In this document: piece after piece, positions 1-64,000 of the stretch
How the letters are laid out: each line of letters opens with the position of its first letter
Numbering within the stretch: position 1 is the stretch's first letter
From: Telluribacter humicola
GTDB lineage: Bacteria > Bacteroidota > Bacteroidia > Cytophagales > Spirosomataceae
NCBI RefSeq assembly: GCF_017355935.1
Contig: NZ_JAFIQT010000008.1
Span: 1 to 64,000, forward strand
Reading direction: 5' to 3'
Length of the DNA stretch: 64,000 nucleotides
Made by a program: the position numbers and the translations under genes
Notes under the pieces: model-generated
Seen by the model: only the letters and a program-made list of their open reading frames with translations
Told to the model about the DNA's origin: nothing
Databases searched by the model: none

Positions 1-6
1 CAAGAC

Positions 7-34
7 AGGAGCCACAGCCAACGCTGCGGCTCCT
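7..34 (+). terminator. Hairpin terminator of a gene left of the window
   Basis: An inverted repeat with a 12-position stem (7-18 against 23-34, one A/C mismatch) and a 4-nt loop is followed by a T-rich stretch on the plus strand. No complete gene ends here, so it probably closes a transcript entering from the left edge. Confidence 0.5.
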
Positions 35-80
35 TTGCTGTTTATATACACCTGCCTACTACTACTCTTCAGCAACAACA

Positions 81-115
81 AAGAGAGCCCTGTATACAAT
101 GGATGAGGCTCTCTT
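81..115. terminator. Second hairpin left of ssb
   Basis: A perfect 9-bp stem (81-89 against 107-115) encloses a 17-nt loop. It lies between the left-edge hairpin and the ssb hairpin; its T-rich flank could work for plus-strand transcripts. Confidence 0.4.
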
Positions 116-153
116 TACAAATCTTTATATATTACTTCTTAGCCTAAGCAAGA

Positions 154-176
154 GAGGTACGGCAATGCCGTACCTC
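154..176. terminator. Hairpin after ssb
   Basis: A perfect 10-bp stem (154-163 against 167-176) with a 3-nt loop starts 23 bases beyond the ssb stop codon. The plus side is followed by a T5 run, the minus side by a less T-rich sequence, so it may act on both strands. Confidence 0.55.
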
Positions 177-198
177 CCAATTTTTAAGCAACCTCACA

Positions 199-525
199 TC
201 AGGCTCTCACTCTGTTTACTTCCTCAACTTTACTGGCAACTATCTCTATTACCTTTACCGTCTGATCATCTTTGTTCTGGTATTGGCGGTAGTTCAAACG
301 ACCTTCTACAGCGATCAATTTTCCCTTGGCTAGTAGTTGTTCACATGACTGTGCCAGCTTGCCCCAGGCAACGACAGTATGCCAGGATGTATTCGTGACT
401 TCTTCCTTATTACGATTAAGATAAGTCTCGCTGGTAGCCAGGCTGAAGGTAGCTAGTTTGCCTCCTTCGAATTCTTTCACGGTGATTTCTCTTCCAACGT
501 TTCCGATTAATTTTACTGCGTTCAT
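199..525 (-). CDS. ssb: Single-stranded DNA-binding protein, short form
   Basis: Binds single-stranded DNA during replication, recombination and repair. The 108 residues form a complete OB-fold of the bacterial SSB family: an N-terminal MNAVKLIGNVG strand, a basic loop near 38-42, aromatic residues W48 and W54 in the DNA-binding face, and the closing VEGRL strand near 74-78. The protein ends right after the OB-fold in RVRA. It has no glycine/proline-rich linker and no acidic DDIPF-type tip, which longer SSBs use to recruit partners. It is therefore likely a secondary SSB, although short SSBs occur in Bacteroidota. Divergent from the zinc-ribbon gene; a near-consensus -7 element (one mismatch) lies at 590-597. 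Confidence 0.93.
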   Translation of the reverse strand: MNAVKLIGNVGREITVKEFEGGKLATFSLATSETYLNRNKEEVTNTSWHTVVAWGKLAQSCEQLLAKGKLIAVEGRLNYRQYQNKDDQTVKVIEIVASKVEEVNRVRA

Positions 526-721
526 AAGTCTGTATTGTTTAAAGTTCTAAAGTTGTCTTTGTTAATTAGGTTGTTGTAAACCCGCAGTACAAAGGTGGCA
601 AATCGGAACAAATGGATTCGGTTAGTAAGTGTTTATAATCGTATAAAAATGCTTGTAGTCGTTTGCAAATGGATGTGTATCTTCGTATCTTGTAGAAGAT
701 CAACAGGATAAGCAACGACGA

Positions 722-1078
722 ATGAAATATTGCTTGGAATGCGAGACTCCCATTACGGGAAGGGCAGACAAAAAGTTTTGCTCAGATATGTGTCGTAATA
801 GCTACAATAACAGGCTCAATTCTGACTCATATAATGTAGTCAGGAATATAAACAACCAACTGCGCCGGAACCGGAGGATACTGGAAGAAATTTGTCAGGA
901 TGACAAGGCTAAAACAACGAAGAGTACCCTAATTACCAGAGGGTTTGACTTCAACTTTATTACTAGTCAACGTACTACTCAGAAGGGCAACATCTACCAC
1001 TTTGTGTATGACTATGGCTATCTGGAATTAGAAAATGATATTTATCTGATTGTAAAGGATAGCCGGAATGAGAAGTAG
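722..1078 (+). CDS. Small zinc-ribbon protein of unknown function
   Basis: The 118-residue product opens with a compact zinc ribbon: C4-x2-C7 and C20-x3-C24 in the pattern CLEC...KFCSDMC, followed by Arg/Asn-rich sequence (RNSYNN, LRRNRR). Small proteins with this N-terminal ribbon recur in Bacteroidota, but I know of no defined function. The rest is polar and contains no membrane segment. It is divergent from ssb across about 200 bp and is followed at once by a strong hairpin, so it is probably transcribed alone. The basic ribbon suggests nucleic-acid or ribosome contact; that is inference. Confidence 0.8.
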   Translation: MKYCLECETPITGRADKKFCSDMCRNSYNNRLNSDSYNVVRNINNQLRRNRRILEEICQDDKAKTTKSTLITRGFDFNFITSQRTTQKGNIYHFVYDYGYLELENDIYLIVKDSRNEK

Positions 1079-1110
1079 TATGCTGCTGCGAACACGGCAG
1101 CATACTACTT
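1073..1110 (+). terminator. Terminator of the zinc-ribbon gene
   Basis: A perfect 14-bp stem (1073-1086 against 1097-1110) with a 10-nt loop overlaps the stop codon of the zinc-ribbon gene. There is no long T-run after it. Confidence 0.65.
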
Positions 1111-1238
1111 CTTAGAATTTAGAATGATGTTTACTTAAATGCCTTGGAGTCGCTTGTATACAGGTGCTGAACTTATCTTCGGTACCTTAATCTACTGGTA
1201 TATCTATATATACTTTTCATTTCTGGTATAATAGCTGG

Positions 1239-1436
1239 TCATTTTACAACAGAACCTTCCATAGCCTCTAAACTTATAAATTCATACCCATCATATTTTG
1301 GCATATTGATTAACTGCTCGAAGTACTCCGCAGCTAGTTGCTTGCTATGACTGAGAGATATCTGGCTGAAGGTTCTGCTGTAGAGTTGTTGCAACAGCTT
1401 TTCAAAGTCAACAGTCGGAATAGCACAGAGAGGCAT
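1239..1436 (-). CDS. Possible small protein coupled to the FAD oxidoreductase
   Basis: A 65-codon frame whose ATG directly follows the TGA of the oxidoreductase gene with no intervening base, an arrangement that allows translational coupling. The peptide has a balanced composition with a helical middle part (KQLAAEYFEQLINM). I recognise no family. It may be real or may be a chance frame; the tight junction is the only positive evidence. Confidence 0.35.
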   Translation of the reverse strand: MPLCAIPTVDFEKLLQQLYSRTFSQISLSHSKQLAAEYFEQLINMPKYDGYEFISLEAMEGSVVK

Positions 1437-3002
1437 TCAGGATCCGTAGATTAATTTCATGGCGGCGTGGTAGCCGGGTATGCCACTTACAGCGCCTCCG
1501 CGTTCGGCTCCCGAGCCACAGAGTAGTATACCAGCATGATTGGTTTCGACACCTCGTTTCCCTACATAATCAGCCCCATCAGCATAAAACCAGCTGAGCG
1601 GTGAGTGAAATATATTACCACGAGGTAAACGAAGTTCCTTTTCCAGGTCTAGTGCACTTTTTGCTTCCATACATAGGGTGCCATCAGCCTGTCGGGCTAT
1701 ACAATCCTGAATGGGTTCGTTGAACCACTCATTGAGCGTACTGAGGTACTTGTCCAGTAGCTGTTGTTTAGTTAGCTCAGGATTATCCAGAAACAGAGCG
1801 TAGGGGGCATCCAATCCAAAGAGGGTAATTGTGTGGTACCCCTGTCGTTGCAAATCATCACTTAATATGGAGCCATCGGTCAGGGTGTGGCAGTATATTT
1901 CAAAAGGGGGCCGCTCGGGCAGTTGACCTTGCTGGCTTAGCTCAAAAGCTGTGGCCTGGTCGGTGTAGGATTGGTTAAAGTGAAATGTACCGGCAAAGGC
2001 ATCTTCCGGATTAGTATCCGAGCGAAGGTACGGCAATCTGCGGAGCAGCATATTCACTTTGAATGCAGTACCTTCCTGTTCAGTGGTAACCTCTCCAGGT
2101 GCCTGACCAACTAATCGCTGGAGTTCAGCCGGAGCCGCATTGACCAGAACATGTCCGGCCTGCACGGTTACCTCTTTGTCTCTACTTATAAATTGGACCG
2201 ATGGATGAGTAGCATGAGGACTGATATGAAGAACCTCCGCATTGGTAAGTACTTCTACTCCCGATTGAACCGCTTGCTGGTACAAAGCTGAGGTTAGGGC
2301 TCCCATACCACCTACAGGTACCCGCCACTCACCCGTTTGGTTGCCGATAACGTGGTACAGGAATGTACGGTTTTGCAGCAAGCCAGGGTCATGGGCATGC
2401 GTATTAGCACTGATCCGGGCATCTGTCAGTACCACGCCCCGTAGTACATCGTGTTGTATGTGCTTTTCTATGAATTCACCCAGTGGCTTCTCGACCAGCC
2501 ATTCCCAGATAGCCCGATCTTCCGCATCGCTAAACTCACGTTCCCATTCTTCCTTCGGGCGTAGTGGTTGTAGCAAGCTGGGCCACACCTTATCAGCAAA
2601 CCGTTGAATCCGCCGCTGCATGAGTTGATACCCTTTATAATCATCAGGATGCAGGCGCTCGATCTGTGACTGGTTAGCGGCTTCATGTTCGTTACTCAAA
2701 AGAAGCCCGTCGGCTTCTGAGCCGCGCCAGAAGGGGGTGTAGGAGGTAGTACGTCTTCTTCGTAGATCCAATTGCAGCTGCAGGTCATGCATGATCTGCC
2801 GGGGAAACAGGCTGATCAGGTAGGAGTAGCGCGACAGATAGGCTTCATAGTCAGGGAAAACGCGCTGAGAGGTAGTAGCCCCACCGACGTAGCTATTTCG
2901 TTCCAGCATCAGCACGCTTTTTCCTGCCTTCGCCAGGTAGCAGGCTGCGACCAGACCATTGTGTCCGGCTCCGACTATAATTACATCATATTTTGATTTC
3001 AT
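1437..3002 (-). CDS. FAD-dependent oxidoreductase, CrtI/PYROXD2-like
   Basis: A flavoprotein of the phytoene-desaturase-like amine oxidase superfamily. At the N-terminus a dinucleotide-binding motif is complete: G11-x-G13-x2-G16, with E34 at the end of the second strand (LERNSYVGG) to hold the ribose. The C-terminal FAD signature of the family, GSGAERGGAVSGIPG, lies near 496-510. The 521-residue length fits. Its substrate cannot be read from sequence: no carotenoid genes (crtB, crtY) are nearby, and members close to PYROXD2 are not proven carotenoid enzymes. It lacks a signal peptide. The only neighbour in the same orientation is the abutting 65-codon frame. Confidence 0.88.
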   Translation of the reverse strand: MKSKYDVIIVGAGHNGLVAACYLAKAGKSVLMLERNSYVGGATTSQRVFPDYEAYLSRYSYLISLFPRQIMHDLQLQLDLRRRRTTSYTPFWRGSEADGLLLSNEHEAANQSQIERLHPDDYKGYQLMQRRIQRFADKVWPSLLQPLRPKEEWEREFSDAEDRAIWEWLVEKPLGEFIEKHIQHDVLRGVVLTDARISANTHAHDPGLLQNRTFLYHVIGNQTGEWRVPVGGMGALTSALYQQAVQSGVEVLTNAEVLHISPHATHPSVQFISRDKEVTVQAGHVLVNAAPAELQRLVGQAPGEVTTEQEGTAFKVNMLLRRLPYLRSDTNPEDAFAGTFHFNQSYTDQATAFELSQQGQLPERPPFEIYCHTLTDGSILSDDLQRQGYHTITLFGLDAPYALFLDNPELTKQQLLDKYLSTLNEWFNEPIQDCIARQADGTLCMEAKSALDLEKELRLPRGNIFHSPLSWFYADGADYVGKRGVETNHAGILLCGSGAERGGAVSGIPGYHAAMKLIYGS

Positions 3003-3111
3003 TCTATTAGCTATATTACCTTCATGACAGGTAGCTACTTATTGCTGTTGTAGCCATCTCCATGTATACTCCCGCTTCCTTGGTAAGAAGGACGAGAGTG
3101 AACCCTTATCA

Positions 3112-3141
3112 TTGTACGGGTAAAGGAAAGATGTAATTTTG
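3112..3141 (+). promoter_or_regulatory. Bacteroidota-type promoter of the two-component operon
   Basis: TTG at 3112-3114, a 19-bp spacer and a perfect TAnnTTTG element (TAATTTTG, 3134-3141). Transcription should start near 3148, which rules out the TTG codon at 3139 as a start and supports the ATG at 3178. Confidence 0.7.
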
Positions 3142-3177
3142 AGAAATAGACCGGCCTTACCTATACTTTTTATAAAA

Positions 3178-3918
3178 ATGCAGGATAACAAGCACAACGA
3201 TTTTATACTGACAAGCAAAAAGAAAAAGATCCTGCTCATAGAAGATGATGCGCATGTATGTTCGTTTGTTAATAAAGGATTAAGTGAAGAAGGCTATGAG
3301 GTAAGCATAGCGATGGATGGAAACGTAGGGCTGCAGATGGCGCTGTCACTGAGCTACGACCTGATCATTCTGGATATTATGCTACCCTCAATCAGTGGTA
3401 TAGATGTGTGTACGTACATCCGGGAACACGACGGTCAGATACCTATCTTATTGCTTTCGGCCCTGGGAAGTACCGAGAATGTCGTGATGGGACTGGACAT
3501 AGGGGCTGATGACTACCTAACCAAGCCCTTCAAATTTATTGAGCTAGTAGCCCGGATCAAGGCGCTGTTGAGACGGAAAGAAAACAAGAAAGCCGAAGAT
3601 ACGGGCCAGGAGGTCATGCATTTTGCGGATCTGGAGCTTAATAACTATACCAAAGAGGTAAGGCGGAATAACCACGAAATATCACTCACCTCTACCGAAT
3701 ACCGCCTCCTGCATATGTTTATGCATAACCCAAGACGGGTACTATCGCGGGTGGAGATACTGGAGGAAGTATGGGGCGTCAATTTTGATATGGGGACCAA
3801 TGTAGTAGATGTATATGTCAATTACCTCCGGAAGAAGCTGGAAAAGGCCGGTGAATCGCGACTTATACATACCGTAATTGGGATGGGCTATGTGATGAAG
3901 GAGAACCACGAAAACTAA
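3178..3918 (+). CDS. OmpR/PhoB-family response regulator
   Basis: The DNA-binding half of a two-component system. Counting from the ATG at 3178 (246 residues), the receiver domain spans about 17-130, with acidic pair D23-D24, phospho-acceptor D66 (IILDIMLP), switch residue S94 and K116 (TKPF). A winged-helix DNA-binding domain occupies about 145-243 (TSTEYRLL...RVLSRVEILEEVWG...VNYLRKKLE). An in-frame TTG at 3139 would lengthen the protein but lies inside the promoter. The kinase gene begins 11 bases downstream. Regulators of this class bind direct repeats with 11-bp spacing, and an array of such repeats lies just beyond the operon at 5342-5429. Confidence 0.95.
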   Translation: MQDNKHNDFILTSKKKKILLIEDDAHVCSFVNKGLSEEGYEVSIAMDGNVGLQMALSLSYDLIILDIMLPSISGIDVCTYIREHDGQIPILLLSALGSTENVVMGLDIGADDYLTKPFKFIELVARIKALLRRKENKKAEDTGQEVMHFADLELNNYTKEVRRNNHEISLTSTEYRLLHMFMHNPRRVLSRVEILEEVWGVNFDMGTNVVDVYVNYLRKKLEKAGESRLIHTVIGMGYVMKENHEN

Positions 3919-3929
3919 GCGGACAACCT

Positions 3930-5309
3930 ATGAAGATCACAACCCGAATCTTACTGCTACTTACAGGAGTCTTCTTATCGCTTATCCTGCTGCTTAGTGG
4001 ATTTATCTACTACGCCTCAGCCAACTACTCGTTTGAAGATTTCTACAAAAGATTAGAGATCAGAGCGGCTACTACGGCCAAGATCTACCTCGAAGACAAT
4101 CAGGATATCAATGCCATCAAAGAGGTGAGGCAGAGTTATCTGGAGCAGCTCCCTAAGGAAGATATCCAGATCATGCTTACCCCATATGGAGATTCGCTGC
4201 GGATCAAGGCGAGTCAGTTGAATGTACCTATAAAGTTTCTTGATGATATCAAGAGGGAAGGAAGCGCCAACTACAGGAAACAAAACCTGTTCTATACCGG
4301 GATCCGGTACAAGCCTTCGGACACGAATAAAGACTACCTGGTCATCGTTTCGGCCGAGAACTACTACTTTACCCATCATATAACGTACCTCCGAAACCTG
4401 TTGATTTCGGCGCTTATCATCTCCCTCGTACTGGTACTGTTAATTTCTTTCTGGATATCCAGGAAGATAGTTCAGCCACTGCAGGACATTACTACCCGCG
4501 TAAAAGACATTAGTTCTGAGAACCTGAATCTCAGGCTTAAGGCGTCCGAAAACGAAGATGAACTGAGTACGCTGACTAAAACATTCAACGACATGCTCGA
4601 CCGTCTGGAAGCCGCTTTTGAGACCCAGAAGAACTTCGTAAGTAATGCTTCTCACGAGCTGAATACCCCGCTGACATCCATCATAGGTGAAGCTGATGTG
4701 ATCCTGTCGAAGCCAAGGCAGCCACACGAGTACCAGGAGGCCATATTGGCTATACTGGAAGAAGCCGAAAAGCTGAACAAGAAAACCCAGGCGCTGCTCT
4801 TCCTGGCCCAGACCGGGTACAATGGGAAGGTACTGAAATTTGATAAAGTACGTATAGATCAGTTGGTACTGGATGTAAAAGAAACCGTGGATAAGATATA
4901 TCCTACCAATAGGGTAATCATCGACTTCAGCTTCCTGCCCGAAAGCCCCGAAAAGCTTAAAGTCAAAGGCAACGAACAGTTGCTGCACCTGGCTCTTTCT
5001 AATGTGATCATGAATGCCTGTAAGTACTCTAATAACGACACCGTGCGGGTATCGCTGGGGGCATCGTCGCAGCAGATTATCATTGTAGTAAAGGACCTGG
5101 GGATAGGTATACCCGAAAATGAAATCAAATACATATATGATCCCTTTTTCAGGGCCAGTAATACCAAACGATTTGAAGGATACGGCATCGGATTACCGAT
5201 CACCCGCAACGTAGTGAAGATGCATGATGGCGAAATAGTAGTGAGCTCGGTTCTTAATCAGGGGGTCACGGTTGAGATCAAACTTCCCGTCGGCAACTAT
5301 AAACTATGA
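3930..5309 (+). CDS. Membrane sensor histidine kinase
   Basis: Partner kinase of the preceding regulator. Order of parts in 459 residues: TM1 about 6-29; a periplasmic sensor of about 120 residues (30-150) with no domain I recognise; TM2 about 154-176; HAMP linker about 176-228; dimerisation/phosphotransfer helix with phospho-acceptor H242 (SNASHELNTPLT); HATPase domain with N box (N362), D389-x-G391-x-G393 and the second glycine-rich box (FEGYGIGLPI, 416-425). All catalytic motifs are intact. The signal sensed is unknown. It is co-transcribed with the regulator (11-bp gap). Confidence 0.95.
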   Translation: MKITTRILLLLTGVFLSLILLLSGFIYYASANYSFEDFYKRLEIRAATTAKIYLEDNQDINAIKEVRQSYLEQLPKEDIQIMLTPYGDSLRIKASQLNVPIKFLDDIKREGSANYRKQNLFYTGIRYKPSDTNKDYLVIVSAENYYFTHHITYLRNLLISALIISLVLVLLISFWISRKIVQPLQDITTRVKDISSENLNLRLKASENEDELSTLTKTFNDMLDRLEAAFETQKNFVSNASHELNTPLTSIIGEADVILSKPRQPHEYQEAILAILEEAEKLNKKTQALLFLAQTGYNGKVLKFDKVRIDQLVLDVKETVDKIYPTNRVIIDFSFLPESPEKLKVKGNEQLLHLALSNVIMNACKYSNNDTVRVSLGASSQQIIIVVKDLGIGIPENEIKYIYDPFFRASNTKRFEGYGIGLPITRNVVKMHDGEIVVSSVLNQGVTVEIKLPVGNYKL

Positions 5310-5341
5310 CTTTATAATGATATTTTACAACGTATAGTTGT

Positions 5342-5429
5342 TTCTAATCCCGCTTTAATCCGGCTCTTAACACATTCTAATTTCGCTCTTACAGCATTCT
5401 AATTCCACTCTTAAGCCGCTCTAATACCT
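5342..5429 (+). promoter_or_regulatory. Eight tandem 11-bp repeats, probable response-regulator operator
   Basis: Eight units of exactly 11 bp run head to tail: 5342, 5353, 5364, 5375, 5386, 5397, 5408 and 5419. Representative units are TTCTAATCCCG, CTTTAATCCGG, CTCTTAACACA, TTCTAATTTCG and CTCTTAAGCCG, giving a core near YTCTWAH. One unit per helical turn puts all cores on one DNA face, as in pho boxes bound by PhoB-family regulators. The last unit ends 6 bases before the -7 element of the universal-stress-like gene, so bound regulator would overlap the -33 region, an activator position. Assignment to the adjacent regulator is inference. Confidence 0.75.
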
Positions 5430-5435
5430 TCGCCA

Positions 5436-5443
5436 TAGCTTTG
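5436..5443 (+). promoter_or_regulatory. -7 promoter element of the universal-stress-like gene
   Basis: TAGCTTTG matches TAnnTTTG exactly, 27 bp before the ATG at 5471. No TTG is seen at the -33 position; the operator array occupies that place, which fits an activator-dependent promoter. Confidence 0.65.
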
Positions 5444-5470
5444 TAAGTATAAAAAATAACTTATAAAGCT

Positions 5471-5965
5471 ATGGCGAACACTATTCTTATACCTACCGAT
5501 TTTACCATTGAATCACTGAATGTAGTAAAGGGAGCTCTGAGGCAGTTGGATGGTGAAGAAGTTAATCTCATTCTTGTATATTCTGCTCATCTCTCGGACT
5601 GTATTACAGATTTGCTCTTTTTCTCCAAAAAGAAATATCTGGAAGACTTGCAGAATGAAAAGTTTAAGGAAGCCTGTGAGATTCTGCTGAATAAGTACGC
5701 CTCTCAGATCAACTCCTTCTCCATTGATCTGTTTACGGGCAATTACCAGAGTACCTTCCACAACTTCCTGTTGGGCAACAAGGTCGATGCCATATTTATT
5801 CCCAAAAGTTACAAGCTGAAATTAGGGCAAAAGCAAAGCTTTGACTTGCTGCCCTATTGCAGGAAAAGCCCTGTACAGTGTGTGGAGATTGACTGGAACG
5901 AAACCCGCAATGTACCTGAGAAGGACAAGGTAGCAGAGTTGTTTTTTATGCCTAATCCCGTATAA
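5471..5965 (+). CDS. Universal-stress-protein-like protein
   Basis: The 164-residue product begins like UspA domains (ANTILIPTDFTIESLNVV, a first strand ending in a Thr-Asp pair) and ends with a strand of the KSPVQCVEIDW type. The glycine-rich ATP-binding signature (G-x2-G-x9-G-S) is absent, so it probably does not bind ATP in the classical way. No signal peptide. It is the first gene downstream of the eight-repeat operator and of the two-component operon, which marks it as the probable target of that system. Role unknown beyond a stress or adaptation function inferred from family and promoter. Confidence 0.8.
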   Translation: MANTILIPTDFTIESLNVVKGALRQLDGEEVNLILVYSAHLSDCITDLLFFSKKKYLEDLQNEKFKEACEILLNKYASQINSFSIDLFTGNYQSTFHNFLLGNKVDAIFIPKSYKLKLGQKQSFDLLPYCRKSPVQCVEIDWNETRNVPEKDKVAELFFMPNPV

Positions 5966-6005
5966 GCGTACAGGTTAAGAATAGACCTTAAGTAAATTGA
6001 TAACT

Positions 6006-6491
6006 ATGAGAAGCAAGTTAGGTGCATACTATATAGGAATTTTTTTGGCAGCCGTATCAGGTTTTCTGCTTCTCGTTTCCAGTGCTGCCAGCCCGGATCA
6101 GCTACTAGCGGGTACCTGGGAGGAAGTGGCCTGGGAATACGAAAAGGTAGATAAGTCGCGGGGGGCTGATACGCTCTCGAGCAAGGTAATCTCAGAGGAT
6201 GTGAAGCAGATGATCGCTCAGGACCTGATTGTTCACCGAGCGGAGAAGTGGCACTTCTGGCCCAACGGTACCCTGAGCCTCATAGCGGAAGGTGATATAA
6301 ACGACGCTCCTCGTAAGCGACTCAACTGGCGGCTCAAGGGACGGGGACACATACTCCTGCTGCACTATAACGATGAGACAGAAGAGAGCTACAACATAGT
6401 AAAGTTGACTCAGGACGAGCTGACGCTGCACTTCTATACCGAAATGCAAGCACGAGGGATAGCGAAAATAACGTTTAAAAGAGTCAGATAG
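6006..6491 (+). CDS. Secreted protein, lipocalin-like in outline
   Basis: A 161-residue protein from the ATG at 6006 (a TTG three codons earlier is less likely). Residues about 6-30 form a signal peptide (YYIGIFLAAVSGFLLLVSSAA). The mature part starts LLAGTWEE and continues with W/N-rich strands (KWHFWPNGTLSLI, RLNWRLKGRGHILLLHY), a pattern of small lipocalin-like or META-like beta-barrels in Bacteroidota; this is a resemblance only. It lies 40 bp after the stress-like gene and 2 bp before the YoaK-type gene, so the three probably form one transcription unit under the repeat operator. Confidence 0.75.
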   Translation: MRSKLGAYYIGIFLAAVSGFLLLVSSAASPDQLLAGTWEEVAWEYEKVDKSRGADTLSSKVISEDVKQMIAQDLIVHRAEKWHFWPNGTLSLIAEGDINDAPRKRLNWRLKGRGHILLLHYNDETEESYNIVKLTQDELTLHFYTEMQARGIAKITFKRVR

Positions 6492-6493
6492 CC

Positions 6494-7288
6494 ATGCTTA
6501 GAAAATACAGCAATAGCAGAAGCCTGAGAGATAACATCCAGTTAGGAGTACTGACTGCTTTTTCGGCGGGTATGGTAAACGTGGCGTCGCTTATCATATT
6601 TTTTGCATTTACTTCGAACGTAACGGGTCATTACGCCATCCTGGCTGAGGAAATCGCTAAGGGGCACTGGTACCAGGTAGGGGTGGTCTTTGCCTGGATA
6701 CTGCTCTTCTTTATGGGAGCCTTTGTAGCCAATTTTATCATTATCAATCTTAATAAGAAAAATGCCTACGCGGCTCACGCGCTTCCGCTCCTACTGGAAA
6801 TGCTGTGTTTAGTTACGGTAGGAATATACGGGCAGTACTACTACCAGGAGACTCTCACCGAAACCGAAGTACTCGTTGGCCTGATGTTATTCGCAATGGG
6901 TTTGCAGAATGGTATGACCGCCAGTGTTTCAAACTTTGTGGTAAAGACCACCCACCTCACCGGTCTTACTACTGATCTGGGTATCCTGTTCTCCATGTTT
7001 ACTCAGAAGGAGTTCCGGGATAATCCCACGTTGGTAGGACGAGCTAAACTGCTTGTTTCTATTGCGGTGTCGTATGTGAGTGCCGGTGTACTATCAGCTC
7101 TGATCTACCACAGGCTGCAGTTCAGGGTGTTTTTTGTAGTAGCGTGCGTTATTGTAGTTATTATATGCTACGACTACTCTAAGCTACGGTTCCTGCAATT
7201 GATCAAGCGAAGAAATGTAGGCAAGGCACTCGAGGCCAAGATGGAAGCTATCCATCAGGACCAAACGGTCGGGCAGACTTCACATTAA
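6494..7288 (+). CDS. YoaK/DUF1275 family integral membrane protein
   Basis: 264 residues with about six hydrophobic segments and the conserved core of the DUF1275 (YoaK) family: an early GMVNVASLIIFFAFTSNVTGH stretch and GLQNGMTASVSNFVVKTTHLTG near 137-158, followed by a DLG turn. Function is unknown in the family; a transporter-like role is often supposed but not shown. The stop of the preceding secreted-protein gene is only 2 bases away, so the two are very likely cotranslated. A hairpin follows at 7308-7345 before the convergent metallohydrolase gene. Confidence 0.88.
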   Translation: MLRKYSNSRSLRDNIQLGVLTAFSAGMVNVASLIIFFAFTSNVTGHYAILAEEIAKGHWYQVGVVFAWILLFFMGAFVANFIIINLNKKNAYAAHALPLLLEMLCLVTVGIYGQYYYQETLTETEVLVGLMLFAMGLQNGMTASVSNFVVKTTHLTGLTTDLGILFSMFTQKEFRDNPTLVGRAKLLVSIAVSYVSAGVLSALIYHRLQFRVFFVVACVIVVIICYDYSKLRFLQLIKRRNVGKALEAKMEAIHQDQTVGQTSH

Positions 7289-7307
7289 GTAGTATAAAGA
7301 TCTATAA

Positions 7308-7345
7308 ATAGAGCCTACCTCTGTTAGTTAAGGGGTGGGCTATAT
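7308..7345 (+). terminator. Imperfect hairpin after the YoaK-type gene
   Basis: About 11 of 12 positions pair between 7308-7319 and 7334-7345, followed by TTTG. It lies between two convergent genes and could serve both. Confidence 0.5.
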
Positions 7346-7366
7346 TTGTAAGATTCGTTGTAGCTG

Positions 7367-9712
7367 CTAATCTACTTCACTTTCGGCTAGGATCTGATGG
7401 TAGGTATGCCGGGCATGTTCGTAAGCTTTTCGGGCTGCTTCTCGCTCATGGGCAGCTATCTGAGGTTCTTTCTGCCCCCAGCACTGATCTACGGCTCTGG
7501 CACACCAGTCGGCACTCTTCCGGGAGGCGCGTACGGGCTTGTCATTCACAGTAATGAATACCGGATTGGTATGTGATGAGGGCAGAATACGTAAGGCTAC
7601 CCAGCTACTTCGCTCAATAGGTACCTCAAATGCTATATCCCGTACAGTACCATCGGCCACTATACTTTTGGTGGCGACTACTTTCCCATTGACCACTACC
7701 TCTACAGGTACTTCGCGGGTATCCCCCTTACGCGCGCGCTCCAGGTCCCAATAGGGTTGCTTGTCATAGCTACGCTTACGGATTTCCTCATTGGGCTTTT
7801 CGTCCAGCCGGGCGGCTACCCTTGCCGTTACCCGTACCTTGGCAGGCTTACCGAGTTTTAATTCACTTCCATTAGTACCTACGGGGAGGTCGTTGACCTG
7901 GAAGTCCATCAGGTGACTTTTGCCATCTGATACATAGGCTCGTCCCTGCCGGATACCTTCTACCCAGGCATCGTAGTTGAGCTGGTCGTCCAGCTGTACG
8001 TAGCTGCGTCCCAGCCCCACCCGCTCACCGTAGATACAGGGGAAATCGGTTTCGCCGCTGATACGGGTCCGGAAGCCGCAGTTGAGGGTATGGTACCAGA
8101 TGTTAAGCTCCCATACCGAGGGAGTATCTACGGTTGAGATGAAGTCTACTGCATCGTGTGTGACATCGACGATGTATTCATTGGCCCCGATGCCGTCGAA
8201 CTTCGGCATATCAAAGTGGGGGAGCTGGCTGGTCTTGACTTCCAGTCCCCAACCTGAATGGGCGAAGCCAACTACGGCCCCCTGCTTTTTGGCCCACTGG
8301 AGTACCGGCAGGTCCCAGGTTGGCCAGTCTTCCAGTACTTTGGTACCCGGATAATTCTGCTCTATGAGGCGTAGTAGTACCAGGTGGCCGCTATGGCTGG
8401 AAGGAAACCCCGATACTTCCAGATCGTACCGCATGAGGGTGTTCTCCGTAGATAAAGCGTTATCCTTCGCCTCAAAAAACTGCTTCTGGTAGTAGTAGCC
8501 CGGCCCCCAGGTCAGGACGCTACCCACATGGAGCGCTTCGCCTAGTATATGTCGCATCATATCCTGCGGCAGTACCCCTTCCGTAGGAGACTCATAGTGC
8601 ATACAGCCTGCGGCATGAATGTGGTGGTCGCCCGAGTACCAACCTGGTCTGGAAGGACCCTTTCGAGTCGTTCCCGGTCGGGCCGCCGCTCCCACCTTAG
8701 AGGGATCAATCCATCTTTCCAGCCGAACATTTATCGTCTGTGGCTGGCCGGGCAGCACAGTAAGGCGTTGTTGCTTCTCTATATACTCTGGTCCACGGGT
8801 GTACTTAATGTTGTACTCTCCAGCCGGAAGCCGGATGCTCTCGCCGTGGGCGCGGTAGATCTGTGGGTGAAAGTTAAAGTCGGGGGCCAGACGCTTGGCC
8901 CGGGAGGGGTAGATGCGCCCCTGCGGGTCCTGGATCAGAAAGGAGGCCGTGGTAGGCTGGCCGTACTCATCCAGTACCTGAAATTTGACCTCCTGAGAGG
9001 GCTGACAGGTAAAAAGAATATCTGCATCGTTGCGGAAGCCAATATCCTGGGTACCCTGCCCTACATTAAAGCTGATTTTAGCTTCGCGCTTACCGGCGTC
9101 ACGGCTATAAAGCTGAATAATGCGGTATTCGAGTTCGAGCCCTGAAAGCTGAGGACGTAGCGGAGGCTTATCGTACATGCTCAGATCCAGCCAGCGATTA
9201 GCAACATCATAGGCGGTAATGGTCTGCTGAGGACGCGAATCAAAGCTAAACTTAATATCGTTATTACCACGAGCATATACGGGCAGCGCATGAGGACTTT
9301 CGGCTTTGAGCTGTGCCGTGACTCCGGCTTCATTCCGTACCTTGACCAAATACGTCCGCCAGCCTTGTTCAGATAGTACCGGCTTAGTAAGTCCCTGATC
9401 TACCTTTACCCGGCTTTCAGGATTGATATGTATTTCCAGCAGGCAGTATTTATCCAGCACCTCCTGGATCTGAGTCTGGGCTCTGGCTGTGTTAGAATCA
9501 TGAAAAGCTTTTTCCAGTACTTGAAGATCAGGAGGAGAGATAGGCTCCCCCAGGTATTCCATCGCTTCCACAAGGCGTTTGACCTGGGCCGTTAGCGGTT
9601 GTAACTCGACAGTTTTCTCTACCTGATGATGATCGTGCTGTGCCGTAGCAGGCGTTGGTAACAGACATGGGAAAAACAGCAAAAAAAGCCACATGAATAA
9701 GCAGCGACTCAT
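7367..9712 (-). CDS. Secreted CehA/McbA-family metallohydrolase
   Basis: Large exported hydrolase with a PHP-type metal centre. From the ATG at 9712 a classic signal peptide is seen (MSRCLFMWLFLLFFPCLLPTPATAQ); an upstream ATG at 9772 would add 20 residues and spoil it. The N-terminal half (to about residue 340) is beta-rich and looks like carbohydrate-binding or Ig-like modules. The metal site begins with GDHHIHAAG at about 361-369, followed by SHSGHLVLL, GFAHSGWG and GETDFPCIYGE, the usual order in CehA/McbA proteins. Named members hydrolyse carbaryl or release microcin-type products; the substrate here is unknown. Monocistronic, with a candidate -7 element at 9899-9906. Confidence 0.88.
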   Translation of the reverse strand: MSRCLFMWLFLLFFPCLLPTPATAQHDHHQVEKTVELQPLTAQVKRLVEAMEYLGEPISPPDLQVLEKAFHDSNTARAQTQIQEVLDKYCLLEIHINPESRVKVDQGLTKPVLSEQGWRTYLVKVRNEAGVTAQLKAESPHALPVYARGNNDIKFSFDSRPQQTITAYDVANRWLDLSMYDKPPLRPQLSGLELEYRIIQLYSRDAGKREAKISFNVGQGTQDIGFRNDADILFTCQPSQEVKFQVLDEYGQPTTASFLIQDPQGRIYPSRAKRLAPDFNFHPQIYRAHGESIRLPAGEYNIKYTRGPEYIEKQQRLTVLPGQPQTINVRLERWIDPSKVGAAARPGTTRKGPSRPGWYSGDHHIHAAGCMHYESPTEGVLPQDMMRHILGEALHVGSVLTWGPGYYYQKQFFEAKDNALSTENTLMRYDLEVSGFPSSHSGHLVLLRLIEQNYPGTKVLEDWPTWDLPVLQWAKKQGAVVGFAHSGWGLEVKTSQLPHFDMPKFDGIGANEYIVDVTHDAVDFISTVDTPSVWELNIWYHTLNCGFRTRISGETDFPCIYGERVGLGRSYVQLDDQLNYDAWVEGIRQGRAYVSDGKSHLMDFQVNDLPVGTNGSELKLGKPAKVRVTARVAARLDEKPNEEIRKRSYDKQPYWDLERARKGDTREVPVEVVVNGKVVATKSIVADGTVRDIAFEVPIERSSWVALRILPSSHTNPVFITVNDKPVRASRKSADWCARAVDQCWGQKEPQIAAHEREAARKAYEHARHTYHQILAESEVD

Positions 9713-9809
9713 AGGCTGACGACAGGCTATCAAGGAAAGTAAGATCCTGCGGATGTACATACGTATATGCATTTAGAAGGCGCCAGTAGTGATGTTGACC
9801 GCTGTGCAA

Positions 9810-9825
9810 CTTGTGAAATCACAAG
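9810..9825. promoter_or_regulatory. Operator-like inverted repeat upstream of the metallohydrolase
   Basis: CTTGTGA-AA-TCACAAG is a perfect 7-bp inverted repeat with a 2-bp centre, too tight to form a hairpin but of operator type. It lies between the -7 element (9899-9906) and the start codon, so a bound dimer would block elongation. Confidence 0.35.
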
Positions 9826-9898
9826 CCTAAGCAAGATACTAAGAGTAGCAATAAACTCAATGAGCTTAGGCAGGAAGCTTGCGTTGGAAAGAGTAATA

Positions 9899-9906
9899 CA
9901 AAATTA
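9899..9906 (-). promoter_or_regulatory. -7 element, metallohydrolase promoter
   Basis: Reads TAATTTTG on the minus strand, an exact TAnnTTTG match about 190 bp before the chosen start. No clear -33 TTG is seen, so confidence is moderate. Confidence 0.4.
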
Positions 9907-10068
9907 GCTTCATCAAAACGGACCTCTTAAAGTTTCGTCTGAAGACAAATCCAACTAAGAAAGACTATGAGATGGTATTGGGGAGGAAAAGGCAAAAGTG
10001 TAGAATACAGGCAACATTTTATTGCCCAAATAGAAGAATGGTTACTAGTAAAAGATCATGCCTGTTTA

Positions 10069-10323
10069 TTATGCGATTAGAGTTGTCCCTAGCTCTGTTG
10101 CTGGCTTTTGCTGCATTACGGCTTGAATTGTCCCGCTAATTTCACTCATTTTCTGATCTTCAAAGAAAGTCAGGAGAGCAGGAAGACAAGCTGGATTGAT
10201 TGATCCAAACATTTCACGAAAGCTATCCAGATCATCTTCGGTGTAATCTACCTGATGACCACGTTCAACTATTTGCATAGCTTTTATTACCTGAATTACA
10301 GAGCCATTAAAGTCTCTAATCAT
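10069..10323 (-). CDS. Small hypothetical protein
   Basis: An 84-codon frame with an acidic helical middle (VDYTEDDLDSFREMFG) and no membrane segment or recognisable domain. Composition resembles a real soluble protein and there is no competing frame over it. No promoter element or hairpin could be tied to it. The flanking stretches 9907-10068 and 10324-10634 hold nothing else I can support. Confidence 0.4.
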   Translation of the reverse strand: MIRDFNGSVIQVIKAMQIVERGHQVDYTEDDLDSFREMFGSINPACLPALLTFFEDQKMSEISGTIQAVMQQKPATELGTTLIA

Positions 10324-10634
10324 TTACGCTATTTTTTATTGTACGACTATTATCCTTGTAACCTTAATAGATTATAGGGTAGATATAAAATAACTGTACC
10401 AGTAGTTACTATTTTGTCGCTATTGTTAGTAAGTGGTCATTAAAGTATTGATAACCTCGGTGTAGACTGATAATCATCGGTTTATTGGCTGTTCGTCTGC
10501 CTGCATAAAGGCCACTCTGAACCTCCTGCTTTGATCTGATGGAGCAAGGGCATAATAACGTAAATCTATATGGAAATGAGTAGGTGAGCAGATTCATCAG
10601 GTTTTGAATTAGGAGCTTATGTATCGCTACGCTT

Positions 10635-12905
10635 ATGAAACAGATTATATGGCCTGCTGTCGCCCTTGCTGCGCTCCTGGTAGTGACAGTCGCTGCTCAC
10701 CAGACCACACCCTCGGAGGGGCAGGAAGATCCATTCACTACACCTCGTACCGTTAGCCAGGCACCTAATACACTCACTCTGTCACCGCAGGAGGCTCTGA
10801 AGACCTTCAGGCTACCCGAGGGATACAGACTAGAGGTAGTAGCCAGTGAGCCTATGATTTCGGAGCCCTCTTCGCTGGCCTGGGACGGGAATGGACGTCT
10901 ATATGTGGCTCAGTTGGAAACTTATATGCAGACTATCGATGCCAAAGAGCAAGATAGCCCCCGAAGCCGTATCATGCTCCTGGAGGATACCGACAGCGAT
11001 GGGAAGATGGATAAAAGCTCTGTTTTTGTAGATGGGCTGCTGTCCCCTCGTATGATCCTGAGCGTAGGCCATGAGCTACTGGTCAATGAAACAAACTCGT
11101 ATGATATTACTGCCTATAAAGACACCAATGGTGATGGCAAAGCCGACCAGAAACGGCTGGTGTACAAGCATCCCAAAAAGGCCTATGGCAACGTAGAACA
11201 CCAGCGCAGTGGCTTGGACTGGAACCTGGACAACTGGATCTATGTCACGACCGATCCGGTCAGGTTTCGGTATAAGAAGGGAAGACTGGAGGTGGATACA
11301 CTCGTTGGGGGCTCCAATGGCCAGTGGGGGCTCACCCATGATAACTACGGACGGTTATTCTTCAGCCGGGCTGCGTCGGGCATCGCGGCATCCGGCTTTC
11401 AGATCAATCCTGTTTACGGGCAGCTCGACCTTACTGATGCTACCGATAAGGAGTTTGGTCAGGTGTGGCCTATCATCAAAACTCCCGATGTGAACGGAGG
11501 TCCTCGCACCCTGCGCCCTGATAGTACTATGTTTGGCTTCACGTCGGTGTGCGGCCAGTCGGTATTTCGAGGGGATAGACTACCACAAACTATACAGGGA
11601 GACTATATAGCGGCTGAGCCGGTGGGGCGGTTTATTTGGCGTGCCAATATCACCGATACCGACGGAAAGATCACGCTGAGCAATGTCTATAAGCAGGATG
11701 AATTCATTGCCTCTACGGATATGAATTTCCGCCCGGTCAATACCTACACCGGCCCCGATGGATGTCTGTACATTGTTGATATGTACCGTGGAGTGATACA
11801 GGAGTCGACCTGGGCGCAACCGGGCAGCTTCCTGTATGACCAGATTATGAGCAAGGGCCTCCATAAAAACGTAAGGAACGGGCGTATCTATCGGCTGGTA
11901 TATGAAGGGATGAAGCGGGGACCAATGCCCCGTATGCTGGATGAGCCGGCTACCCAACTGCTTACCTACCTGGACCATCCTAACGGCTGGTGGCGTGATA
12001 ATGCGCAGAAAGAGTTGATAGTACGGGGAGATAAATCAGTGGTGACCGCCTTACGTAAGAAGGCCATTGGCAAAGACAGAGCTACATCAGCTTTGGGTCG
12101 ACTGCATGCCTTATGGACGCTGGAGGGCCTGGAGTCGCTGGACAAGCCGACCCTTTTAAACGCCTTGAAAGACTTGGATGTTCAGGTCAGAAAAGCAGCT
12201 GTAAGAATGAGCGAGCCCTACCTGAATAAAGCTGATGCCCCGGTGCTTGCAGCCCTAAAGGTGTTAATCCATGATGCCAGCCGGGATGTGCAAAGTCAGC
12301 TGGTGCTTTCACTAAGTACCTCCCGCTCCCCACAGGCAGTACGTCTGGCCGAAAGTATCCTCAGAGGAAAGCCGGAAGACGAACTACTGGCAGGTATACA
12401 AAAAAGCCTTAAGAAGAACGAGGAGGCTCAGAAGTATGGTTATAAACTATTGGCGCTGGAAGAGCCGGTCAGAAAGTCTATCATGGAAGGGGCTACTATA
12501 TTTAACTCCCTCTGTGCCTCCTGCCATGGGCCGGAAGGGCAGGGGCTGACTACCCGAATCGCCCCTCCGCTCATCAGCAAGTTCAAGCTCATTGAGAACA
12601 AGGAGGAGGTAATCAAGATCATGCTGCACGGCTTGAAAGGACCCGTAGATGGTCACGTATACAACGATCAGATGCCCCCTATGGGCAGCAACAGCGACGA
12701 GTGGATAGCCTCAGTACTCAACTATGTACGCTATGACCTATGTATGCGTAGCTTTCCGCAAATGGGCTCCGGGTATATCAACTGGGTTATTGTAAAACCG
12801 GAGCAGGTACAAGCCGTTCGGCAGCAAACCGCCGGACGCAACACCGCCTGGACCTGGCAAGAGCTACTAGCCGAGCGGGAAAAGTTGCGCGGAGCCCAGA
12901 GGTAG
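10635..12905 (+). CDS. Propeller/HEAT/cytochrome c dehydrogenase-like protein
   Basis: A secreted 756-residue protein of the PVC-type 'membrane-bound dehydrogenase' group. After a signal peptide (about 1-24) comes a sorbosone-dehydrogenase-like beta-propeller (about 50-420; PEGYRLEVVASEPMISEPSSLAWDGNG, DTDSDGKMD, YTGPDGCLYIVDMYRG), a HEAT-like alpha-helical part (about 450-600), and a C-terminal c-type cytochrome with heme motif C627-A-S-C630-H631 and a likely axial Met in DQMPPMG. Such proteins are thought to oxidise sugars or related alcohols and hand electrons to the heme; the substrate is unknown. Its stop lies 14 bp from the end of the convergent DUF5996 gene. Confidence 0.87.
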   Translation: MKQIIWPAVALAALLVVTVAAHQTTPSEGQEDPFTTPRTVSQAPNTLTLSPQEALKTFRLPEGYRLEVVASEPMISEPSSLAWDGNGRLYVAQLETYMQTIDAKEQDSPRSRIMLLEDTDSDGKMDKSSVFVDGLLSPRMILSVGHELLVNETNSYDITAYKDTNGDGKADQKRLVYKHPKKAYGNVEHQRSGLDWNLDNWIYVTTDPVRFRYKKGRLEVDTLVGGSNGQWGLTHDNYGRLFFSRAASGIAASGFQINPVYGQLDLTDATDKEFGQVWPIIKTPDVNGGPRTLRPDSTMFGFTSVCGQSVFRGDRLPQTIQGDYIAAEPVGRFIWRANITDTDGKITLSNVYKQDEFIASTDMNFRPVNTYTGPDGCLYIVDMYRGVIQESTWAQPGSFLYDQIMSKGLHKNVRNGRIYRLVYEGMKRGPMPRMLDEPATQLLTYLDHPNGWWRDNAQKELIVRGDKSVVTALRKKAIGKDRATSALGRLHALWTLEGLESLDKPTLLNALKDLDVQVRKAAVRMSEPYLNKADAPVLAALKVLIHDASRDVQSQLVLSLSTSRSPQAVRLAESILRGKPEDELLAGIQKSLKKNEEAQKYGYKLLALEEPVRKSIMEGATIFNSLCASCHGPEGQGLTTRIAPPLISKFKLIENKEEVIKIMLHGLKGPVDGHVYNDQMPPMGSNSDEWIASVLNYVRYDLCMRSFPQMGSGYINWVIVKPEQVQAVRQQTAGRNTAWTWQELLAEREKLRGAQR

Positions 12906-12919
12906 GAGCGTTAGCTAAA

Positions 12920-13840
12920 TCAGGATTGGGGCGTATAATTCATTTCCAGCGTGGGCCTGTTCCAATGTGCCAGGTCTGCGGCCGCCTCGTAGGTACTGCG
13001 CAGAAAGCTTAGGAGCATGGCAGAAGGATCTTCTGCACGTTGTACCACCTCATAGGGAAGGATAAATTCTCCCAGCTGTGGATGGTAGTATGCTTGCTCG
13101 GGTTGTACGGTAGCCTGCTTGTACCCATCCGGCTCGGGATAAACATAGCTGTAAAAAGCTGCCTGCGGAAAGGCCTCACTACCGGGCCAGAAACCACAGC
13201 TACTCACTTCCTGCGAATACGCTTCCTGTGCTACCCAGTCGGGTAAGTTAGGGACGCCCCCCGGGTGCTTCGGCGCCTCGCGACCTGAAAAGCGTGTAAC
13301 AGCCAAATCAAAACTACCCCAGAAAAAATGTACCGGACTGCACTTCCCCCTAAACTCCGAACGAAAACGGGTAAATACCTCCTGAGCCCGCAGCAGTACC
13401 TGGTGAAGCGCCGCCGCCTGCTCGGGATCGTAGGTAGCGTGTGCGTGATCTTCATGGAAAGGAACAGGATCTACCAGTTCATTGGGTACGGGATGAATGT
13501 CAACCTCTATGTCCAGTTGCCTCAGCGCACCCAGTACCTTCTCATAGCAGCCAGCCACCGACAGTTCCTGTAAGTCAAAGGATCGCTCTTCGGCCGTACT
13601 GGTTTTGATCAGGAGATGGTGTTTATGAAAGTCAAAGTCAATCTGAAAATGTTTGTTGCCAGCCGGAACGTCGGAAGTAGTCAGGCCGGTGGGCGTAACA
13701 TAGAGCGTCACGTGCCAGGAGTGGTTGATCCAGGGCGTTTTGGCCAGCCGGATCTTTCCTACAATCTGCGTCCACAGATGCAGCGTCTCGTAAGTAGCTT
13801 GGGCTTTTTCAAAGGAGAGTGCGGGCCATACTGCTTTCAT
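12920..13840 (-). CDS. DUF5996 family protein
   Basis: 306 residues matching the DUF5996 pattern: an N-terminal WPALSFEKAQATYETLHLWTQIVGKIRLA block, then NHSWHVTLYVTPTGLTT, and a later HFFWGSFDLAVTRFSGR plus SCGFWPG block. The family is widespread and unstudied, usually encoded alone as here; the aromatic and His-rich blocks suggest a binding pocket. No signal peptide, so cytoplasmic. No operon partner: the upstream region holds a gene remnant and a terminator, downstream is a convergent gene. Confidence 0.85.
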   Translation of the reverse strand: MKAVWPALSFEKAQATYETLHLWTQIVGKIRLAKTPWINHSWHVTLYVTPTGLTTSDVPAGNKHFQIDFDFHKHHLLIKTSTAEERSFDLQELSVAGCYEKVLGALRQLDIEVDIHPVPNELVDPVPFHEDHAHATYDPEQAAALHQVLLRAQEVFTRFRSEFRGKCSPVHFFWGSFDLAVTRFSGREAPKHPGGVPNLPDWVAQEAYSQEVSSCGFWPGSEAFPQAAFYSYVYPEPDGYKQATVQPEQAYYHPQLGEFILPYEVVQRAEDPSAMLLSFLRSTYEAAADLAHWNRPTLEMNYTPQS

Positions 13841-13973
13841 AGGGGTATCAGGTTTGGGAGTAGTTGATTCAGGTAGCTGCGGTAGAGTTCCTTTACAGGA
13901 ACTACCTATAAGAGGTTCTGTTTAAAAGTTGCTGAGACTTGGTCTATGGCTATAACCGTAAATCATGATCTGT

Positions 13974-14073
13974 TTGTAAAGAACTAGCTCGGAAGAACGA
14001 GAAGCTGGAGCAGCTTGAAGCCATTGTGAAGGAGCTCCAGAAAGAAATAGAGGCACAGCGGGAAGTGAAATAG
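13974..14073 (+). pseudogene. Remnant of a coiled-coil protein C-terminus
   Basis: A short open stretch after an in-frame stop near 13966 encodes a charged coiled coil (CKELARKNEKLEQLEAIVKE, then LQKEIEAQREVK) ending in TAG and followed by a strong terminator. It has no usable start codon. Such heptad tails end many Bacteroidota surface and tail-fibre-like proteins, so this looks like the decayed 3' end of such a gene. The rest of 13841-14155 holds nothing I can support. Confidence 0.45.
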
Positions 14074-14097
14074 CCTGTTCAGGTATATCTATATTAA

Positions 14098-14133
14098 TCA
14101 AACAGCCCGGCTCCTGCGAGCCGGGCTGTTTGA
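14098..14133. terminator. Strong bidirectional terminator
   Basis: A perfect 16-bp stem (14098-14113 against 14118-14133) with a CTGC loop, GC-rich at its core with A/T-flanked ends. It sits between the plus-strand remnant and the end of the minus-strand alcohol dehydrogenase operon and suits both. Confidence 0.75.
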
Positions 14134-14155
14134 TGAGGTACTAGCGAAGTGAGGA

Positions 14156-14674
14156 CTAGTCGTCTTTATCCCGATTTAGAAAGGCAAACAGGGCTGTCAC
14201 TACTAGCGCCCCGATAGCTACCTTCTTGGCTAACCCCATAGGGTTGTGCTTCAGCTCAGCTTTGATGCCTCTTTCAGCGAATATATTAGGGAAATGACCG
14301 TTCTTGATATCATCAATGATACCTTCTACTACATTGACACGATCGGCCAATAGCAGAGGTAACCAGTGGCCATAGCTCGATTCGCCGTATTGAAAGGCAT
14401 AACGACGGAGTTGTCCGCTGAGGCCCTGAGGCGGCACGGTACCTCCAAATACAGCCGTTACATTCGGACGCTCATTGGAGTGCAGTACCTCGCTCGTAAT
14501 GGGCTGCAGCGGTGGCCGCTCCCAGGTATACCCTTTATGCTCATCGTTGTTACGCTGCTTCATCGGGTAGGTAGGGTCATTTTTTGGGTCGGCATCTATA
14601 CCCCAACCTTTAATGTGTGAGTGGTCCCCACCCCTGTTATTCTCAAATGGCATGTTTTCAATTTTCTTTTCCAT
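14156..14674 (-). CDS. Hypothetical protein with C-terminal membrane anchor
   Basis: 172 residues. The N-terminal two thirds are polar and rich in Asn, Asp, His and Pro (NRGGDHSHIKGWGIDADPKN, PTYPMKQRN); the C-terminus has one hydrophobic segment (about 150-165, KVAIGALVVTALFAFLNRD) that would tail-anchor it in the inner membrane facing the cytoplasm. I recognise no named domain. It starts 10 bp after the alcohol dehydrogenase stop, so the two are one operon, pointing to a function tied to that enzyme or to a shared stress response; this is inference. Confidence 0.75.
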   Translation of the reverse strand: MEKKIENMPFENNRGGDHSHIKGWGIDADPKNDPTYPMKQRNNDEHKGYTWERPPLQPITSEVLHSNERPNVTAVFGGTVPPQGLSGQLRRYAFQYGESSYGHWLPLLLADRVNVVEGIIDDIKNGHFPNIFAERGIKAELKHNPMGLAKKVAIGALVVTALFAFLNRDKDD

Positions 14675-14684
14675 AACGTCCTAT

Positions 14685-15839
14685 TTACATTCTGGCTGAT
14701 GGTGGAATAAGTACTGGCTTGATGCAGTTATCTAGCTTATCGGCAAATATGCGATAGGCATCGGATACCTCTTCCAGAGGAATGCGGTGCGTAATAAGTG
14801 CTTTTGGGTCCAGGATACCATTCTGCACGTGCTCAATCAGCCTCGGTAGCAGGCGTTTTACCGAGGCCTGGTTGGCCCGGATGGTAATGCCCTTGTTCAC
14901 TACGTTGCCGATAGGTACCAGGTTATCAGTTGGTCCGTATACCCCCACAATAGACACAATACCCCCCTTCTTTACTGAGTTGATAGCCCAGTGCAGTGCC
15001 GTAGCTGATCCGGCCTGCAGGAGCAGCTTGCGGCCGGTTATGGTTTGCATGGTACTGCCCGCAGCTTCTGCGCCTACGGCATCGATACATACATCCGCAC
15101 CCAGCGAGTCAGTTGTACGTTTCACAAATACCACCGGATCTCCTACTGACATAAAGTTGTAGGCCTCACATTGCGCGTAGTTGCGGACGAATTCAAGTCG
15201 GTATTCCTCTTTGTCAAATACGATAACCCGACCGGCTCCAAACAGCCAGGCGCACCGGGCTGCCATGATGCCCACCGGGCCGGCTCCAAATACCACCACC
15301 GTGTCACCCTTCTGTATTCCTCCCATTTCGGCGGCCTGATAACCCGTAGGTACCACATCCGTAAGCATGACAGCATCGTCCAGATCCATCCCCTCGGGTA
15401 TCACCGTAGGCCCTACATTCGCATAGGGTACGCGTACATACTCAGCCTGTCCACCGGCATACCCACCGGTCGTATGGGAGTAGCCAAATATACCACCGGC
15501 GGCAGTCGCCTGGGGGTTTGCCTCGTGGCAGTTTCCGTAGAGTCCCTGCTTGCAAAAGGCACATCTTCCGCAGGCAATATTAAAAGGCACTATTACATTA
15601 TCACCGACCTTTATTTTGTGCACATCCGCTCCTACCTCTTCCACCACGCCGACGAACTCATGCCCGAAGGTTTCTCCCACGCGCGTGTCGGGTACATTAC
15701 CATTATACAAATGCAGATCAGACCCACAGATACAGGAGCGGGTCACCCGGACAATAGCATCCTCAGGATGCTGTATCTGGGGTAGGGGTTTGTGGTCGAT
15801 GCGGACCCGTTGCGGTCCCCGGTAATTCATTGCCAGCAT
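14685..15839 (-). CDS. Zinc-dependent alcohol dehydrogenase, FdhA-like
   Basis: A medium-chain dehydrogenase of 384 residues. Catalytic zinc ligands are C38, H60 and E61 (CICGSDLH, GHEFVG); structural zinc ligands are C90, C93, C96 and C104. The cofactor site is V-F-G185-x-G187-x2-G190 followed by D209, which favours NAD(H). Length and the insertion after the structural zinc resemble the glutathione-independent formaldehyde dehydrogenase (FdhA) branch, so an aldehyde or alcohol detoxifying role is likely, but the substrate is not proven. First gene of a two-gene operon with the membrane-anchored protein. A -7 element lies at 15868-15875. Confidence 0.9.
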   Translation of the reverse strand: MLAMNYRGPQRVRIDHKPLPQIQHPEDAIVRVTRSCICGSDLHLYNGNVPDTRVGETFGHEFVGVVEEVGADVHKIKVGDNVIVPFNIACGRCAFCKQGLYGNCHEANPQATAAGGIFGYSHTTGGYAGGQAEYVRVPYANVGPTVIPEGMDLDDAVMLTDVVPTGYQAAEMGGIQKGDTVVVFGAGPVGIMAARCAWLFGAGRVIVFDKEEYRLEFVRNYAQCEAYNFMSVGDPVVFVKRTTDSLGADVCIDAVGAEAAGSTMQTITGRKLLLQAGSATALHWAINSVKKGGIVSIVGVYGPTDNLVPIGNVVNKGITIRANQASVKRLLPRLIEHVQNGILDPKALITHRIPLEEVSDAYRIFADKLDNCIKPVLIPPSARM

Positions 15840-15867
15840 AGTCTGTTCCTTTCCGTTTTATCGTTAC

Positions 15868-15875
15868 CAAATCTA
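15868..15875 (-). promoter_or_regulatory. -7 element, alcohol dehydrogenase operon
   Basis: TAGATTTG on the minus strand, 29 bp before the ATG; no good -33 TTG. The remainder of 15876-16211 shows no further supported feature. Confidence 0.5.
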
Positions 15876-16211
15876 TTACACAATTTTACCCTGTACTTCT
15901 ATAAGGTCCAGGAAACAAATACCTGAATCAATACAGAAGCATATCCGGTAAATCCTATAAACAGGGTTGAAGTAGTATTGTTTGGCTTGATGATCAGTGA
16001 GAAAGGAACTTGTAACAGTGTGTGACTTAGAAGTGCCCCGGGAGCGAAAGCAGAACCATACCGTTCTGCCCATTCATAATATATGATGAGCAGGACAACG
16101 CTACCAACACAAATGGTCGTAATCTGATACTAAAATTGGCTCGGAAATTGATGGGAGGGTAAATTGGCTTGATAAGCCTCTACTTTACACCATAGAATAG
16201 ACTTTAGATCA

Positions 16212-16613
16212 ATGCAAAATGTCCCTCCTGCCGAGAAGAAACTACTTCTTTGGCAAATGATCGGAATCTGTGTACTAGTCCTACTCGCACTGGTCCAGAT
16301 GAGGCGAGTGATACCAGGATCATCCCCTGTTACCGAGCCTTCGGCCTCCAATTCCAGCGTAGCCTATGAGCATGAAAACAGAAGGTATAATGCTACACAG
16401 GCCATCCTGGAAAGCCTGGGAGAGCCCGGAAGTTATGAGGAGATAAACTACCGGGAGTTTTTTTCGAATAGTTCTGATCCAAAGAGGTATTACCAGGCTA
16501 CCATCCGATTCAAAGCCAAAGACGCCTCGGGAGCCTATGTTGTTCAGAGGCTCTGCTTTCACTTCACCAGCGAGGGGGACGTAACGGAGATTTTTACCTG
16601 TGGCTTTCACTAG
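16212..16613 (+). CDS. Membrane-anchored small hypothetical protein
   Basis: 133 residues: a short cytoplasmic start, one membrane segment at about 11-29 (LLLWQMIGICVLVLLALVQ), a Ser/Pro-rich linker, and a compact outer domain (about 52-133) with Tyr-rich strands and two late cysteines. This could be a signal-anchored periplasmic protein. No family recognised. The stop codon lies inside a terminator hairpin, supporting a real transcription unit. Confidence 0.6.
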   Translation: MQNVPPAEKKLLLWQMIGICVLVLLALVQMRRVIPGSSPVTEPSASNSSVAYEHENRRYNATQAILESLGEPGSYEEINYREFFSNSSDPKRYYQATIRFKAKDASGAYVVQRLCFHFTSEGDVTEIFTCGFH

Positions 16614-16620
16614 CCACAGG
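16597..16620 (+). terminator. Terminator over the stop codon
   Basis: Perfect 8-bp stem (16597-16604 against 16613-16620) with an 8-nt loop and a downstream CTTTTCTTGT tract. Confidence 0.65.
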
Positions 16621-17202
16621 CTTTTCTTGTCTCAGCCTTGCCATAGGTACTTCCGTAACTACTTATATACAACTGAGCTATCAGCCCTTGTAAAGGGACT
16701 TACATAGGGGGATAGGGCCTGGATACAAGGCTACTTGCGTGCTCAGGCAGTCGTGGTCTTATGTCTTTGTCTGGTCTTTAGCAGGGACTTGCTCCGTCGG
16801 CTATTCCCGTTAAATTTTACTGAACAAATCGCTCCCCAGATACCAACCGACCACATCAGGCAAATCAAAAGTTCGAAGATCCTCATTGTGTATTTATACT
16901 ATTATAGTGTGTTAACGGACTCCCTTTTAAGAAGATATTTTCTCCAAAAATATAGCTCACCTATACGAATACCAAAAAAAGTCTACTAAAAGTTGCCTCA
17001 CAGTCTGCACTATAGTCAAAAAGTGTACTTATTATGGTAGTATTTAAGGAGTATAGATTGTGCCGCAAGGGTATTTTGAGCCCTTGCTTTCACTATCTAA
17101 CTTGTGTGGATTAGGTGACAAGATTAGGCTCGAAATTGAATAGCCTTCCTGCTGCTGAGTTATGTGAAGACTTAATCACGGAAAGAAGCTTATTAAACAA
17201 AG
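16621..17202. other. Long intergenic stretch without a supported gene
   Basis: About 580 bp with only short, low-quality frames. One hairpin is visible at 17065-17087 (7-bp stem GCAAGGG/CCCTTGC). No RNA gene or mobile element recognised. Confidence 0.5.
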
Positions 17203-17232
17203 AAGCCGCTAAATCAGATGATTTAGCGGCTT
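17203..17232 (-). terminator. tRNA-Arg terminator
   Basis: A 13-bp stem (17203-17215 against 17220-17232) begins 4 bases beyond the tRNA 3' end and, on the minus strand, is followed by TTCTTTGTTT, a good intrinsic terminator. Confidence 0.7.
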
Positions 17233-17235
17233 TTG

Positions 17236-17309
17236 TGGTCTCGTAGGGATTCGAACCCCAAACCTCCTGATCCGTAGTCAGGTGCTCTATCCAATTGAGC
17301 TACGAAACC
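17236..17309 (-). tRNA. tRNA-Arg (anticodon ACG)
   Basis: A 74-nt cloverleaf on the minus strand. The acceptor stem GGTTTCG pairs with CGAGACC (one G-T pair) and the discriminator is A; the anticodon stem CCTGA/TCAGG holds the loop CTACGGA with anticodon ACG; the T arm contains GGTTCGAATCC. CCA is not encoded. ACG is normally modified to ICG to read CGU/CGC/CGA. Confidence 0.95.
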
Positions 17310-17329
17310 GTTGTCGTTGAATTGGATTG

Positions 17330-17360
17330 CAAAACTAAGGGATTGGCCTATACGACGCAA
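17330..17360 (-). promoter_or_regulatory. tRNA-Arg promoter
   Basis: On the minus strand, TTG (17360-17358), a 20-bp spacer and TAGTTTTG (17337-17330), a full match to the Bacteroidota consensus. Transcription should begin about 14 bases before the tRNA. Confidence 0.7.
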
Positions 17361-17402
17361 GTACTGTCACAAAAAAATATCTTAAATTTTTAGCTGCCAC
17401 AT

Positions 17403-18182
17403 TCAACGTCCCTGATAATCAGGAGTCCGCTTCTGCAAAAAAGATTGAATGCCTTCGCGCGCATCCTGAGTTTGACTAAGCTGGTCCTGTAATTGGGCTT
17501 CCAGATCGAGCATGGCGGTGAGGTCAGACTGTAACGAGCTGTTAAATGCCTGCTTCATGGCACCGATGGCCTGGGTGGGAGCGGAGCGGTAGTAGGCGAG
17601 TACCTCCTGTACGGCTTCGTCGAGCTGAGCAGCGGGTACGGCACGGGCTATAAGGCCCATCTGAGCAGCTTCGGTGGCATAGACGCGCCGACCGGTCGAG
17701 GCCAGTTCAAAAGCGCGGGCCACGCCTACCAGACGCGGTAGCATGTAAGTAGCGCCGGCGTCGGGCATAAGGCCTATACCAACAAAGAGCAGGGACAGGT
17801 AGGCCTCCTCAGAAGCAATAACTAGATCACAAGCTAGAGCCAGTGAACAGCCGGCCCCGGCGGCCAAGCCATTGAGGCGGCAGACTACCGGCTTGGGAAT
17901 GGTACGTAGCGCCATGATCATGGGGTTATAGCGGGTGCGCAGGGCTTCGCCAAAGCCCGCGGCATCACCTATGCCTACTTTGAGGTCAGCGCCTGAGCAG
18001 AAGGCCTTATCTCCGGTAGCGGTAAGTAGTACAACCCGTACACCAGAGTCTGCAGCGGCTGCCTGTACGGCATTGGTAACTTCCAGTATGAGGTCAGGGC
18101 TGAGGGCGTGAAAGACCTGGGGGCGGTTAAGGCTGATACGGGCTACGCCCTCGGCTACTTCATAAAGCAGGTGCTGATACAT
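17403..18182 (-). CDS. Enoyl-CoA hydratase/isomerase, PaaG-like
   Basis: A crotonase-fold enzyme of 259 residues acting on acyl-CoA thioesters. The oxyanion-hole elements are FCSGADL (about 61-67) and LNGLAAGAGCSLALACDL (about 103-120). At the second catalytic position it has D141 in GLMPDAG rather than the glutamate of true hydratases, as in the isomerase PaaG and relatives, so an isomerase of phenylacetate or fatty acid breakdown is more likely than a hydratase. No other pathway genes are nearby. It follows the PAP2-like gene by 48 bp and may share its promoter. Confidence 0.9.
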   Translation of the reverse strand: MYQHLLYEVAEGVARISLNRPQVFHALSPDLILEVTNAVQAAAADSGVRVVLLTATGDKAFCSGADLKVGIGDAAGFGEALRTRYNPMIMALRTIPKPVVCRLNGLAAGAGCSLALACDLVIASEEAYLSLLFVGIGLMPDAGATYMLPRLVGVARAFELASTGRRVYATEAAQMGLIARAVPAAQLDEAVQEVLAYYRSAPTQAIGAMKQAFNSSLQSDLTAMLDLEAQLQDQLSQTQDAREGIQSFLQKRTPDYQGR

Positions 18183-18230
18183 GTAAAGCAGGATCTGGTG
18201 GTCACAGGCGGTAGCAGCTCCGCCATCCGC

Positions 18231-18869
18231 CTAAAAAAATGTAAATATGGCAACAGTACTCACCACTACACCCAAAGCCAGACCGGCACCTACCTGGGCC
18301 GGGGTATGGGCGTTGAGGTGGAGGCGGGCACTCATCAGCCAGCCGGTGATCAAGATACCGAGAATCAGCGGATAAAACAATGTAGTGTCGCCGTAACGCA
18401 GAAACAGACAGGCAATGGCTCCTAGACAGCCGCCCATACCGGTAGCATGGGCGCTGATCTTCCAGCGCAGGCTGATCAGGGCTACCACGGCCATAGAGAA
18501 AGTAATACTGCCCAGTACGATCGAGATACCGGGGGCCAGATCACTAATAGGCTCAAATTGCCAGCCAAACAGGTAGGTAGCAAATGTATAGATGATGACT
18601 GTAGTAATGTAGGGCAGGCGCCGGTCGGCCAGGTTGTCGAGGTGCAGACTCCTGATATAGCCGAGTTTATAGAAGTAGAATATGACCAGTGCCGGGGCCA
18701 GAAAGGTATTCATAAACAGCAGGAGCAGTAAGCTCCCCTGCGCGGAGAGACTCAGGGTATTGATGCCCAGCAGTTCGGGTACAAACAGAAACAGTAACCC
18801 AAACAGGTAGGTGGGCATCAAAAGGGGATGCAGAACTACCGACAGAAAAAGCGCAACTCGCGTATTCAA
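18231..18869 (-). CDS. PAP2-like membrane protein
   Basis: 212 residues with about six membrane helices. The core resembles the phosphatidic acid phosphatase 2 superfamily as found in Bacteroidota: an inner DNLADRRLPY turn, then RWKISAHATGMGG and, near the end, ARLHLNAHTPAQVGAG, which recall the SGH and R-x5-H-x3-D blocks in altered form (the last Asp is replaced by Gln). Catalysis on lipid phosphates is therefore uncertain; it could be an inactive or divergent member. Expressed from its own promoter at 18905-18934. Confidence 0.75.
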   Translation of the reverse strand: MNTRVALFLSVVLHPLLMPTYLFGLLFLFVPELLGINTLSLSAQGSLLLLLFMNTFLAPALVIFYFYKLGYIRSLHLDNLADRRLPYITTVIIYTFATYLFGWQFEPISDLAPGISIVLGSITFSMAVVALISLRWKISAHATGMGGCLGAIACLFLRYGDTTLFYPLILGILITGWLMSARLHLNAHTPAQVGAGLALGVVVSTVAIFTFF

Positions 18870-18904
18870 CGTATTCTTAACAACTTGGTTTGTGTAACAA
18901 ACAA

Positions 18905-18934
18905 CAAAATTAGTCTGAATTGGTACACGAACAA
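18905..18934 (-). promoter_or_regulatory. Promoter of the PAP2-like/crotonase unit
   Basis: Minus strand: TTG (18934-18932), 19-bp spacer, TAATTTTG (18912-18905). Predicted start about 29 bases before the ATG. Confidence 0.7.
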
Positions 18935-18967
18935 GCTGATTTATACGGAAAAGACGTGGCGGGGGCT

Positions 18968-20428
18968 TTATATCTGCTTGCGCAGGCGCGCAACCGGTAT
19001 ATTTAGCTGTTCACGGTACTTGGCTACGGTACGTCGGGCAATGTTGTAGCCCTTTTCGTTAAGCAGCTTTTCCAGTTTGTCGTCGGAGAAAGGTTTACGT
19101 TTAGGCTCGCTCTCTATCAGCTCGCGCAGTATGTTCTTCACCTCGCGGCTACTCACATCTTCACCCGATTCGGTAGAGATACCCTCCGAGAAGAAGTACT
19201 TAAGTGGATAAAGACCAAATTCCGTCTGGACAGACTTGCTGCTGGCTACCCGCGATACCGTCGACACATCCATCTCGATGATGTTGGCGATGTCTTTCAG
19301 GATCATGGGGCGAAGCTTGGTTTCGTCACCCTCCTGGAAGAAGTCGTACTGGTACTTCAGGATAGCGTTCATGGTGCGCATGAGCGTAGCCTGGCGCTGC
19401 TTAATAGCATCAATAAACCATTTGGCTGAGTCGAGCTTCTGCTTTACGAAAGTTACCGTCTCACGGACATGGCGGTTGGACTTGTCGCTTTTATGGTAGG
19501 TGTCCAGCATTTCGGCAAAGGTACGGTTGACCCGTAACTCCGGCGCGTTACGCGAATTGAGGCTTACTTCCAGCCGGCCGTTGTGGCTGGCGAGTATGAA
19601 GTCGGGCGTCAGGTACTGAGCACCATTATCATCGCCTTCCACAGAACCCGGTTTGGGATTTAGCCGTATAATGAGGTTAAGCACCTGGCGGGCTTCCTCC
19701 TGATTCATATTGAGTCGCTTCTGAATCTTCTCGTAGTGCTTCTTGGAGAATTCTTCAAAGTAGTGCTCAATAGTCTGCAGGGCCAGCTGTACGATGAGGT
19801 CACGCTGATCTTTGCGACGTAACTGCAGCAGCAGACACTCCTGCAGGTTACGGGCTCCGATGCCGGCGGGCTCCAGGCTCTGGATTTTTTTCAGAACATC
19901 TTCCAGTTCCTGTTCGCTGGTATATATTCCCTGCGTAAACACCAGGTCGCTGGCAATGGCCTTGAGCGGACGACGCAGGTATCCATCACCTTCCAGGCTA
20001 CCCAATAGGTGCAGGCCCAGGTAACGCTGCTGATCAGTTAGATGTAGAAAACCAAACTGCTGATACAGGCTATCAATAAGAGTCAGGCGGGTGGCTACCG
20101 GAAATTCTCTATCCTCGTCATCACTTCCAAATGATCCGTCGCCATACATTTTATAACCGCTGAGCTCATCCTGATTAAGATAGCTCTCAATATCTATATC
20201 ATCATTAGAGGCCTGACGCTCATCGTAATCAGCATCATCATCCCCATCAGACTCGTATTCACTTTTCTGAATTTCTTCGGCTCCTTCCTCAAGGGCCGGA
20301 TTCATTTCTAACTCTTCCTTAATACGGGCATCAAGTTCGGCAGTGGGTATTTGCAATAACTTAATAAACTGAATTTGCTGCGGAGACAGCTTCTGCAGTA
20401 GCGTTTGGTTTAAACTCAGTTTTTGCAT
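18968..20428 (-). CDS. rpoN: RNA polymerase sigma-54 factor
   Basis: Alternative sigma factor that recognises -24/-12 promoters and needs an AAA+ activator. The 486 residues show the three sigma-54 regions: the Gln/Leu-rich activator-interacting region I (1-50, LSLNQTLLQKLSPQQIQFIK), an acidic region II (about 55-100, rich in D/E), and region III with core-binding and DNA-binding parts ending in the RpoN box ARRTVAKYR (464-472). Length is normal. No sigma-54 activator (GAFTGA protein) lies in the window. The gene is monocistronic; the 337-bp upstream gap shows no perfect -7 element on this strand. Confidence 0.96.
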   Translation of the reverse strand: MQKLSLNQTLLQKLSPQQIQFIKLLQIPTAELDARIKEELEMNPALEEGAEEIQKSEYESDGDDDADYDERQASNDDIDIESYLNQDELSGYKMYGDGSFGSDDEDREFPVATRLTLIDSLYQQFGFLHLTDQQRYLGLHLLGSLEGDGYLRRPLKAIASDLVFTQGIYTSEQELEDVLKKIQSLEPAGIGARNLQECLLLQLRRKDQRDLIVQLALQTIEHYFEEFSKKHYEKIQKRLNMNQEEARQVLNLIIRLNPKPGSVEGDDNGAQYLTPDFILASHNGRLEVSLNSRNAPELRVNRTFAEMLDTYHKSDKSNRHVRETVTFVKQKLDSAKWFIDAIKQRQATLMRTMNAILKYQYDFFQEGDETKLRPMILKDIANIIEMDVSTVSRVASSKSVQTEFGLYPLKYFFSEGISTESGEDVSSREVKNILRELIESEPKRKPFSDDKLEKLLNEKGYNIARRTVAKYREQLNIPVARLRKQI

Positions 20429-20712
20429 GTACTAGTAGAGGTTTTCATACGCAATTTTAATAAAGATCACTTTATACGAACCTTGAACACCAAACAACCT
20501 TGGTTCGTTTTCAGGGGTATCAATTGTTGTACCAAATTAGTGCAATTTAAGAAAATAGTTAAAAAAAGTTTGTAACCATTTTTGACATAGTTGATTATTA
20601 GCCTCTTAGGCTACAAAAAACTTTAGAGGGTCTGTAGGGCTAAGATAGCGGGGGGCATAGGGGAGCACGTATTATTACTATATGATACGTAGGTTTTCGC
20701 TATTGATATTTA

Positions 20713-20720
20713 TAAATTTG
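20713..20720 (+). promoter_or_regulatory. -7 element, asnS promoter
   Basis: TAAATTTG, an exact TAnnTTTG match 45 bp before the asnS ATG; TTTTCG upstream is a poor -33. The rest of the rpoN-asnS gap (20429-20765) is AT-rich with no other feature seen. Confidence 0.6.
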
Positions 20721-20765
20721 CAACCTTATTTTGCTAAGTTTCAACATTTAAGAAGTACATAATCA

Positions 20766-22217
20766 ATGGGTCCAGTACAGATCAAGCAGTTAATACAAGA
20801 AGCGCCCGTAGGTGAGTCGGTCGAAGTTAAAGGGTGGGTACGTACCAAGCGTGAAAGCAAGAATGCCATATTTATCGCGCTTAATGACGGTTCTACCATT
20901 CATACCATACAGGCGGTTGCTGAACCGGGCCAAATAGCCGAAGACCTACTGCGCCTGATCACTACCGGATCATGTATAAAAGTAACCGGTCAACTGGTAG
21001 AGTCGATGGGCTCGGGACAGTCGGTGGAGGTAAAGATAGTGGATGTTCACGTATATGGCACGGCCGATCCGGAAGTATATCCGCTACAGCCTAAAAAGCA
21101 CTCGCTGGAATTCCTGCGCGAAATCGCCCACCTGCGCCCGCGGACCAATACCTTCAGTGCTATCCTGCGCCTGCGTCATGCACTGGCCTACGCTGTGCAT
21201 AAGTACTACAATGACAACGGATTCTTCTACCTGCATACGCCTATCATTACGGCTTCTGATGCGGAAGGAGCGGGGGAGATGTTCCGGGTCACGACCTTGG
21301 ATATGTACAATCCTCCTAAGGATGAGGAAGGCAAAATAGACTATAAAGAAGATTTCTTTGGCCGCGAAACCAACCTGACCGTATCCGGCCAGCTGGAAGG
21401 GGAGCTGGGGGCCCTGGCCTTATCAAAAATCTATACCTTCGGACCTACATTCCGGGCCGAAAACTCTAATACCACCCGTCACCTGGCTGAGTTCTGGATG
21501 ATCGAGCCGGAGATGGCCTTCTTTGAGCTGGAAGACAATATGGATCTGGCTGAAGACTTTGTGAAGTACGTGATCCGGTACGCCCTTGACAACTGCGCAG
21601 ATGATCTGGCATTCCTGGAGAAGCGCCAGGCCGAAGAAGAAAAGAGCAAGCCACAAAACGAGCGCTCTATGCCGCTGCTGGAAAAGCTTCATTTTGTAGT
21701 GGACAATCCGTTCGAACGGTTGACCTATACGGAGGCGATTGATATACTCTTAAAATCAAAAGCACATAAGGAGAAGAAGTTCCAGTTTCCGGTGGAGTGG
21801 GGTATAGACCTACAGAGTGAACACGAGCGTTACCTGGTGGAGAAACACTTCAAAAAGCCGGTAATCCTGACCAACTACCCCCGCGAAATCAAGGCTTTCT
21901 ATATGAAGCAGGACGAAGAGTCGTCGGCGACTCCCGGGCCAACCGTACGCGCCATGGATGTACTGTTCCCCGGTATCGGTGAAATCATCGGTGGTAGCCA
22001 GCGGGAGGATGATTACGAGAAGCTCATCCAGCGTGTACACGAAGTAGGTATCGAACCTGAGAATGTGTGGTGGTATCTCGAAACACGTAAGTTCGGTTCG
22101 GCTCCTCACTCCGGTTTTGGGTTGGGTTTTGAGCGTCTGGTTCTGTTTGTATCGGGTATGGGTAACATTCGTGACGTGATCCCATTCCCCCGCTATCCCA
22201 AGAGCGCCGAGTTCTGA
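20766..22217 (+). CDS. asnS: Asparaginyl-tRNA synthetase
   Basis: Class IIb synthetase that charges tRNA-Asn. 483 residues: an N-terminal OB-fold anticodon-binding domain (about 1-110; [25 protein letters not shown]) and a class II catalytic core with motif 2 around 225-245 ([21 protein letters not shown]) and motif 3 near 446-460 ([10 protein letters not shown]). The REDDYEK segment and length match AsnS rather than AspS. Expressed alone, with its own -7 element and a terminator 24 bp after the stop. Confidence 0.97.
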
Positions 22218-22241
22218 TAATCTAGTAGTTAGATAATTATT

Positions 22242-22285
22242 AAGGAGCCGTACAGCAGGATACATACCTGGCTATACGGCTCCTT
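22242..22285 (+). terminator. asnS terminator
   Basis: A perfect 11-bp stem (22242-22252 against 22275-22285) with a 22-nt loop, then TTAATAATTT. Confidence 0.65.
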
Positions 22286-22343
22286 AATAATTTAGGATGC
22301 TTTAATTCATAAATCAGAATGAAGAATTCATCATTCAGAATTA

Positions 22344-23450
22344 TTAATTCTCTCCTCCTCCGGTTATCTCTTTTACTTTATCAAAGAATCCGCGCTTGCG
22401 GTCGGAGTTGATGCCCCAGTCGGCGGGTATACTCTGATACCCTTCGTTGAAGCCTTCCCCCGCTTTGCGGTAGTCGAAGTAGCCCCAGGAAGCGTAGGCC
22501 TTGATGGCGTTGACGAAGTTGTTGACCGGCTGGTCAAACCCAAAATGGTCGTCCTCGTTAAAGACGATGGGCTGGCTGCGGTAGCCTTCGACCTGCCGGG
22601 TTTGCTCGACCATCTTGGTAATACGGGCCGGGGCTTCTACACCATTGCCGTGCAGCAGTATATAATCAGCAGCCTGTACTACATTGGGTTTGGGTATGGC
22701 CCCTCCTCCGTAGCTGGTACTAACCAGCAGGCGGTAGCCATTTCCTTCTTTCTGCTTTACCCACTCTATAAGCTCATGTACCCGCTCAGGTTGCAGGATA
22801 GCGTGGTCGTACCGGATGTTGCACTCGTTGTTGATCTCGATCAGGACGTTGCGGTAGCCTTTGCGTAGCAGCCAGCCCGTAGCATTGTCGACAGCGTTGA
22901 TGACCGCTTTTTCGTCTTCCAGGTGTTCGTCCTGTCCGAAGTAAAAGAGCCCCAGCATGACTACCATCCCCAGCTCATCGGCTCTTTTCAGGATGCGATC
23001 CAGCCGGGCCATGTAGTCAGGGCGCAGGTTACCCTTAGGGTCAAAAGCCGAGTTGATCCAGCCCTTGTTGCCGTAGCCCGTTGGGCTGCCTCCCTGCAGG
23101 TTGAGGGTAAACGCCAGTAGTCCGTGGCGGTACCACAGTTCCATGGCCCTCACAAATTCGTCAGTATTACGGTCAGGGTCCCACTTTTGGGTGTCTGGGT
23201 AGCCAAACTGATTTCGGGTCTCGGCATTGAGGTCATCAAAAATGCCCTGTACCATTCTGGAATTGATCAGTAACCCTTCAATCTTATGCCCATCCCAGTA
23301 GCGACCTGGGTAGGTAGGTTTCCCATTGATGTAGAATTGTTCCCCCCTTATTTCCACAATCGTTCGGGGACGGTTCTGAGAGTAGCCGGAGTAGCTGACC
23401 AGCATACCCGCTATACCTAGTACTATAAATGCTCTGATCCTGCTTCGCAT
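22344..23450 (-). CDS. Secreted glycosidase-like (TIM-barrel) protein
   Basis: About 368 residues from the ATG at 23450, which gives a signal peptide (MRSRIRAFIVLGIAGMLVSYSGYSQ); the ATG at 23495 adds 15 residues. The body resembles (beta/alpha)8 glycoside hydrolases of the GH5/cellulase-like sort: NGKPTYPGRYWDG, NLQGGSPTGYG, then EINNECN with a candidate acid/base Glu and FNEDDHFG with a candidate nucleophile region. Family and substrate are not certain; it may act on plant or algal polysaccharide outside the cell. No neighbouring SusC/SusD or other polysaccharide genes, so it is not in a standard utilisation locus. Confidence 0.75.
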   Translation of the reverse strand: MRSRIRAFIVLGIAGMLVSYSGYSQNRPRTIVEIRGEQFYINGKPTYPGRYWDGHKIEGLLINSRMVQGIFDDLNAETRNQFGYPDTQKWDPDRNTDEFVRAMELWYRHGLLAFTLNLQGGSPTGYGNKGWINSAFDPKGNLRPDYMARLDRILKRADELGMVVMLGLFYFGQDEHLEDEKAVINAVDNATGWLLRKGYRNVLIEINNECNIRYDHAILQPERVHELIEWVKQKEGNGYRLLVSTSYGGGAIPKPNVVQAADYILLHGNGVEAPARITKMVEQTRQVEGYRSQPIVFNEDDHFGFDQPVNNFVNAIKAYASWGYFDYRKAGEGFNEGYQSIPADWGINSDRKRGFFDKVKEITGGGEN

Positions 23451-23772
23451 GTGGGTAGAGATGTAAAGTTTCAGTAATAATTCACACTTAATCAAAGCGT
23501 ATTTCCAAACATGACTACTTAGATATAGTTATGATAATAGAAATAGGTACGGTGGCTGCCTTACATTCCTTCACTGCTGCCGCAAATCTATTCTCCCCTC
23601 TGTCTATATACGTTAGCGCTTAGAATACCTTGCCCGGGCGGTTGAATTTAATACTGCTAAAACCCGGCATTTTGAGCAACAGACACAATCTACTCCTGTG
23701 CGGCCGGCACTTTCTCCGATGTGGGTGGCACGTTAATTTATGTAGGTATAAATCGAAAAATTAAGAGAAACT

Positions 23773-26700
23773 ATGGCAAAAAGTAAAACCGTATTAGACG
23801 ATAACCTCCACTGGTATAAGGACGCTATTATATACGAGCTGCACATCAAAGCATTCAGAGACGGCAACGGAGACGGTATAGGCGACTTCCAGGGTATCAT
23901 GGAAAAGCTGGATTATCTGGAAGATCTGGGTGTAACAGCCATCTGGGTACTTCCCTTTTATCCTTCTCCACTGCGTGATGACGGCTACGATATAGCCGAC
24001 TACTATAGTATTAACCCGTCATACGGTGATATAAAACAGTTTAAAGCTTTCCTGGATGAGGCGCATAGCCGCAACCTGAAAGTAATCACTGAGCTGGTTA
24101 TTAACCACACGTCGGACTTGCATCCGTGGTTCCAGCGGGCGCGCAAAGCTCCTAAGGGGTCACCCGAGCGGGACTTCTACGTATGGACCGACGATCCTAC
24201 AAAGTATAAGGATGTCCGTATTATTTTTCAGGATTATGAAGTTTCTAACTGGACCTGGGACTCGGTGGCGCAGCAGTACTACTGGCACCGCTTTTTCCAC
24301 CACCAGCCTGACCTCAACTATGATAGTCCGCTGGTACAGGAAGAGGTGTTTAAGGTTATAGATTTCTGGTGTGAAATGGGGGTAGATGGCTTCCGTCTGG
24401 ATGCCGTTCCGTACCTCTACGAACGCGAAGGTACTAACGGGGAGAACCTACCCGAAACGCACGCTTTCCTGAAAAAGCTGCGGGCGCATATGGATAAAAA
24501 GCACCCGGGCAGGGTGTTCCTGGCGGAGGCAAATATGTGGCCGGAGGACTCCGCCTCTTACTTTGGAGATGGCGATGAGTGTCATATGAACTACCACTTC
24601 CCGGTCATGCCACGGATGTTCATGGCCCTGCAGATGGAAGACCGGTACCCCATCACCGATATATTTGACCAGACTCCCGAGATACCTGAGGTATGTCAGT
24701 GGGCTATATTTCTGCGGAACCATGATGAGCTGACGCTGGAAATGGTGACAGACGAAGAGCGGGACTACATGTATAAAGTATACGCCAAAGACCCCAAAGC
24801 CAAGATCAATTTGGGGATCCGGCACCGTCTGGCACCGCTCATGGAGAACAACCGCCGGAAGATCGAGCTGATGAACTGCCTGCTGTTTTCACTGAGTGGT
24901 ACGCCGGTAATCTACTATGGTGATGAGATAGGAATGGGTGATAACTACTACCTGGGTGACCGCGATGGAGTACGTACGCCTATGCAGTGGTCGCCCGACC
25001 GTAATGCGGGATTCTCAGAAGCTAATCCACAGAAACTATATCTGCCCATTATTCTTGATCCGGAATATCACTACGAATCAGTAAACGTAGAAACGCAGCG
25101 CCGCAACCCATCGTCGCTACTCTGGTTTATGAAGCGCATGATCAACATGCGGAAGCGGTACAAGGCATTCAGCCGGGGCGACATGAAGTTTATCAATGTA
25201 GATAATCCTAAGGTGTTAGCCTTTACCCGTACCTACGAGGATGAAACCGTGCTCGTGATGGTAAATCTCTCACGTTATTCGCAGCCAGCCGAGCTGGATC
25301 TGGGTGAATACAAAGGTTTTCAGCCGGTGGAGGTATTCAGCAAGAATCGCTTCCCGGCCATAAAGGAAGAAAGTCCCTACTTCTTTACACTGGGCTCACA
25401 TGGGTATCAGTGGTTTGTATTGGAGAAGGTACATCCGGAGATAGATGAGGCTGCTCCGCTCACGAGACTGAACGTAAACAAGTGGGAAAATCTGTTCCGG
25501 AAGGACAGTGTTAAACAACTGGAAACCAGGGTGCTGCCTAACTATCTGTCTATGGTGAGCTGGTTCAACGGGAAAGAGCGGACTATTCTCAACGTAGAAA
25601 TTGTAAAGCAGGCTGATTTGCCATTCACTCAAAGTAATGTACAGCTATTGCTTATCGAAGTACAGTACGAAAGTGGTATGTCCGACGCGTATCAGTTGGC
25701 GGTGACCTGGGTGAAAGAAGATGCTGCCAAGCGTATGTCCGAAAGTTGTCCACATGCCGTACTAGCTGAGTTACAGGTAGGAGAGGAGGAGGGGCTCTTG
25801 TGTGATGCTTACTTCACCACTGAAGTACAGCAGGAGTTATTTACTCTTATAGCCTCTGGGAGTCAGATTTCGCTGTCGAGTGGTGGTGAGCTGGTTGTGC
25901 ATGGAGGTAAAGCGCTGGGTGATAGTTCACAAGGGCAGGAGGAGATAAAGCCCCGACTGCAGTCGACGGAGCAGAATACCTACATCTCGTACGACAACAA
26001 CTACATACTAAAGATGTATCGCCGTGTGGATCGTGCGGTTAATCCTGATGTGGAGATTACACGCTTCCTGTGCGAGCATGCTAATCTGGAAAACATTCCG
26101 GCCTTTTTGGGTACCATCGAATGGCGGTTTGACAAGGACTTTGTGGCACTGGGAATGATGCAGAAGATGGTGGAGAGCCACGGCGAAGGCTGGTCGTATA
26201 TGCAGGAACGACTCAATAACTACTACGAGCGGATCCTGGCGCTGGATCAGGACAAGCTGCCGTCCTATGAGCTAAGAGGAAGCCTTATAGAACCAGTACC
26301 GTATGATGAAATACCCGACGATCTGAAAGAACTACTGGGAGGCCCTATCGCTGAGGGTACCCGTCTGCTGGGCGTCCGCACCGGAGAGATGCACCTGGCG
26401 TTGGCCTCGGATGCCAGTCTGAAGGACTTTGCACCGGAGGATTTCTCCCTGCACTACCAGCGCTCGCTGTATGCATCGCTGCAGTCGCTGGTACGGGAAA
26501 CTTTCCAGAACCAGGCCCGTAATCTCAAGAAGCTACCGGAGCAGGTAAAGCCGGATGCGGAGGAAATCCTTAAAAGCAAAGAAGATATTCTGAAACTGCT
26601 GAAGCGGATCTACGCCAATAAGCTGGATGTAGTGAAGATCCGGATCCATGGTAATTACCATCTGGGTCAGGTACTATTTACGGGTAAAGATTTGGCAGTA

Positions 26701-27126
26701 TTTGATTTTGGTGGTGATCCAAGCCGTAGTTACAGTGAGCGCCGACTGAAACGGTCACCGCTGCGCGACGTAACCGGTATGATTCACTCATTCTACTACG
26801 CGGCCTACTCGGGGCTGCTCCTGAATGACCAGATTCGTGATGAGGATATCGCCAAGCTGACGCCTTATGCCGAGCTGTGGGTACATTATGTATCCGGGTT
26901 CTTTATGCAGGCCTACCTCGAAACCGTAGCCGGCAGCCAATTCATACCAAATGACAAAGAAGAGTTGACTATGATGATTCAGACGTTCATGCTTGAGAAA
27001 GCTATTTATGATCTGAACCGTGAGCTGCGCTACCGTCCGGATTGGGCTATGGTTCCGCTCCGCATCATCAAGACCATCCTGAGCCAGGTGACGGCGCAGA
27101 AAGGCGAAGCCGTAGCCGGCGCTTAG
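23773..27126 (+). CDS. treS: Trehalose synthase fused to maltokinase
   Basis: A 1117-residue bifunctional protein. Residues about 15-560 are a GH13 trehalose synthase (maltose/trehalose interconversion) with nucleophile D210 (GFRLDAVPYL), acid/base E252 (LAEANMW) and transition-state D318 (RNHDEL). Residues about 690-1110 resemble maltokinase (Pep2/Mak, ATP-dependent maltose-1-phosphate formation), with GNYHLGQVL and a following VFDFGGDP as the kinase core. The fusion links trehalose to the GlgE route of alpha-glucan synthesis, but glgE and glgB are not in the window. Monocistronic; the 23496-23772 gap shows no perfect promoter. Confidence 0.95.
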   Translation: MAKSKTVLDDNLHWYKDAIIYELHIKAFRDGNGDGIGDFQGIMEKLDYLEDLGVTAIWVLPFYPSPLRDDGYDIADYYSINPSYGDIKQFKAFLDEAHSRNLKVITELVINHTSDLHPWFQRARKAPKGSPERDFYVWTDDPTKYKDVRIIFQDYEVSNWTWDSVAQQYYWHRFFHHQPDLNYDSPLVQEEVFKVIDFWCEMGVDGFRLDAVPYLYEREGTNGENLPETHAFLKKLRAHMDKKHPGRVFLAEANMWPEDSASYFGDGDECHMNYHFPVMPRMFMALQMEDRYPITDIFDQTPEIPEVCQWAIFLRNHDELTLEMVTDEERDYMYKVYAKDPKAKINLGIRHRLAPLMENNRRKIELMNCLLFSLSGTPVIYYGDEIGMGDNYYLGDRDGVRTPMQWSPDRNAGFSEANPQKLYLPIILDPEYHYESVNVETQRRNPSSLLWFMKRMINMRKRYKAFSRGDMKFINVDNPKVLAFTRTYEDETVLVMVNLSRYSQPAELDLGEYKGFQPVEVFSKNRFPAIKEESPYFFTLGSHGYQWFVLEKVHPEIDEAAPLTRLNVNKWENLFRKDSVKQLETRVLPNYLSMVSWFNGKERTILNVEIVKQADLPFTQSNVQLLLIEVQYESGMSDAYQLAVTWVKEDAAKRMSESCPHAVLAELQVGEEEGLLCDAYFTTEVQQELFTLIASGSQISLSSGGELVVHGGKALGDSSQGQEEIKPRLQSTEQNTYISYDNNYILKMYRRVDRAVNPDVEITRFLCEHANLENIPAFLGTIEWRFDKDFVALGMMQKMVESHGEGWSYMQERLNNYYERILALDQDKLPSYELRGSLIEPVPYDEIPDDLKELLGGPIAEGTRLLGVRTGEMHLALASDASLKDFAPEDFSLHYQRSLYASLQSLVRETFQNQARNLKKLPEQVKPDAEEILKSKEDILKLLKRIYANKLDVVKIRIHGNYHLGQVLFTGKDLAVFDFGGDPSRSYSERRLKRSPLRDVTGMIHSFYYAAYSGLLLNDQIRDEDIAKLTPYAELWVHYVSGFFMQAYLETVAGSQFIPNDKEELTMMIQTFMLEKAIYDLNRELRYRPDWAMVPLRIIKTILSQVTAQKGEAVAGA

Positions 27127-27153
27127 CCGATTACAGGTCTTACTATTTTTGTA

Positions 27154-27161
27154 TACCTTTG
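27154..27161 (+). promoter_or_regulatory. -7 element, nuoH promoter
   Basis: TACCTTTG matches TAnnTTTG exactly; a -33 TTG is not clear. It lies before the hairpin at 27178-27216, so the nuoH leader would contain that hairpin. Confidence 0.55.
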
Positions 27162-27177
27162 CAGGTAGTTGAGTACA

Positions 27178-27216
27178 ACTATGCAGGGGCGGGTTTACAG
27201 CCCGCCCCTGCATAGT
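27178..27216 (+). terminator. Large hairpin between treS and nuoH
   Basis: A perfect 16-bp stem (27178-27193 against 27201-27216) with a 7-nt loop and a very GC-rich core. It has no T-run after it. It may end treS transcripts or act as a leader structure for nuoH. Confidence 0.6.
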
Positions 27217-27241
27217 ATATAAGCTAACCAGTTACCTGCCA

Positions 27242-28327
27242 ATGCCCCTAACTTTACTTATTTTTCTGCTCATGGTACCCGGCTTTGTGGTCGTAGGGGT
27301 ATACCTCGAGCGTAAGGTATCCGCTTTCATTCAGGATCGTTTGGGGCCCATGGAAGTAGGGAAGTGGGGACTACTTCAGCTGTTTGCTGATCTGCTAAAA
27401 CTCCTCCAAAAAGAAGATATTGTTCCCACCGCCGCGGACAAGTGGCTGTTCCTGATGGCTCCCATTGTCATATTTACAGCCATCTTTGCTGGTTATGCGG
27501 TGTTGCCACTGGCTCCCGATCTGTCCGGGTCAGGTGCTGCTGTAGGTGTTTACTATCTGCTGACTATTGTTTCTATCGATGTTATTGGCCTCCTGATGGC
27601 CGGATGGGGTTCTAATAATAAGTACTCGCTCTTCGGTGCCATGCGGGCCGTATCCCAGATCCTATCCTACGAAGTACCCCTAGGACTCTCGGTCCTGTGT
27701 GTAGTCATGATCTCCCAGACGCTGGACCTGCAGGTGATCAGCTACCAACAGGGAATCTATTCACCCGATACCAACTACCTCTTCGGATTGAAAGGGCTGG
27801 GGCTGGACGTGACCCAGGTAGGGGGCTTCCTGACCTGGAATATCTTCCGCAACCCTTTCCTGCTCATTGCCTACATTGTATTCTTCATTGCCTCCCTGGC
27901 TGAGTGTAACCGCGCCCCCTTTGACCTGCCCGAAGGTGAATCGGAGATTGTGGCCGGATTTCATACTGAGTACTCTGGTATGCGCTGGGCCCTGCTGATG
28001 CTGTCGGAATACGGTATGATGCTGCTGGTGTCGCTACTGGGAGCTATCCTGTTCCTGGGAGGCTGGAATACCCTTTTTCCGAACTTAGGCCCTGTCCGCC
28101 TTGCCGACTGGACCAGTGGAGAGCCAGGTACTATCTTTGGGTACCTGTCGGGGGCTTTCTGGCTCCTGTCCAAGGCTCTGCTGGCCGTACTGGTACAGAT
28201 GTGGGTACGCTGGACGCTGCCCCGCCTGCGCGTAGACCAGCTCATGTACCTCGGCTGGAAGGTACTTACCCCTGTAGGGCTGGTACTATTCTTCTTCTCC
28301 GGCGTGTGGCGGTTACTGGGGGTGTAG
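27242..28327 (+). CDS. nuoH: NADH-quinone oxidoreductase subunit H
   Basis: Membrane subunit of respiratory complex I near the quinone chamber. 361 residues with about eight to nine membrane helices and the family signatures ERKVSAFIQDRLGP (about 23-36) and FIASLAECNRAPFDLPEGESE (about 216-236), where the loop acids and Arg shape the quinone site. Length is slightly above that of proteobacterial NuoH. Unusually it stands alone: the genes on both sides (treS and a T9SS protein) are unrelated and no other nuo gene is in the window. Confidence 0.95.
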   Translation: MPLTLLIFLLMVPGFVVVGVYLERKVSAFIQDRLGPMEVGKWGLLQLFADLLKLLQKEDIVPTAADKWLFLMAPIVIFTAIFAGYAVLPLAPDLSGSGAAVGVYYLLTIVSIDVIGLLMAGWGSNNKYSLFGAMRAVSQILSYEVPLGLSVLCVVMISQTLDLQVISYQQGIYSPDTNYLFGLKGLGLDVTQVGGFLTWNIFRNPFLLIAYIVFFIASLAECNRAPFDLPEGESEIVAGFHTEYSGMRWALLMLSEYGMMLLVSLLGAILFLGGWNTLFPNLGPVRLADWTSGEPGTIFGYLSGAFWLLSKALLAVLVQMWVRWTLPRLRVDQLMYLGWKVLTPVGLVLFFFSGVWRLLGV

Positions 28328-28361
28328 GAGAATAATGTTATGTACTTATAAAGCATTTTAA

Positions 28362-28394
28362 AGCGCAGACAGCGCTCCAGACGCTGTCTGCGCT
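28362..28394. terminator. Bidirectional terminator, nuoH / T9SS gene
   Basis: A perfect 13-bp stem (28362-28374 against 28382-28394) with a 7-nt loop lies between two convergent genes. Confidence 0.7.
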
Positions 28395-28402
28395 CTATAG
28401 AT

Positions 28403-30883
28403 TTACTCTACTAAGAGTTTAACCGACTTTACTCCATATGCTGTTATAAGCCGCGTAATGTACAGGCCTTTCGGCATTTGACCTTGCTCCAAAGGGACCC
28501 GCAGATACTCACCCGCTTGCACTGTGCCATGTTTCAGGTGCTGTACCCGGTTTCCCCTCGCATCCATCAGGTCTAGCTGGTATTCCCCTCCCTGTGGGAG
28601 CATAAACTCAAATGTTATTTTGCCGTTGCCGGGGTTCGGATAGTTGCTCAGTTTGATATAGTCAGATGGGGTGATGTATTCATTGCCGATGCCTTCTCTA
28701 GCATTTCTGTTGCCGCCATTTTGTATCATAATGGCACCACCGCTAATGGTTGTGGACGGGACGGCATTGTCGGCGGTTCCCTCGGTAGACCCTATGTTGT
28801 TATCATAAACAGTACTTGTATTGTCCCAGATCCTGATCCGAAACTTATCCGTTCCACTTCCTCCGTTGACCTGTCCGTCTATGGCCGTCAGCATAAAACT
28901 ATAATTTCCGCTCCCGTTAATAGTACCTTTTCCTTTAAACTGGGCTTTGGCTCCGGCTATGACCAGCCACTCGTAAGAGGTACTATGAAAGTTCAAAGTG
29001 CCGGCTTTGAATTCAAATTGTGTATTGCCTTCCGGAACCGTAGCTCCTTTCTTGTATTTACTTACCAAGCCAAAGTTGGCTTTGCCAGTCAAAGTCGGAT
29101 TAGGTACATAGGCACCTGGCGGAGAGTTGATCCAGCCACCCCCTGTGATAAAGCCGGCACTTGGATCATAGACTACTGCGTATTGGTAAGTGTTCTGGAT
29201 AGTCTCGCCACAGGTATTCTCTACTGCTAGAGTAATGGTGTACACGCCGGGTGTTGTATAGGTATGGGTGCCGTTAATGGTGCTGCTGCTAATCGTGCCG
29301 GAAGCAGTTTGTCCGTCTCCCCAGTTCCAGATGGCAGCGCTCAGGTTATTATCCGTAGTGGTACCTGTGACAGCGAAAGTAGTATTTACCTGCACCGGGT
29401 CAACGCTTGCTGATACCTGACTAATAACCGGGACCGCGGGAATAGGGCAGCTTTCTCCTTCCAGCTTAATGATCCAGTAGTCATAGCTGCCCTTTGAATT
29501 CCCTCCTTTTTCGCCACTAACAGGGGAATCGGAGTAGCCACCGAAAATATAGCCACCGTCAGTAGTCTGCTGAGCTGAAGTCATAAAATCATATCCAGTA
29601 CCGCCGAAGGTTTTATCCCATTCCTTATGTCCGTCAGCATTTAGCTTCACTACCCAATAATCCGCATTTCCTCTTGAACCTTCACTTTTGTCATTGCCAG
29701 CACCCGAGTAGGCTGTTGTTCCCAAAATATACCCGCCATCCTCTGTTTGATTCATTGTAAATCCCTGGATACCACCGGTTGTGCCAATGGTTCTATCCCA
29801 AACTTTATTGCGGTCAGCATCTAGTTTTACTATCCAGAAATCTCTACTACCTGTGAAACTTCCTTTAGGATTTTCACTTTTATCGCCACCGATAGAAGAA
29901 GAAGAAGTTCCTCCAAGCACATAGCCACCATCAATTGTTTGATAAACGGAGTTTAATCCGTCATACCCGCTCCCTCCAATAGTTTTATCCCACTCTTTAT
30001 TACCAGAAGCATCCAGTTTAACTAGCCAGAAATCAGAGTTACCCTTTGAATTTTCCGTTTTATCCCCACCTGCATTAGAGTAAGATTCTCCTCCCACTAA
30101 ATAGCCACCATCAGCAATTTGTTGAATGGAGCTTAATCCATCAAACCCGCTCCCCCCAATCGTTTTGTCCCACTCTTTATTACCAGAGGCATTGATCTTT
30201 ATTATCCAAAAATCCCCCTCTCCCTTAGAGTTTTCACTCTTATCGCCTCCGGCATTAGCCGAGGATATTCCTCCCAGTATAAAGCCTGCATCAGTAGTCA
30301 ATTGAATTGAACGCAAATCATCATCACCGGTGCTTCCTACCGTTTTGTCCCATATTTTGCTGCCAGTCGCATCCAATCTTATTATCCAGAAATCAGGGCC
30401 GCCCTTGGAATTTTCCGTCTTATTACCGCTTGCGTTAGATTGGGATTGTCCTCCAATAAGGTAGCCGCCATCTGGTAATTGTAGTAAAGCACGGAAATTA
30501 TCAAAGCTGTCTCCTCCAAATGTTTTGTCCCACATTTTAACACCGGAAGCATCCAGTTTTACCACCCAATAATCCTGACGATTAGTCACGCCAGGGGTAG
30601 ACCCGCCCATAACATCCTCAGTTTTGTCGCCACTAGCGATGGAATAGGATGTTCCACCCAGTATGTAGCCGCCATCAGCCGTCTGTCTAGCTGAATATAG
30701 CGCATCAAAGTCGTTACCGCCAAGGCTTTTGTCCCACTCTTTAGCAGGAGCAGGCTGAGCCATGAGGCTCACCATTGTGAGTGCATTGCACAAGACGCAG
30801 AGAATCCCCCTATTCAATATCCTGCGAATTGATATCGAATGACCAATAGGGGAAATCACGGAAAGGGTAGAGTGATTTCTCAT
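28403..30883 (-). CDS. T9SS-exported protein with seven propeller-like repeats
   Basis: About 826 residues from the ATG at 30883 (a second ATG at 30949 is possible). After a signal peptide ending near MAQPAPA come seven tandem repeats of about 59-68 residues, each of the form WDK-hydrophobic-GG-x-F/Y-D...DGGY-x-GG...GDK-x-E...DFW-x-KL-A. Seven units suggest a closed seven-bladed beta-propeller. Next is a PKD domain (about 470-560; NWGDGQTASGTI), a further beta domain, and a C-terminal type IX secretion signal (SNYPNPGNGKITFEF...GEYQLDLMDARGN...GLYITRL). It should be exported across the outer membrane and attached or released. Ligand unknown. Confidence 0.9.
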   Translation of the reverse strand: MRNHSTLSVISPIGHSISIRRILNRGILCVLCNALTMVSLMAQPAPAKEWDKSLGGNDFDALYSARQTADGGYILGGTSYSIASGDKTEDVMGGSTPGVTNRQDYWVVKLDASGVKMWDKTFGGDSFDNFRALLQLPDGGYLIGGQSQSNASGNKTENSKGGPDFWIIRLDATGSKIWDKTVGSTGDDDLRSIQLTTDAGFILGGISSANAGGDKSENSKGEGDFWIIKINASGNKEWDKTIGGSGFDGLSSIQQIADGGYLVGGESYSNAGGDKTENSKGNSDFWLVKLDASGNKEWDKTIGGSGYDGLNSVYQTIDGGYVLGGTSSSSIGGDKSENPKGSFTGSRDFWIVKLDADRNKVWDRTIGTTGGIQGFTMNQTEDGGYILGTTAYSGAGNDKSEGSRGNADYWVVKLNADGHKEWDKTFGGTGYDFMTSAQQTTDGGYIFGGYSDSPVSGEKGGNSKGSYDYWIIKLEGESCPIPAVPVISQVSASVDPVQVNTTFAVTGTTTDNNLSAAIWNWGDGQTASGTISSSTINGTHTYTTPGVYTITLAVENTCGETIQNTYQYAVVYDPSAGFITGGGWINSPPGAYVPNPTLTGKANFGLVSKYKKGATVPEGNTQFEFKAGTLNFHSTSYEWLVIAGAKAQFKGKGTINGSGNYSFMLTAIDGQVNGGSGTDKFRIRIWDNTSTVYDNNIGSTEGTADNAVPSTTISGGAIMIQNGGNRNAREGIGNEYITPSDYIKLSNYPNPGNGKITFEFMLPQGGEYQLDLMDARGNRVQHLKHGTVQAGEYLRVPLEQGQMPKGLYITRLITAYGVKSVKLLVE

Positions 30884-30949
30884 TGTAATCAAAATAAGAT
30901 TTAAAAGACTCAGCGAAAAAGTAAGATAGCCAGCGAAAACTGCATCCAC

Positions 30950-31253
30950 TAATGGCAGGAAAGTTAATAATAAGTAAAAAGTGGATATCAGTTGGAGAAG
31001 AACGCCTTAACAATAATCTACATACAGATCTTTTGGAGCTCCAAACAGTTATTGAAGCAAAGTATGGCTTGCGTCTAGGGTTGGAGTACTACTGACTTGA
31101 TAAAATTGTATAACTCAACCCGTGGTCGTTGGTGCTTATAACGAGTGTCTAGCGCCATATAAAAATATATGTTTTTCAATTAAATAAAAACTAAAATAGT
31201 AACTATTTCAGTCGCATCGGGCTCATATGGGTTCATGGTGCTTCGAACACAAA
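30950..31253. other. Intergenic region upstream of the T9SS gene
   Basis: About 300 bp, AT-rich near 31150-31200, with no supported gene and no perfect promoter element that I can see. Confidence 0.4.
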
Positions 31254-31282
31254 ACACCCGGGCCGGAAGCCGGCCCGGGTGT
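31254..31282 (-). terminator. Terminator of the UspA gene
   Basis: A perfect 13-bp GC-rich stem (31254-31266 against 31270-31282) with a 3-nt loop; on the minus strand it is followed by TTTTGTGTT. Confidence 0.75.
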
Positions 31283-31332
31283 CGAAAACAACCCATTCAC
31301 GTTACACAGGCCGCTAAGCCTGCACGTACTGA

Positions 31333-32163
31333 TTATGCGTCTTCATCCAGGTGGCACACCAGCAGCGGTGTCTGGCTATCCAGTACCATCGCCTTGGACA
31401 AGCTCGGATTTAGTAGGTTAGACAGCCAGTCGCGTTTCTGGTTGGCCAGTACCAGCAAGTCGGCTTTTTCTTTACTTATATATTCATTCAACCCTTCCCG
31501 TACTGAGTTGGCATCTACCTGCTTCAGCGTAAAGGCCTCGTCGGGAAATTGCTGCTTTATATCAATGATGAATTGCTCGTCCTTAAAAATATTCAACTGC
31601 TCGGGCGAGTTAATCTTCAGTAGTGTCACCCGGGCGTTGCAGTGGCGGGCCAGATCAAACACAAAGCGCAGTGCTTCGTGCTCAATGTACTCCAGCTGGG
31701 TAGCATACACGATGGTTTCGATCTGAGGGATATCCAGCGTCGTCGGTACAACCAGCACCGGACAGGGCGACTTGATCGCAATGCGACTAGCTACGCTGCC
31801 CAATAGTTTATCCAGTACCCGCCCTTGCCCCGTACGGCCCAGTACCACCAGGTCAGGCTTGACATGCTGAATGGCCTCCATAATTCCGTCCGTGGCGACA
31901 CCATAACGAAAGTCTATCTCTACCTTGATACCATCCGCTTCCACCTCTCTCCGTAGTCTGACCAACTGATCAAACGCCAGCTTCTCTGATTCGTCCATCA
32001 GGGTCAGCATCAGGTCCGAAGGCAGGTTGTTGTCCAGTAGCATCGGACGAAACACGTGCGTCAGATAAATAGTAGCTCCATTTTTCAGGGCTATACGTTT
32101 GGCCAGGGTAAGAGCCACATCGGCGTTATCAGAGAAGTCAGTAGCAGCGAGTATCTTTTTCAT
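31333..32163 (-). CDS. Tandem-domain universal stress protein
   Basis: 276 residues with two UspA-like domains. The first (1-140) is complete: MKKILAATDFSDNADVAL, then the ATP-binding signature LGRTGQGRVLDKLLGSVASRI (G-x2-G-x9-G-S type) ending in the strand CPVLVVP. The second (about 148-276) keeps the fold but a weaker ligand motif (NLLNPSLSKAMVLDSQTPLLVCH). It is cytoplasmic and likely induced by starvation, oxygen or redox stress, as in the family. No link with the smaller stress-like gene at 5471 beyond family. Single gene with its own terminator. Confidence 0.92.
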   Translation of the reverse strand: MKKILAATDFSDNADVALTLAKRIALKNGATIYLTHVFRPMLLDNNLPSDLMLTLMDESEKLAFDQLVRLRREVEADGIKVEIDFRYGVATDGIMEAIQHVKPDLVVLGRTGQGRVLDKLLGSVASRIAIKSPCPVLVVPTTLDIPQIETIVYATQLEYIEHEALRFVFDLARHCNARVTLLKINSPEQLNIFKDEQFIIDIKQQFPDEAFTLKQVDANSVREGLNEYISKEKADLLVLANQKRDWLSNLLNPSLSKAMVLDSQTPLLVCHLDEDA

Positions 32164-32344
32164 AAGTTCTGTGTCTGTTTTCTACGATGTAAAATTCACA
32201 GGAAAAAATCTCTATCTCCCTGACCTACGGCAGGATCCAAACATGACAGTTGTCAGCTATTTACGTTAAGTTTACAGACAAATCAGACTTTGAACTGTTA
32301 TTTCTACCAGACACCCATCTATTTACTAAAACGCTCCAAATTTT

Positions 32345-33112
32345 ATGAAGCTTCGTTGCCTGTACCTCCCCCTGCTGATTGTAGCCCTACTGAGTAGTGC
32401 CAGTATAGCTCAGAAATCATCAAACCCCGCCGCTGAGGGATTTAATATGTCCGCCTCTGACCCCAAAGCCGTAGCGCTGGCCGACCAGGTGATGGCAGCC
32501 ATGGGCGGGCGTAAAAACTGGGACAATACACGCTATCTGACCTGGAATTTCTTCGGCAACCGTCGGTTGTACTGGGATAAGTGGTCGGGTGACGTGCGGG
32601 TAGAAAATCTCAAGAATGACCAGACCGTACTCCTGAACATTAATACCGACAAGGGCCGTGTCTTCAAAGACGGTAAGGAACTGACTCATGCCGACTCCAT
32701 TGCCAAATACGTGAAGCAGGGGAAGAGCGCCTGGATCAATGACTCGTACTGGCTGGTAATGCCTTACAAGCTCAAAGACTCCGGGGTGACGCTCAAGTAC
32801 CTGGGAGAAGAGCAGACCGAAGCGGGCGAAAAGGCCGAAAAGATACAGCTGACTTTTAAAGAGGTAGGCGACACGCCCCAGAACAAGTACCACGTCTGGG
32901 TTAGCCCTGAAACGCGCCTGGTTAACCAGTGGGCATATTTTTCGAAGGCAGACAACGAAAAGCCGAACTTTGTACTACCCTGGAAGAGTTATAAGAAGTA
33001 TGGAAAGATCATGCTATCGGGCGACCGGGGACAGCGTCAGATTACCGATATACAGGTATATGAAAAGTTGCCGCCCAGCGTGTTTCAATCGTTTGATAAG
33101 CCACAGCTCTAG
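32345..33112 (+). CDS. Secreted LolA-like protein
   Basis: 255 residues with a signal peptide (about 1-22, ending ASIAQ). The mature part carries the repeated strands of the LolA/LppX-like half-barrel found in many Bacteroidota outer-membrane lipoprotein-sorting homologues (DQVMAAMGGRKNWDNTRYLTWNFFGNRRLYWDKWSGDVRV), ending with an aromatic RQITDIQVYEKLPPSVF block. It probably binds a hydrophobic ligand in the periplasm; the true LolA of the genome is probably elsewhere. Upstream of hemH by 72 bp, same direction. Confidence 0.75.
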   Translation: MKLRCLYLPLLIVALLSSASIAQKSSNPAAEGFNMSASDPKAVALADQVMAAMGGRKNWDNTRYLTWNFFGNRRLYWDKWSGDVRVENLKNDQTVLLNINTDKGRVFKDGKELTHADSIAKYVKQGKSAWINDSYWLVMPYKLKDSGVTLKYLGEEQTEAGEKAEKIQLTFKEVGDTPQNKYHVWVSPETRLVNQWAYFSKADNEKPNFVLPWKSYKKYGKIMLSGDRGQRQITDIQVYEKLPPSVFQSFDKPQL

Positions 33113-33184
33113 TAGCCGGCTTAACCAAACAATTGATTTATACACCCGGTATTGAGTGTACTGATAATATAAGAATAGCTTTTT

Positions 33185-34249
33185 ATGACACCCCAAACTT
33201 TATCGGCCCCTTCATCAACCACTAACAAAGCTATCGGCAGGACGGGCGTACTCATCGTGAACCTGGGTACTCCTGATAGTCCTAATGTGCCGGATGTGCG
33301 GAAGTACCTGCGCGAGTTCCTGATGGATGGCCGGGTGATTGACATTCCCTTTTTCCAGCGCTGGATGCTCGTCAATCTGATCATTGCTCCGTTTCGCGCT
33401 CCCAAATCAGCCAAAGTATACCAGGAGGTATGGACACCGGAGGGCTCCCCTCTTAAGGTATATGGCTTTGCCGTAGAAGAAATGCTGCAAAAGGCACTGG
33501 GGGATGACTTCGTAGTGAAGCTGGCTATGCGCTACCAGAGCCCCAGTATTGAGTCGGGGCTGGCCGAACTACAGCGGCAGGGGCTTTCCAGGATCGTGGT
33601 GATCCCGTTCTTCCCGCAGTACGCGTCGGCTACGACCGGCTCGGTGTATGAGGAGGTAATGCGGGTACTGAAGGGCTGGCAGGTAATGCCAGAACTGCGC
33701 TTTGTAAATAGTTTTATAGATCATCCCAAGTTTATTGAGGGCTTTGTGCAACTGGGTAAAAAGTACATAGCTGCGCATCAATACGACCACTACGTATTCA
33801 GCTACCACGGGGTACCGGAGCGACACATCTACAAGGGCGATGTGACCAAACAGTACTGTAAAATCGGAAGCTGTTGTGATACGCTGACGCCCATGAACCA
33901 GCATTGCTACCGGGCTCAATGCTTTGAAACGACCCGCTTGCTGGTGAAAGAGCTGGGAATACCCGAAGGAAAATATACTACCTGCTTCCAGTCCCGCTTA
34001 GGCAAGGATCCCTGGATACAGCCCTATACGGAGGATCTGGTGCGGGAACTACCTAAGAAAGGTCTAAAGAGCGTACTGGCTTTCTCGCCCGCATTCGTCG
34101 CCGACTGCCTTGAAACTACCGTTGAGGTAGGAGAGGAGTACAAGGAGATGTTTGAGGAAGAGGGAGGAGAGCACTGGCAACTGGTAGAGAGCCTTAATGA
34201 CAGCGAGATCTGGGTGGAGGCACTGGTAGACATGGTCAAAAAGGCTTAG
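33185..34249 (+). CDS. hemH: Ferrochelatase
   Basis: Inserts Fe(II) into protoporphyrin IX, the last step of heme synthesis. 354 residues. N-terminal GVLIVNLGTPDSP, the catalytic His in FSYHGVPERH (about 200-209) and the Glu-rich metal path in VADCLETTVEVGEEY (about 302-316). A CKIGSCC run with further cysteines (about 220-245) resembles the Cys-containing segment of many bacterial ferrochelatases. No other heme genes nearby. Possible readthrough from the LolA-like gene upstream; the reductase gene begins 33 bp after the stop. Confidence 0.96.
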   Translation: MTPQTLSAPSSTTNKAIGRTGVLIVNLGTPDSPNVPDVRKYLREFLMDGRVIDIPFFQRWMLVNLIIAPFRAPKSAKVYQEVWTPEGSPLKVYGFAVEEMLQKALGDDFVVKLAMRYQSPSIESGLAELQRQGLSRIVVIPFFPQYASATTGSVYEEVMRVLKGWQVMPELRFVNSFIDHPKFIEGFVQLGKKYIAAHQYDHYVFSYHGVPERHIYKGDVTKQYCKIGSCCDTLTPMNQHCYRAQCFETTRLLVKELGIPEGKYTTCFQSRLGKDPWIQPYTEDLVRELPKKGLKSVLAFSPAFVADCLETTVEVGEEYKEMFEEEGGEHWQLVESLNDSEIWVEALVDMVKKA

Positions 34250-34282
34250 TATTTTTGATTTAATTATAATACCTGACTTATT

Positions 34283-34876
34283 GTGAAAGTAGCAGTAATA
34301 TCCACTTCGCCGAGGAAGAATAGTAACTCGTTGAAAACAGCCAAATACGTGAAAAGCGTATTGACTGAGCAGGGGGCGAAGGAAGTAGAAGTATTCCATT
34401 TTGAAGAGGTAGATATACCTATGCTGGGGCGCGCCAGCCTGAATAAGGCTAACCTGACACCGTTTCAGCAGAGGCTGCATGATACCTGGAATGAGGCAGA
34501 CCTCATCATATTTACACTGCCTGAGTACAACTGGACGCTGAGCGGTGAGATAGTGAACACCATGCACCAGCTGGGTGGTAAAGACTTTGCGCATCTGTTC
34601 AACGGGAAAGTATTCGCGATGGTAGGTGTTTCGACCGGGCGCGGCGGACGTACTCCTTGTCTGGATATGATTACCCTGACTAACAAGCTCATCAGCTTCC
34701 TGAATCAGTATTCAATTGTATCGCCTAAGATTTTTGAATCGCACGAGACAGGTAACAACCTGGATCAGGATGGCCGCTCAACCGGTAATCCGGTGTATGA
34801 GAAAGGAGTGAAAGACTTTGTCGACTACACGTTGAAGGTCGCCTGGAAATGGCATGGAGAACCTTGCTTAGTATAA
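34283..34876 (+). CDS. NAD(P)H-dependent FMN reductase family protein
   Basis: A flavodoxin-fold reductase of 197 residues. FMN-phosphate loop: STSPRKNSNS near 8-17; isoalloxazine loops: PEYNWTLSGEIVN near 80-92 and STGRGGRTPCLDM. Soluble and cytoplasmic. The family reduces quinones, azo dyes, ferric chelates or chromate; which applies here is not visible. Start is GTG at 34283. Placed 33 bp after hemH in the same direction, so a role in reducing iron for ferrochelatase is a tempting inference only. A terminator follows directly. Confidence 0.88.
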   Translation: MKVAVISTSPRKNSNSLKTAKYVKSVLTEQGAKEVEVFHFEEVDIPMLGRASLNKANLTPFQQRLHDTWNEADLIIFTLPEYNWTLSGEIVNTMHQLGGKDFAHLFNGKVFAMVGVSTGRGGRTPCLDMITLTNKLISFLNQYSIVSPKIFESHETGNNLDQDGRSTGNPVYEKGVKDFVDYTLKVAWKWHGEPCLV

Positions 34877-34914
34877 AACAGAAGAGGCGGTGTTAGCACC
34901 GCCTCTTCTGTTTT
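34875..34914. terminator. Strong bidirectional terminator
   Basis: A perfect 18-bp stem (34875-34892 against 34897-34914) with TTAG loop. It begins in the stop codon of the FMN reductase gene and ends 2 bases before the stop of the convergent cysteine desulfurase gene. Both sides carry a T4 end. Confidence 0.85.
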
Positions 34915-34915
34915 A

Positions 34916-36061
34916 TTAGAGTACCGATTCCTTTTTATACAGCTCGGCGAGCTTTCCTACGGCATAGTCTACTTCTTCGATCGTATTGTACTTGCCAAAC
35001 GAGAACCTGACGTTACCCCGGTCGGGATCTACGTTAAGAGCAGTCAGTACGTGTGAGCCTACGTTGGTACCACTGGCGCAGGCGCTACCACCCGATACCG
35101 ATATACCGGCGATATCCAGGTTGAACAGCAGCATGTCGCTCATATCCGTCGGCGGCAGGCTCACACTTAGTACAGTGTACAGGCTCTGATCCAGATCAGC
35201 CGAAAGGCCGTTGAAGGTAATGCCTTCCACTTTTTCCAGCAATTGCTCCATTACCCGCTTTTTTAGACCTTCAATGTGCTTTCGGTGGCTGTCCATGTCG
35301 CGGTAGGCGATTTCGAGGGCTTTGGCCAGGCCTACTATGCCATAGACATTCTCGGTACCACCGCGCATATTACGCTCCTGGGCTCCGCCGTGTACAAAAG
35401 GATGAATCTTGGAGCCGGGGCGGATGTACAGGAAGCCAACCCCTTTAGGGCCGTGAAACTTGTGCGCTGATCCTACGATAAAATCTGTCTTCAGCTTCTG
35501 CATATCATGGGCATAGTGTCCCATGGTCTGTACGGTATCGCTGTGGAAGATGGCCTTGTACTGTTCACAAAGCTGTCCTACCGCGTCAAGATCCAGCAGA
35601 TTACCAATCTCGTTGTTGCCGTGCATAAGCGACACCAGCGAGCGGGAGTTAGTTTTTAGTAGTTCTTCCAGATGCGCCAGATCAATCCGGCCCTGCGCAT
35701 CCACCTGTACCAGGCTCAGCTTTATCTTTCCCTGCTTTTCCAGGTGCTCAAGGGTATGCAGTACCGCGTGGTGTTCAAGCGGGGAGGTAATGGCGTGCTG
35801 CAGTCCAAATGTATCTATGCTGGAGTGGATGGCGGTATTGTCAGCTTCGGTACCTCCCGACGTAAAGAATATCTCGGCCGGGGCGGCATTCAGCAGCTCG
35901 GCTACCATTTTGCGGGCCCGCTCGATGGCTGAGCGTACTACCCGTCCGTGGGAGTGAATAGATGATGGATTTCCGAATTGCTCCGTCATCAGCGGAAGCA
36001 TTACTTCCAGCACCTCCGGGTCGAGGCGGGTAGTAGCGGCGTTATCAAAGTATACTTTCAT
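34916..36061 (-). CDS. Cysteine desulfurase (NifS/IscS class)
   Basis: A PLP enzyme that takes sulfur from cysteine for Fe-S clusters or tRNA thiolation. 381 residues. PLP-binding K201 (GSAHKFHGPKG), ring-stacking H97-H98 (SPLEHHAV), and the mobile loop with the persulfide C328 (SGGSACASG). Group I (IscS/NifS) loop pattern. It is not next to iscU or sufBCD here, so it may serve thiolation or a stand-alone Fe-S pathway. A -7 element lies at 36084-36091. Confidence 0.94.
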   Translation of the reverse strand: MKVYFDNAATTRLDPEVLEVMLPLMTEQFGNPSSIHSHGRVVRSAIERARKMVAELLNAAPAEIFFTSGGTEADNTAIHSSIDTFGLQHAITSPLEHHAVLHTLEHLEKQGKIKLSLVQVDAQGRIDLAHLEELLKTNSRSLVSLMHGNNEIGNLLDLDAVGQLCEQYKAIFHSDTVQTMGHYAHDMQKLKTDFIVGSAHKFHGPKGVGFLYIRPGSKIHPFVHGGAQERNMRGGTENVYGIVGLAKALEIAYRDMDSHRKHIEGLKKRVMEQLLEKVEGITFNGLSADLDQSLYTVLSVSLPPTDMSDMLLFNLDIAGISVSGGSACASGTNVGSHVLTALNVDPDRGNVRFSFGKYNTIEEVDYAVGKLAELYKKESVL

Positions 36062-36083
36062 GGTTGAATCAACAATCTGTACC

Positions 36084-36091
36084 CAAAGATA
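36084..36091 (-). promoter_or_regulatory. -7 element, cysteine desulfurase promoter
   Basis: TATCTTTG on the minus strand, 22 bp before the ATG; no TTG at the best -33 spacing. Confidence 0.5.
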
Positions 36092-36141
36092 CGGCTCTTC
36101 CGTGATGATTGCTAAAACAACGGGTACTCAGGCCGGTAAAG

Positions 36142-36501
36142 CTACCGCTCGCTGATGGAGGATAAAGTCAGGCAGTAGTAGTGGTCCCAACAGCAGACAC
36201 CCTTGAAGCTGAGGCTGGTTTGGTACAGGGTACCACTCACCAGTACCTGCTTACCCACCTGACGGTACTGCTCGGGCAACTCACAGACAAAGCCGCCTTC
36301 CATGGAATCAATGGTACCGGGTACGTGCATGGCAATGAGGTAGCGGGATGAGGTGGAGTCGTAGGTTACGGTACCTGGCCGATCTGTTAAGGTACCTGTC
36401 TGTTTACCACAGTCGAGGCAGGTGGGTTTTAAGGATTCCTGCTGACAGGAGTAAGAAGCAACCAGCAGGACTATGATAAAAAGAACAAGGTACTTTTTCA
36501 T
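36142..36501 (-). CDS. Small lipoprotein
   Basis: 119 residues from the ATG at 36501, chosen because it gives a lipoprotein signal (MKKYLVLFIIVLLVASYSC, Cys at 19); an ATG at 36528 would add nine residues. The mature part has a CLDCG pair, a FVCELPEQ segment and a terminal VCCWDHYYCLTL, so disulfides are likely. I recognise no family. It begins just after glmM in the same direction (71 bp gap) and could share its transcript. Confidence 0.75.
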   Translation of the reverse strand: MKKYLVLFIIVLLVASYSCQQESLKPTCLDCGKQTGTLTDRPGTVTYDSTSSRYLIAMHVPGTIDSMEGGFVCELPEQYRQVGKQVLVSGTLYQTSLSFKGVCCWDHYYCLTLSSISER

Positions 36502-36572
36502 ATGTCTTAGTTGTAAGCCGTCGAACATAGGAAAGAGTACCTTGCGGAATGAAACGTTGGAATATAAACCGG

Positions 36573-37973
36573 CTACTTACGCTCCGATATTACCTCCCTG
36601 ATATCTGATATAATTTTATTCGCCAGGCTATCAGCCGTAGTGCGAGTTTCTGACTCGGAGTAGATACGAATAATAGGCTCCGTGTTGGACTTGCGCAGGT
36701 GAACCCACTCTTTATCGAACTCGATCCGGACACCGTCAATGGTATTGATAGGCTGCTTGGAGTAGCGGGCCTGAATACGCTCCAGGATAAGATCTACGTC
36801 TATGTCCGGTGTCAGTTCTATCTTGTTCTTGGAAATAAAATAGTTGGGGTATGCTCTGCGTAGCATGGAGGCCGATTTGCCGAATTTGGCCAGATGGCTC
36901 AGGAAAAGCGCTATACCTACCAGCGCGTCACGACCGTAGTGTGATTCGGGGTAAATAACGCCTCCGTTGCCTTCTCCTCCGATGACAGCATTATGCTCTC
37001 TCATCATATTCACGACATTGACTTCACCTACCGCTGAGGCAAAATAGCTTCCTCCGGCCTTTACGGTCACGTCGCGCAGGGCAGCGGTCGAAGATAGGTT
37101 TGAAACCGTATTTCCGACCTGGTGCTTCAGTACATAGTCCGCAACGGCTACCAGAGTATACTCTTCACCAAAGGGAGTACCATCTTCACAAATAAGCGCC
37201 AGGCGATCTACATCAGGGTCAACTACTATACCTAGGTTGTAGGAGCCATTCTTCATTTCGGTGCGGATTTCGCGCAGGTGTTCGGGGAGTGGCTCCGGGT
37301 TATGCGCAAAGTGGCCGGTCGGGTCGCAGTTTATTTTAAGGGTATTTTCCATCCGGACGCCCAGGGCCTCTAGCAGCATAGGTACGGCTATTCCTCCTGT
37401 GGAGTTTACGGCATCTATCGCTATCCGAAAGTTGGCGGCCTCGATGGCGGCTCTGTCCACCAGCGACAGCGTAAGGATGTGGTTGATATGTTTGGCGAGG
37501 TAGCTGTCGTCTTCCTGGTAAGTACCCAGTTTTCTGACTTCCACAAAGTCAAAATCTTCCACTTCGGCAATACGCAGGATTTCGCTGCCCTCTTCGCCCG
37601 ATATAAATTCGCCGGTAGCGTTGAGCAGTTTCAGCGCATTCCACTGGATAGGATTGTGGCTGGCCGTCAGGATAATACCTCCGGCAGCTCCCTCAGTAGG
37701 AACGGCTAGTTCGACAGTAGGGGTAGTAGAAAGACCCAGGTCTATGACGTTAAGGCCTACGCCCTGGAGGGCACCGGCCACCAGACGGCTTACCATATTA
37801 CCTGAAATGCGGGCATCGCGCCCGATTACCACCAGATTATTGGAAGGGTTGGTTCGACGCAGCCAGGTACCGTAAGCGGCTGCGAATTTTACGACATCAA
37901 CAGGGGTAAGAGCTTCACCGGTTTTGCCACCGACAATTCCCCTAATCCCAGAAATAGATTTTATCAGCGTCAC
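36573..37973 (-). CDS. glmM: Phosphoglucosamine mutase
   Basis: Interconverts glucosamine-6-P and glucosamine-1-P for UDP-GlcNAc, peptidoglycan and LPS. 466 residues of the alpha-D-phosphohexomutase family: phosphoserine S105 in ILTASHNP, metal loop D252-x-D254-x-D256-R (DPDVDRLAL), and sugar- and phosphate-binding loops (GGEGNGGV near 331-338, RKSNTEPIIRIYSE near 430-443). GlmM is preferred to a phosphomannomutase because Bacteroidota GlmM proteins have this SGIRGIVG start; a broader specificity cannot be excluded. A -7 element lies 29 bp upstream. Confidence 0.92.
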   Translation of the reverse strand: MTLIKSISGIRGIVGGKTGEALTPVDVVKFAAAYGTWLRRTNPSNNLVVIGRDARISGNMVSRLVAGALQGVGLNVIDLGLSTTPTVELAVPTEGAAGGIILTASHNPIQWNALKLLNATGEFISGEEGSEILRIAEVEDFDFVEVRKLGTYQEDDSYLAKHINHILTLSLVDRAAIEAANFRIAIDAVNSTGGIAVPMLLEALGVRMENTLKINCDPTGHFAHNPEPLPEHLREIRTEMKNGSYNLGIVVDPDVDRLALICEDGTPFGEEYTLVAVADYVLKHQVGNTVSNLSSTAALRDVTVKAGGSYFASAVGEVNVVNMMREHNAVIGGEGNGGVIYPESHYGRDALVGIALFLSHLAKFGKSASMLRRAYPNYFISKNKIELTPDIDVDLILERIQARYSKQPINTIDGVRIEFDKEWVHLRKSNTEPIIRIYSESETRTTADSLANKIISDIREVISERK

Positions 37974-38001
37974 AGCTCAATTGTACTTATTAGTTCGGGT
38001 A

Positions 38002-38009
38002 CAAAAGTA
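38002..38009 (-). promoter_or_regulatory. -7 element, glmM promoter
   Basis: TACTTTTG on the minus strand; the -33 region is weak. Confidence 0.5.
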
Positions 38010-38083
38010 GCGAATTTCCTATGCCGTAACAGGATTAATGTATTAAATCGGTCAAGCTCTTATTAAGTGGTGCAGGATAGCGG

Positions 38084-38923
38084 TCAGGCGGGTTCGATGT
38101 CGACCTGCGTGGTAAGCGTAGAGGTAGCCTCGCCATGGAAGGTTCCCATAACCGGGGCCAACTGGTCAAAATCAGCCGAACTACCCAGACTGATGTGATT
38201 ATTGGCAATAGCTTTGCCTTCAGTAGGATCAAAAGCGCGCCAGCCAGCTCCGGGCAGGTATACCTCCACCCAGGCGTGTAGCTCATGCTCCTGCTGCGGA
38301 TTGCCGTACAGGTAGCCACTCACAAATCGGGCGGCAATGCCCAGACTACGGCAAGCAGCTATGAAAAGTCGGGAGAAATCGCGGCATGAGCCGCAGCGGT
38401 CACGGAGCGTATCATCAGGTGGGAGCGCATCGCCCTGCTCACGCATCTGATAGGCAAAGTTTTCGTAAATGTACCTGCTGAGCTCGACCAGGAATGGTAC
38501 CGTCTCCCACCTGGCTTCGGCAGCTATCTGCCGGGCAAACTGCTCTATATACGGAGTGATTTCCTGACGACCCAGGTACGGGAGCAGGTACTTGTGGGTA
38601 CGCTCCGGGTACTGAAAAGGCATGTTCTGAGTATTGAACGGAAACAGCACAAAGTCAAAGACATTGAACTCATCTGAACTAATTACGATCGTGGTCTCTA
38701 CCGACAGCTGACTGGTAGCTCCCTGGAAGTAAGCGATTTGCTGTACATTACCCTCAACATCTACATTCCTGACGAGTTTGGAAGGGAGTGGGTCAATAAC
38801 TAAACTGTAGTTAATCAGCTGCTGGTGTGGATAGGACCGCGGATAGAGATATACAGTATGAGGGTGAAGTACTATGGGTTTGGAATACTCGTAAACCAAC
38901 CGGTGTCTTACCTTAAGATTCAT
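38084..38923 (-). CDS. Transglutaminase-like protein of the Anbu operon
   Basis: 279 residues: an N-terminal beta domain (1-115, LKVRHRLVYEYSKPIVLHPHTVYLYPR) of the bacterial transglutaminase N-terminal type, then a papain-like core with catalytic triad C180 (RCGSCRDFS), H216 (ELHAWVEV) and D232 (FDPTEG). Cytoplasmic, no signal peptide. Its start overlaps the end of the Anbu gene by 11 bases, a coupling typical of this locus. Proteins of this group are thought to cleave or form amide bonds in a peptide made by the locus; the reaction is not known. Confidence 0.92.
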   Translation of the reverse strand: MNLKVRHRLVYEYSKPIVLHPHTVYLYPRSYPHQQLINYSLVIDPLPSKLVRNVDVEGNVQQIAYFQGATSQLSVETTIVISSDEFNVFDFVLFPFNTQNMPFQYPERTHKYLLPYLGRQEITPYIEQFARQIAAEARWETVPFLVELSRYIYENFAYQMREQGDALPPDDTLRDRCGSCRDFSRLFIAACRSLGIAARFVSGYLYGNPQQEHELHAWVEVYLPGAGWRAFDPTEGKAIANNHISLGSSADFDQLAPVMGTFHGEATSTLTTQVDIEPA

Positions 38924-39656
38924 GATGGGGTTCCGTAAGTTTGGAGAATATAGGAGTCATCCAGTCAACGGGAAGTTTCTGTACGGCATTTTTCAGTAGA
39001 GCACTCCACTGGTTAGCTATAAAGTCCAGGTCGTCTTTTTCGAAGCGGTGCTCTATGATATGAAATGAATCTTTCTCGTACATCACTACATCCACGGGGT
39101 AGTCCACGTCATTGGAGCTTACCCGGGTGGAGTCGAAGGAGAGTACTCCCATCTTAAGGGCATCCTGCATGGATGTATCATAACGCAGACTGCGGTACAG
39201 GAGCGGCTTGCCATAGCCGGAGTTGCCAATGATAAAGAACGGTGAGCCCGGTCCAACTTCTATCCAGTTACCCTCGGGGTACAGCAGGAATAGTTTGTGG
39301 TCCTCATCGTCTTCGAGTTGTCCGCCTACAATCGCGAACAGGTTGAAGGAAAGCCCCGCGTCCAGCAGAGCGGCTTTGTCTTCCTCTGCTACGCGCCTTA
39401 CCTGCGCTCCAAATGCATTGACAGCTTTATAGAGTTTGTTAAAAGTATCGTCCTGCTCTTCGAGTACCTCTTTAAAGTAGGTGATCGCCTTGTCACGCAC
39501 AGAGCGCAGCCCCGAAGTCATAATAAACAGGGAGTGGTTTTCGAGTTGGTGAACGGATACCTTCTTGTTACTGGATACTTCCGAACCGGAAGTGAGTCGG
39601 GTATCAGCAATGGCCACAAGACCCGAAGCTACTTTTATGCCGAGGCAATACGTCAT
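38913..39656 (-). CDS. Anbu (proteasome beta-like) peptidase
   Basis: Ancestral-beta-subunit (Anbu, COG3484) member of the Ntn-hydrolase proteasome superfamily. The ATG at 39656 gives MTYCLGIKVASGLVAIADTR, so removal of Met exposes a Thr nucleophile; an upstream ATG at 39722 would bury it and is rejected. D18 and K31/K32 stand where proteasome subunits carry catalytic Asp17 and Lys33. 247 residues, as expected. Anbu forms open ring or helical assemblies; the substrate is unknown. Between the alpha-E and transglutaminase genes, as in other Anbu loci. Confidence 0.93.
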   Translation of the reverse strand: MTYCLGIKVASGLVAIADTRLTSGSEVSSNKKVSVHQLENHSLFIMTSGLRSVRDKAITYFKEVLEEQDDTFNKLYKAVNAFGAQVRRVAEEDKAALLDAGLSFNLFAIVGGQLEDDEDHKLFLLYPEGNWIEVGPGSPFFIIGNSGYGKPLLYRSLRYDTSMQDALKMGVLSFDSTRVSSNDVDYPVDVVMYEKDSFHIIEHRFEKDDLDFIANQWSALLKNAVQKLPVDWMTPIFSKLTEPHHES

Positions 39657-39746
39657 GAGTAAGATACTTTTAGAAATATATTTCCAAAGAAGGCAGAGTC
39701 TATATTTCTCTACATTCTCCAACCGCTAAATTATGAAAAAGTTTCG

Positions 39747-40754
39747 TCAGTCCATCCGCTGACTCTGGAATTGTCCACCTGGGGTCTGGCTCTGTGACTG
39801 CACTGGTTTCAGGCCAAAGTACATATCATATATGGCGCTGTCTATCTCATTGTTACGGATCTGGAACTGGTCGAGGTACTGGTGCAGACCCATCCGGAAT
39901 ATATCTTCTATTTCAGTATATTCGATTTCGCTGCGCAGCTTACTCAGTACCTTTTCGGCCGGATTGGTATGACCTCTTTCGGGGGTAGAGCCGGCAATGC
40001 AGTAAAGTGACAGCTCCGCCTGGCGCATACAGTACGCGATAGACCTAGGGAACAGCTTGTCCAGGATCAGGAAAGCCACGATATTCATCGGGGTCAGGGC
40101 AAGGTGGGTTTGCCGGTACATATTGTACGCACTGACCGACTTAAGCACCGCCGTCCACAGCATCAGGTCCAGCGTAGTGCCTATAGTATTGGTGTCCTGT
40201 AGCAGGGTGAAGTACTTTACATCCAGAAATCGGGAGCTCTTGTCGGCGCGTTCGATGTGGCGTCCCATGCGGCCAAAGTGCCAGGCTTCGTTGCGGGTAA
40301 TGGTGGAGTCTACTACGCCATGAAAAAGCTGGCAACTCTTTTTGACCTCGTTAAAGAATCCCTGCATATGTTCCATGTTACGTAGGTCATCCGGAGAGGT
40401 GTCGCGCAGCCACAGATAAAACGTATTGATCGTTTCCCACATTTCCTTCGAAATGGTTTCGCGGATGGTGCGGGCATTTTCGCGGGCTTCGGACAGGCAG
40501 CTAACGATGGAGTTAGGGTTGCGCTTATCGAAGGTCATAAAGTGGATAACATCTTCCCGCGTGGGTTTCTCGTAGTATTGATAGAATGTATAGTTGTCGG
40601 CCGTAGCGATGATTAGTGGCTCCCACTGCTCATCTATGTTAGGAGGTAGGTCCAGTGCCAGATTAAAATTGACTCCTACAAAACGGGCATAGTTTTCGAT
40701 CCGCTCCATATAGCGGTTCATCCAGTAGATCGAATTGGCAACGCGGCTCAGCAT
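39747..40754 (-). CDS. Alpha-E domain protein (DUF403) of the Anbu operon
   Basis: 335 residues, all-alpha, matching the alpha-E/DUF403 family from its first residues (MLSRVANSIYWMNRYMERIENYAR). It probably acts with a circularly permuted ATP-grasp protein in making a peptide-like product in which Anbu and the transglutaminase act later. Here it leads the operon; the 215-bp gap upstream holds no ATP-grasp gene, and the next gene is an M28 peptidase. Confidence 0.94.
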   Translation of the reverse strand: MLSRVANSIYWMNRYMERIENYARFVGVNFNLALDLPPNIDEQWEPLIIATADNYTFYQYYEKPTREDVIHFMTFDKRNPNSIVSCLSEARENARTIRETISKEMWETINTFYLWLRDTSPDDLRNMEHMQGFFNEVKKSCQLFHGVVDSTITRNEAWHFGRMGRHIERADKSSRFLDVKYFTLLQDTNTIGTTLDLMLWTAVLKSVSAYNMYRQTHLALTPMNIVAFLILDKLFPRSIAYCMRQAELSLYCIAGSTPERGHTNPAEKVLSKLRSEIEYTEIEDIFRMGLHQYLDQFQIRNNEIDSAIYDMYFGLKPVQSQSQTPGGQFQSQRMD

Positions 40755-40969
40755 CTTATGTATTGGTGATTAGTTCTATAACTTACGGTTGTCCTGTCTT
40801 GGAAGCCGGACCAGGTACCTTGTAATTAAGGAATAAATAAAAAATGGCCTGCATATGCAAGCAAATAGCAGAGGATCAGGGAAAAGTATAAAAAAGACCT
40901 TGATCGTTTCTACATTATAGGCTGAGGAGAGTTGGATGGTTTGGTTTTGACTGGTTAAACAGTCTCACC

Positions 40970-41833
40970 CTAAGCAAGATGTACGATGGCCCGGCAGGCC
41001 CCGTTGACTACTTCTGTCATCCTGGCAAAGTCGAGCGTATCAATGGTATCTGACTTTTGGTGGTAGTTAGGGTTGCGGATAAAGGAGGTATCGTTGATCA
41101 TAAGAGCCGGATAGCCAAACTGCCAGTAGCTGCGCTGGTCAGATAGTCCGGCCAGCCCGTCACCCGTTGGAAAGTGTATGACCTGTACATCAATGGCTGC
41201 CCCCTCGGCCATCAGGCGGTGTACCTTGCTGGTAAAGTCGGTATAGGTTTGGATACCTACCACAATGATGAAGTTGGCAGTATGAGGGTATATCTTGGCC
41301 AGTTCGGGAGAGGGAAAGCCCTGGGAGTTGGGCGCATCCGAGAAGTACCCGATCATTTCGTAGCAGATCATCCCGATTACCTCCGCATTTTGCTCATGCA
41401 GAGATTTAGCATGTATATAGCTACCCATCAGATCAGTACTGAAGAATGGAGGCTCCTCCAGGCAGTACGCCACAAAGTCGATCTGGTAGTCCAGGACGGG
41501 CTGCTGCTCAAACACTAGCCGGGCGGTCTCGAGCAGACCGGCTACGGCACTGGCGTTGTCGTCGGCTCCGGGCTGGTCACCACATACATCGTAGTGGGCA
41601 CCTACAATAAGCCTTCTGGACCGGCCGGGGTTATAGGTCGCAATGACGTTCTTGTACTCGTTGCCGGTGGCCCTCCAGGTTTGTATCTCGGTAGGGGCAC
41701 CGGCATTGTTAAATTCATCTTCAATATACTGTACTACCCGGTCCAGGGATTCCAGGTTCTGGTAGTTTCTAGCGGGTTTTATGGACGTCAGAAATTCAAC
41801 ATCTTTATATAATCTGGCAGTGTGTGCTCTCAT
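40970..41833 (-). CDS. M28 family zinc peptidase
   Basis: 287 residues of the M28 aminopeptidase/carboxypeptidase clan. Visible metal ligands: H80 and D82 (GAHYDVCG), bridging Asp in PGADDNAS (D91/D92), catalytic Glu pair E126-E127 (CLEEPP), and a later His in NYHQKSD (near 270). Unlike most Bacteroidota M28 proteins it has no signal peptide, so it seems to work inside the cell, perhaps on peptides. It lies upstream of the Anbu operon in the same orientation but 215 bp away, so its link with Anbu is open. Confidence 0.88.
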   Translation of the reverse strand: MRAHTARLYKDVEFLTSIKPARNYQNLESLDRVVQYIEDEFNNAGAPTEIQTWRATGNEYKNVIATYNPGRSRRLIVGAHYDVCGDQPGADDNASAVAGLLETARLVFEQQPVLDYQIDFVAYCLEEPPFFSTDLMGSYIHAKSLHEQNAEVIGMICYEMIGYFSDAPNSQGFPSPELAKIYPHTANFIIVVGIQTYTDFTSKVHRLMAEGAAIDVQVIHFPTGDGLAGLSDQRSYWQFGYPALMINDTSFIRNPNYHQKSDTIDTLDFARMTEVVNGACRAIVHLA

Positions 41834-41908
41834 ATCCGGATCTTTTATTCAGAAAAACTATTGGTCATAGTCTTTCCTAAACCCTTTTTTTGCCAGACTG
41901 TTTTTGGG

Positions 41909-42949
41909 CTACACCAGTCCCAGTTCCTGCCTCACTTGCCGGGCACCGGCGCACATATTAGCTAGTTTCTGACGGGAGGCCCAGCGGGCGGTCTGGCTAA
42001 GGCCGCAGTCAGGGGCCACGGCCAGTTTTTCGGCGGGCAGGTACTTCAGGCAGCGGTGAATCCGCTCCACTACGTCCGCTACGCTTTCGACGTAGTAATT
42101 CTTTACATCAATGATTCCAACGGCCACGTCCATCTTCTGCCCGAACTCCGCAATCAGCTCCAGTTCATCAAATTCACGATTAGCCATTTCGACGTGTACT
42201 TCATCCACACTCAGGTCCAGGAAGTCGGGTAGCATAGGGTGAATTTTGCGGTAGCCGACAGGACGCCCCTTAAAGTTACCAAAGCACAGGTGGGTAGACA
42301 GGCGGCATTTGCCTACAATGGGGGCTACCGTGCGGTTAAAGATATCTATGAAGCGGCGGGTATCCTCCTTATAGGCATAGCAGCTCATGGAAGGCTCATC
42401 GACCGTAATCTCGGTACAGCCCGCTGCCACCAGATCTTCCAACTCCTTGCGTACGATGGGTAGCAGGGCTTCGGTCAGGTCATAGCGGTCTTTGTACAGC
42501 TCACCATCCGGAATCATACGGCCGCTGAGGGTGTAGGGGCCGGGTACGGAGGCTTTGAGCGTGGGACCGGCAGGGGCCAGTCGGTTTAGTCGTTTGTATT
42601 CGGCTACGGCACCCAGTCCGCCGGGAGCGGTCAGTGGCTCTACGACACTATGCTTACCCCGCTGGTCATGGGCAGGAGGGCCAAACTTGCGTGTTTCGGC
42701 GTGGTTAGGTATCAGGCCTTTCAGAAATCCGTAAAAGGAGAGATTGAAGTCCAGCCGGGTTTGTTCTCCGTCAGAGATAACGTCGAGCCCCGCCGTGACC
42801 TGATCATGAATAGCGGCTACCACAGCATCTTCGATCATTTCTTCTACATCGGCCGGACCAAATTTATCCAGGTTCTGCGAAGCAAATTCCAGCCAGCCCG
42901 GAAAAGGATAGCTGCCAATAACAGTAGTACGTATGGGAGTAGGTTGCAT
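41909..42949 (-). CDS. MetE-like cobalamin-independent methyltransferase
   Basis: 346 residues equal to the C-terminal catalytic half of MetE: zinc ligands H220, C222 (STHLCFGN), E254 (DEVHVEM) and C315 (APDCGL) are all present, as is the homocysteine-site IGSYPFP. The N-terminal half of full MetE is missing by design of this short family, whose members in archaea and bacteria may use a methyl donor other than folate or a methylated corrinoid protein. Methionine synthesis or methyl transfer to a thiol is the likely role. Single gene; REP-like simple repeats flank its upstream region. Confidence 0.88.
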   Translation of the reverse strand: MQPTPIRTTVIGSYPFPGWLEFASQNLDKFGPADVEEMIEDAVVAAIHDQVTAGLDVISDGEQTRLDFNLSFYGFLKGLIPNHAETRKFGPPAHDQRGKHSVVEPLTAPGGLGAVAEYKRLNRLAPAGPTLKASVPGPYTLSGRMIPDGELYKDRYDLTEALLPIVRKELEDLVAAGCTEITVDEPSMSCYAYKEDTRRFIDIFNRTVAPIVGKCRLSTHLCFGNFKGRPVGYRKIHPMLPDFLDLSVDEVHVEMANREFDELELIAEFGQKMDVAVGIIDVKNYYVESVADVVERIHRCLKYLPAEKLAVAPDCGLSQTARWASRQKLANMCAGARQVRQELGLV

Positions 42950-42953
42950 GGGG

Positions 42954-43139
42954 TTTAGCTGTTAGTTTTTGAGTAGTATAGACTGCTTGCCATGTAGTTA
43001 ATGGTGTTGTGGTAGAGGTGAGTGTGGCTTCTTCTGAATGGCTGTTTTATCGTCTTCGTGGTTACAAAACACAGTAGCTTTTTCTTGCTGTTGAAAAGTG
43101 CTAACAGCTAATAACTGCCAGCTAACAAGCTAAAAGCTA
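42954..43139. repeat. Short AGCTAA/TTAGCT-type intergenic repeats
   Basis: The gap holds TTTAGCTGTTAG at 42954-42965 and a run of GCTAACA, GCTAATA, GCTAACAA and GCTAAAA copies at 43100-43139, the last reaching into the stop codon of the SIS gene. Related copies lie at 50258-50270 and 50395-50408. They look like dispersed repetitive extragenic sequence. Confidence 0.45.
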
Positions 43140-43916
43140 CTTCCCTACGTTAGCGTACAGCCGGGCCAGGCGGTGGGCATGCTCATCGTAAGCAGCTTCG
43201 AACAGCTCTACGGCACGCTCAGGACCCACTACGACGCCGGCACTAAGTACCTTGGGTGGTTGCCCCGCCTCAGTCAGCAGGCGGGCTACTTCGGCTTTGA
43301 TGCAGTTGACCAGTACGGCTCCTCCCAGGGTACTTCCGGGCGCTACGGGTGTATCCAGCCCCGGTACCTGTACCATGGCGTCGCCCACGGGAGCTCCAGT
43401 ATCCAGCACCAGGTCCGCAAAGTCACTCAACTTTTTGCCGTCGGTCCGTTTGGAAGTACTCTGGTCGGAATGGTCTTTGGTGATCAGAGCTACCACCTTC
43501 ACCCCACGCTGCTGGAATAGTTCTGCCATTTCGATGGGTACTACGTTGCAGCCGCTGGAAGAGATGACCAGCGCCGTGTCCAAATCCGATAGGTCAAAGT
43601 TGCGCAGGATGCGGTCGGCCAGTCCGGATACATTCTCCAGAAACATCGCCTGACGCTGGCCGTTGGCACCTACCACCAGGTTATGAAAAGTAAGCGATAG
43701 CTCTACGATAGGGTTGAAGCCGGGGAAAGAGCCGTAGCGGGGCCACATTTCCTCGACCATAATGCGGCTATGGCCACTCCCGAATACATGTACCATGCGT
43801 CCGGCCAGGATGGAGTCGGCAAACAAGCGGGCAGCCGTTTGAATTGAAGATTCCTGCTGCTCTATAGTATCGAGTAGGGAACGGCTCTTGGATAAGTACT
43901 GCTGAATAACGTTCAT
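43137..43916 (-). CDS. SIS-domain (sugar isomerase-like) protein
   Basis: 259 residues from the ATG at 43916; longer in-frame starts would run into the beta-lactamase gene. One SIS domain that binds phosphosugars, with HVFGSGHSRIMVEEMWPRYG (about 42-61) and the phosphate-binding run VISSSGCNVVPIEMAELFQ (about 116-134). It is closest in style to MurNAc-6-phosphate etherase-like or phosphosugar-binding SIS proteins rather than to isomerases. The ROK kinase further up the strand could supply a phosphosugar; that is inference. 43 bp after the beta-lactamase gene. Confidence 0.85.
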   Translation of the reverse strand: MNVIQQYLSKSRSLLDTIEQQESSIQTAARLFADSILAGRMVHVFGSGHSRIMVEEMWPRYGSFPGFNPIVELSLTFHNLVVGANGQRQAMFLENVSGLADRILRNFDLSDLDTALVISSSGCNVVPIEMAELFQQRGVKVVALITKDHSDQSTSKRTDGKKLSDFADLVLDTGAPVGDAMVQVPGLDTPVAPGSTLGGAVLVNCIKAEVARLLTEAGQPPKVLSAGVVVGPERAVELFEAAYDEHAHRLARLYANVGK

Positions 43917-43959
43917 GCTAAAAAGGTAGTAAGGGTAGGGGTGAGGCCAGAGCAGCCTA

Positions 43960-44748
43960 TTATAGTATGTTGAGGTCTTGCAGGATCTGGCGTGTAATGG
44001 TTTTTCGCTTGGGGCCAAAACTATCCATCTTCTGATCCAGAGGCTTGTAGATACGGGTAGCGAAGAAGTAGACATTCCCCTTCGACTCTACGTAACCCAC
44101 GTACCAGCCAATGTCAGACGAGTCTACTTCTGCCCAACCGGTCTTGGCACGTAGGGTATAGGCAGGGGTACGCTCCTCTATCATGATTTCTTTCCCGATG
44201 CGGTAGGTCTGCTCACTGAACGGCAGCGACTGGGTATGTATCTTCTGTAAAAATTTAAGCTGCTCTTCAGGAGATATTTTCAGACTCGTTCCCAGCCAGA
44301 ACTTCGTCAGTCCACCGCTTATATCCTGATTGCCGTAGTCCAGCTTCTTGAGGTAGCTCCTGTACTTGTCTTCCCCGATATGCCGGGCCAGCTCCTGATA
44401 AAACCACACCGTTGAATTCCTGTAAGCCATCTTCAGGTCGTTGTCTTCATTCCAGGCGGGTACCATACGCTGGGTGCCATCCCATTTAAGTACTTCGTTT
44501 TCGTCCCTGACGGCCTGTTCTTCCAGGGCAATAAAGGTATTGGGTATCTTGAAGGTCGAAGCAGGGGAGGTAGCTTTGCGGAATTCGCTGGTATTGGTAG
44601 TATAGTACTTCTTCTCATTAAGATTATAAAGACTGAAACTACCGGTTACACCCGCTTCCCGGAAGTACTTATCGTAAGGGAGTTGGGTCTGAGCGGAAGC
44701 CATTAGGCTGACCAGCGATAAGCCCGCTAGAACTAGTACATATTTCAT
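43960..44748 (-). CDS. Class D (OXA-type) beta-lactamase
   Basis: 262 residues from the ATG at 44748 (signal peptide to about SAQ20; an ATG at 44760 adds four). All class D motifs are intact: S64-x-F-K67 (carbamylated Lys), S112-x-V114, Y138-G-N140, K202-T-G204, plus W151 facing the carbamate. It should hydrolyse penicillins in the periplasm; the spectrum is not predictable by eye. No integron, insertion sequence or resistance gene surrounds it and its composition matches neighbours, so it appears to be a resident chromosomal gene. The stop of the metzincin-like gene lies 17 bp before its start. Confidence 0.93.
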   Translation of the reverse strand: MKYVLVLAGLSLVSLMASAQTQLPYDKYFREAGVTGSFSLYNLNEKKYYTTNTSEFRKATSPASTFKIPNTFIALEEQAVRDENEVLKWDGTQRMVPAWNEDNDLKMAYRNSTVWFYQELARHIGEDKYRSYLKKLDYGNQDISGGLTKFWLGTSLKISPEEQLKFLQKIHTQSLPFSEQTYRIGKEIMIEERTPAYTLRAKTGWAEVDSSDIGWYVGYVESKGNVYFFATRIYKPLDQKMDSFGPKRKTITRQILQDLNIL

Positions 44749-44765
44749 GCGTAAGTACATTGCTT

Positions 44766-45512
44766 CTATTGTAGTTGTATTCCAAGTTCTGCTAAATGGG
44801 CCTTGAATGTAGATCTTTTTAATCCAGTGGGCATCTCCCTTTCGTACAGCAGTTGCAGGGCCCTTACATCAGCGGCAGGTATAACGGCCGGACTACTATC
44901 TAATAACTCAGCGCTCTCGAGGCTTGGAATGTTAAGTCTGCCCATTAGGTGCTCTTCATAGTAGTACCTTTTTGAGTGCCCACTTAACCCCAAGGCATGG
45001 CAGAACTCATGCCTTAGTACGGCGTTTCTTTTTCTGTTTTTCAAGAGTGGACTTAGATAGATCTTTACCTGCTTCATTTTATTCGTAAATAATGAAGAAG
45101 TAGGATCAACGAAGCCACGTACTTCTACTCCAAGGCCTTCGGCAGTCTTGATAGACTCAAATTCAGGTTCTGAATCAGGAAAGTGGACCTGCACATTTCC
45201 CTCCTCCTTAGTAAGTACTACCTTCGGGAAAGCTATGATCCTCGATAGTTCATCTACGACCTTAGCTACCTCTGCACTGTCTTGACGGCTACAGGAACCA
45301 GCTATGCTTACCCTTATGGTCTGGTCCCATTTCTTAATTTTATTTGGATATCCAAAACCGACATCTGCATAGTACAGAAGGTCTTCCTGTGAATACTTCT
45401 TCAGAAATAAAGGTGAGTCAATCCTGGTCTGACTATCAATAAAGAGGTAAAGTATCATGGATAGTACTCCTATGCGTAAGATCCAGAGTAGTGGTTTTAG
45501 CTTAGCTCTCAC
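44766..45512 (-). CDS. Metzincin-like zinc protease with unusual third ligand spacing
   Basis: 248 residues, one N-terminal membrane segment (about 10-26), so tethered to or secreted across the inner membrane. The zinc motif is H168-E-F-C-H172-A-L-G175-L-S-G178-H179, followed by a possible Met-turn LMGR at 189-192. Metzincins have the third His three residues after the Gly; here it is four. Otherwise the active site looks usable, though the protein may also be a degenerate member. Upstream of the beta-lactamase by 17 bp, likely co-transcribed. Function unknown. Confidence 0.7.
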   Translation of the reverse strand: MRAKLKPLLWILRIGVLSMILYLFIDSQTRIDSPLFLKKYSQEDLLYYADVGFGYPNKIKKWDQTIRVSIAGSCSRQDSAEVAKVVDELSRIIAFPKVVLTKEEGNVQVHFPDSEPEFESIKTAEGLGVEVRGFVDPTSSLFTNKMKQVKIYLSPLLKNRKRNAVLRHEFCHALGLSGHSKRYYYEEHLMGRLNIPSLESAELLDSSPAVIPAADVRALQLLYEREMPTGLKRSTFKAHLAELGIQLQ

Positions 45513-45594
45513 TGTAGTAAGGTCATAAGGGTAGGGCGTTACTCTTTTATTTCAAATAGTAAATAGCAATGTGCTTTTGCGGAGGCAACTAGTC

Positions 45595-46494
45595 TTACTT
45601 CCCACCATCTTTTTTTCTCAGTGCAAAACTAGCTGCGCCAATAGCGCCGGCCATGTCGCCAAACTGGGCCTGCACTACGGGTGTCTGCTTATCTCCCGGT
45701 CGCCATTCGTAGATATCCAGAAAGGAGCGGAGTGGCTCGAACAGGGCGTCGTCGGCCAGGGTAATGCCTCCGGCCAGTACAATGCGCTCCGGAGAGAAGG
45801 CATTGATCAGCGAGCTGAGGGCTATAGCCAGTGAGCGTACCGAATGGAGCCAGACATAAGTAGCAAAGTGGTCGCCCTTTCGGTAGGCTTCTACGAGTTC
45901 CCAGGTAGAGGTAAATCGATTACGGGAGCGCTTCGCTACGGAGTAGTTGCCGATGGCGTACTCCAGGCTACCGGGTATGCCTACGATGCTACACTCGTCG
46001 TCGCTGGTATTGAGGCACAGGTGTCCCAGGTGGCCCGCCATCTGGGACAGACCCTGGTAGAGTTCACCGTTTAGCAGGATACCTCCGCCTACGCCCGTGC
46101 CCAGGGTTAGCAGTACTACGTTGCGGTTATCACGGGCGGCGCCAAAGGCGGCTTCGGCCATGAGGGCAGCGTGGGCGTCATTGATGATATAAGTGGGGAG
46201 GCCGAAGTAGTCTCCCCATACATAATTTTCGAGGCCGTTGAGCCGGTTGGGCAGAAAGGCAATACAGCTGTTGGTGTCGTTGGGTAGTCCGGGAGCCGAT
46301 AGGCCCACGGTACTGATGGGCTCCTGCCAGTAGTTCTGCAGGTATCTGACCATGTCCTTCACGTTTTCCCGCCATAGCCCCTGGGGATCATCGTGCGTAG
46401 GTATATAGTGCTGCTTCAGTACCTCCCCCGCTTCATCGATCAGGATACCTTTTATATTGGTACCTCCCAGGTCTATTCCTATGGCAACGCTCAT
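45595..46494 (-). CDS. ROK family sugar kinase-like protein
   Basis: 299 residues: phosphate-1 loop GIDLGGTNIKG (about 6-16), catalytic Asp in YIINDAHAA (about 103-111), and GTGVGGG (about 133-139) of the ATP site. The usual ROK zinc motif with CxCG-x2-GC is replaced by GHLCLNTSDDECSIVGIPG, with only two of the cysteines. It probably phosphorylates glucose or an N-acyl hexosamine; alternatively it is a divergent kinase. It follows the SDR gene by 19 bp and shares its operon. Confidence 0.9.
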   Translation of the reverse strand: MSVAIGIDLGGTNIKGILIDEAGEVLKQHYIPTHDDPQGLWRENVKDMVRYLQNYWQEPISTVGLSAPGLPNDTNSCIAFLPNRLNGLENYVWGDYFGLPTYIINDAHAALMAEAAFGAARDNRNVVLLTLGTGVGGGILLNGELYQGLSQMAGHLGHLCLNTSDDECSIVGIPGSLEYAIGNYSVAKRSRNRFTSTWELVEAYRKGDHFATYVWLHSVRSLAIALSSLINAFSPERIVLAGGITLADDALFEPLRSFLDIYEWRPGDKQTPVVQAQFGDMAGAIGAASFALRKKDGGK

Positions 46495-46513
46495 GGTTCT
46501 GGTCCGTTATCCG

Positions 46514-47305
46514 TTATTGGTATTGGCCCTCGGTAAGTGCCCAGCCTCCATCCACCGTGAGTACCTGCCCGGTAGCAAACTTTGAATAGTCAGACATGAA
46601 GTAAATGGCTGCTCCGTCCAGATCGGAAGGCACCCCATTGCGTCCGCCATCCAGGGGTTGTTTCTGCTGTATAAATTTCAGGATATCATCATCCTTGGAG
46701 GCCCGCTGCGACATGGGGGTATCTACTAGGGCCGGTGCCAGCACATTGATCCGGATATTGTACTTGGCATAATAGGCAGCAGTCGACTTGGTAAACCCAA
46801 TTACGGCCGACTTGGAGGCGGCGTAGGCATGGGTCGAGAAATAGTGAGGAGAAGGTGACTGCCCCAGTACTGAGCCTATATTCAGTATGGTACCTCCCCG
46901 GCCCATACCCATGAAAGCCTGGACGGCTGCCTGGTTGGAGAGCATCAGTGAGGTCATATTCATCTCGAACGTACGATTCCAGCCTTCCAGCGTAAGCTCG
47001 TGCAGGGGGCCATCTCCGTACTTGCGACCACTGCCACCCGCTACATGATAGAGCCCATCAAAACTACCAAACTCACGTACACACAATTGAATGGCCTCGA
47101 GGGCTGTCTGGGGCTGGGTAGCGTCACCCTGCTTAGCCCGTGCCTGACGTCCCAGCTCTACTTCGGCCATAAGACAGGTTTCAGGGTTACGACCAACCAC
47201 TACTACGTTGGCTCCATGCTGCACAAAGGCCCGGGCCGCCGAAAGTCCCAGACCGGTAGTTCCACCGATAATGACAATAGATTTGTTGATTAGCCAGTTT
47301 TCCAC
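46514..47305 (-). CDS. Short-chain dehydrogenase/reductase
   Basis: 263 residues, classical SDR: cofactor loop GGTTGLGLS (about 14-22, a G-x3-G-x-G variant), then the catalytic Ser in NIGSVLGQS and the Y-x3-K pair in HAYAASKSA. The R36-x-N sequence after the second strand (VVVGRNPE) points to NADP(H). Start ATG 47305. Substrate unknown; the link with the ROK kinase (19-bp gap) suggests sugar or sugar-alcohol use, but that is inference. Confidence 0.9.
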   Translation of the reverse strand: MENWLINKSIVIIGGTTGLGLSAARAFVQHGANVVVVGRNPETCLMAEVELGRQARAKQGDATQPQTALEAIQLCVREFGSFDGLYHVAGGSGRKYGDGPLHELTLEGWNRTFEMNMTSLMLSNQAAVQAFMGMGRGGTILNIGSVLGQSPSPHYFSTHAYAASKSAVIGFTKSTAAYYAKYNIRINVLAPALVDTPMSQRASKDDDILKFIQQKQPLDGGRNGVPSDLDGAAIYFMSDYSKFATGQVLTVDGGWALTEGQYQ

Positions 47306-47359
47306 GTTGTACTGTGTTTTTGAAATGAACGTCCAAAATAAGGAAAGTTTATCAAAAAA

Positions 47360-47392
47360 ATACCCCCGCCCTTTTCACAAAGGCGGGGGTAT
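47360..47392 (-). terminator. clpX terminator
   Basis: An 11-bp stem (47360-47370 against 47382-47392) with an 11-nt loop; on the minus strand TTTTTTTGAT follows. It lies 21 bp after the clpX stop and keeps clpX apart from the SDR/ROK unit. Confidence 0.8.
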
Positions 47393-47412
47393 CAGGTAAG
47401 ATAGTAAGTGGA

Positions 47413-48654
47413 TTAGGCCACCGAGCGCAGCAGCGACAGCGATGACTTCTCAAACTTAGCGCGGGCGTAATCAAGCGAGACCGTAAATTCTTTTACTTCC
47501 TTCATCGAAGGCAGCTCGAACATGGCATCGGTCATGATGGACTCACAGATGGCGCGCAAACCACGGGCACCCAGCTTGTAGGCATCGGCCTGGTCAACGA
47601 TGTAGTCCATGACATCCTCCTCAAAATGCAGATCGATATCTTCCATCTTGAACAGCTTCTTGTACTGCTTCACCAGCGCGTTCTTAGGTTCCGTAAGGAT
47701 ACGCTTCAGCGTGTCGCGGTCCAGTGGGTTGAGGTGAGTCAGTACCGGCAGACGACCGATCAGCTCAGGGATCAGGCCGAATGACTTCAGGTCCTGCGCC
47801 GTTACGTACCGCATCAGGTTACCTTTATCAAAAATCTCAATGATGCGGTTGTCACCCGAGAATCCGATCGGGCGGGTATTGATCCGCTTGGCTATATGGC
47901 GCTCGATACCGTCAAATGCTCCACCGCAGATGAATAGGATGTTCTCCGTGTTCAACTGGATCATCTTCTGGTCCGGGTGCTTACGACCTCCCTGGGGTGG
48001 TACGTTTACTACCGAGCCTTCAAGCAGCTTCAGCAGAGCCTGCTGTACACCTTCGCCGCTTACATCGCGGGTAATGGATGGGTTGTCAGACTTGCGTGAT
48101 ATCTTATCAATTTCATCAATGTAAACAATCCCACGCTCGGCGGCTTCTACGTTGTAGTCAGCTGCCTGCAGCAGTCGGGTCAGGATGGTCTCGACGTCTT
48201 CTCCCACGTAACCGGCTTCGGTCACCGTAGTAGCATCGGCTATACAGAATGGCACCTGCAGTATACGAGCTATGGAACGGGCCAGGAAGGTCTTACCGGT
48301 ACCGGTTTCGCCCACCATGATGATGTTGGACTTTTCAATCATGACATCATCGTCCAGTACGGGCTGGTTAAGACGCTTGTAGTGGTTATATACCGCAACG
48401 GCCAGCGTACGCTTGGCCTCGTCCTGTCCGATTACGTATTGTTCCAGAAACTGTTTCATCTCCACCGGCGTAACCAGGTTGAGCTTCGGCAGCTTCGGTT
48501 TCTTTTCTTTCTTTTCTTTTGGATTAAGCTCATCCATCACCACCTGATGCCCCTGCGTAATACAATTATTACAGATGTGGGCATCTATTCCCGAAAGTAA
48601 CAGTTCGACTTCGTTTTTTCGGCGTCCGCAGAACGAACAACTTACTTGTGCCAT
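47413..48654 (-). CDS. clpX: ClpX, AAA+ unfoldase of the ClpXP protease
   Basis: 413 residues. N-terminal zinc-binding domain with C6, C9, C28, C31; Walker [12 protein letters not shown] near 112-122; pore loop GYVGED; Walker B IVYIDEID; a box VII arginine region and sensor 2 GARGLRAI near 375. The substrate-threading and ClpP-docking parts look complete. Transcribed separately from clpP, since a terminator lies between them (48907-48940). Between the clpP terminator and clpX no perfect -7 element was found. Confidence 0.97.
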
Positions 48655-48906
48655 TTTATCAGTTTATATAATAGAATAATTAGAGTCAGGTATTATAGTA
48701 CTTGTGTGAGCGTAGGCTCTGTCAGCACATGATAGTACAACTATTTGTCCTGTTAGCTGTAATGTGTATTTCAGAAAAAGAAGCTTCCCGGGAAATACCT
48801 TTTTCTTGTATGATTGGAGTATTACCCCAGTCCTTCCGGAAAAGTTTCGTAAAGTTCCGGTTTTTTAGGCGGCTAACCAAGTCTGCCTGGTACCGTAGAA
48901 TAAAAA
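48655..48906. other. clpX-clpP intergenic region, non-coding
   Basis: About 250 bp that presumably carries the clpX promoter. Only low-quality frames are seen. Confidence 0.4.
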
Positions 48907-48940
48907 AACCTGTAAGGTTCATAAAGATACCTTACAGGTT
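48907..48940 (-). terminator. clpP terminator
   Basis: A perfect 12-bp stem (48907-48918 against 48929-48940) with a 10-nt loop, followed on the minus strand by TTTTTTTATTC. Confidence 0.8.
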
Positions 48941-48972
48941 GGATACAGAAAGGCTCACGCCCCTGGTACTTT

Positions 48973-49647
48973 TTATTTATCGCGGGTAAGGATCTCGTCG
49001 ATCAGGCCGTACTCCTTGGCTTCGCCGGAGCGGAACCACTTATCACGATCAGAGTCTTTTTCGATAGTCTCCTTGCTTTGACCGGTGTGGTCAGCCAGGA
49101 TCTGGTATAGCTCATCACGAAGTTTAATAATCTCACGGGCGGTGATCTCAATATCGGTAGACTGTCCCTGTGCTCCACCCGAAGGCTGGTGAATCATAAC
49201 CCGGGCGTGGGGTAGGGCTGCCCGCTTACCGGCGGCTCCACCGGCCAGCAGTACCGCACCCATCGAAGCTGCGAGGCTGGTACATACTGTAGCTACGTCA
49301 GGACGTACGTACTGCATTGTATCATAAATACCCAGACCGGCATATACCGACCCGCCGGGGCTGTTGATATACATCAGGATGTCTTTCTTAGGGTCTGCCG
49401 ATTCCAGGAACAGCAACTGGGCTACAATGATGTTAGCGATGTTATCATCAACGCCGGTACCCATAAAAATAATACGATCAGCCATCAGACGGGAGAATAC
49501 ATCCACCTCGCGGAAGTTCATAGGACGCTCTTCAATAACGGCGCGGGTCATGTTTTCGACAGTGTGCTTTACGTAACCGTCCACGGTAAGGCCATTCATG
49601 CCCATGTGGTGTACGGCGTATTTTCTAAATTCGTCTCCGTGGTTCAT
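48973..49647 (-). CDS. clpP: ClpP protease subunit
   Basis: Serine peptidase barrel that pairs with ClpX. 224 residues; catalytic S128 (SLAASMGA), H153 (VMIHQP) and an Asp at about 200-202 (DSDRDKWF), with the [14 protein letters not shown] oxyanion/handle region near 96-109. It starts with a 20-residue leader that may be processed. It has its own terminator, so ClpP and ClpX levels can be set apart. Confidence 0.97.
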
Positions 49648-49869
49648 TAGTATTGAATTAATTATTTTGAAAATGACAAGTTGAAAATAAGTGTTAATAA
49701 AAACAACTAAAACCGGGAAGAGTTAGTTTGGCTGAATGTTCCGTGGCTAAGAGTTGTTCTACACAAAAATGCTCATTCATCCAGATTTTCCTTGTCGCTT
49801 AGACTGATAAATAGTCGGGTAAATCGATAAGGCTGGATTACTACATAATCATTCAGGAAGGAAACGGCT

Positions 49870-50247
49870 ATGAAAACAATTGAAAATCTACCCGAGCGAC
49901 TGCGCCAGCTACGCCTACAAAAGGAATTCTCGCAGGAAAATATGGCTGATATGCTGGGAATATCCACGACGGCTTACGGAGATATAGAGCGGGGGCGTAC
50001 GGAGCTGACGCTGTCGCGTCTGGAAAAAATTGCGCGGGTACTGGAGGTGTCCCTGCCGGACCTGCTGGGACTATCGGCTACTACGCTTACCGAAACAGAG
50101 TGGCTCCGCCGGGAAAACCAGCGACTCAATGTAGAGAATTCCCGGCTTCGCCAGGCACTGGACCAGTGGCAGCGGAAGTTTCAGGAGTGGGTGGCGGCGG
50201 CTCTGGTTCGTAAAGCCCAGGAAAGCCGCGAACGGATTGGATTCTGA
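49870..50247 (+). CDS. HTH regulator with coiled-coil tail
   Basis: 125 residues. A Xre-type helix-turn-helix (about 8-62; RLRQLRLQKEFSQENMADMLGISTTAYGDIERGRTELTLSRLEKIARVL) is followed by a coiled-coil tail (LRRENQRLNVENSRLRQALDQWQRK) for dimerisation. It sits between clpP and tig on the opposite strand, the only such interruption of the tig-clpP-clpX order here. Target unknown; it may control itself or its divergent neighbour clpP. Confidence 0.88.
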   Translation: MKTIENLPERLRQLRLQKEFSQENMADMLGISTTAYGDIERGRTELTLSRLEKIARVLEVSLPDLLGLSATTLTETEWLRRENQRLNVENSRLRQALDQWQRKFQEWVAAALVRKAQESRERIGF

Positions 50248-50340
50248 GGAAGGTTGGTAGCTGTTAGCTTATTCTGATTGGTGTGTTTTACAGCTAGGGG
50301 ATTAGAAGTCTGGACAGCGTGTAAAGACACTTTTTAAATA

Positions 50341-50373
50341 GCGAAAGACCGAAGCATTGCTCCGGCCTTTCGC
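50341..50373. terminator. Hairpin between the HTH gene and tig
   Basis: An imperfect stem (14 of 16 positions paired, loop about 1-4 nt) lies between the two convergent genes. It could serve either; no long T-run follows. Confidence 0.5.
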
Positions 50374-50416
50374 TTATATAATGAAGTAGTTGTTCAGCTA
50401 AAAGCCTACCGCCTAC

Positions 50417-51766
50417 TTACTCTGCTTTATCTTCGCCGCGGGCGATACGCTCAAACTCGCTTACTTCGATCGTTTTCTCTTCGGTAGCGATCTGATCACG
50501 AACTACGTCAAGTACTTTGTTGTCAAATACCTGATTGAACACGTTCGAGTAGTTGTCGCGCTCCTTGTCAGCCAGGTATCCGGCAGCAATGCGGTCGATG
50601 GTTTCGTTCATGCTGTCGTCATCACCGTACATACCAAACTGGCCACGTACCATGTTGCGGGTATACTCGAGTAGCTCGGGGTACTCTACTTTGATACCAT
50701 GGGCTTCAGCGATCTTATTTTTGATCAGGCTCAGCTTCAGTGATTTTTCGAAATCAGCGAACTGCTCTTCGATCTGCTCACGGGTAAATTTGCCTTCGTT
50801 GCTGCGCTCGAGCCAGTCTTTCAGGAAGTCGGCTGGCAGGTCAATTGAGATATTGCTTACCAGAGCTTGCTCCATATCGCGACGGAGTAGAGCTTCGGCT
50901 TCGCGCTCGTAGTTGCCCTTGATGATTTCAAGAACTTTCTCGCGGAACTGCTCCTCGCTCTCCACCTGACCAGGGCCCAGTACCTTATCGAAGAACTCCT
51001 GGTTCAGCTCGGCAGGAGCTGAGCGGGTGATATCCTCAACAACAAATGTAAACTCACCTGACAATTGATCGATATCTTCCTTCTTCTTACCGGTTACGTG
51101 GGCAATGGCCGAAGAGTCATTGAACGTATTCTGGATATCGAAAGTAAGAGTATCTTCTTTCTTAACACCTATGAACTTAGGCAGGCTCTCTGCATTAAGT
51201 TGCTTGGTAGGGATGGCCGTCTTGGTCGAGAACTCCGAAGACTCCTGCTTCAGCTCACCGTACAGCATATCACCTTCTTCTGAAGTTTCAGGGTGGGCGC
51301 TGTCCGCAAAACGCTCACGCAGGTTGGTCAGGGTACTTTCCAGCTCCTGCTCATCCGCGTTGATCGTGTAGTGAGGTACTGCCGCAATATTGGTGAAGTC
51401 TACTTCAAAGTCAGTAGCCAGACCTAATTCATACACAAATTCAAAATCAGTTTGCTTATCCCAGTCAATACTGGCAGCCTGCTCACGGTTAGGCAGGGGA
51501 TCGCCTACTACCTGAAGCTTATTATCACGGATATAGTCGCTCACGGCATGGCTCAGCATGTGGTTGACCTCATCCACCAGGATGCTCTTACCGTACATAC
51601 GGTTGATGACATGCGAAGGTACCTTGCCGGGACGGAAACCTTTCAGATTTACACGCTTAGAGTAATCTTTGATGGTTTTATCAACCTTAGGCTGGTAGTC
51701 TTCCTTGGTAAGCTTCACTCTGAGCGAAGCCGTGGTCGGCGAGCTCTTCTCTAACAGAACTTCCAT
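50417..51766 (-). CDS. tig: Trigger factor
   Basis: Ribosome-associated chaperone and prolyl isomerase. 449 residues: N-terminal ribosome-binding domain with the signature G43-F-R-P-G-K-V-P (about 1-115), the FKBP-like PPIase part (about 150-245, divergent), and the C-terminal helical arms. Bacteroidota trigger factors have this reduced-identity middle. First gene in the order tig-clpP-clpX, but separated from clpP by the opposite-strand HTH gene. Confidence 0.93.
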   Translation of the reverse strand: MEVLLEKSSPTTASLRVKLTKEDYQPKVDKTIKDYSKRVNLKGFRPGKVPSHVINRMYGKSILVDEVNHMLSHAVSDYIRDNKLQVVGDPLPNREQAASIDWDKQTDFEFVYELGLATDFEVDFTNIAAVPHYTINADEQELESTLTNLRERFADSAHPETSEEGDMLYGELKQESSEFSTKTAIPTKQLNAESLPKFIGVKKEDTLTFDIQNTFNDSSAIAHVTGKKKEDIDQLSGEFTFVVEDITRSAPAELNQEFFDKVLGPGQVESEEQFREKVLEIIKGNYEREAEALLRRDMEQALVSNISIDLPADFLKDWLERSNEGKFTREQIEEQFADFEKSLKLSLIKNKIAEAHGIKVEYPELLEYTRNMVRGQFGMYGDDDSMNETIDRIAAGYLADKERDNYSNVFNQVFDNKVLDVVRDQIATEEKTIEVSEFERIARGEDKAE

Positions 51767-51916
51767 TGGTTATTTATGCAGTTATATTAAAATAATAATC
51801 CTTAATTCCAGTTACAAACACGCAGACCGGCAGCTTCAGTCCTTGTACTCATCCTCCGGGTATTACTTTTTACATGTAGTACAGAAGGAGGAGCTTTTTT
51901 CAAATAGGTAAAATGA

Positions 51917-51951
51917 AAAAGCCCTCAAAACAAAGGGTCCTGAGGGCTTTT
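51917..51951 (-). terminator. tRNA-Leu terminator
   Basis: A perfect 11-bp stem (51917-51927 against 51941-51951) with a 13-nt loop; minus-strand side is followed by TTTTTCATTTT. It lies 82 bp after the tRNA. Confidence 0.65.
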
Positions 51952-52032
51952 GACGGGTGTGCTACGGAGCTATTCGGTTCTAATAACAACTTAATAGTAG
52001 GGAATTAAAGCCCCGTCTACCCCATTTTTAAG

Positions 52033-52114
52033 TACGGGCGGAGGGAATCGAACCCCCACGCCTTGCGGCACTAGATCCTAAGTCTAGCACGTCTACCAGT
52101 TCCGCCACGCCCGC
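52033..52114 (-). tRNA. tRNA-Leu (anticodon TAG)
   Basis: An 82-nt class II tRNA. Acceptor GCGGGCG pairs with CGCCCGT (one G-T), discriminator A; anticodon stem CTAGA/TCTAG with loop CTTAGGA gives TAG; a long variable arm (TGCCGCAAGGCGT) marks the leucine type; T arm GGTTCGATTCC. CCA not encoded. Reads CTN codons. Confidence 0.95.
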
Positions 52115-52159
52115 GTTTTTCAATCGTTTCCTGATAGCAGGATGATTGATTTGGGAGTG

Positions 52160-52167
52160 CAAAGGTA
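52160..52167 (-). promoter_or_regulatory. -7 element, tRNA-Leu promoter
   Basis: TACCTTTG on the minus strand, 45 bp before the tRNA; the -33 position has no TTG. Confidence 0.6.
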
Positions 52168-52288
52168 AAAACATATTTAGAAATGATCCTAATTTTTTCT
52201 AAAATTTTAGTGTTAAAAAAAATGCTATTGTAATCCGTGAGGTAATTCGTTATTTTGGTAGAGAGTTTTTTAGAAACAAAATGTAGAT

Positions 52289-54550
52289 GTGGAAGCTATT
52301 GTGATTGATCTCGAGCAGGAGCGTAAAGAGATACTTAAAAGATATCGTAAGCTGTTACGTACAGCTAAGCCATTTCTTAAAGACAACGATGCTAAGCTAA
52401 TAAAGAAAGCCTATAATACCTCCGTTGAAGCCCACAAGGAAATGCGTAGGCGTTCGGGGGAGCCTTATATATACCATCCGCTGGCCGTAGCGCAGATAGT
52501 AGTGGAGGAAATTGGCCTGGGTACCACCGGAATCGTATCGGCTCTGCTACATGACGTGGTAGAGGATACCGATATGACCATTGATGATATCGAGCGGTTA
52601 TTTGGAAAGAAAGTAGGGCAGATCATCGATGGATTGACTAAGATTTCCGGGAAGTTTGAGTACGGTTCTTCACAGCAGGCCGAAAACTTCCGGAAAATGC
52701 TGCTCACCCTGTCGGATGATGTACGGGTAATACTTATCAAGCTGGCTGACCGCCTGCACAACATGCGCACGCTGGACAGTATGCCGCGTGACAAGCAGCT
52801 GAAGATAGCCTCAGAAACTATATTTATATATGCTCCCCTGGCGCACCGCCTGGGGTTGTATGCCATCAAGTCCGAACTTGAGGACTTGTACCTTAAGTAC
52901 GCCGAACCGGATGCCTACCGGGCCGTAGCCCGCAAGCTACGCGAGACCAAGAGTACCCGTGACCGCTTTATTGCCCGTTTTACTGAGCCGATAGAGCATG
53001 ACCTGAATGAGGCCGGATTTAAATACGTGATCAAAGGGCGCCCTAAGTCCATCTATTCCATCTGGAACAAGATGCGCAAGCAGAATAAGCCTTTTGAAGA
53101 AATCTACGACCTGTTCGCAATCCGTATCATTCTGGATTCTCCCTCTGAGTTTGAACGCGAAAAAGCACTTTGCTGGCAGGCGTACTCGATAGTTACAGAC
53201 CACTACAAGCCCAACCCGGACCGCCTCAAGGACTGGATCAGTACCCCCCGGGCCAACGGATACCAGTCACTGCATTCGACCGTTATGAGCAAGACGGGCC
53301 AGTGGGTGGAGGTACAGGTAAGGACGGTGCGAATGGACGAAATTGCCGAAAAAGGATACGCTGCCCACTGGAAGTACAAGGGGAACAACACCAGCGTACG
53401 CGGCAATATTGAGATGTGGATTAACCAGGTCCGCGAAACACTCGAAAACGGACTGGGCGATAAAACAGCAGCCATTGAGTTCCTGGACGAGTTTCGCAGC
53501 AACCTGTTTACGGAGGAGGTATTTGTATTTACACCCAAGGGAGAGCTGAAAGTACTTCAGCGGGGCGCTACCGCCCTGGACTTTGCCTTTGATATTCACT
53601 CCGAGGTGGGTGCACGCTGTATGGCTGCGAAGGTAGGAGGTACATTAGTACCTATCAGCTATGTCCTGAGTAACGGCGATCAGGTAGAGATCATCACCTC
53701 CAATAAACAGAAACCCAACGAGGACTGGCTCCGGATCGTAGTCACCTCCAAGGCGAGGGGCCGTATCAAGGAGTACCTTAAGGAGGAGAGTCGCCGTTAC
53801 GAAACAGACGGGCGGCAGATGGCGGAGAAAAAGCTGAAGACCCTTGGTATAGAAGTAAACCATGAGGTGATCAACCAGCTTCGGGCTTTCTTTGAGTGTA
53901 AAACGCCAATGGATTTCTTCTACCGGATCGGAAAGGGGTATATCCATCTGGATGAACTCAAGAAGTTCAAGAAATATAAAGAGGCCAAAGACCGTAAGAC
54001 CAAGATCAGTACCGATGAGATCACGGACGGAAAGACCTTTACCAAGATACTTAAGAATATCCATGGTGACCAGGCCGACAGTGATACACTGCTGATCGGG
54101 GAGGATATGGATAAGATTGACTATAAGCTGGCGGCCTGTTGTAACCCTATTGCCGGGGATGATGTATTCGGCTTTGTGACTATCAACGAAGGGATCAAGA
54201 TTCACCGTACTACCTGCCCTAACGCCGTGGAACTGATGTCAAAGCATGGGAACCGTGTTATAAAGGCTAAATGGAAGTCGCAGAAGGAGGAGGCTTTTCT
54301 GGCGGGGCTGCGTATTACCGGTACCGACCGGATGGGACTGGTGAACGACGTAACCCGGATTATTTCTAATGAACTACATATAAATATGCGGGGCATCACC
54401 ATCGATACTAAAGATGGTGTATTTGAAGGAGATATCCGACTGTACGTGCAGGATACCAAGCACCTGGATATGCTCATTAACAAGCTGGACCGGGTAGATG
54501 GTGTTTTTAAGGTACAGCGCTTTGACGCCAACCTCAACGTCGTACCCTGA
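52289..54550 (+). CDS. Bifunctional (p)ppGpp synthetase/hydrolase (RelA/SpoT)
   Basis: Makes and breaks the stringent-response alarmone. 753 residues from GTG at 52289. Hydrolase domain intact with H63 (YIYHPL) and H88-D89 (LLHDVVEDT); synthetase domain with RLKDWISTPRANGYQSLHSTV and an active-site Glu in VEVQVRT; TGS domain (about 400-460); conserved-cysteine segment (AACCNPIAGD); ACT domain at the C-terminus (about 675-750). Because both catalytic halves are complete it is of the Rsh/SpoT type and may be the only long alarmone enzyme of the genome, as in many Bacteroidota. Followed by the Fur-family gene and purA. Confidence 0.95.
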   Translation: MEAIVIDLEQERKEILKRYRKLLRTAKPFLKDNDAKLIKKAYNTSVEAHKEMRRRSGEPYIYHPLAVAQIVVEEIGLGTTGIVSALLHDVVEDTDMTIDDIERLFGKKVGQIIDGLTKISGKFEYGSSQQAENFRKMLLTLSDDVRVILIKLADRLHNMRTLDSMPRDKQLKIASETIFIYAPLAHRLGLYAIKSELEDLYLKYAEPDAYRAVARKLRETKSTRDRFIARFTEPIEHDLNEAGFKYVIKGRPKSIYSIWNKMRKQNKPFEEIYDLFAIRIILDSPSEFEREKALCWQAYSIVTDHYKPNPDRLKDWISTPRANGYQSLHSTVMSKTGQWVEVQVRTVRMDEIAEKGYAAHWKYKGNNTSVRGNIEMWINQVRETLENGLGDKTAAIEFLDEFRSNLFTEEVFVFTPKGELKVLQRGATALDFAFDIHSEVGARCMAAKVGGTLVPISYVLSNGDQVEIITSNKQKPNEDWLRIVVTSKARGRIKEYLKEESRRYETDGRQMAEKKLKTLGIEVNHEVINQLRAFFECKTPMDFFYRIGKGYIHLDELKKFKKYKEAKDRKTKISTDEITDGKTFTKILKNIHGDQADSDTLLIGEDMDKIDYKLAACCNPIAGDDVFGFVTINEGIKIHRTTCPNAVELMSKHGNRVIKAKWKSQKEEAFLAGLRITGTDRMGLVNDVTRIISNELHINMRGITIDTKDGVFEGDIRLYVQDTKHLDMLINKLDRVDGVFKVQRFDANLNVVP

Positions 54551-54587
54551 TAATGAACCGCCAATATGCAAAAGACGTTATGGATTA

Positions 54588-54613
54588 TTAGACTTTCTGT
54601 GATTTAAGTCTAA
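54588..54613. promoter_or_regulatory. Inverted repeat upstream of the Fur-family gene
   Basis: TTAGACTT and AAGTCTAA form a perfect 8-bp inverted repeat around a 10-bp centre, 34 bp before the start codon. It could be an operator of the regulator itself or a weak hairpin; it has no T-run. Confidence 0.35.
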
Positions 54614-54646
54614 AAACCACGTAATTTGCACCTGATTTTTGAAGCT

Positions 54647-55153
54647 ATGCCACAAGCACGTAAAGCCAATCTGGATGCCGCCAAAAAAATATTGACGGCA
54701 CACCTTGAAAATAAGGGGCTCCGAAAGACTCCGGAGCGCTTCGCGATACTGGAAGAAATCTATACCCGCGAAGACCACTTCGATGTGGATGAGCTGTATA
54801 TCAGCATGAAGAATAAAAAGTATCGTGTAAGCCGCGCTACTGTATATAATACGCTGGATGTACTGGTGGACTGTGATCTGGTAACCAAGCATCAGTTTGG
54901 TAGAAATCTCGCGCAGTACGAAAAATCCTATGGATTCAAGCAGCATGACCATCTGATATGTACCGAATGCCATAAGGTAATGGAGTTCTGTGATCCGCGT
55001 ATCCAGTCTATTCAGAACATGGTAGGGGAGATGCTGCACTTCAACGTTGTACATCACTCCCTTATATTTTATGGAAGCTGTACCCGCTCCAATTGCGAAA
55101 ACAAGAAGGATATTCCCGAAGAAGAAGCAATGGGACAGGAAACAGAAGACTAA
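54647..55153 (+). CDS. Fur-family transcriptional regulator
   Basis: Metal- or peroxide-responsive repressor. 168 residues from the ATG at 54647; the TTG at 54626 is a less likely start. N-terminal winged helix (GLRKTPERFAILEEIYTREDHFDVDELYI, SRATVYNTLDVL), then the dimer/metal domain with HDHLICTECHKV (one CxxC) and a second CxxC-like pair C-T-R-S-N-C near the end, forming a structural zinc site. Regulatory metal-binding His residues (HDHLIC, HHS) are present. Whether it is Fur, Zur or PerR is not clear. The tail EEEAMGQETED is acidic. Confidence 0.93.
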   Translation: MPQARKANLDAAKKILTAHLENKGLRKTPERFAILEEIYTREDHFDVDELYISMKNKKYRVSRATVYNTLDVLVDCDLVTKHQFGRNLAQYEKSYGFKQHDHLICTECHKVMEFCDPRIQSIQNMVGEMLHFNVVHHSLIFYGSCTRSNCENKKDIPEEEAMGQETED

Positions 55154-55294
55154 GTCGCTTATACACTCATCAACACTATTCTATACTGATTCTCCAACAT
55201 AACTTATATCTATGCGACGCAGATAAGCACCGGTAAAGTGTGCCCTGGAGCCGCATGCTCCTGTCCGCGTCCTGTACTTAAAACTTGATAGTGA

Positions 55295-56590
55295 ATGAAA
55301 GTTGACGTATTACTTGGTCTTCAATGGGGAGACGAGGGAAAAGGTAAAATAGTAGATGTACTGGCTCCCCAGTACCAGGTGGTGGCCCGTTTTCAGGGAG
55401 GACCCAACGCCGGCCATACCTTGGAATTTGATGGTTTTAAGCATGTACTGCACCAGATTCCCTCGGGTATTTTCCGTACTGATATTCAAAATATTATAGG
55501 TAATGGAGTTGTATTGGACCCTATTATATTCCGTAAGGAAATCGAAGGATTAGCGAAGTTCAACCTGGAACTGAAGAAGAATCTGCAGGTGTCCAAAAAA
55601 GCATCGCTGATATTACCTACGCACCGCCTGCTCGATGCTGCCTACGAAAGTGCTAAGGGAGAATCCAAGATCGGTTCTACCCTGAAAGGAATCGGACCTA
55701 CCTATTCAGATAAGGTTTCCCGTCAGGGACTACGGGTAGGTGATATTCTTTCGGCTCGTTTTCAGGAGAAGTACCAGAAGCTGGTGGATGCCCACAAGGT
55801 AATCCTCGACTTCCATAAGTTTGATTATAGCGAACTACTGCCACAGGCTGAAGCTGACTTCTTCGCGGCGGTTGAGTTCATGAAGGAGTTTTCGCTGGTA
55901 GAGAGTGAATACGTAGTAAACGAGGCCCTGGCAAAAGGTAAGAATGTACTGGCCGAGGGAGCTCAGGGATCACTATTGGATATTGATTTTGGTTCATATC
56001 CTTTCGTAACCAGCTCTAACACCATGACCGCCGGTGCCTGTACGGGACTGGGTGTATCACCTCGTCAGATCGGAGAGGTATACGGTATATTCAAGGCCTA
56101 CTGTACCCGCGTCGGAAGCGGACCTTTCCCAACGGAGCTACTCGAGGAGACAGGGGAGCGTATGCGTCAGGAAGGCCGTGAGTTTGGCTCTACCACCGGT
56201 CGTCCGCGCCGTTGTGGATGGCTGGATCTGCCCGCGCTTAAGTACGCTATCATGATCAATGGTGTTACCCAGCTGGTCATGATGAAGGTAGATGTACTTA
56301 ATATCTTTGATACTATACGGGTATGTACACAGTACCGCCTGTCTGATGGAACTGTTACGGAGCAGCTACCCTACGACCTGTGTGACGCGGATGTTGAACC
56401 TATCTACCGTGACTTTGCAGGCTGGCAGCAGTCCCTGGAGAATATCCATAGCTTTGATGAGCTCCCAGCCGCACTCGCAGCCTATGTGGAGTTCCTGGAA
56501 AACGAACTGCAGCTTCCTATACGCTTTATATCTACCGGCCCTGACCGGGAGGCACTTATTCATCGCGAAGCGGCCAAACTGGTAGGCTAA
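55295..56590 (+). CDS. purA: Adenylosuccinate synthetase
   Basis: Joins IMP and aspartate with GTP to begin AMP synthesis. 431 residues; the P-loop-like GLQWGDEGKGKIVD (about 8-21) with catalytic D13, H41 in NAGHT, and the STTGRPRRCGWLDLPALKYA block of the IMP/Asp site near 292-310. Length is normal. It lies downstream of the (p)ppGpp enzyme and the Fur-family gene; PurA is inhibited by (p)ppGpp in other bacteria, so the order may be meaningful. Terminator at 56602-56638. Confidence 0.97.
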   Translation: MKVDVLLGLQWGDEGKGKIVDVLAPQYQVVARFQGGPNAGHTLEFDGFKHVLHQIPSGIFRTDIQNIIGNGVVLDPIIFRKEIEGLAKFNLELKKNLQVSKKASLILPTHRLLDAAYESAKGESKIGSTLKGIGPTYSDKVSRQGLRVGDILSARFQEKYQKLVDAHKVILDFHKFDYSELLPQAEADFFAAVEFMKEFSLVESEYVVNEALAKGKNVLAEGAQGSLLDIDFGSYPFVTSSNTMTAGACTGLGVSPRQIGEVYGIFKAYCTRVGSGPFPTELLEETGERMRQEGREFGSTTGRPRRCGWLDLPALKYAIMINGVTQLVMMKVDVLNIFDTIRVCTQYRLSDGTVTEQLPYDLCDADVEPIYRDFAGWQQSLENIHSFDELPAALAAYVEFLENELQLPIRFISTGPDREALIHREAAKLVG

Positions 56591-56601
56591 CCGATATCTT
56601 C

Positions 56602-56638
56602 TACTCTGGGTTTATGCAAAAAGTATAAACCCAGAGTA
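56602..56638 (+). terminator. purA terminator
   Basis: A perfect 14-bp stem (56602-56615 against 56625-56638) with a 9-nt loop, followed by CTTATTTTC. Confidence 0.75.
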
Positions 56639-56700
56639 CTTATTTTCAGTTTATGTTCACAGGGCCTCCACGGGTTTCATACCCAAGCTAATGCACTGGT

Positions 56701-57909
56701 ATGGCTGAACGCAGCAGCATGAAACTACTGATATTTGATACCATACTGAATGGACATCATTCTGACTATATTTCCTGTCTGATTGATTACTGGTATAGCA
56801 ATCAGCTCCCCGGACAGCTCTACGTCGTAACTCCCAAAGGACTTTCTAATTCTCTTCCCGCCGACTATTCGGCTTCTTCCCGACTTACTTTTATTGAGAT
56901 TCCTGATCAGGAGCTGCACCAGGCACAGCATGCCTCAAGGCTGAACCGTGCCTTTGCAGAGTGGAACCTGTATGTCAAGTATGCCGAGCAGATTCGCCCT
57001 ACTCACGCTATGCTCATGTACTTTGATCTCTTCCAACTGGGTGTGTGGCTAGGTAAGAAGTCCCCCTGTCCGGTATCAGGTATTTATTTTCGCCCCAGCT
57101 TTCATTATGGTATGACCGCTTCGCTGAAAGAAAAAGTGGTGGTACTACGGAAGAAGTGGCTGCTCAAAGGGGTACTTACTAGTAAAGAGCTTAAGAATTT
57201 ATTCTGCCTGGATAAATCCTCCGTCCCGGTTATACAGCAGATGGCGCCGAAGGTAAAGGTACTGCCACTTAGTGATCCGGTCAGGAGGTACGAGGTATCA
57301 GCGGGTGAGGTATCCGCTCTAAGACAATCATTGGGAGTGGAAGACAACCGCAAAGTCTTCCTGTTATTTGGATATCTGGATGATCGGAAAGGGATAGAGC
57401 CGGTACTGGATGCTATTGGTCAGCTTTCTGAAGAGGAAAGTGCTAGACTTACCCTGATTCTGGCAGGACCTATTACGAAAGAGTACCGGTCAATAATAGA
57501 TGCCCATATTGCATCTTTCAGGACCAATGCACAGATAATCTGTCACTACAAAGAAATTAAAGGCGCTCCGATACAGGCTCTGTTTGAAATGTCGGATTTT
57601 GTGCTGACGCTCTACCAGAAGCACGTAGGCATGAGCTCTATCGTCATTAGAGCCGCCCTGTCCGAAAAGCCGCTTATCTCTTCTGACTTTGGCTACATGG
57701 GCTCTCTCGTAAAAGAAGAAAATCTGGGGGTGGCGGTCAACTCAGAGTCAGCAGAAACAATCAGTAATGCCTTCCGTCAGGCCCTCAATGGTACTATTAC
57801 TGGCTCCCGGACAGCTATGCGAAATCTGGCCGAGCAGAATACCTCACACACCTTTGCTCAGCAGATCATCGAAGCCATCGCTGAGAACACGGCTACGGCT
57901 GCGCACTAA
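56701..57909 (+). CDS. Glycosyltransferase (GT-B/GT4-like)
   Basis: 402 residues; a second ATG at 56719 gives MKLLIFDTILNGHHSDYISC, the usual start of this group, and may be the true one. The C-terminal domain carries the GT4-type LLFGYLDDRKGIEPVLDAI and a nucleotide-site loop with DFVLTLYQKHVGMSSIVIRAALSEKPLISSDFGYMG (about 300-335), where an EX7E-like motif is modified. No donor or acceptor can be named. It is not in a polysaccharide cluster; purA is upstream and a molybdoenzyme downstream. Confidence 0.82.
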   Translation: MAERSSMKLLIFDTILNGHHSDYISCLIDYWYSNQLPGQLYVVTPKGLSNSLPADYSASSRLTFIEIPDQELHQAQHASRLNRAFAEWNLYVKYAEQIRPTHAMLMYFDLFQLGVWLGKKSPCPVSGIYFRPSFHYGMTASLKEKVVVLRKKWLLKGVLTSKELKNLFCLDKSSVPVIQQMAPKVKVLPLSDPVRRYEVSAGEVSALRQSLGVEDNRKVFLLFGYLDDRKGIEPVLDAIGQLSEEESARLTLILAGPITKEYRSIIDAHIASFRTNAQIICHYKEIKGAPIQALFEMSDFVLTLYQKHVGMSSIVIRAALSEKPLISSDFGYMGSLVKEENLGVAVNSESAETISNAFRQALNGTITGSRTAMRNLAEQNTSHTFAQQIIEAIAENTATAAH

Positions 57910-58004
57910 ATAGGTCTTTACTGGATTGCATCTTCAGCAGGAAGAACCAACCTTTGGGTATCGTTTTGGTAGCTATATACGTTTAACTATTAGGCAATAT
58001 TTCC

Positions 58005-58012
58005 TAACTTTG
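58005..58012 (+). promoter_or_regulatory. -7 element, molybdoenzyme operon
   Basis: TAACTTTG, exact TAnnTTTG, 29 bp before the GTG start at 58042; it supports that start. Confidence 0.6.
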
Positions 58013-58041
58013 AGTAGTGACCATCTAAATCCTTCCTTACA

Positions 58042-59280
58042 GTGTCTTTTAATTCGTACTTCAATCGTCGTGGATTTCTAAAGAAAAGTACCCTGACTGC
58101 TATGACTGCTGCCTTAGGTACAGAGATTGCGTTTGCCGATAAGCTTCCCAACGGCTATGTGCCGCTGGTATTTGATGAAAAGGATGCTCTGAAAGGCAAG
58201 CATAAGGACCTGATTGTACTGAGCGACCGGCCCTGGAACGTAGAAACCCCGGTACATCTGCTGGATGATAAAGTGACCCCTGTTGAGAAGATGTTTATCC
58301 GGAACAATGGTCTGGTACCTGAAAGCGTGGATGTAGCAAAATGGACCTTAACCATAGATGGGGAATCAGCAAAGAAAGCTAAAAGCTATACGCTGGATGA
58401 GCTGAAGAAGAAGTTTAAACAATATACTTACCAGCTTACCCTTGAGTGTGGTGGCAACGGACGGTCGGGCTATACCCCTGTCGCTTCGGGCAACCAGTGG
58501 GGCGATGGCGCGGTACACTGTGCCGAGTGGACCGGCGTACGCCTGAAAGATATACTGGCGGATGTAGGCGTGAAGGATGATGCCGTGTACATCGGGTACT
58601 ATGGAAAAGACCTGCACCCCAGCCGCGACCCTAATAAGTCGGCTATTTCAAGAGGAGTACCTATTAAGAAAGCCCTGGAAGACGAAACCCTCATTGCCTG
58701 GGCAGTTAATGGTCAGCCCATTCCAGAATTCCATGGATACCCGTTGCGCCTGGTAATTGGTGGATGGCCGGCGTCAGTATCAGGCAAGTGGCTGCACCGG
58801 ATCGCTGTTCGTAACAAGGTACACGACGGAGCCAAAATGGATGGACACAGCTACCGGGTTCCGCGTCATCCTGTACAGCCGGGTGAGCAACTCGCCGAGA
58901 CGGATGAGAATTACAAAATCATAGAGTCAATGCCGGTGAAGTCGATGATTACGTTCCCAAAGTCGGGAGCTATGATACCGGAGGGGCAAAAACTATCTCT
59001 GCGCGGGCATACCTGGGCGGGGGACCGGCAGGTCAAGGCCATGCAGGTGTCTATTGATTACGGTGCTACCTGGCAGCCCTGCAAGCTGGCGGCTCCGGTT
59101 AATAGGCTAGCCTGGCAGCATTGGTCAGCTGACGTGCAGTTTCCGGGAAAAGGCTACTACGAAGTATGGGCTCGCGCCACGGATGATAAAGACGTAACAC
59201 AGCCCATGGTGATACCAGCCTGGAACCCCGGCGGGTACCTCAACAACGCCTGCCAGCGTATAGCAGTGAAGGTGGGGTGA
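58042..59280 (+). CDS. Sulfite-oxidase-family molybdopterin oxidoreductase
   Basis: Exported molybdenum enzyme. 412 residues from GTG. The Tat signal has N-R9-R10-G-F-L-K-K and a short hydrophobic run to about residue 32. The Mo-pterin domain has the ligand C136 in TLECGGNGR, with HPSRD and WPASVSGKW motifs for the cofactor, and a C-terminal Mo-co dimerisation domain (about 300-412). It resembles SorA/SoxC-type sulfite dehydrogenases. The cytochrome gene 35 bp downstream is the likely electron acceptor (SorB-like). The true substrate (sulfite or another oxyanion) needs assay; by sequence sulfite is the default. Confidence 0.9.
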   Translation: MSFNSYFNRRGFLKKSTLTAMTAALGTEIAFADKLPNGYVPLVFDEKDALKGKHKDLIVLSDRPWNVETPVHLLDDKVTPVEKMFIRNNGLVPESVDVAKWTLTIDGESAKKAKSYTLDELKKKFKQYTYQLTLECGGNGRSGYTPVASGNQWGDGAVHCAEWTGVRLKDILADVGVKDDAVYIGYYGKDLHPSRDPNKSAISRGVPIKKALEDETLIAWAVNGQPIPEFHGYPLRLVIGGWPASVSGKWLHRIAVRNKVHDGAKMDGHSYRVPRHPVQPGEQLAETDENYKIIESMPVKSMITFPKSGAMIPEGQKLSLRGHTWAGDRQVKAMQVSIDYGATWQPCKLAAPVNRLAWQHWSADVQFPGKGYYEVWARATDDKDVTQPMVIPAWNPGGYLNNACQRIAVKVG

Positions 59281-59315
59281 GGAGATAACAGGTAGATGCA
59301 TTAATCAGAGAAGCT

Positions 59316-59732
59316 ATGAAACAACGTGGGACTATTCTGCTGGGAATACTTACAATGACTTTATTCCTGCTGGGCGCTTTTCGCCAGCATATATATACAA
59401 GCCATTCTATCCCGGCCACTGAATTGGCAGTAGCGGGTGATACCTTAAAAAAAGATCCGGATACGGGACTGGTGGTAGACGAAAATCTGATGATGGTGAA
59501 GGCACAGTGTACCAGTTGCCATTCGCCCAAACTAATTAGCCAGAATCGCTTTACCCGTGATGGCTGGCGGCAGAAGATACGCTGGATGCAGGCTAATCAT
59601 AACCTGTGGGACTTGGGCGATACCGAGAAGGTAGTGCTGGACTACCTGGAAAAGTACTACGCTCCCACGCAAATCTACTCGCGCCGTGCTCCGCTGACTA
59701 ACATAGAGTGGTATCCGCTAAAACAGAAGTAA
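59316..59732 (+). CDS. c-type cytochrome partner of the molybdoenzyme
   Basis: 138 residues with a signal or anchor peptide (about 6-22) and one heme motif C65-T-S-C68-H69. The rest resembles SorB-type cytochrome subunits (DGWRQKIRWMQANHNLWDLG), with a nearby Met that may be the sixth ligand. It should take electrons from the molybdoenzyme in the periplasm. Its stop TAA overlaps by one base with the ATG of the next gene (TAATG), so that protein is translationally coupled to it. Confidence 0.9.
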   Translation: MKQRGTILLGILTMTLFLLGAFRQHIYTSHSIPATELAVAGDTLKKDPDTGLVVDENLMMVKAQCTSCHSPKLISQNRFTRDGWRQKIRWMQANHNLWDLGDTEKVVLDYLEKYYAPTQIYSRRAPLTNIEWYPLKQK

Positions 59733-60550
59733 TGAGTAACAACTCCGCGTTTTATAAAGCTTTATTCCAATACGATACGCTGTTCAGGGTAGAGGAGGAT
59801 CTTTCTATGCTGAAAGTACCTTCATTACCTGCTGAGCCTGAAAGAGATTTAACACCTGCTCCCCCAGTGGAAGCTATCAGTGTGGAAGCTCCCGGAGTGG
59901 AAACTCCCGGAGTGGAAACTCCCGGAGTGGAAACTCCCGGAGTGGAAACTCCCGGAGTGGAAGCTCCCGGAGTGGAAACTTCGCAAGTAGCTACTTCCCA
60001 AGCCGAAATGTCCGGAGTGGGAACTCCCAGAGTGGATGCTCCCCGAGTGGAAGTGCCTCAAGTTGTATCTCTTAATGTCGAGGCACCAGTTGAAGCCAAA
60101 GCACCTGCCATGGCACCTCCACAGCCCGTAGCTCCCCCTCCACCGGTGGTGACTGTACCAACTGTACCTTTTCCGGCGCTCAAGCACAAGGTACTTGTTC
60201 TCGTCGATGAGCCTAATCAGCCCGATATGCTGCCTTCGGAGTACATACTGCTATCCAATATCCTGAAAGCCGTAGGACATTCGATCGACGAGGCCGATAT
60301 CGTCAATCTTAGCTATATACCTTCGGCGGATGCCCGTAGCGTGTTTGCCGACAAGCTTACCAACCACTTCATTACGTTTGGGGTGCCGCTGATCAAGCTG
60401 CAGCTTGACCTGCTCCTGCCGCCTTACACCCCCAAACAGGTGGAAGGTATCTGGTTCCTGCTGGCTGATCCGCTAGCCGTCATTGATGCGGATAAAGCCC
60501 TGAAAAAACGTCTCTGGCTCGCCCTTCAGAAAATGTTTGCAGTGAGTTGA
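59732..60550 (+). CDS. Unrecognised protein with pentapeptide-repeat linker
   Basis: 272 residues, start ATG 59732 coupled by TAATG to the cytochrome gene. Residues 1-45 are a short charged N-terminus; about 46-150 are a linker rich in Val, Glu, Pro, Thr and Gly, built on pentapeptides of the V-E-T/A-P-G kind and ending in a Pro-rich run; about 150-272 are a compact alpha/beta domain (KVLVLVDEPNQPDMLPSEYI, WFLLADPLAVIDADKALKKR). The last domain loosely recalls DNA polymerase III psi (HolD)-like folds in its pattern; that is a guess. No signal peptide. Confidence 0.75.
   Translation: MSNNSAFYKALFQYDTLFRVEEDLSMLKVPSLPAEPERDLTPAPPVEAISVEAPGVETPGVETPGVETPGVETPGVEAPGVETSQVATSQAEMSGVGTPRVDAPRVEVPQVVSLNVEAPVEAKAPAMAPPQPVAPPPPVVTVPTVPFPALKHKVLVLVDEPNQPDMLPSEYILLSNILKAVGHSIDEADIVNLSYIPSADARSVFADKLTNHFITFGVPLIKLQLDLLLPPYTPKQVEGIWFLLADPLAVIDADKALKKRLWLALQKMFAVS
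59882..60061 (+). repeat. Twelve 15-bp in-frame repeats
   Basis: Twelve consecutive 15-bp units from 59882 with consensus GTGGAAACTCCCGGA; units 1-6 are identical except for one A/G change, and the rest diverge. Each encodes one pentapeptide V-E-T/A-P-G. Copy number may vary by slippage without changing the frame. Confidence 0.9.
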
Positions 60551-60725
60551 GGGGGAAGCAAATATTCACCAGCTATCACAATATTTTTGTTTCTTTAGAT
60601 GTTTTGGAAGATAATCGTGCAGTGATTGTTGGTCATGATCTATGCTTCTCTGGAAGCTATTAGTAATCAGGCTGATAAGCTCGGTTAGAGTAATCGTTTA
60701 GTCATACACAGTACTACTATATTAT

Positions 60726-61883
60726 ATGGCCACTATTTGGAAGCGTATCACAAACCTATTCGGCTCGTCCAAGCCCGGCGATCTGGATTACTATGATGAG
60801 GAGGCCGAGCCGGGTGGAGAACCCGCTACGCCAGTGGCTGCTGTAAGCGCTACACCAGAAGCGGTAGAGTCGCCGAAATCTCATGCTACCACCTTGCAGA
60901 CACAGATAGAAAATACATCTCCTGAGCTCCAACCAGATATGGTACTTCATAAGATGGAAGTACCTACCATGGAGATCCCGTACTGGCTCGAGGACGAGGA
61001 TACACTCCGCGACGAGGGGGTACTGTTCGGACTGTCGGAGTCGGAGCCTACCGAAAAAACCGAAATCATTAACAACTACTTTGCCCACCTGGCTGCTGAC
61101 TATGAGCGTGCTATTGAGCAGCAAAATGAGCGGGTGCAGGAGCTGAACCTGTTTATAGGACAGAAGGAAAACCGGATCGAGGAGCTGCAGTTCAAGCTCA
61201 AGCAACTGGAAGAGAGTAAGCCCGGTGGTGAGCATAACCTGCCCCGTACGCTGGTAGGTCTGGCTCTGTCAATAGCTATGTGCGTAGGTAACTACTACCT
61301 GATTGAGGAAACGCTGCGCCCCAACTTTGCTACCAGCTCTTTCATAGCTCTGGGCGTATTCCTGGCGGGTATGTTCAACCTGTTCGGAGGTATATCACTG
61401 TTTCACGATGCCGATTCTAATGTCACGCGCCGTCGCCTGCTCGAAGAGGTAGGGATGCCCTTTGCAGCGGCCTTGTTTGTGCTGGCGCAGGCCTGGCAGC
61501 ACCAGGTCTGGTGGCAGGCGGTGTCGTTGTTCATCTTTGTATTCTTCCTGTTCCTTTTTGCCGGTAAGCTATTCCTGAGCAACATTACCGTACTGCGCAA
61601 TGATCTGCGGGTGTGGCTGGGAGTGAAGCGCGAGCGCATTGAAGCTACCGATCATTCTGAATCATGGGAAGATGAAATTACCCGCCTACGTGGTGAAATA
61701 GACGAACTGCGTGTACAAAAATGGCAGGTACTTAAGCAGCAGGGCGAAGCCGAAACCGAATGCGACCGCCTCTACGCCCGTCGGGACATGCTCGTGAAAT
61801 TATTTGAAAGCGAGTTTTATCTGGCCCGCCGGATGAAAGGCCGCCTGACTGATCGTCAGCTGCGGGAGATACGCGGGCAGTAG
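60726..61883 (+). CDS. Four-TM coiled-coil membrane protein A, unrecognised
   Basis: 385 residues. Order: a charged N-terminus (1-110), a coiled coil (about 120-167, AADYERAIEQQNERVQELNL), four membrane helices (about 173-195, 203-223, 243-260, 263-286), and a second coiled coil (about 312-350) with a basic end. It has no known domain. The next gene has the same coiled coil-four TM-coiled coil order, so the two look like distant structural partners. The 175-bp gap upstream holds no gene. Confidence 0.75.
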   Translation: MATIWKRITNLFGSSKPGDLDYYDEEAEPGGEPATPVAAVSATPEAVESPKSHATTLQTQIENTSPELQPDMVLHKMEVPTMEIPYWLEDEDTLRDEGVLFGLSESEPTEKTEIINNYFAHLAADYERAIEQQNERVQELNLFIGQKENRIEELQFKLKQLEESKPGGEHNLPRTLVGLALSIAMCVGNYYLIEETLRPNFATSSFIALGVFLAGMFNLFGGISLFHDADSNVTRRRLLEEVGMPFAAALFVLAQAWQHQVWWQAVSLFIFVFFLFLFAGKLFLSNITVLRNDLRVWLGVKRERIEATDHSESWEDEITRLRGEIDELRVQKWQVLKQQGEAETECDRLYARRDMLVKLFESEFYLARRMKGRLTDRQLREIRGQ

Positions 61884-61967
61884 CCTGATAAGGTATCGGT
61901 CTGGTACCTAAGGCGGAATTTCAATTGACAATTAAATGTTAGTTAGTAATTAACATAAAGAATCTAG

Positions 61968-63356
61968 ATGGAGGATCAACATCCAAATCAACAGCCCGAC
62001 TACCAGCACGGCTATACGAGCGGTATAGAGGGGATAGATCGTCAGGTGTACGAAGCGTACCTGTCGAGCAAAGTTAGCCATGAGTGGGTAACGGAGCGTC
62101 TGGAGGAGAAGCGGGGTGACCTGGGACGACTAGATGGCCGAAAGCAGGATACCATTGCTCAGCGGAAGGCTGCTTTTGATCGCCTGCAGGACCAGCTCAT
62201 GGGACTGAACCAGACCGCACGGCGGGTCAAAGAGCTGGAGGATACCATCAGCGAAGCCGACCAGCGGACCCAGGCCCTGCGCGAAAAGCGTGAAAAAGCA
62301 GCAGGTGACTACTCTCTCATCGCGGGGGTTATATTCCTGGCGGCCGGTATATCTTTTATCCTGGGTGACCTGATTATTTCACACGAGATTGTAGCCTACG
62401 CGCTCAACATCCGTAACTCTACGGAGGCCTGGGCCTTTGCGATCGGTCTGGCGATGGTATCAGTACTACTGAAGCCGGCCTATGATCGTCTGATTGAAGG
62501 ACCTTATCAGAATGATGATTCACCTAAGGCCAAGAAGCGCTACGGTCGCTTTAAAGTAATATTAGCGGTATTTGCGGTGATCACTCTGACGGTACTGGGT
62601 TGGTTCCGCTACGAAGCGTACAGGACTGATAAGCTAAAGGAGGCTATTAACAAGTCGATCAAAAATCTGCAGCTTAATGCCGTGGATCCGCTGACCGGAG
62701 CTCCCATCAACAGCCCCGAGCTTACTAACAAAATAGAGCAGGCGCTGCGTGACTCCGATAACCTGAACCTGAACCTGGTCAATAGCCCCTGGGCGCTACT
62801 ATCGTTTGTACTGAGTGGAGTCTTGTTTGCCATAGCCGGTGCCGTATCACTCGGGATGGCTCTGCCGGTACTGCAGAGCTACTGGTACCGCTGGTTACAG
62901 ATCGACCCGAATCTGTGGCGACTGAAGCGTCGCCGGAAGCGGGTACTTAAAGAGCTGGCCGCTCAGGAAAAAATATTGGCGCAGCAGATGGTTCAGAAAA
63001 ACATCATGGAGAACGATCTGTCTATACTACCTACGCTGGACCAGTTGAAAGAAGAAGAGCAGCAGCTCCGGGCTGAGATCGAACAGTTGGAAGAAGAGCG
63101 CAAGCTAGCCTTTACCGACAGCCGTATCCAGTCGTATAGCGATGGGTACCTGCGTGGCGAAGTAGCCCGTAATATCATGACAGAGGAGGAGTTTGAGCAG
63201 TGGCGTAACAGCCACCTGACCGTGTCGAACCTGGCACTCAGAGCCAGATCCAATGCTACCGACCGCGCTGTACCCCGTACGCGCAGTACCGGTATGCGTC
63301 CGCATCAGGCTATTCGCAAGGCCATAACCGACCGTTTTGATCAGGATAATCAGTAG
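61968..63356 (+). CDS. Four-TM coiled-coil membrane protein B, unrecognised
   Basis: 462 residues. Coiled coil about 40-113 (ERLEEKRGDLGRLDGRKQ), membrane helices about 115-135, 150-170, 196-213 and 273-303, an outer or inner loop of about 60 residues between the third and fourth helices (215-272), and a long C-terminal coiled coil (about 322-375) followed by a basic, Arg-rich tail (ARSNATDRAVPRTRSTGMRP). No known domain. It lies 84 bp after protein A and its topology matches, suggesting a heteromeric membrane complex. Confidence 0.75.
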   Translation: MEDQHPNQQPDYQHGYTSGIEGIDRQVYEAYLSSKVSHEWVTERLEEKRGDLGRLDGRKQDTIAQRKAAFDRLQDQLMGLNQTARRVKELEDTISEADQRTQALREKREKAAGDYSLIAGVIFLAAGISFILGDLIISHEIVAYALNIRNSTEAWAFAIGLAMVSVLLKPAYDRLIEGPYQNDDSPKAKKRYGRFKVILAVFAVITLTVLGWFRYEAYRTDKLKEAINKSIKNLQLNAVDPLTGAPINSPELTNKIEQALRDSDNLNLNLVNSPWALLSFVLSGVLFAIAGAVSLGMALPVLQSYWYRWLQIDPNLWRLKRRRKRVLKELAAQEKILAQQMVQKNIMENDLSILPTLDQLKEEEQQLRAEIEQLEEERKLAFTDSRIQSYSDGYLRGEVARNIMTEEEFEQWRNSHLTVSNLALRARSNATDRAVPRTRSTGMRPHQAIRKAITDRFDQDNQ

Positions 63357-63397
63357 CATTGATTAGCAGGTAATTATATAATACGATACGAGTATAC

Positions 63398-63437
63398 TCC
63401 CCGTGCTACTGGACCTAATAGTCTGTCAGCACGGGGA
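63398..63437 (+). terminator. Terminator after protein B
   Basis: A perfect 10-bp stem (63398-63407 against 63428-63437) with a 20-nt loop, followed by ATTTTTATATATT. Confidence 0.75.
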
Positions 63438-63477
63438 ATTTTTATATATTGACCCCAAATATTAAAGTAGTAAAGCA

Positions 63478-63990
63478 ATGATAGAGACTCCCCACTTACG
63501 CCTGATACCTTGTGATGATACTATATTCGAGGCTATCAAGATGGGTAACAATGTACTGGGCCGTGTACTGGGAGCTAATGTTCCTAAGAGATGGACCAGC
63601 TACCGGGAAGTATTTACCCCCTCGTTTCATCGGTGGAAGACACACCCTCCCCTGCGCGACTGGTGGACGCATCTGGTCCTGTACGTACCGGATAATATGC
63701 TGATCGGTTCGTGTGGATATAAAGGGGAGCCCGACGCGGAAGGTGTCGTAGAAATAGGCTATGAGATCCGACCTTCGCACCGGGAGCGGGGCCTGGCTAC
63801 AGAAGTGGCCAAAGGATTGGTGGATCATGCCTTTGCCCACGACTTAGTACGTAAGGTTATCGCCCATACATTGGCCGAAGAAAGCCCCTCCACGAGTATA
63901 CTGAAGAAGGTGGGATTTGAGCGTACCGGCGATATACAGGACCCTGATGATGGGTTGTTATGGCGCTGGGAGCTCCTTAAGCAGGGTTAG
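63478..63990 (+). CDS. GNAT family N-acetyltransferase
   Basis: 170 residues of the RimJ/RimL-like GNAT group: opening RLIPCDDT, a central GSCGYKGEPDAEGVVEIGYEIRPSHRERGLATEVAKGLVDHAF, where R-E-R-G-L-A-T is the acetyl-CoA pyrophosphate loop, and a C-terminal ESPSTSILKKVGFERTG. It may acetylate a ribosomal protein N-terminus, an antibiotic or a small amine. Own transcript after the terminator. Confidence 0.9.
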   Translation: MIETPHLRLIPCDDTIFEAIKMGNNVLGRVLGANVPKRWTSYREVFTPSFHRWKTHPPLRDWWTHLVLYVPDNMLIGSCGYKGEPDAEGVVEIGYEIRPSHRERGLATEVAKGLVDHAFAHDLVRKVIAHTLAEESPSTSILKKVGFERTGDIQDPDDGLLWRWELLKQG

Positions 63991-64000
63991 ATTCCCATTT

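Follow-up and report, generated by a model that had tools for sequence, protein, structure and literature searches.

The pho boxes of Escherichia coli, recognized by the OmpR/PhoB-type regulator PhoB, are among the closest described relatives of the promoter considered here. A PHO box is formed by two 11-nucleotide direct repeats with seven conserved letters (PMC4415409), and the PhoB site precedes the −10 element by 10 bp (PMC1906773). Streptomyces PhoP binds complex operators composed of direct repeat units, several 11-nucleotide units occurring at one promoter. The PhoP unit core is GTTCACC (PMC4415409), and at pitH2 four core and two ancillary units are filled in order of PhoP concentration (PMC7866108). 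PmrA/BasR, with the homologous chain 4s04, is likewise described as recognizing tandem direct repeats. The CzcR/SilR/CopR (CusR) group regulates heavy-metal systems, and CusR sites are inverted. To our knowledge, few operators of two-component systems have been described in Bacteroidota. A search of the open-access literature found no system or site like the one described below, which does not establish its absence from print.

The Telluribacter humicola locus was found in a stretch of 64,000 nucleotides (contig NZ_JAFIQT010000008.1, positions 1 to 64,000; hereafter the window). An array of eight contiguous 11-bp units in a single register occupies 5342-5429, between a regulator-kinase gene pair and an operon for a universal stress protein (USP)-like, a lipocalin-like and a DUF1275 protein. 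The units are, in order, TTCTAATCCCG CTTTAATCCGG CTCTTAACACA TTCTAATTTCG CTCTTACAGCA TTCTAATTCCA CTCTTAAGCCG CTCTAATACCT. A sequence-only reading of this DNA had claimed eight contiguous units with a shared YTCTWAH core; the number, contiguity and register were confirmed, beyond chance in shuffles, and the core is present in seven of the eight, unit 2 of the series being CTTTAAT. Counted from the promoter, all on the forward strand, units 8 and 7 (5342..5363) are the proposed outermost dimer site, units 6 and 5 (5364..5385) and units 4 and 3 (5386..5407) two further proposed dimer sites, and units 2 and 1 (5408..5429) the proposed promoter-proximal site. The outermost pair departs from the TCTTA/TCTAAT alternation. 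In the reading favoured here, the OmpR/PhoB-type regulator encoded next to the array would bind it as four dimers in head-to-tail order and activate the USP-like/lipocalin/DUF1275 operon; a probability of about 0.8 is assigned to this reading.

The array exceeds chance and is genuine. When up to three mismatches were allowed, a three-unit pattern was matched at 10 places in the window (six within the array), against 0.87 expected and a largest count of 3 among 100 shuffles. In a motif-blind 4×11 test the array scored 0/500 letter shuffles, and TRF reported a 22-bp period with scores of 76 and 57 and, over a shorter stretch, an 11-bp period with a score of 38. The genome scan for the repeat motif that the sequence-only reading had proposed restricted the exact three-unit form to this array (four overlapping matches in the 6.56-Mb genome); with up to two mismatches, 18 matches were obtained (six in the array), versus 6 with the reversed pattern. 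Just before the array (5327-5341), CGTATAG is present in both the window and the congener. Similarly, a palindromic ACTATACGTATAGT precedes the array in a relative (L097); like CGTATAG, it is possibly a second regulator site.

Is the array a property of this genome or of the gene behind it? The USP-like protein was searched for in 222 genomes of the family (36 genera), of which 107 had a match at E ≤ 0.001. By hand count, 88 places reached 4.4e-28 or better, the window among them; 60 of the other 87 were taken, and the 27 left out all belong to one genus group (g32). Twelve named loci were added, from Telluribacter, Persicitalea, Arundinibacter, Parapedobacter (three), Cyclobacteriaceae/Cytophagales MAGs (three), Agaribacillus, Fulvivirga and Psychroserpens. 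The resulting 73 rows, minus five duplicates, gave 68 distinct upstream regions; one genome (G170) carries two copies, of which the second (L121) was counted and the first was outside the count. An array was observed at the USP-like gene in 68/68 regions, with four units in 39 rows, six in 22, eight in 4, ten in 2 and three in a single row (L128). The unit number was thus even in 67/68 regions, with L128 as the sole odd state. The loci scored with the unit matrix were also those used to train it; under a separate consensus rule, the longest run in letter-shuffled regions averaged 1.2 units and reached 5 at most. A previous count of units, starting from the −7 element, had yielded 1, 2 or 5 units in eight rows; several of its anchors were wrong, and it was replaced. 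This distribution of the array supports reading it as a cis element that belongs to the USP-like gene and is conserved with it.

Outward from the promoter, the consensus is TCTAAT for units 1, 3 and 5 and TCTTA for unit 2, whereas units 4 and 6 are mixed at the fifth letter (A 0.42/T 0.31 and T 0.52, respectively). The likely functional unit is therefore 22 bp, with half-sites that tend to alternate, TCTTA then TCTAAT. Array length also seems to shift in 22-bp steps: the window has eight units and its congener ten, apparently through an internal 22-bp step (judged by eye). Because unit numbers are even and the alternation has a 22-bp period, these patterns suggest that the unit of both function and evolution is one dimer covering 22 bp. 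The evidence is good but not overwhelming, since the independent changes in unit number are few: at least seven, one of them to three, on a 59-row kinase tree, so that row counts are not independent. Such variation in length is also what a slippage-made minisatellite without a regulatory role would produce; yet phase, distance to the −7 element and core letters are kept from one bacterial family to another, unlike the four spacer letters, which differ, and this conservation largely refutes the explanation and leaves it barely credible. Four units are the commonest form. Given this four-unit majority (39/68) and the similar repeats after five paralogous pairs described below, the eight-unit length is, as far as the compared sequences go, a local peculiarity and the principle general.

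The array ends 6 bp before a −7 element, as the sequence-only reading had stated and as the coordinates 5429 and 5436 bear out. This element, TAGCTTTG (5436-5443, forward strand), presumably of the Bacteroidota type in the −33/−7 nomenclature of Bacteroidota promoters, lies 10 bp after the last seven-letter core. No TTTG −33 element was observed in the window promoter at a spacer of 17-21. Among the relatives, a −7 match was sought 3-24 bp from the array end, which was picked by array score only; the best match lay exactly 10 bp past the last 7-mer in 66/68 distinct upstream regions (59 unique, 7 tied), with L106 and L121 as the exceptions. At least five of the six fixed letters were found at the 10-bp position in 61/68 rows, and all six in 22. 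TTTG at a spacer of 17-21 was found in 0/66 of the loci with the 10-bp gap, and TTG in 3/66. The window therefore presents what is seen at a pho-box-like activator site, namely 11-bp direct repeats about 10 bp from the −7 element in a promoter lacking a −33 element. An array reaching to within 6 bp of the −7 element might instead repress, with dimers blocking polymerase until a signal releases them. However, the missing −33 element is as expected of an activator-dependent promoter, and the 10-bp spacing is the same as that of the E. coli PhoB sites (PMC1906773), so that repression appears improbable.

As far as can be judged from its letters, the layout extends that of a PhoB-like promoter and does not amount to a new mechanism. 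The core here is YTCTWAH, whereas that of PhoB is CTGTCAT, and eight units stand before a Bacteroidota −7 element; no phosphate gene was seen in the target operon. The Streptomyces PhoP operators differ in core, phylum, promoter and target, whereas the arrays described here have 4-10 units, nearly always an even number, near a −7 element. Targets and array length also distinguish the locus from PmrA/BasR. This conserved, unusually long array is of a known general kind, while the details of the layout (even counts, 22-bp steps and the fixed 10 bp) are seemingly new, no description of them having been seen.

The pair directly upstream of the array was correctly recognized in the sequence-only reading as an OmpR/PhoB-type system. 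The response regulator (3181..3918, forward strand) contains a receiver and a C-terminal winged helix, both above the Pfam cutoffs (Response_reg, 4.4e-27; Trans_reg_C, 8.8e-27), and is the presumed binder of the array; its recognition-helix region, TNVVDVYVNYLRKK, changes little among the orthologs compared. The membrane histidine kinase (3930..5309, forward strand) contains HAMP, HisKA and HATPase_c domains. The regulator scored below the curated NCBIfam cutoffs both as a PhoB equivalog (TIGR02154, 211.4 bits vs 296.2) and as CzcR/SilR/CopR (TIGR01387, 232.4 bits vs 279.2), and the best NCBIfam model of the kinase, cztS_silS_copS, gave 239.7 bits, under its cutoff of 292.55. The heavy-metal systems supply the best NCBIfam models for both proteins; however, both scores are under the cutoffs, no metal gene was seen in the target operon, and the repeats here are direct. 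The predicted structure of the kinase (pLDDT 69.5, pTM 0.40) was too poor for naming the signal that it would relay.

In 55/68 loci the regulator and kinase genes immediately precede the array and the USP-like gene in the same orientation, and in 13/68 they do not; at all of these 13 an array is still found beside the USP-like gene. The pair is divergent in L107 and L110, downstream in L108 and convergent downstream in L165, and in L124 the regulator alone was found upstream. For L101, L102, L104, L109, L112 and L166, no pair was detected in the flank covered, which spans about 2.8 kb upstream (6 kb in the case of L166); the genome of L102 (G031) has a regulator match about 6.5 kb upstream. 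L105 starts near a contig end, where the presence of the pair cannot be judged, and L121 is the second copy mentioned above. Across 59 relatives, a regulator match at E ≤ 1e-70, which may include paralogs, was present in 16/17 of those with the USP-like gene versus 6/42 of those without it; these six relatives carry a close regulator and no USP-like gene. Autoregulation through a like array was considered and rejected: among 62 distinct regions 5′ of the regulator gene, 55 had no run above score 12, four had two units and three had more, and these last three proved to be the divergent USP arrays of L107 and L110 and a contig-end artefact (L098). Nor is the window's own regulator gene preceded by such an array. 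In L106, L121, L165 and L167, two-unit TTCTAAT repeats precede the regulator gene and may serve a single dimer in autoregulation.

Which regulator occupies the array? The five closest regulator paralogs in the genome are 45-49% identical to the window's regulator, and after each of their kinases TCTAA- or TTAA-type 11-bp repeats were seen by eye, 10 bp from a −7-like element (matching only 4 of 6 letters in L199). The recognition-helix regions of these close paralogs resemble that of the window regulator, whereas those of four remoter paralogs read (L073 not among them) differ. In the motif-blind 4×11 test, the arrays of the window, L200, L201 and L202 were strong (at most 2/500 shuffles), and those after L198 and L199 were marginal (25 and 33/500); next to five remoter paralogs, the best-scoring gaps reached 33, 37 and 44/500. 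Because of the marginal L198 and L199 arrays, the alike-scoring remoter gaps and the weak L199 −7-like element, the contrast between close and remoter paralogs is suggestive but not clean. Alike recognition helices and shared T--TAA-type cores (by eye) would allow another OmpR/PhoB paralog to bind the array, or several to share it, and where the covered flank contains no pair, as at several loci, the acting regulator must be encoded somewhere else. Nevertheless, the adjacent pair is retained in 55/68 loci and the paralog repeats vary in their letters (CTCTAAG after L202, TTTTAAT after L201), so that binding by the adjacent regulator is preferred and a paralog as the binder is considered unlikely. 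Three of the five paralogous pairs precede apparent RND efflux operons (by eye), a further resemblance to the heavy-metal systems.

The L200 array (G000:C21:321500-329000, oriented about 2501-2730) has no codirectional gene of at least 80 codons nearby; it faces just a short segment that closes with a terminator-like hairpin and T run and may encode a small RNA or a frame of 20 codons (by eye). In L199 (G000:C21:229400-236500), the repeats and weak −7-like element after 2531 are likewise followed by no codirectional gene of at least 80 codons in the stretch fetched.

The window site was the only exact match to an array-plus-promoter pattern in the genome. With up to two mismatches, this pattern gave 62 matches versus 48 when reversed, a background near the control, and no further target is claimed. 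Strict four-unit TCTWA arrays were matched 10 times in 7/198 genomes of the class, with the reversed pattern absent among the matches listed; such strict matching misses many arrays found by synteny. Beyond the window's own three matches, L206 alone has a regulator-like gene directly upstream together with the 10-bp gap; L204, L208, L210 and L211 lack this context, and L205 and L209 have an outward gene and no clear −7 element at 10 bp (all by eye). Other repeats were also noted. At G000:C22:254548-254594, on the reverse strand, TCTAA-type repeats lie upstream of a reading frame, presumably for a DUF2147 protein, 10 bp before a weak −7-like sequence. At window positions 20536-20575 (reverse strand), weak 11-bp periodic TTAA repeats upstream of an rpoN-like gene (by eye) are probably due to chance, as no −7 element lies at 10 bp. 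Finally, a 15-bp tandem repeat of 11.4 copies (GTGGAAACTCCCGGA; 80% matches by TRF) at 59882-60052 is perhaps a coding repeat.

The first gene of the proposed target operon (5471..5965, forward strand) encodes a USP-like protein of 164 residues. No Pfam match was above threshold, Usp itself giving 14.1 bits (E = 0.072) against a gathering threshold of 24; among 14 family members, seven match Pfam Usp at E up to 1, the best at 0.0038. The AlphaFold model (mean pLDDT 82.1) had 39 Foldseek matches at E ≤ 0.001, mostly titled universal stress proteins, with FAD synthetases among them; in the best 50 rows the fit was TM (query) 0.35-0.53 with an rmsd of about 5-9. By its modelled fold, and not by the Pfam threshold, the protein thus appears USP-like. 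The motif G2xG9xG(S/T), presumably the nucleotide motif of the UspA family, was not seen in its sequence. The second gene (6006..6491, forward strand) encodes a lipocalin-like protein (Lipocalin_4, Pfam 6.6e-06), probably exported in view of a hydrophobic N-terminus noted by eye, and the third (6494..7288, forward strand) a DUF1275 (YoaK-type) membrane protein (Pfam 4.1e-30).

The genes after the USP-like gene were compared in 66 rows, L139 and L154 having given no USP reading frame. The first codirectional gene within 250 bp encodes a bestrophin in 18, SulP in 17, a lipocalin in 13 and another or no protein in 18; hence one of the three follows in 48/66 loci, and DUF1275 is next after the lipocalin in 12 of 13. 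Family names were checked on one representative each (L113 bestrophin, 1.1e-60; L101 SulP, 5e-60; the window's DUF1275 and lipocalin-like proteins, as above) and extended by BLAST clusters. Bestrophin and SulP are families known for anion transport. The alternation of the slot between these two families and DUF1275 suggests a possible anion-transport role for DUF1275. No profile similarity was found that would make DUF1275 a distant SulP or bestrophin (hhalign probability 0.1 against each, the profiles being shallow); TCDB places DUF1275 among families sharing a six-helix MFS unit, with function unknown (PMC7778945). The sequence-only reading had seen no known joint role for the target genes; the exchange of bestrophin, SulP and lipocalin plus DUF1275 hints at one, an anion-transport slot.

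Overall, each phosphorylated dimer would cover one 22-bp pair, typically with YTCTTAN as the upstream and YTCTAAT as the downstream half-site, the outermost pair deviating. The proximal dimer would replace the −33 element at a fixed 10 bp from the −7 element and recruit RNA polymerase, and three further dimers may contribute cooperatively to occupancy, which would give a steeper or stronger promoter. The target would be the USP-like/lipocalin/DUF1275 operon, a form of a Bacteroidota module with bestrophin, SulP or DUF1275 in its membrane slot. The earlier proposal of an undescribed signal-response system gains from the recurrence of this neighbourhood in relatives. More tentatively, the locus may represent an undescribed Bacteroidota signalling module in which the kinase-regulator pair, through an array evolving by whole-dimer (22-bp) steps that tune the response of the promoter, drives a USP-like protein and an exchangeable anion-transport slot, DUF1275 being a channel or carrier for an anion (perhaps bicarbonate or chloride) that works with the USP-like protein; this broader proposal is doubtful.

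The recurring layout of dimer sites, 10 bp and TAnnTTTG would allow regulator-target pairs to be predicted from sequence. The series of homologous promoters, whose half-sites number 4, 6, 8 and 10, would reveal the effect of added activator dimers and, if the module reading is true, would form a natural titration of activator dimer number. The exchange of bestrophin, SulP and DUF1275 would, in turn, provide a testable function for the DUF1275 membrane family.
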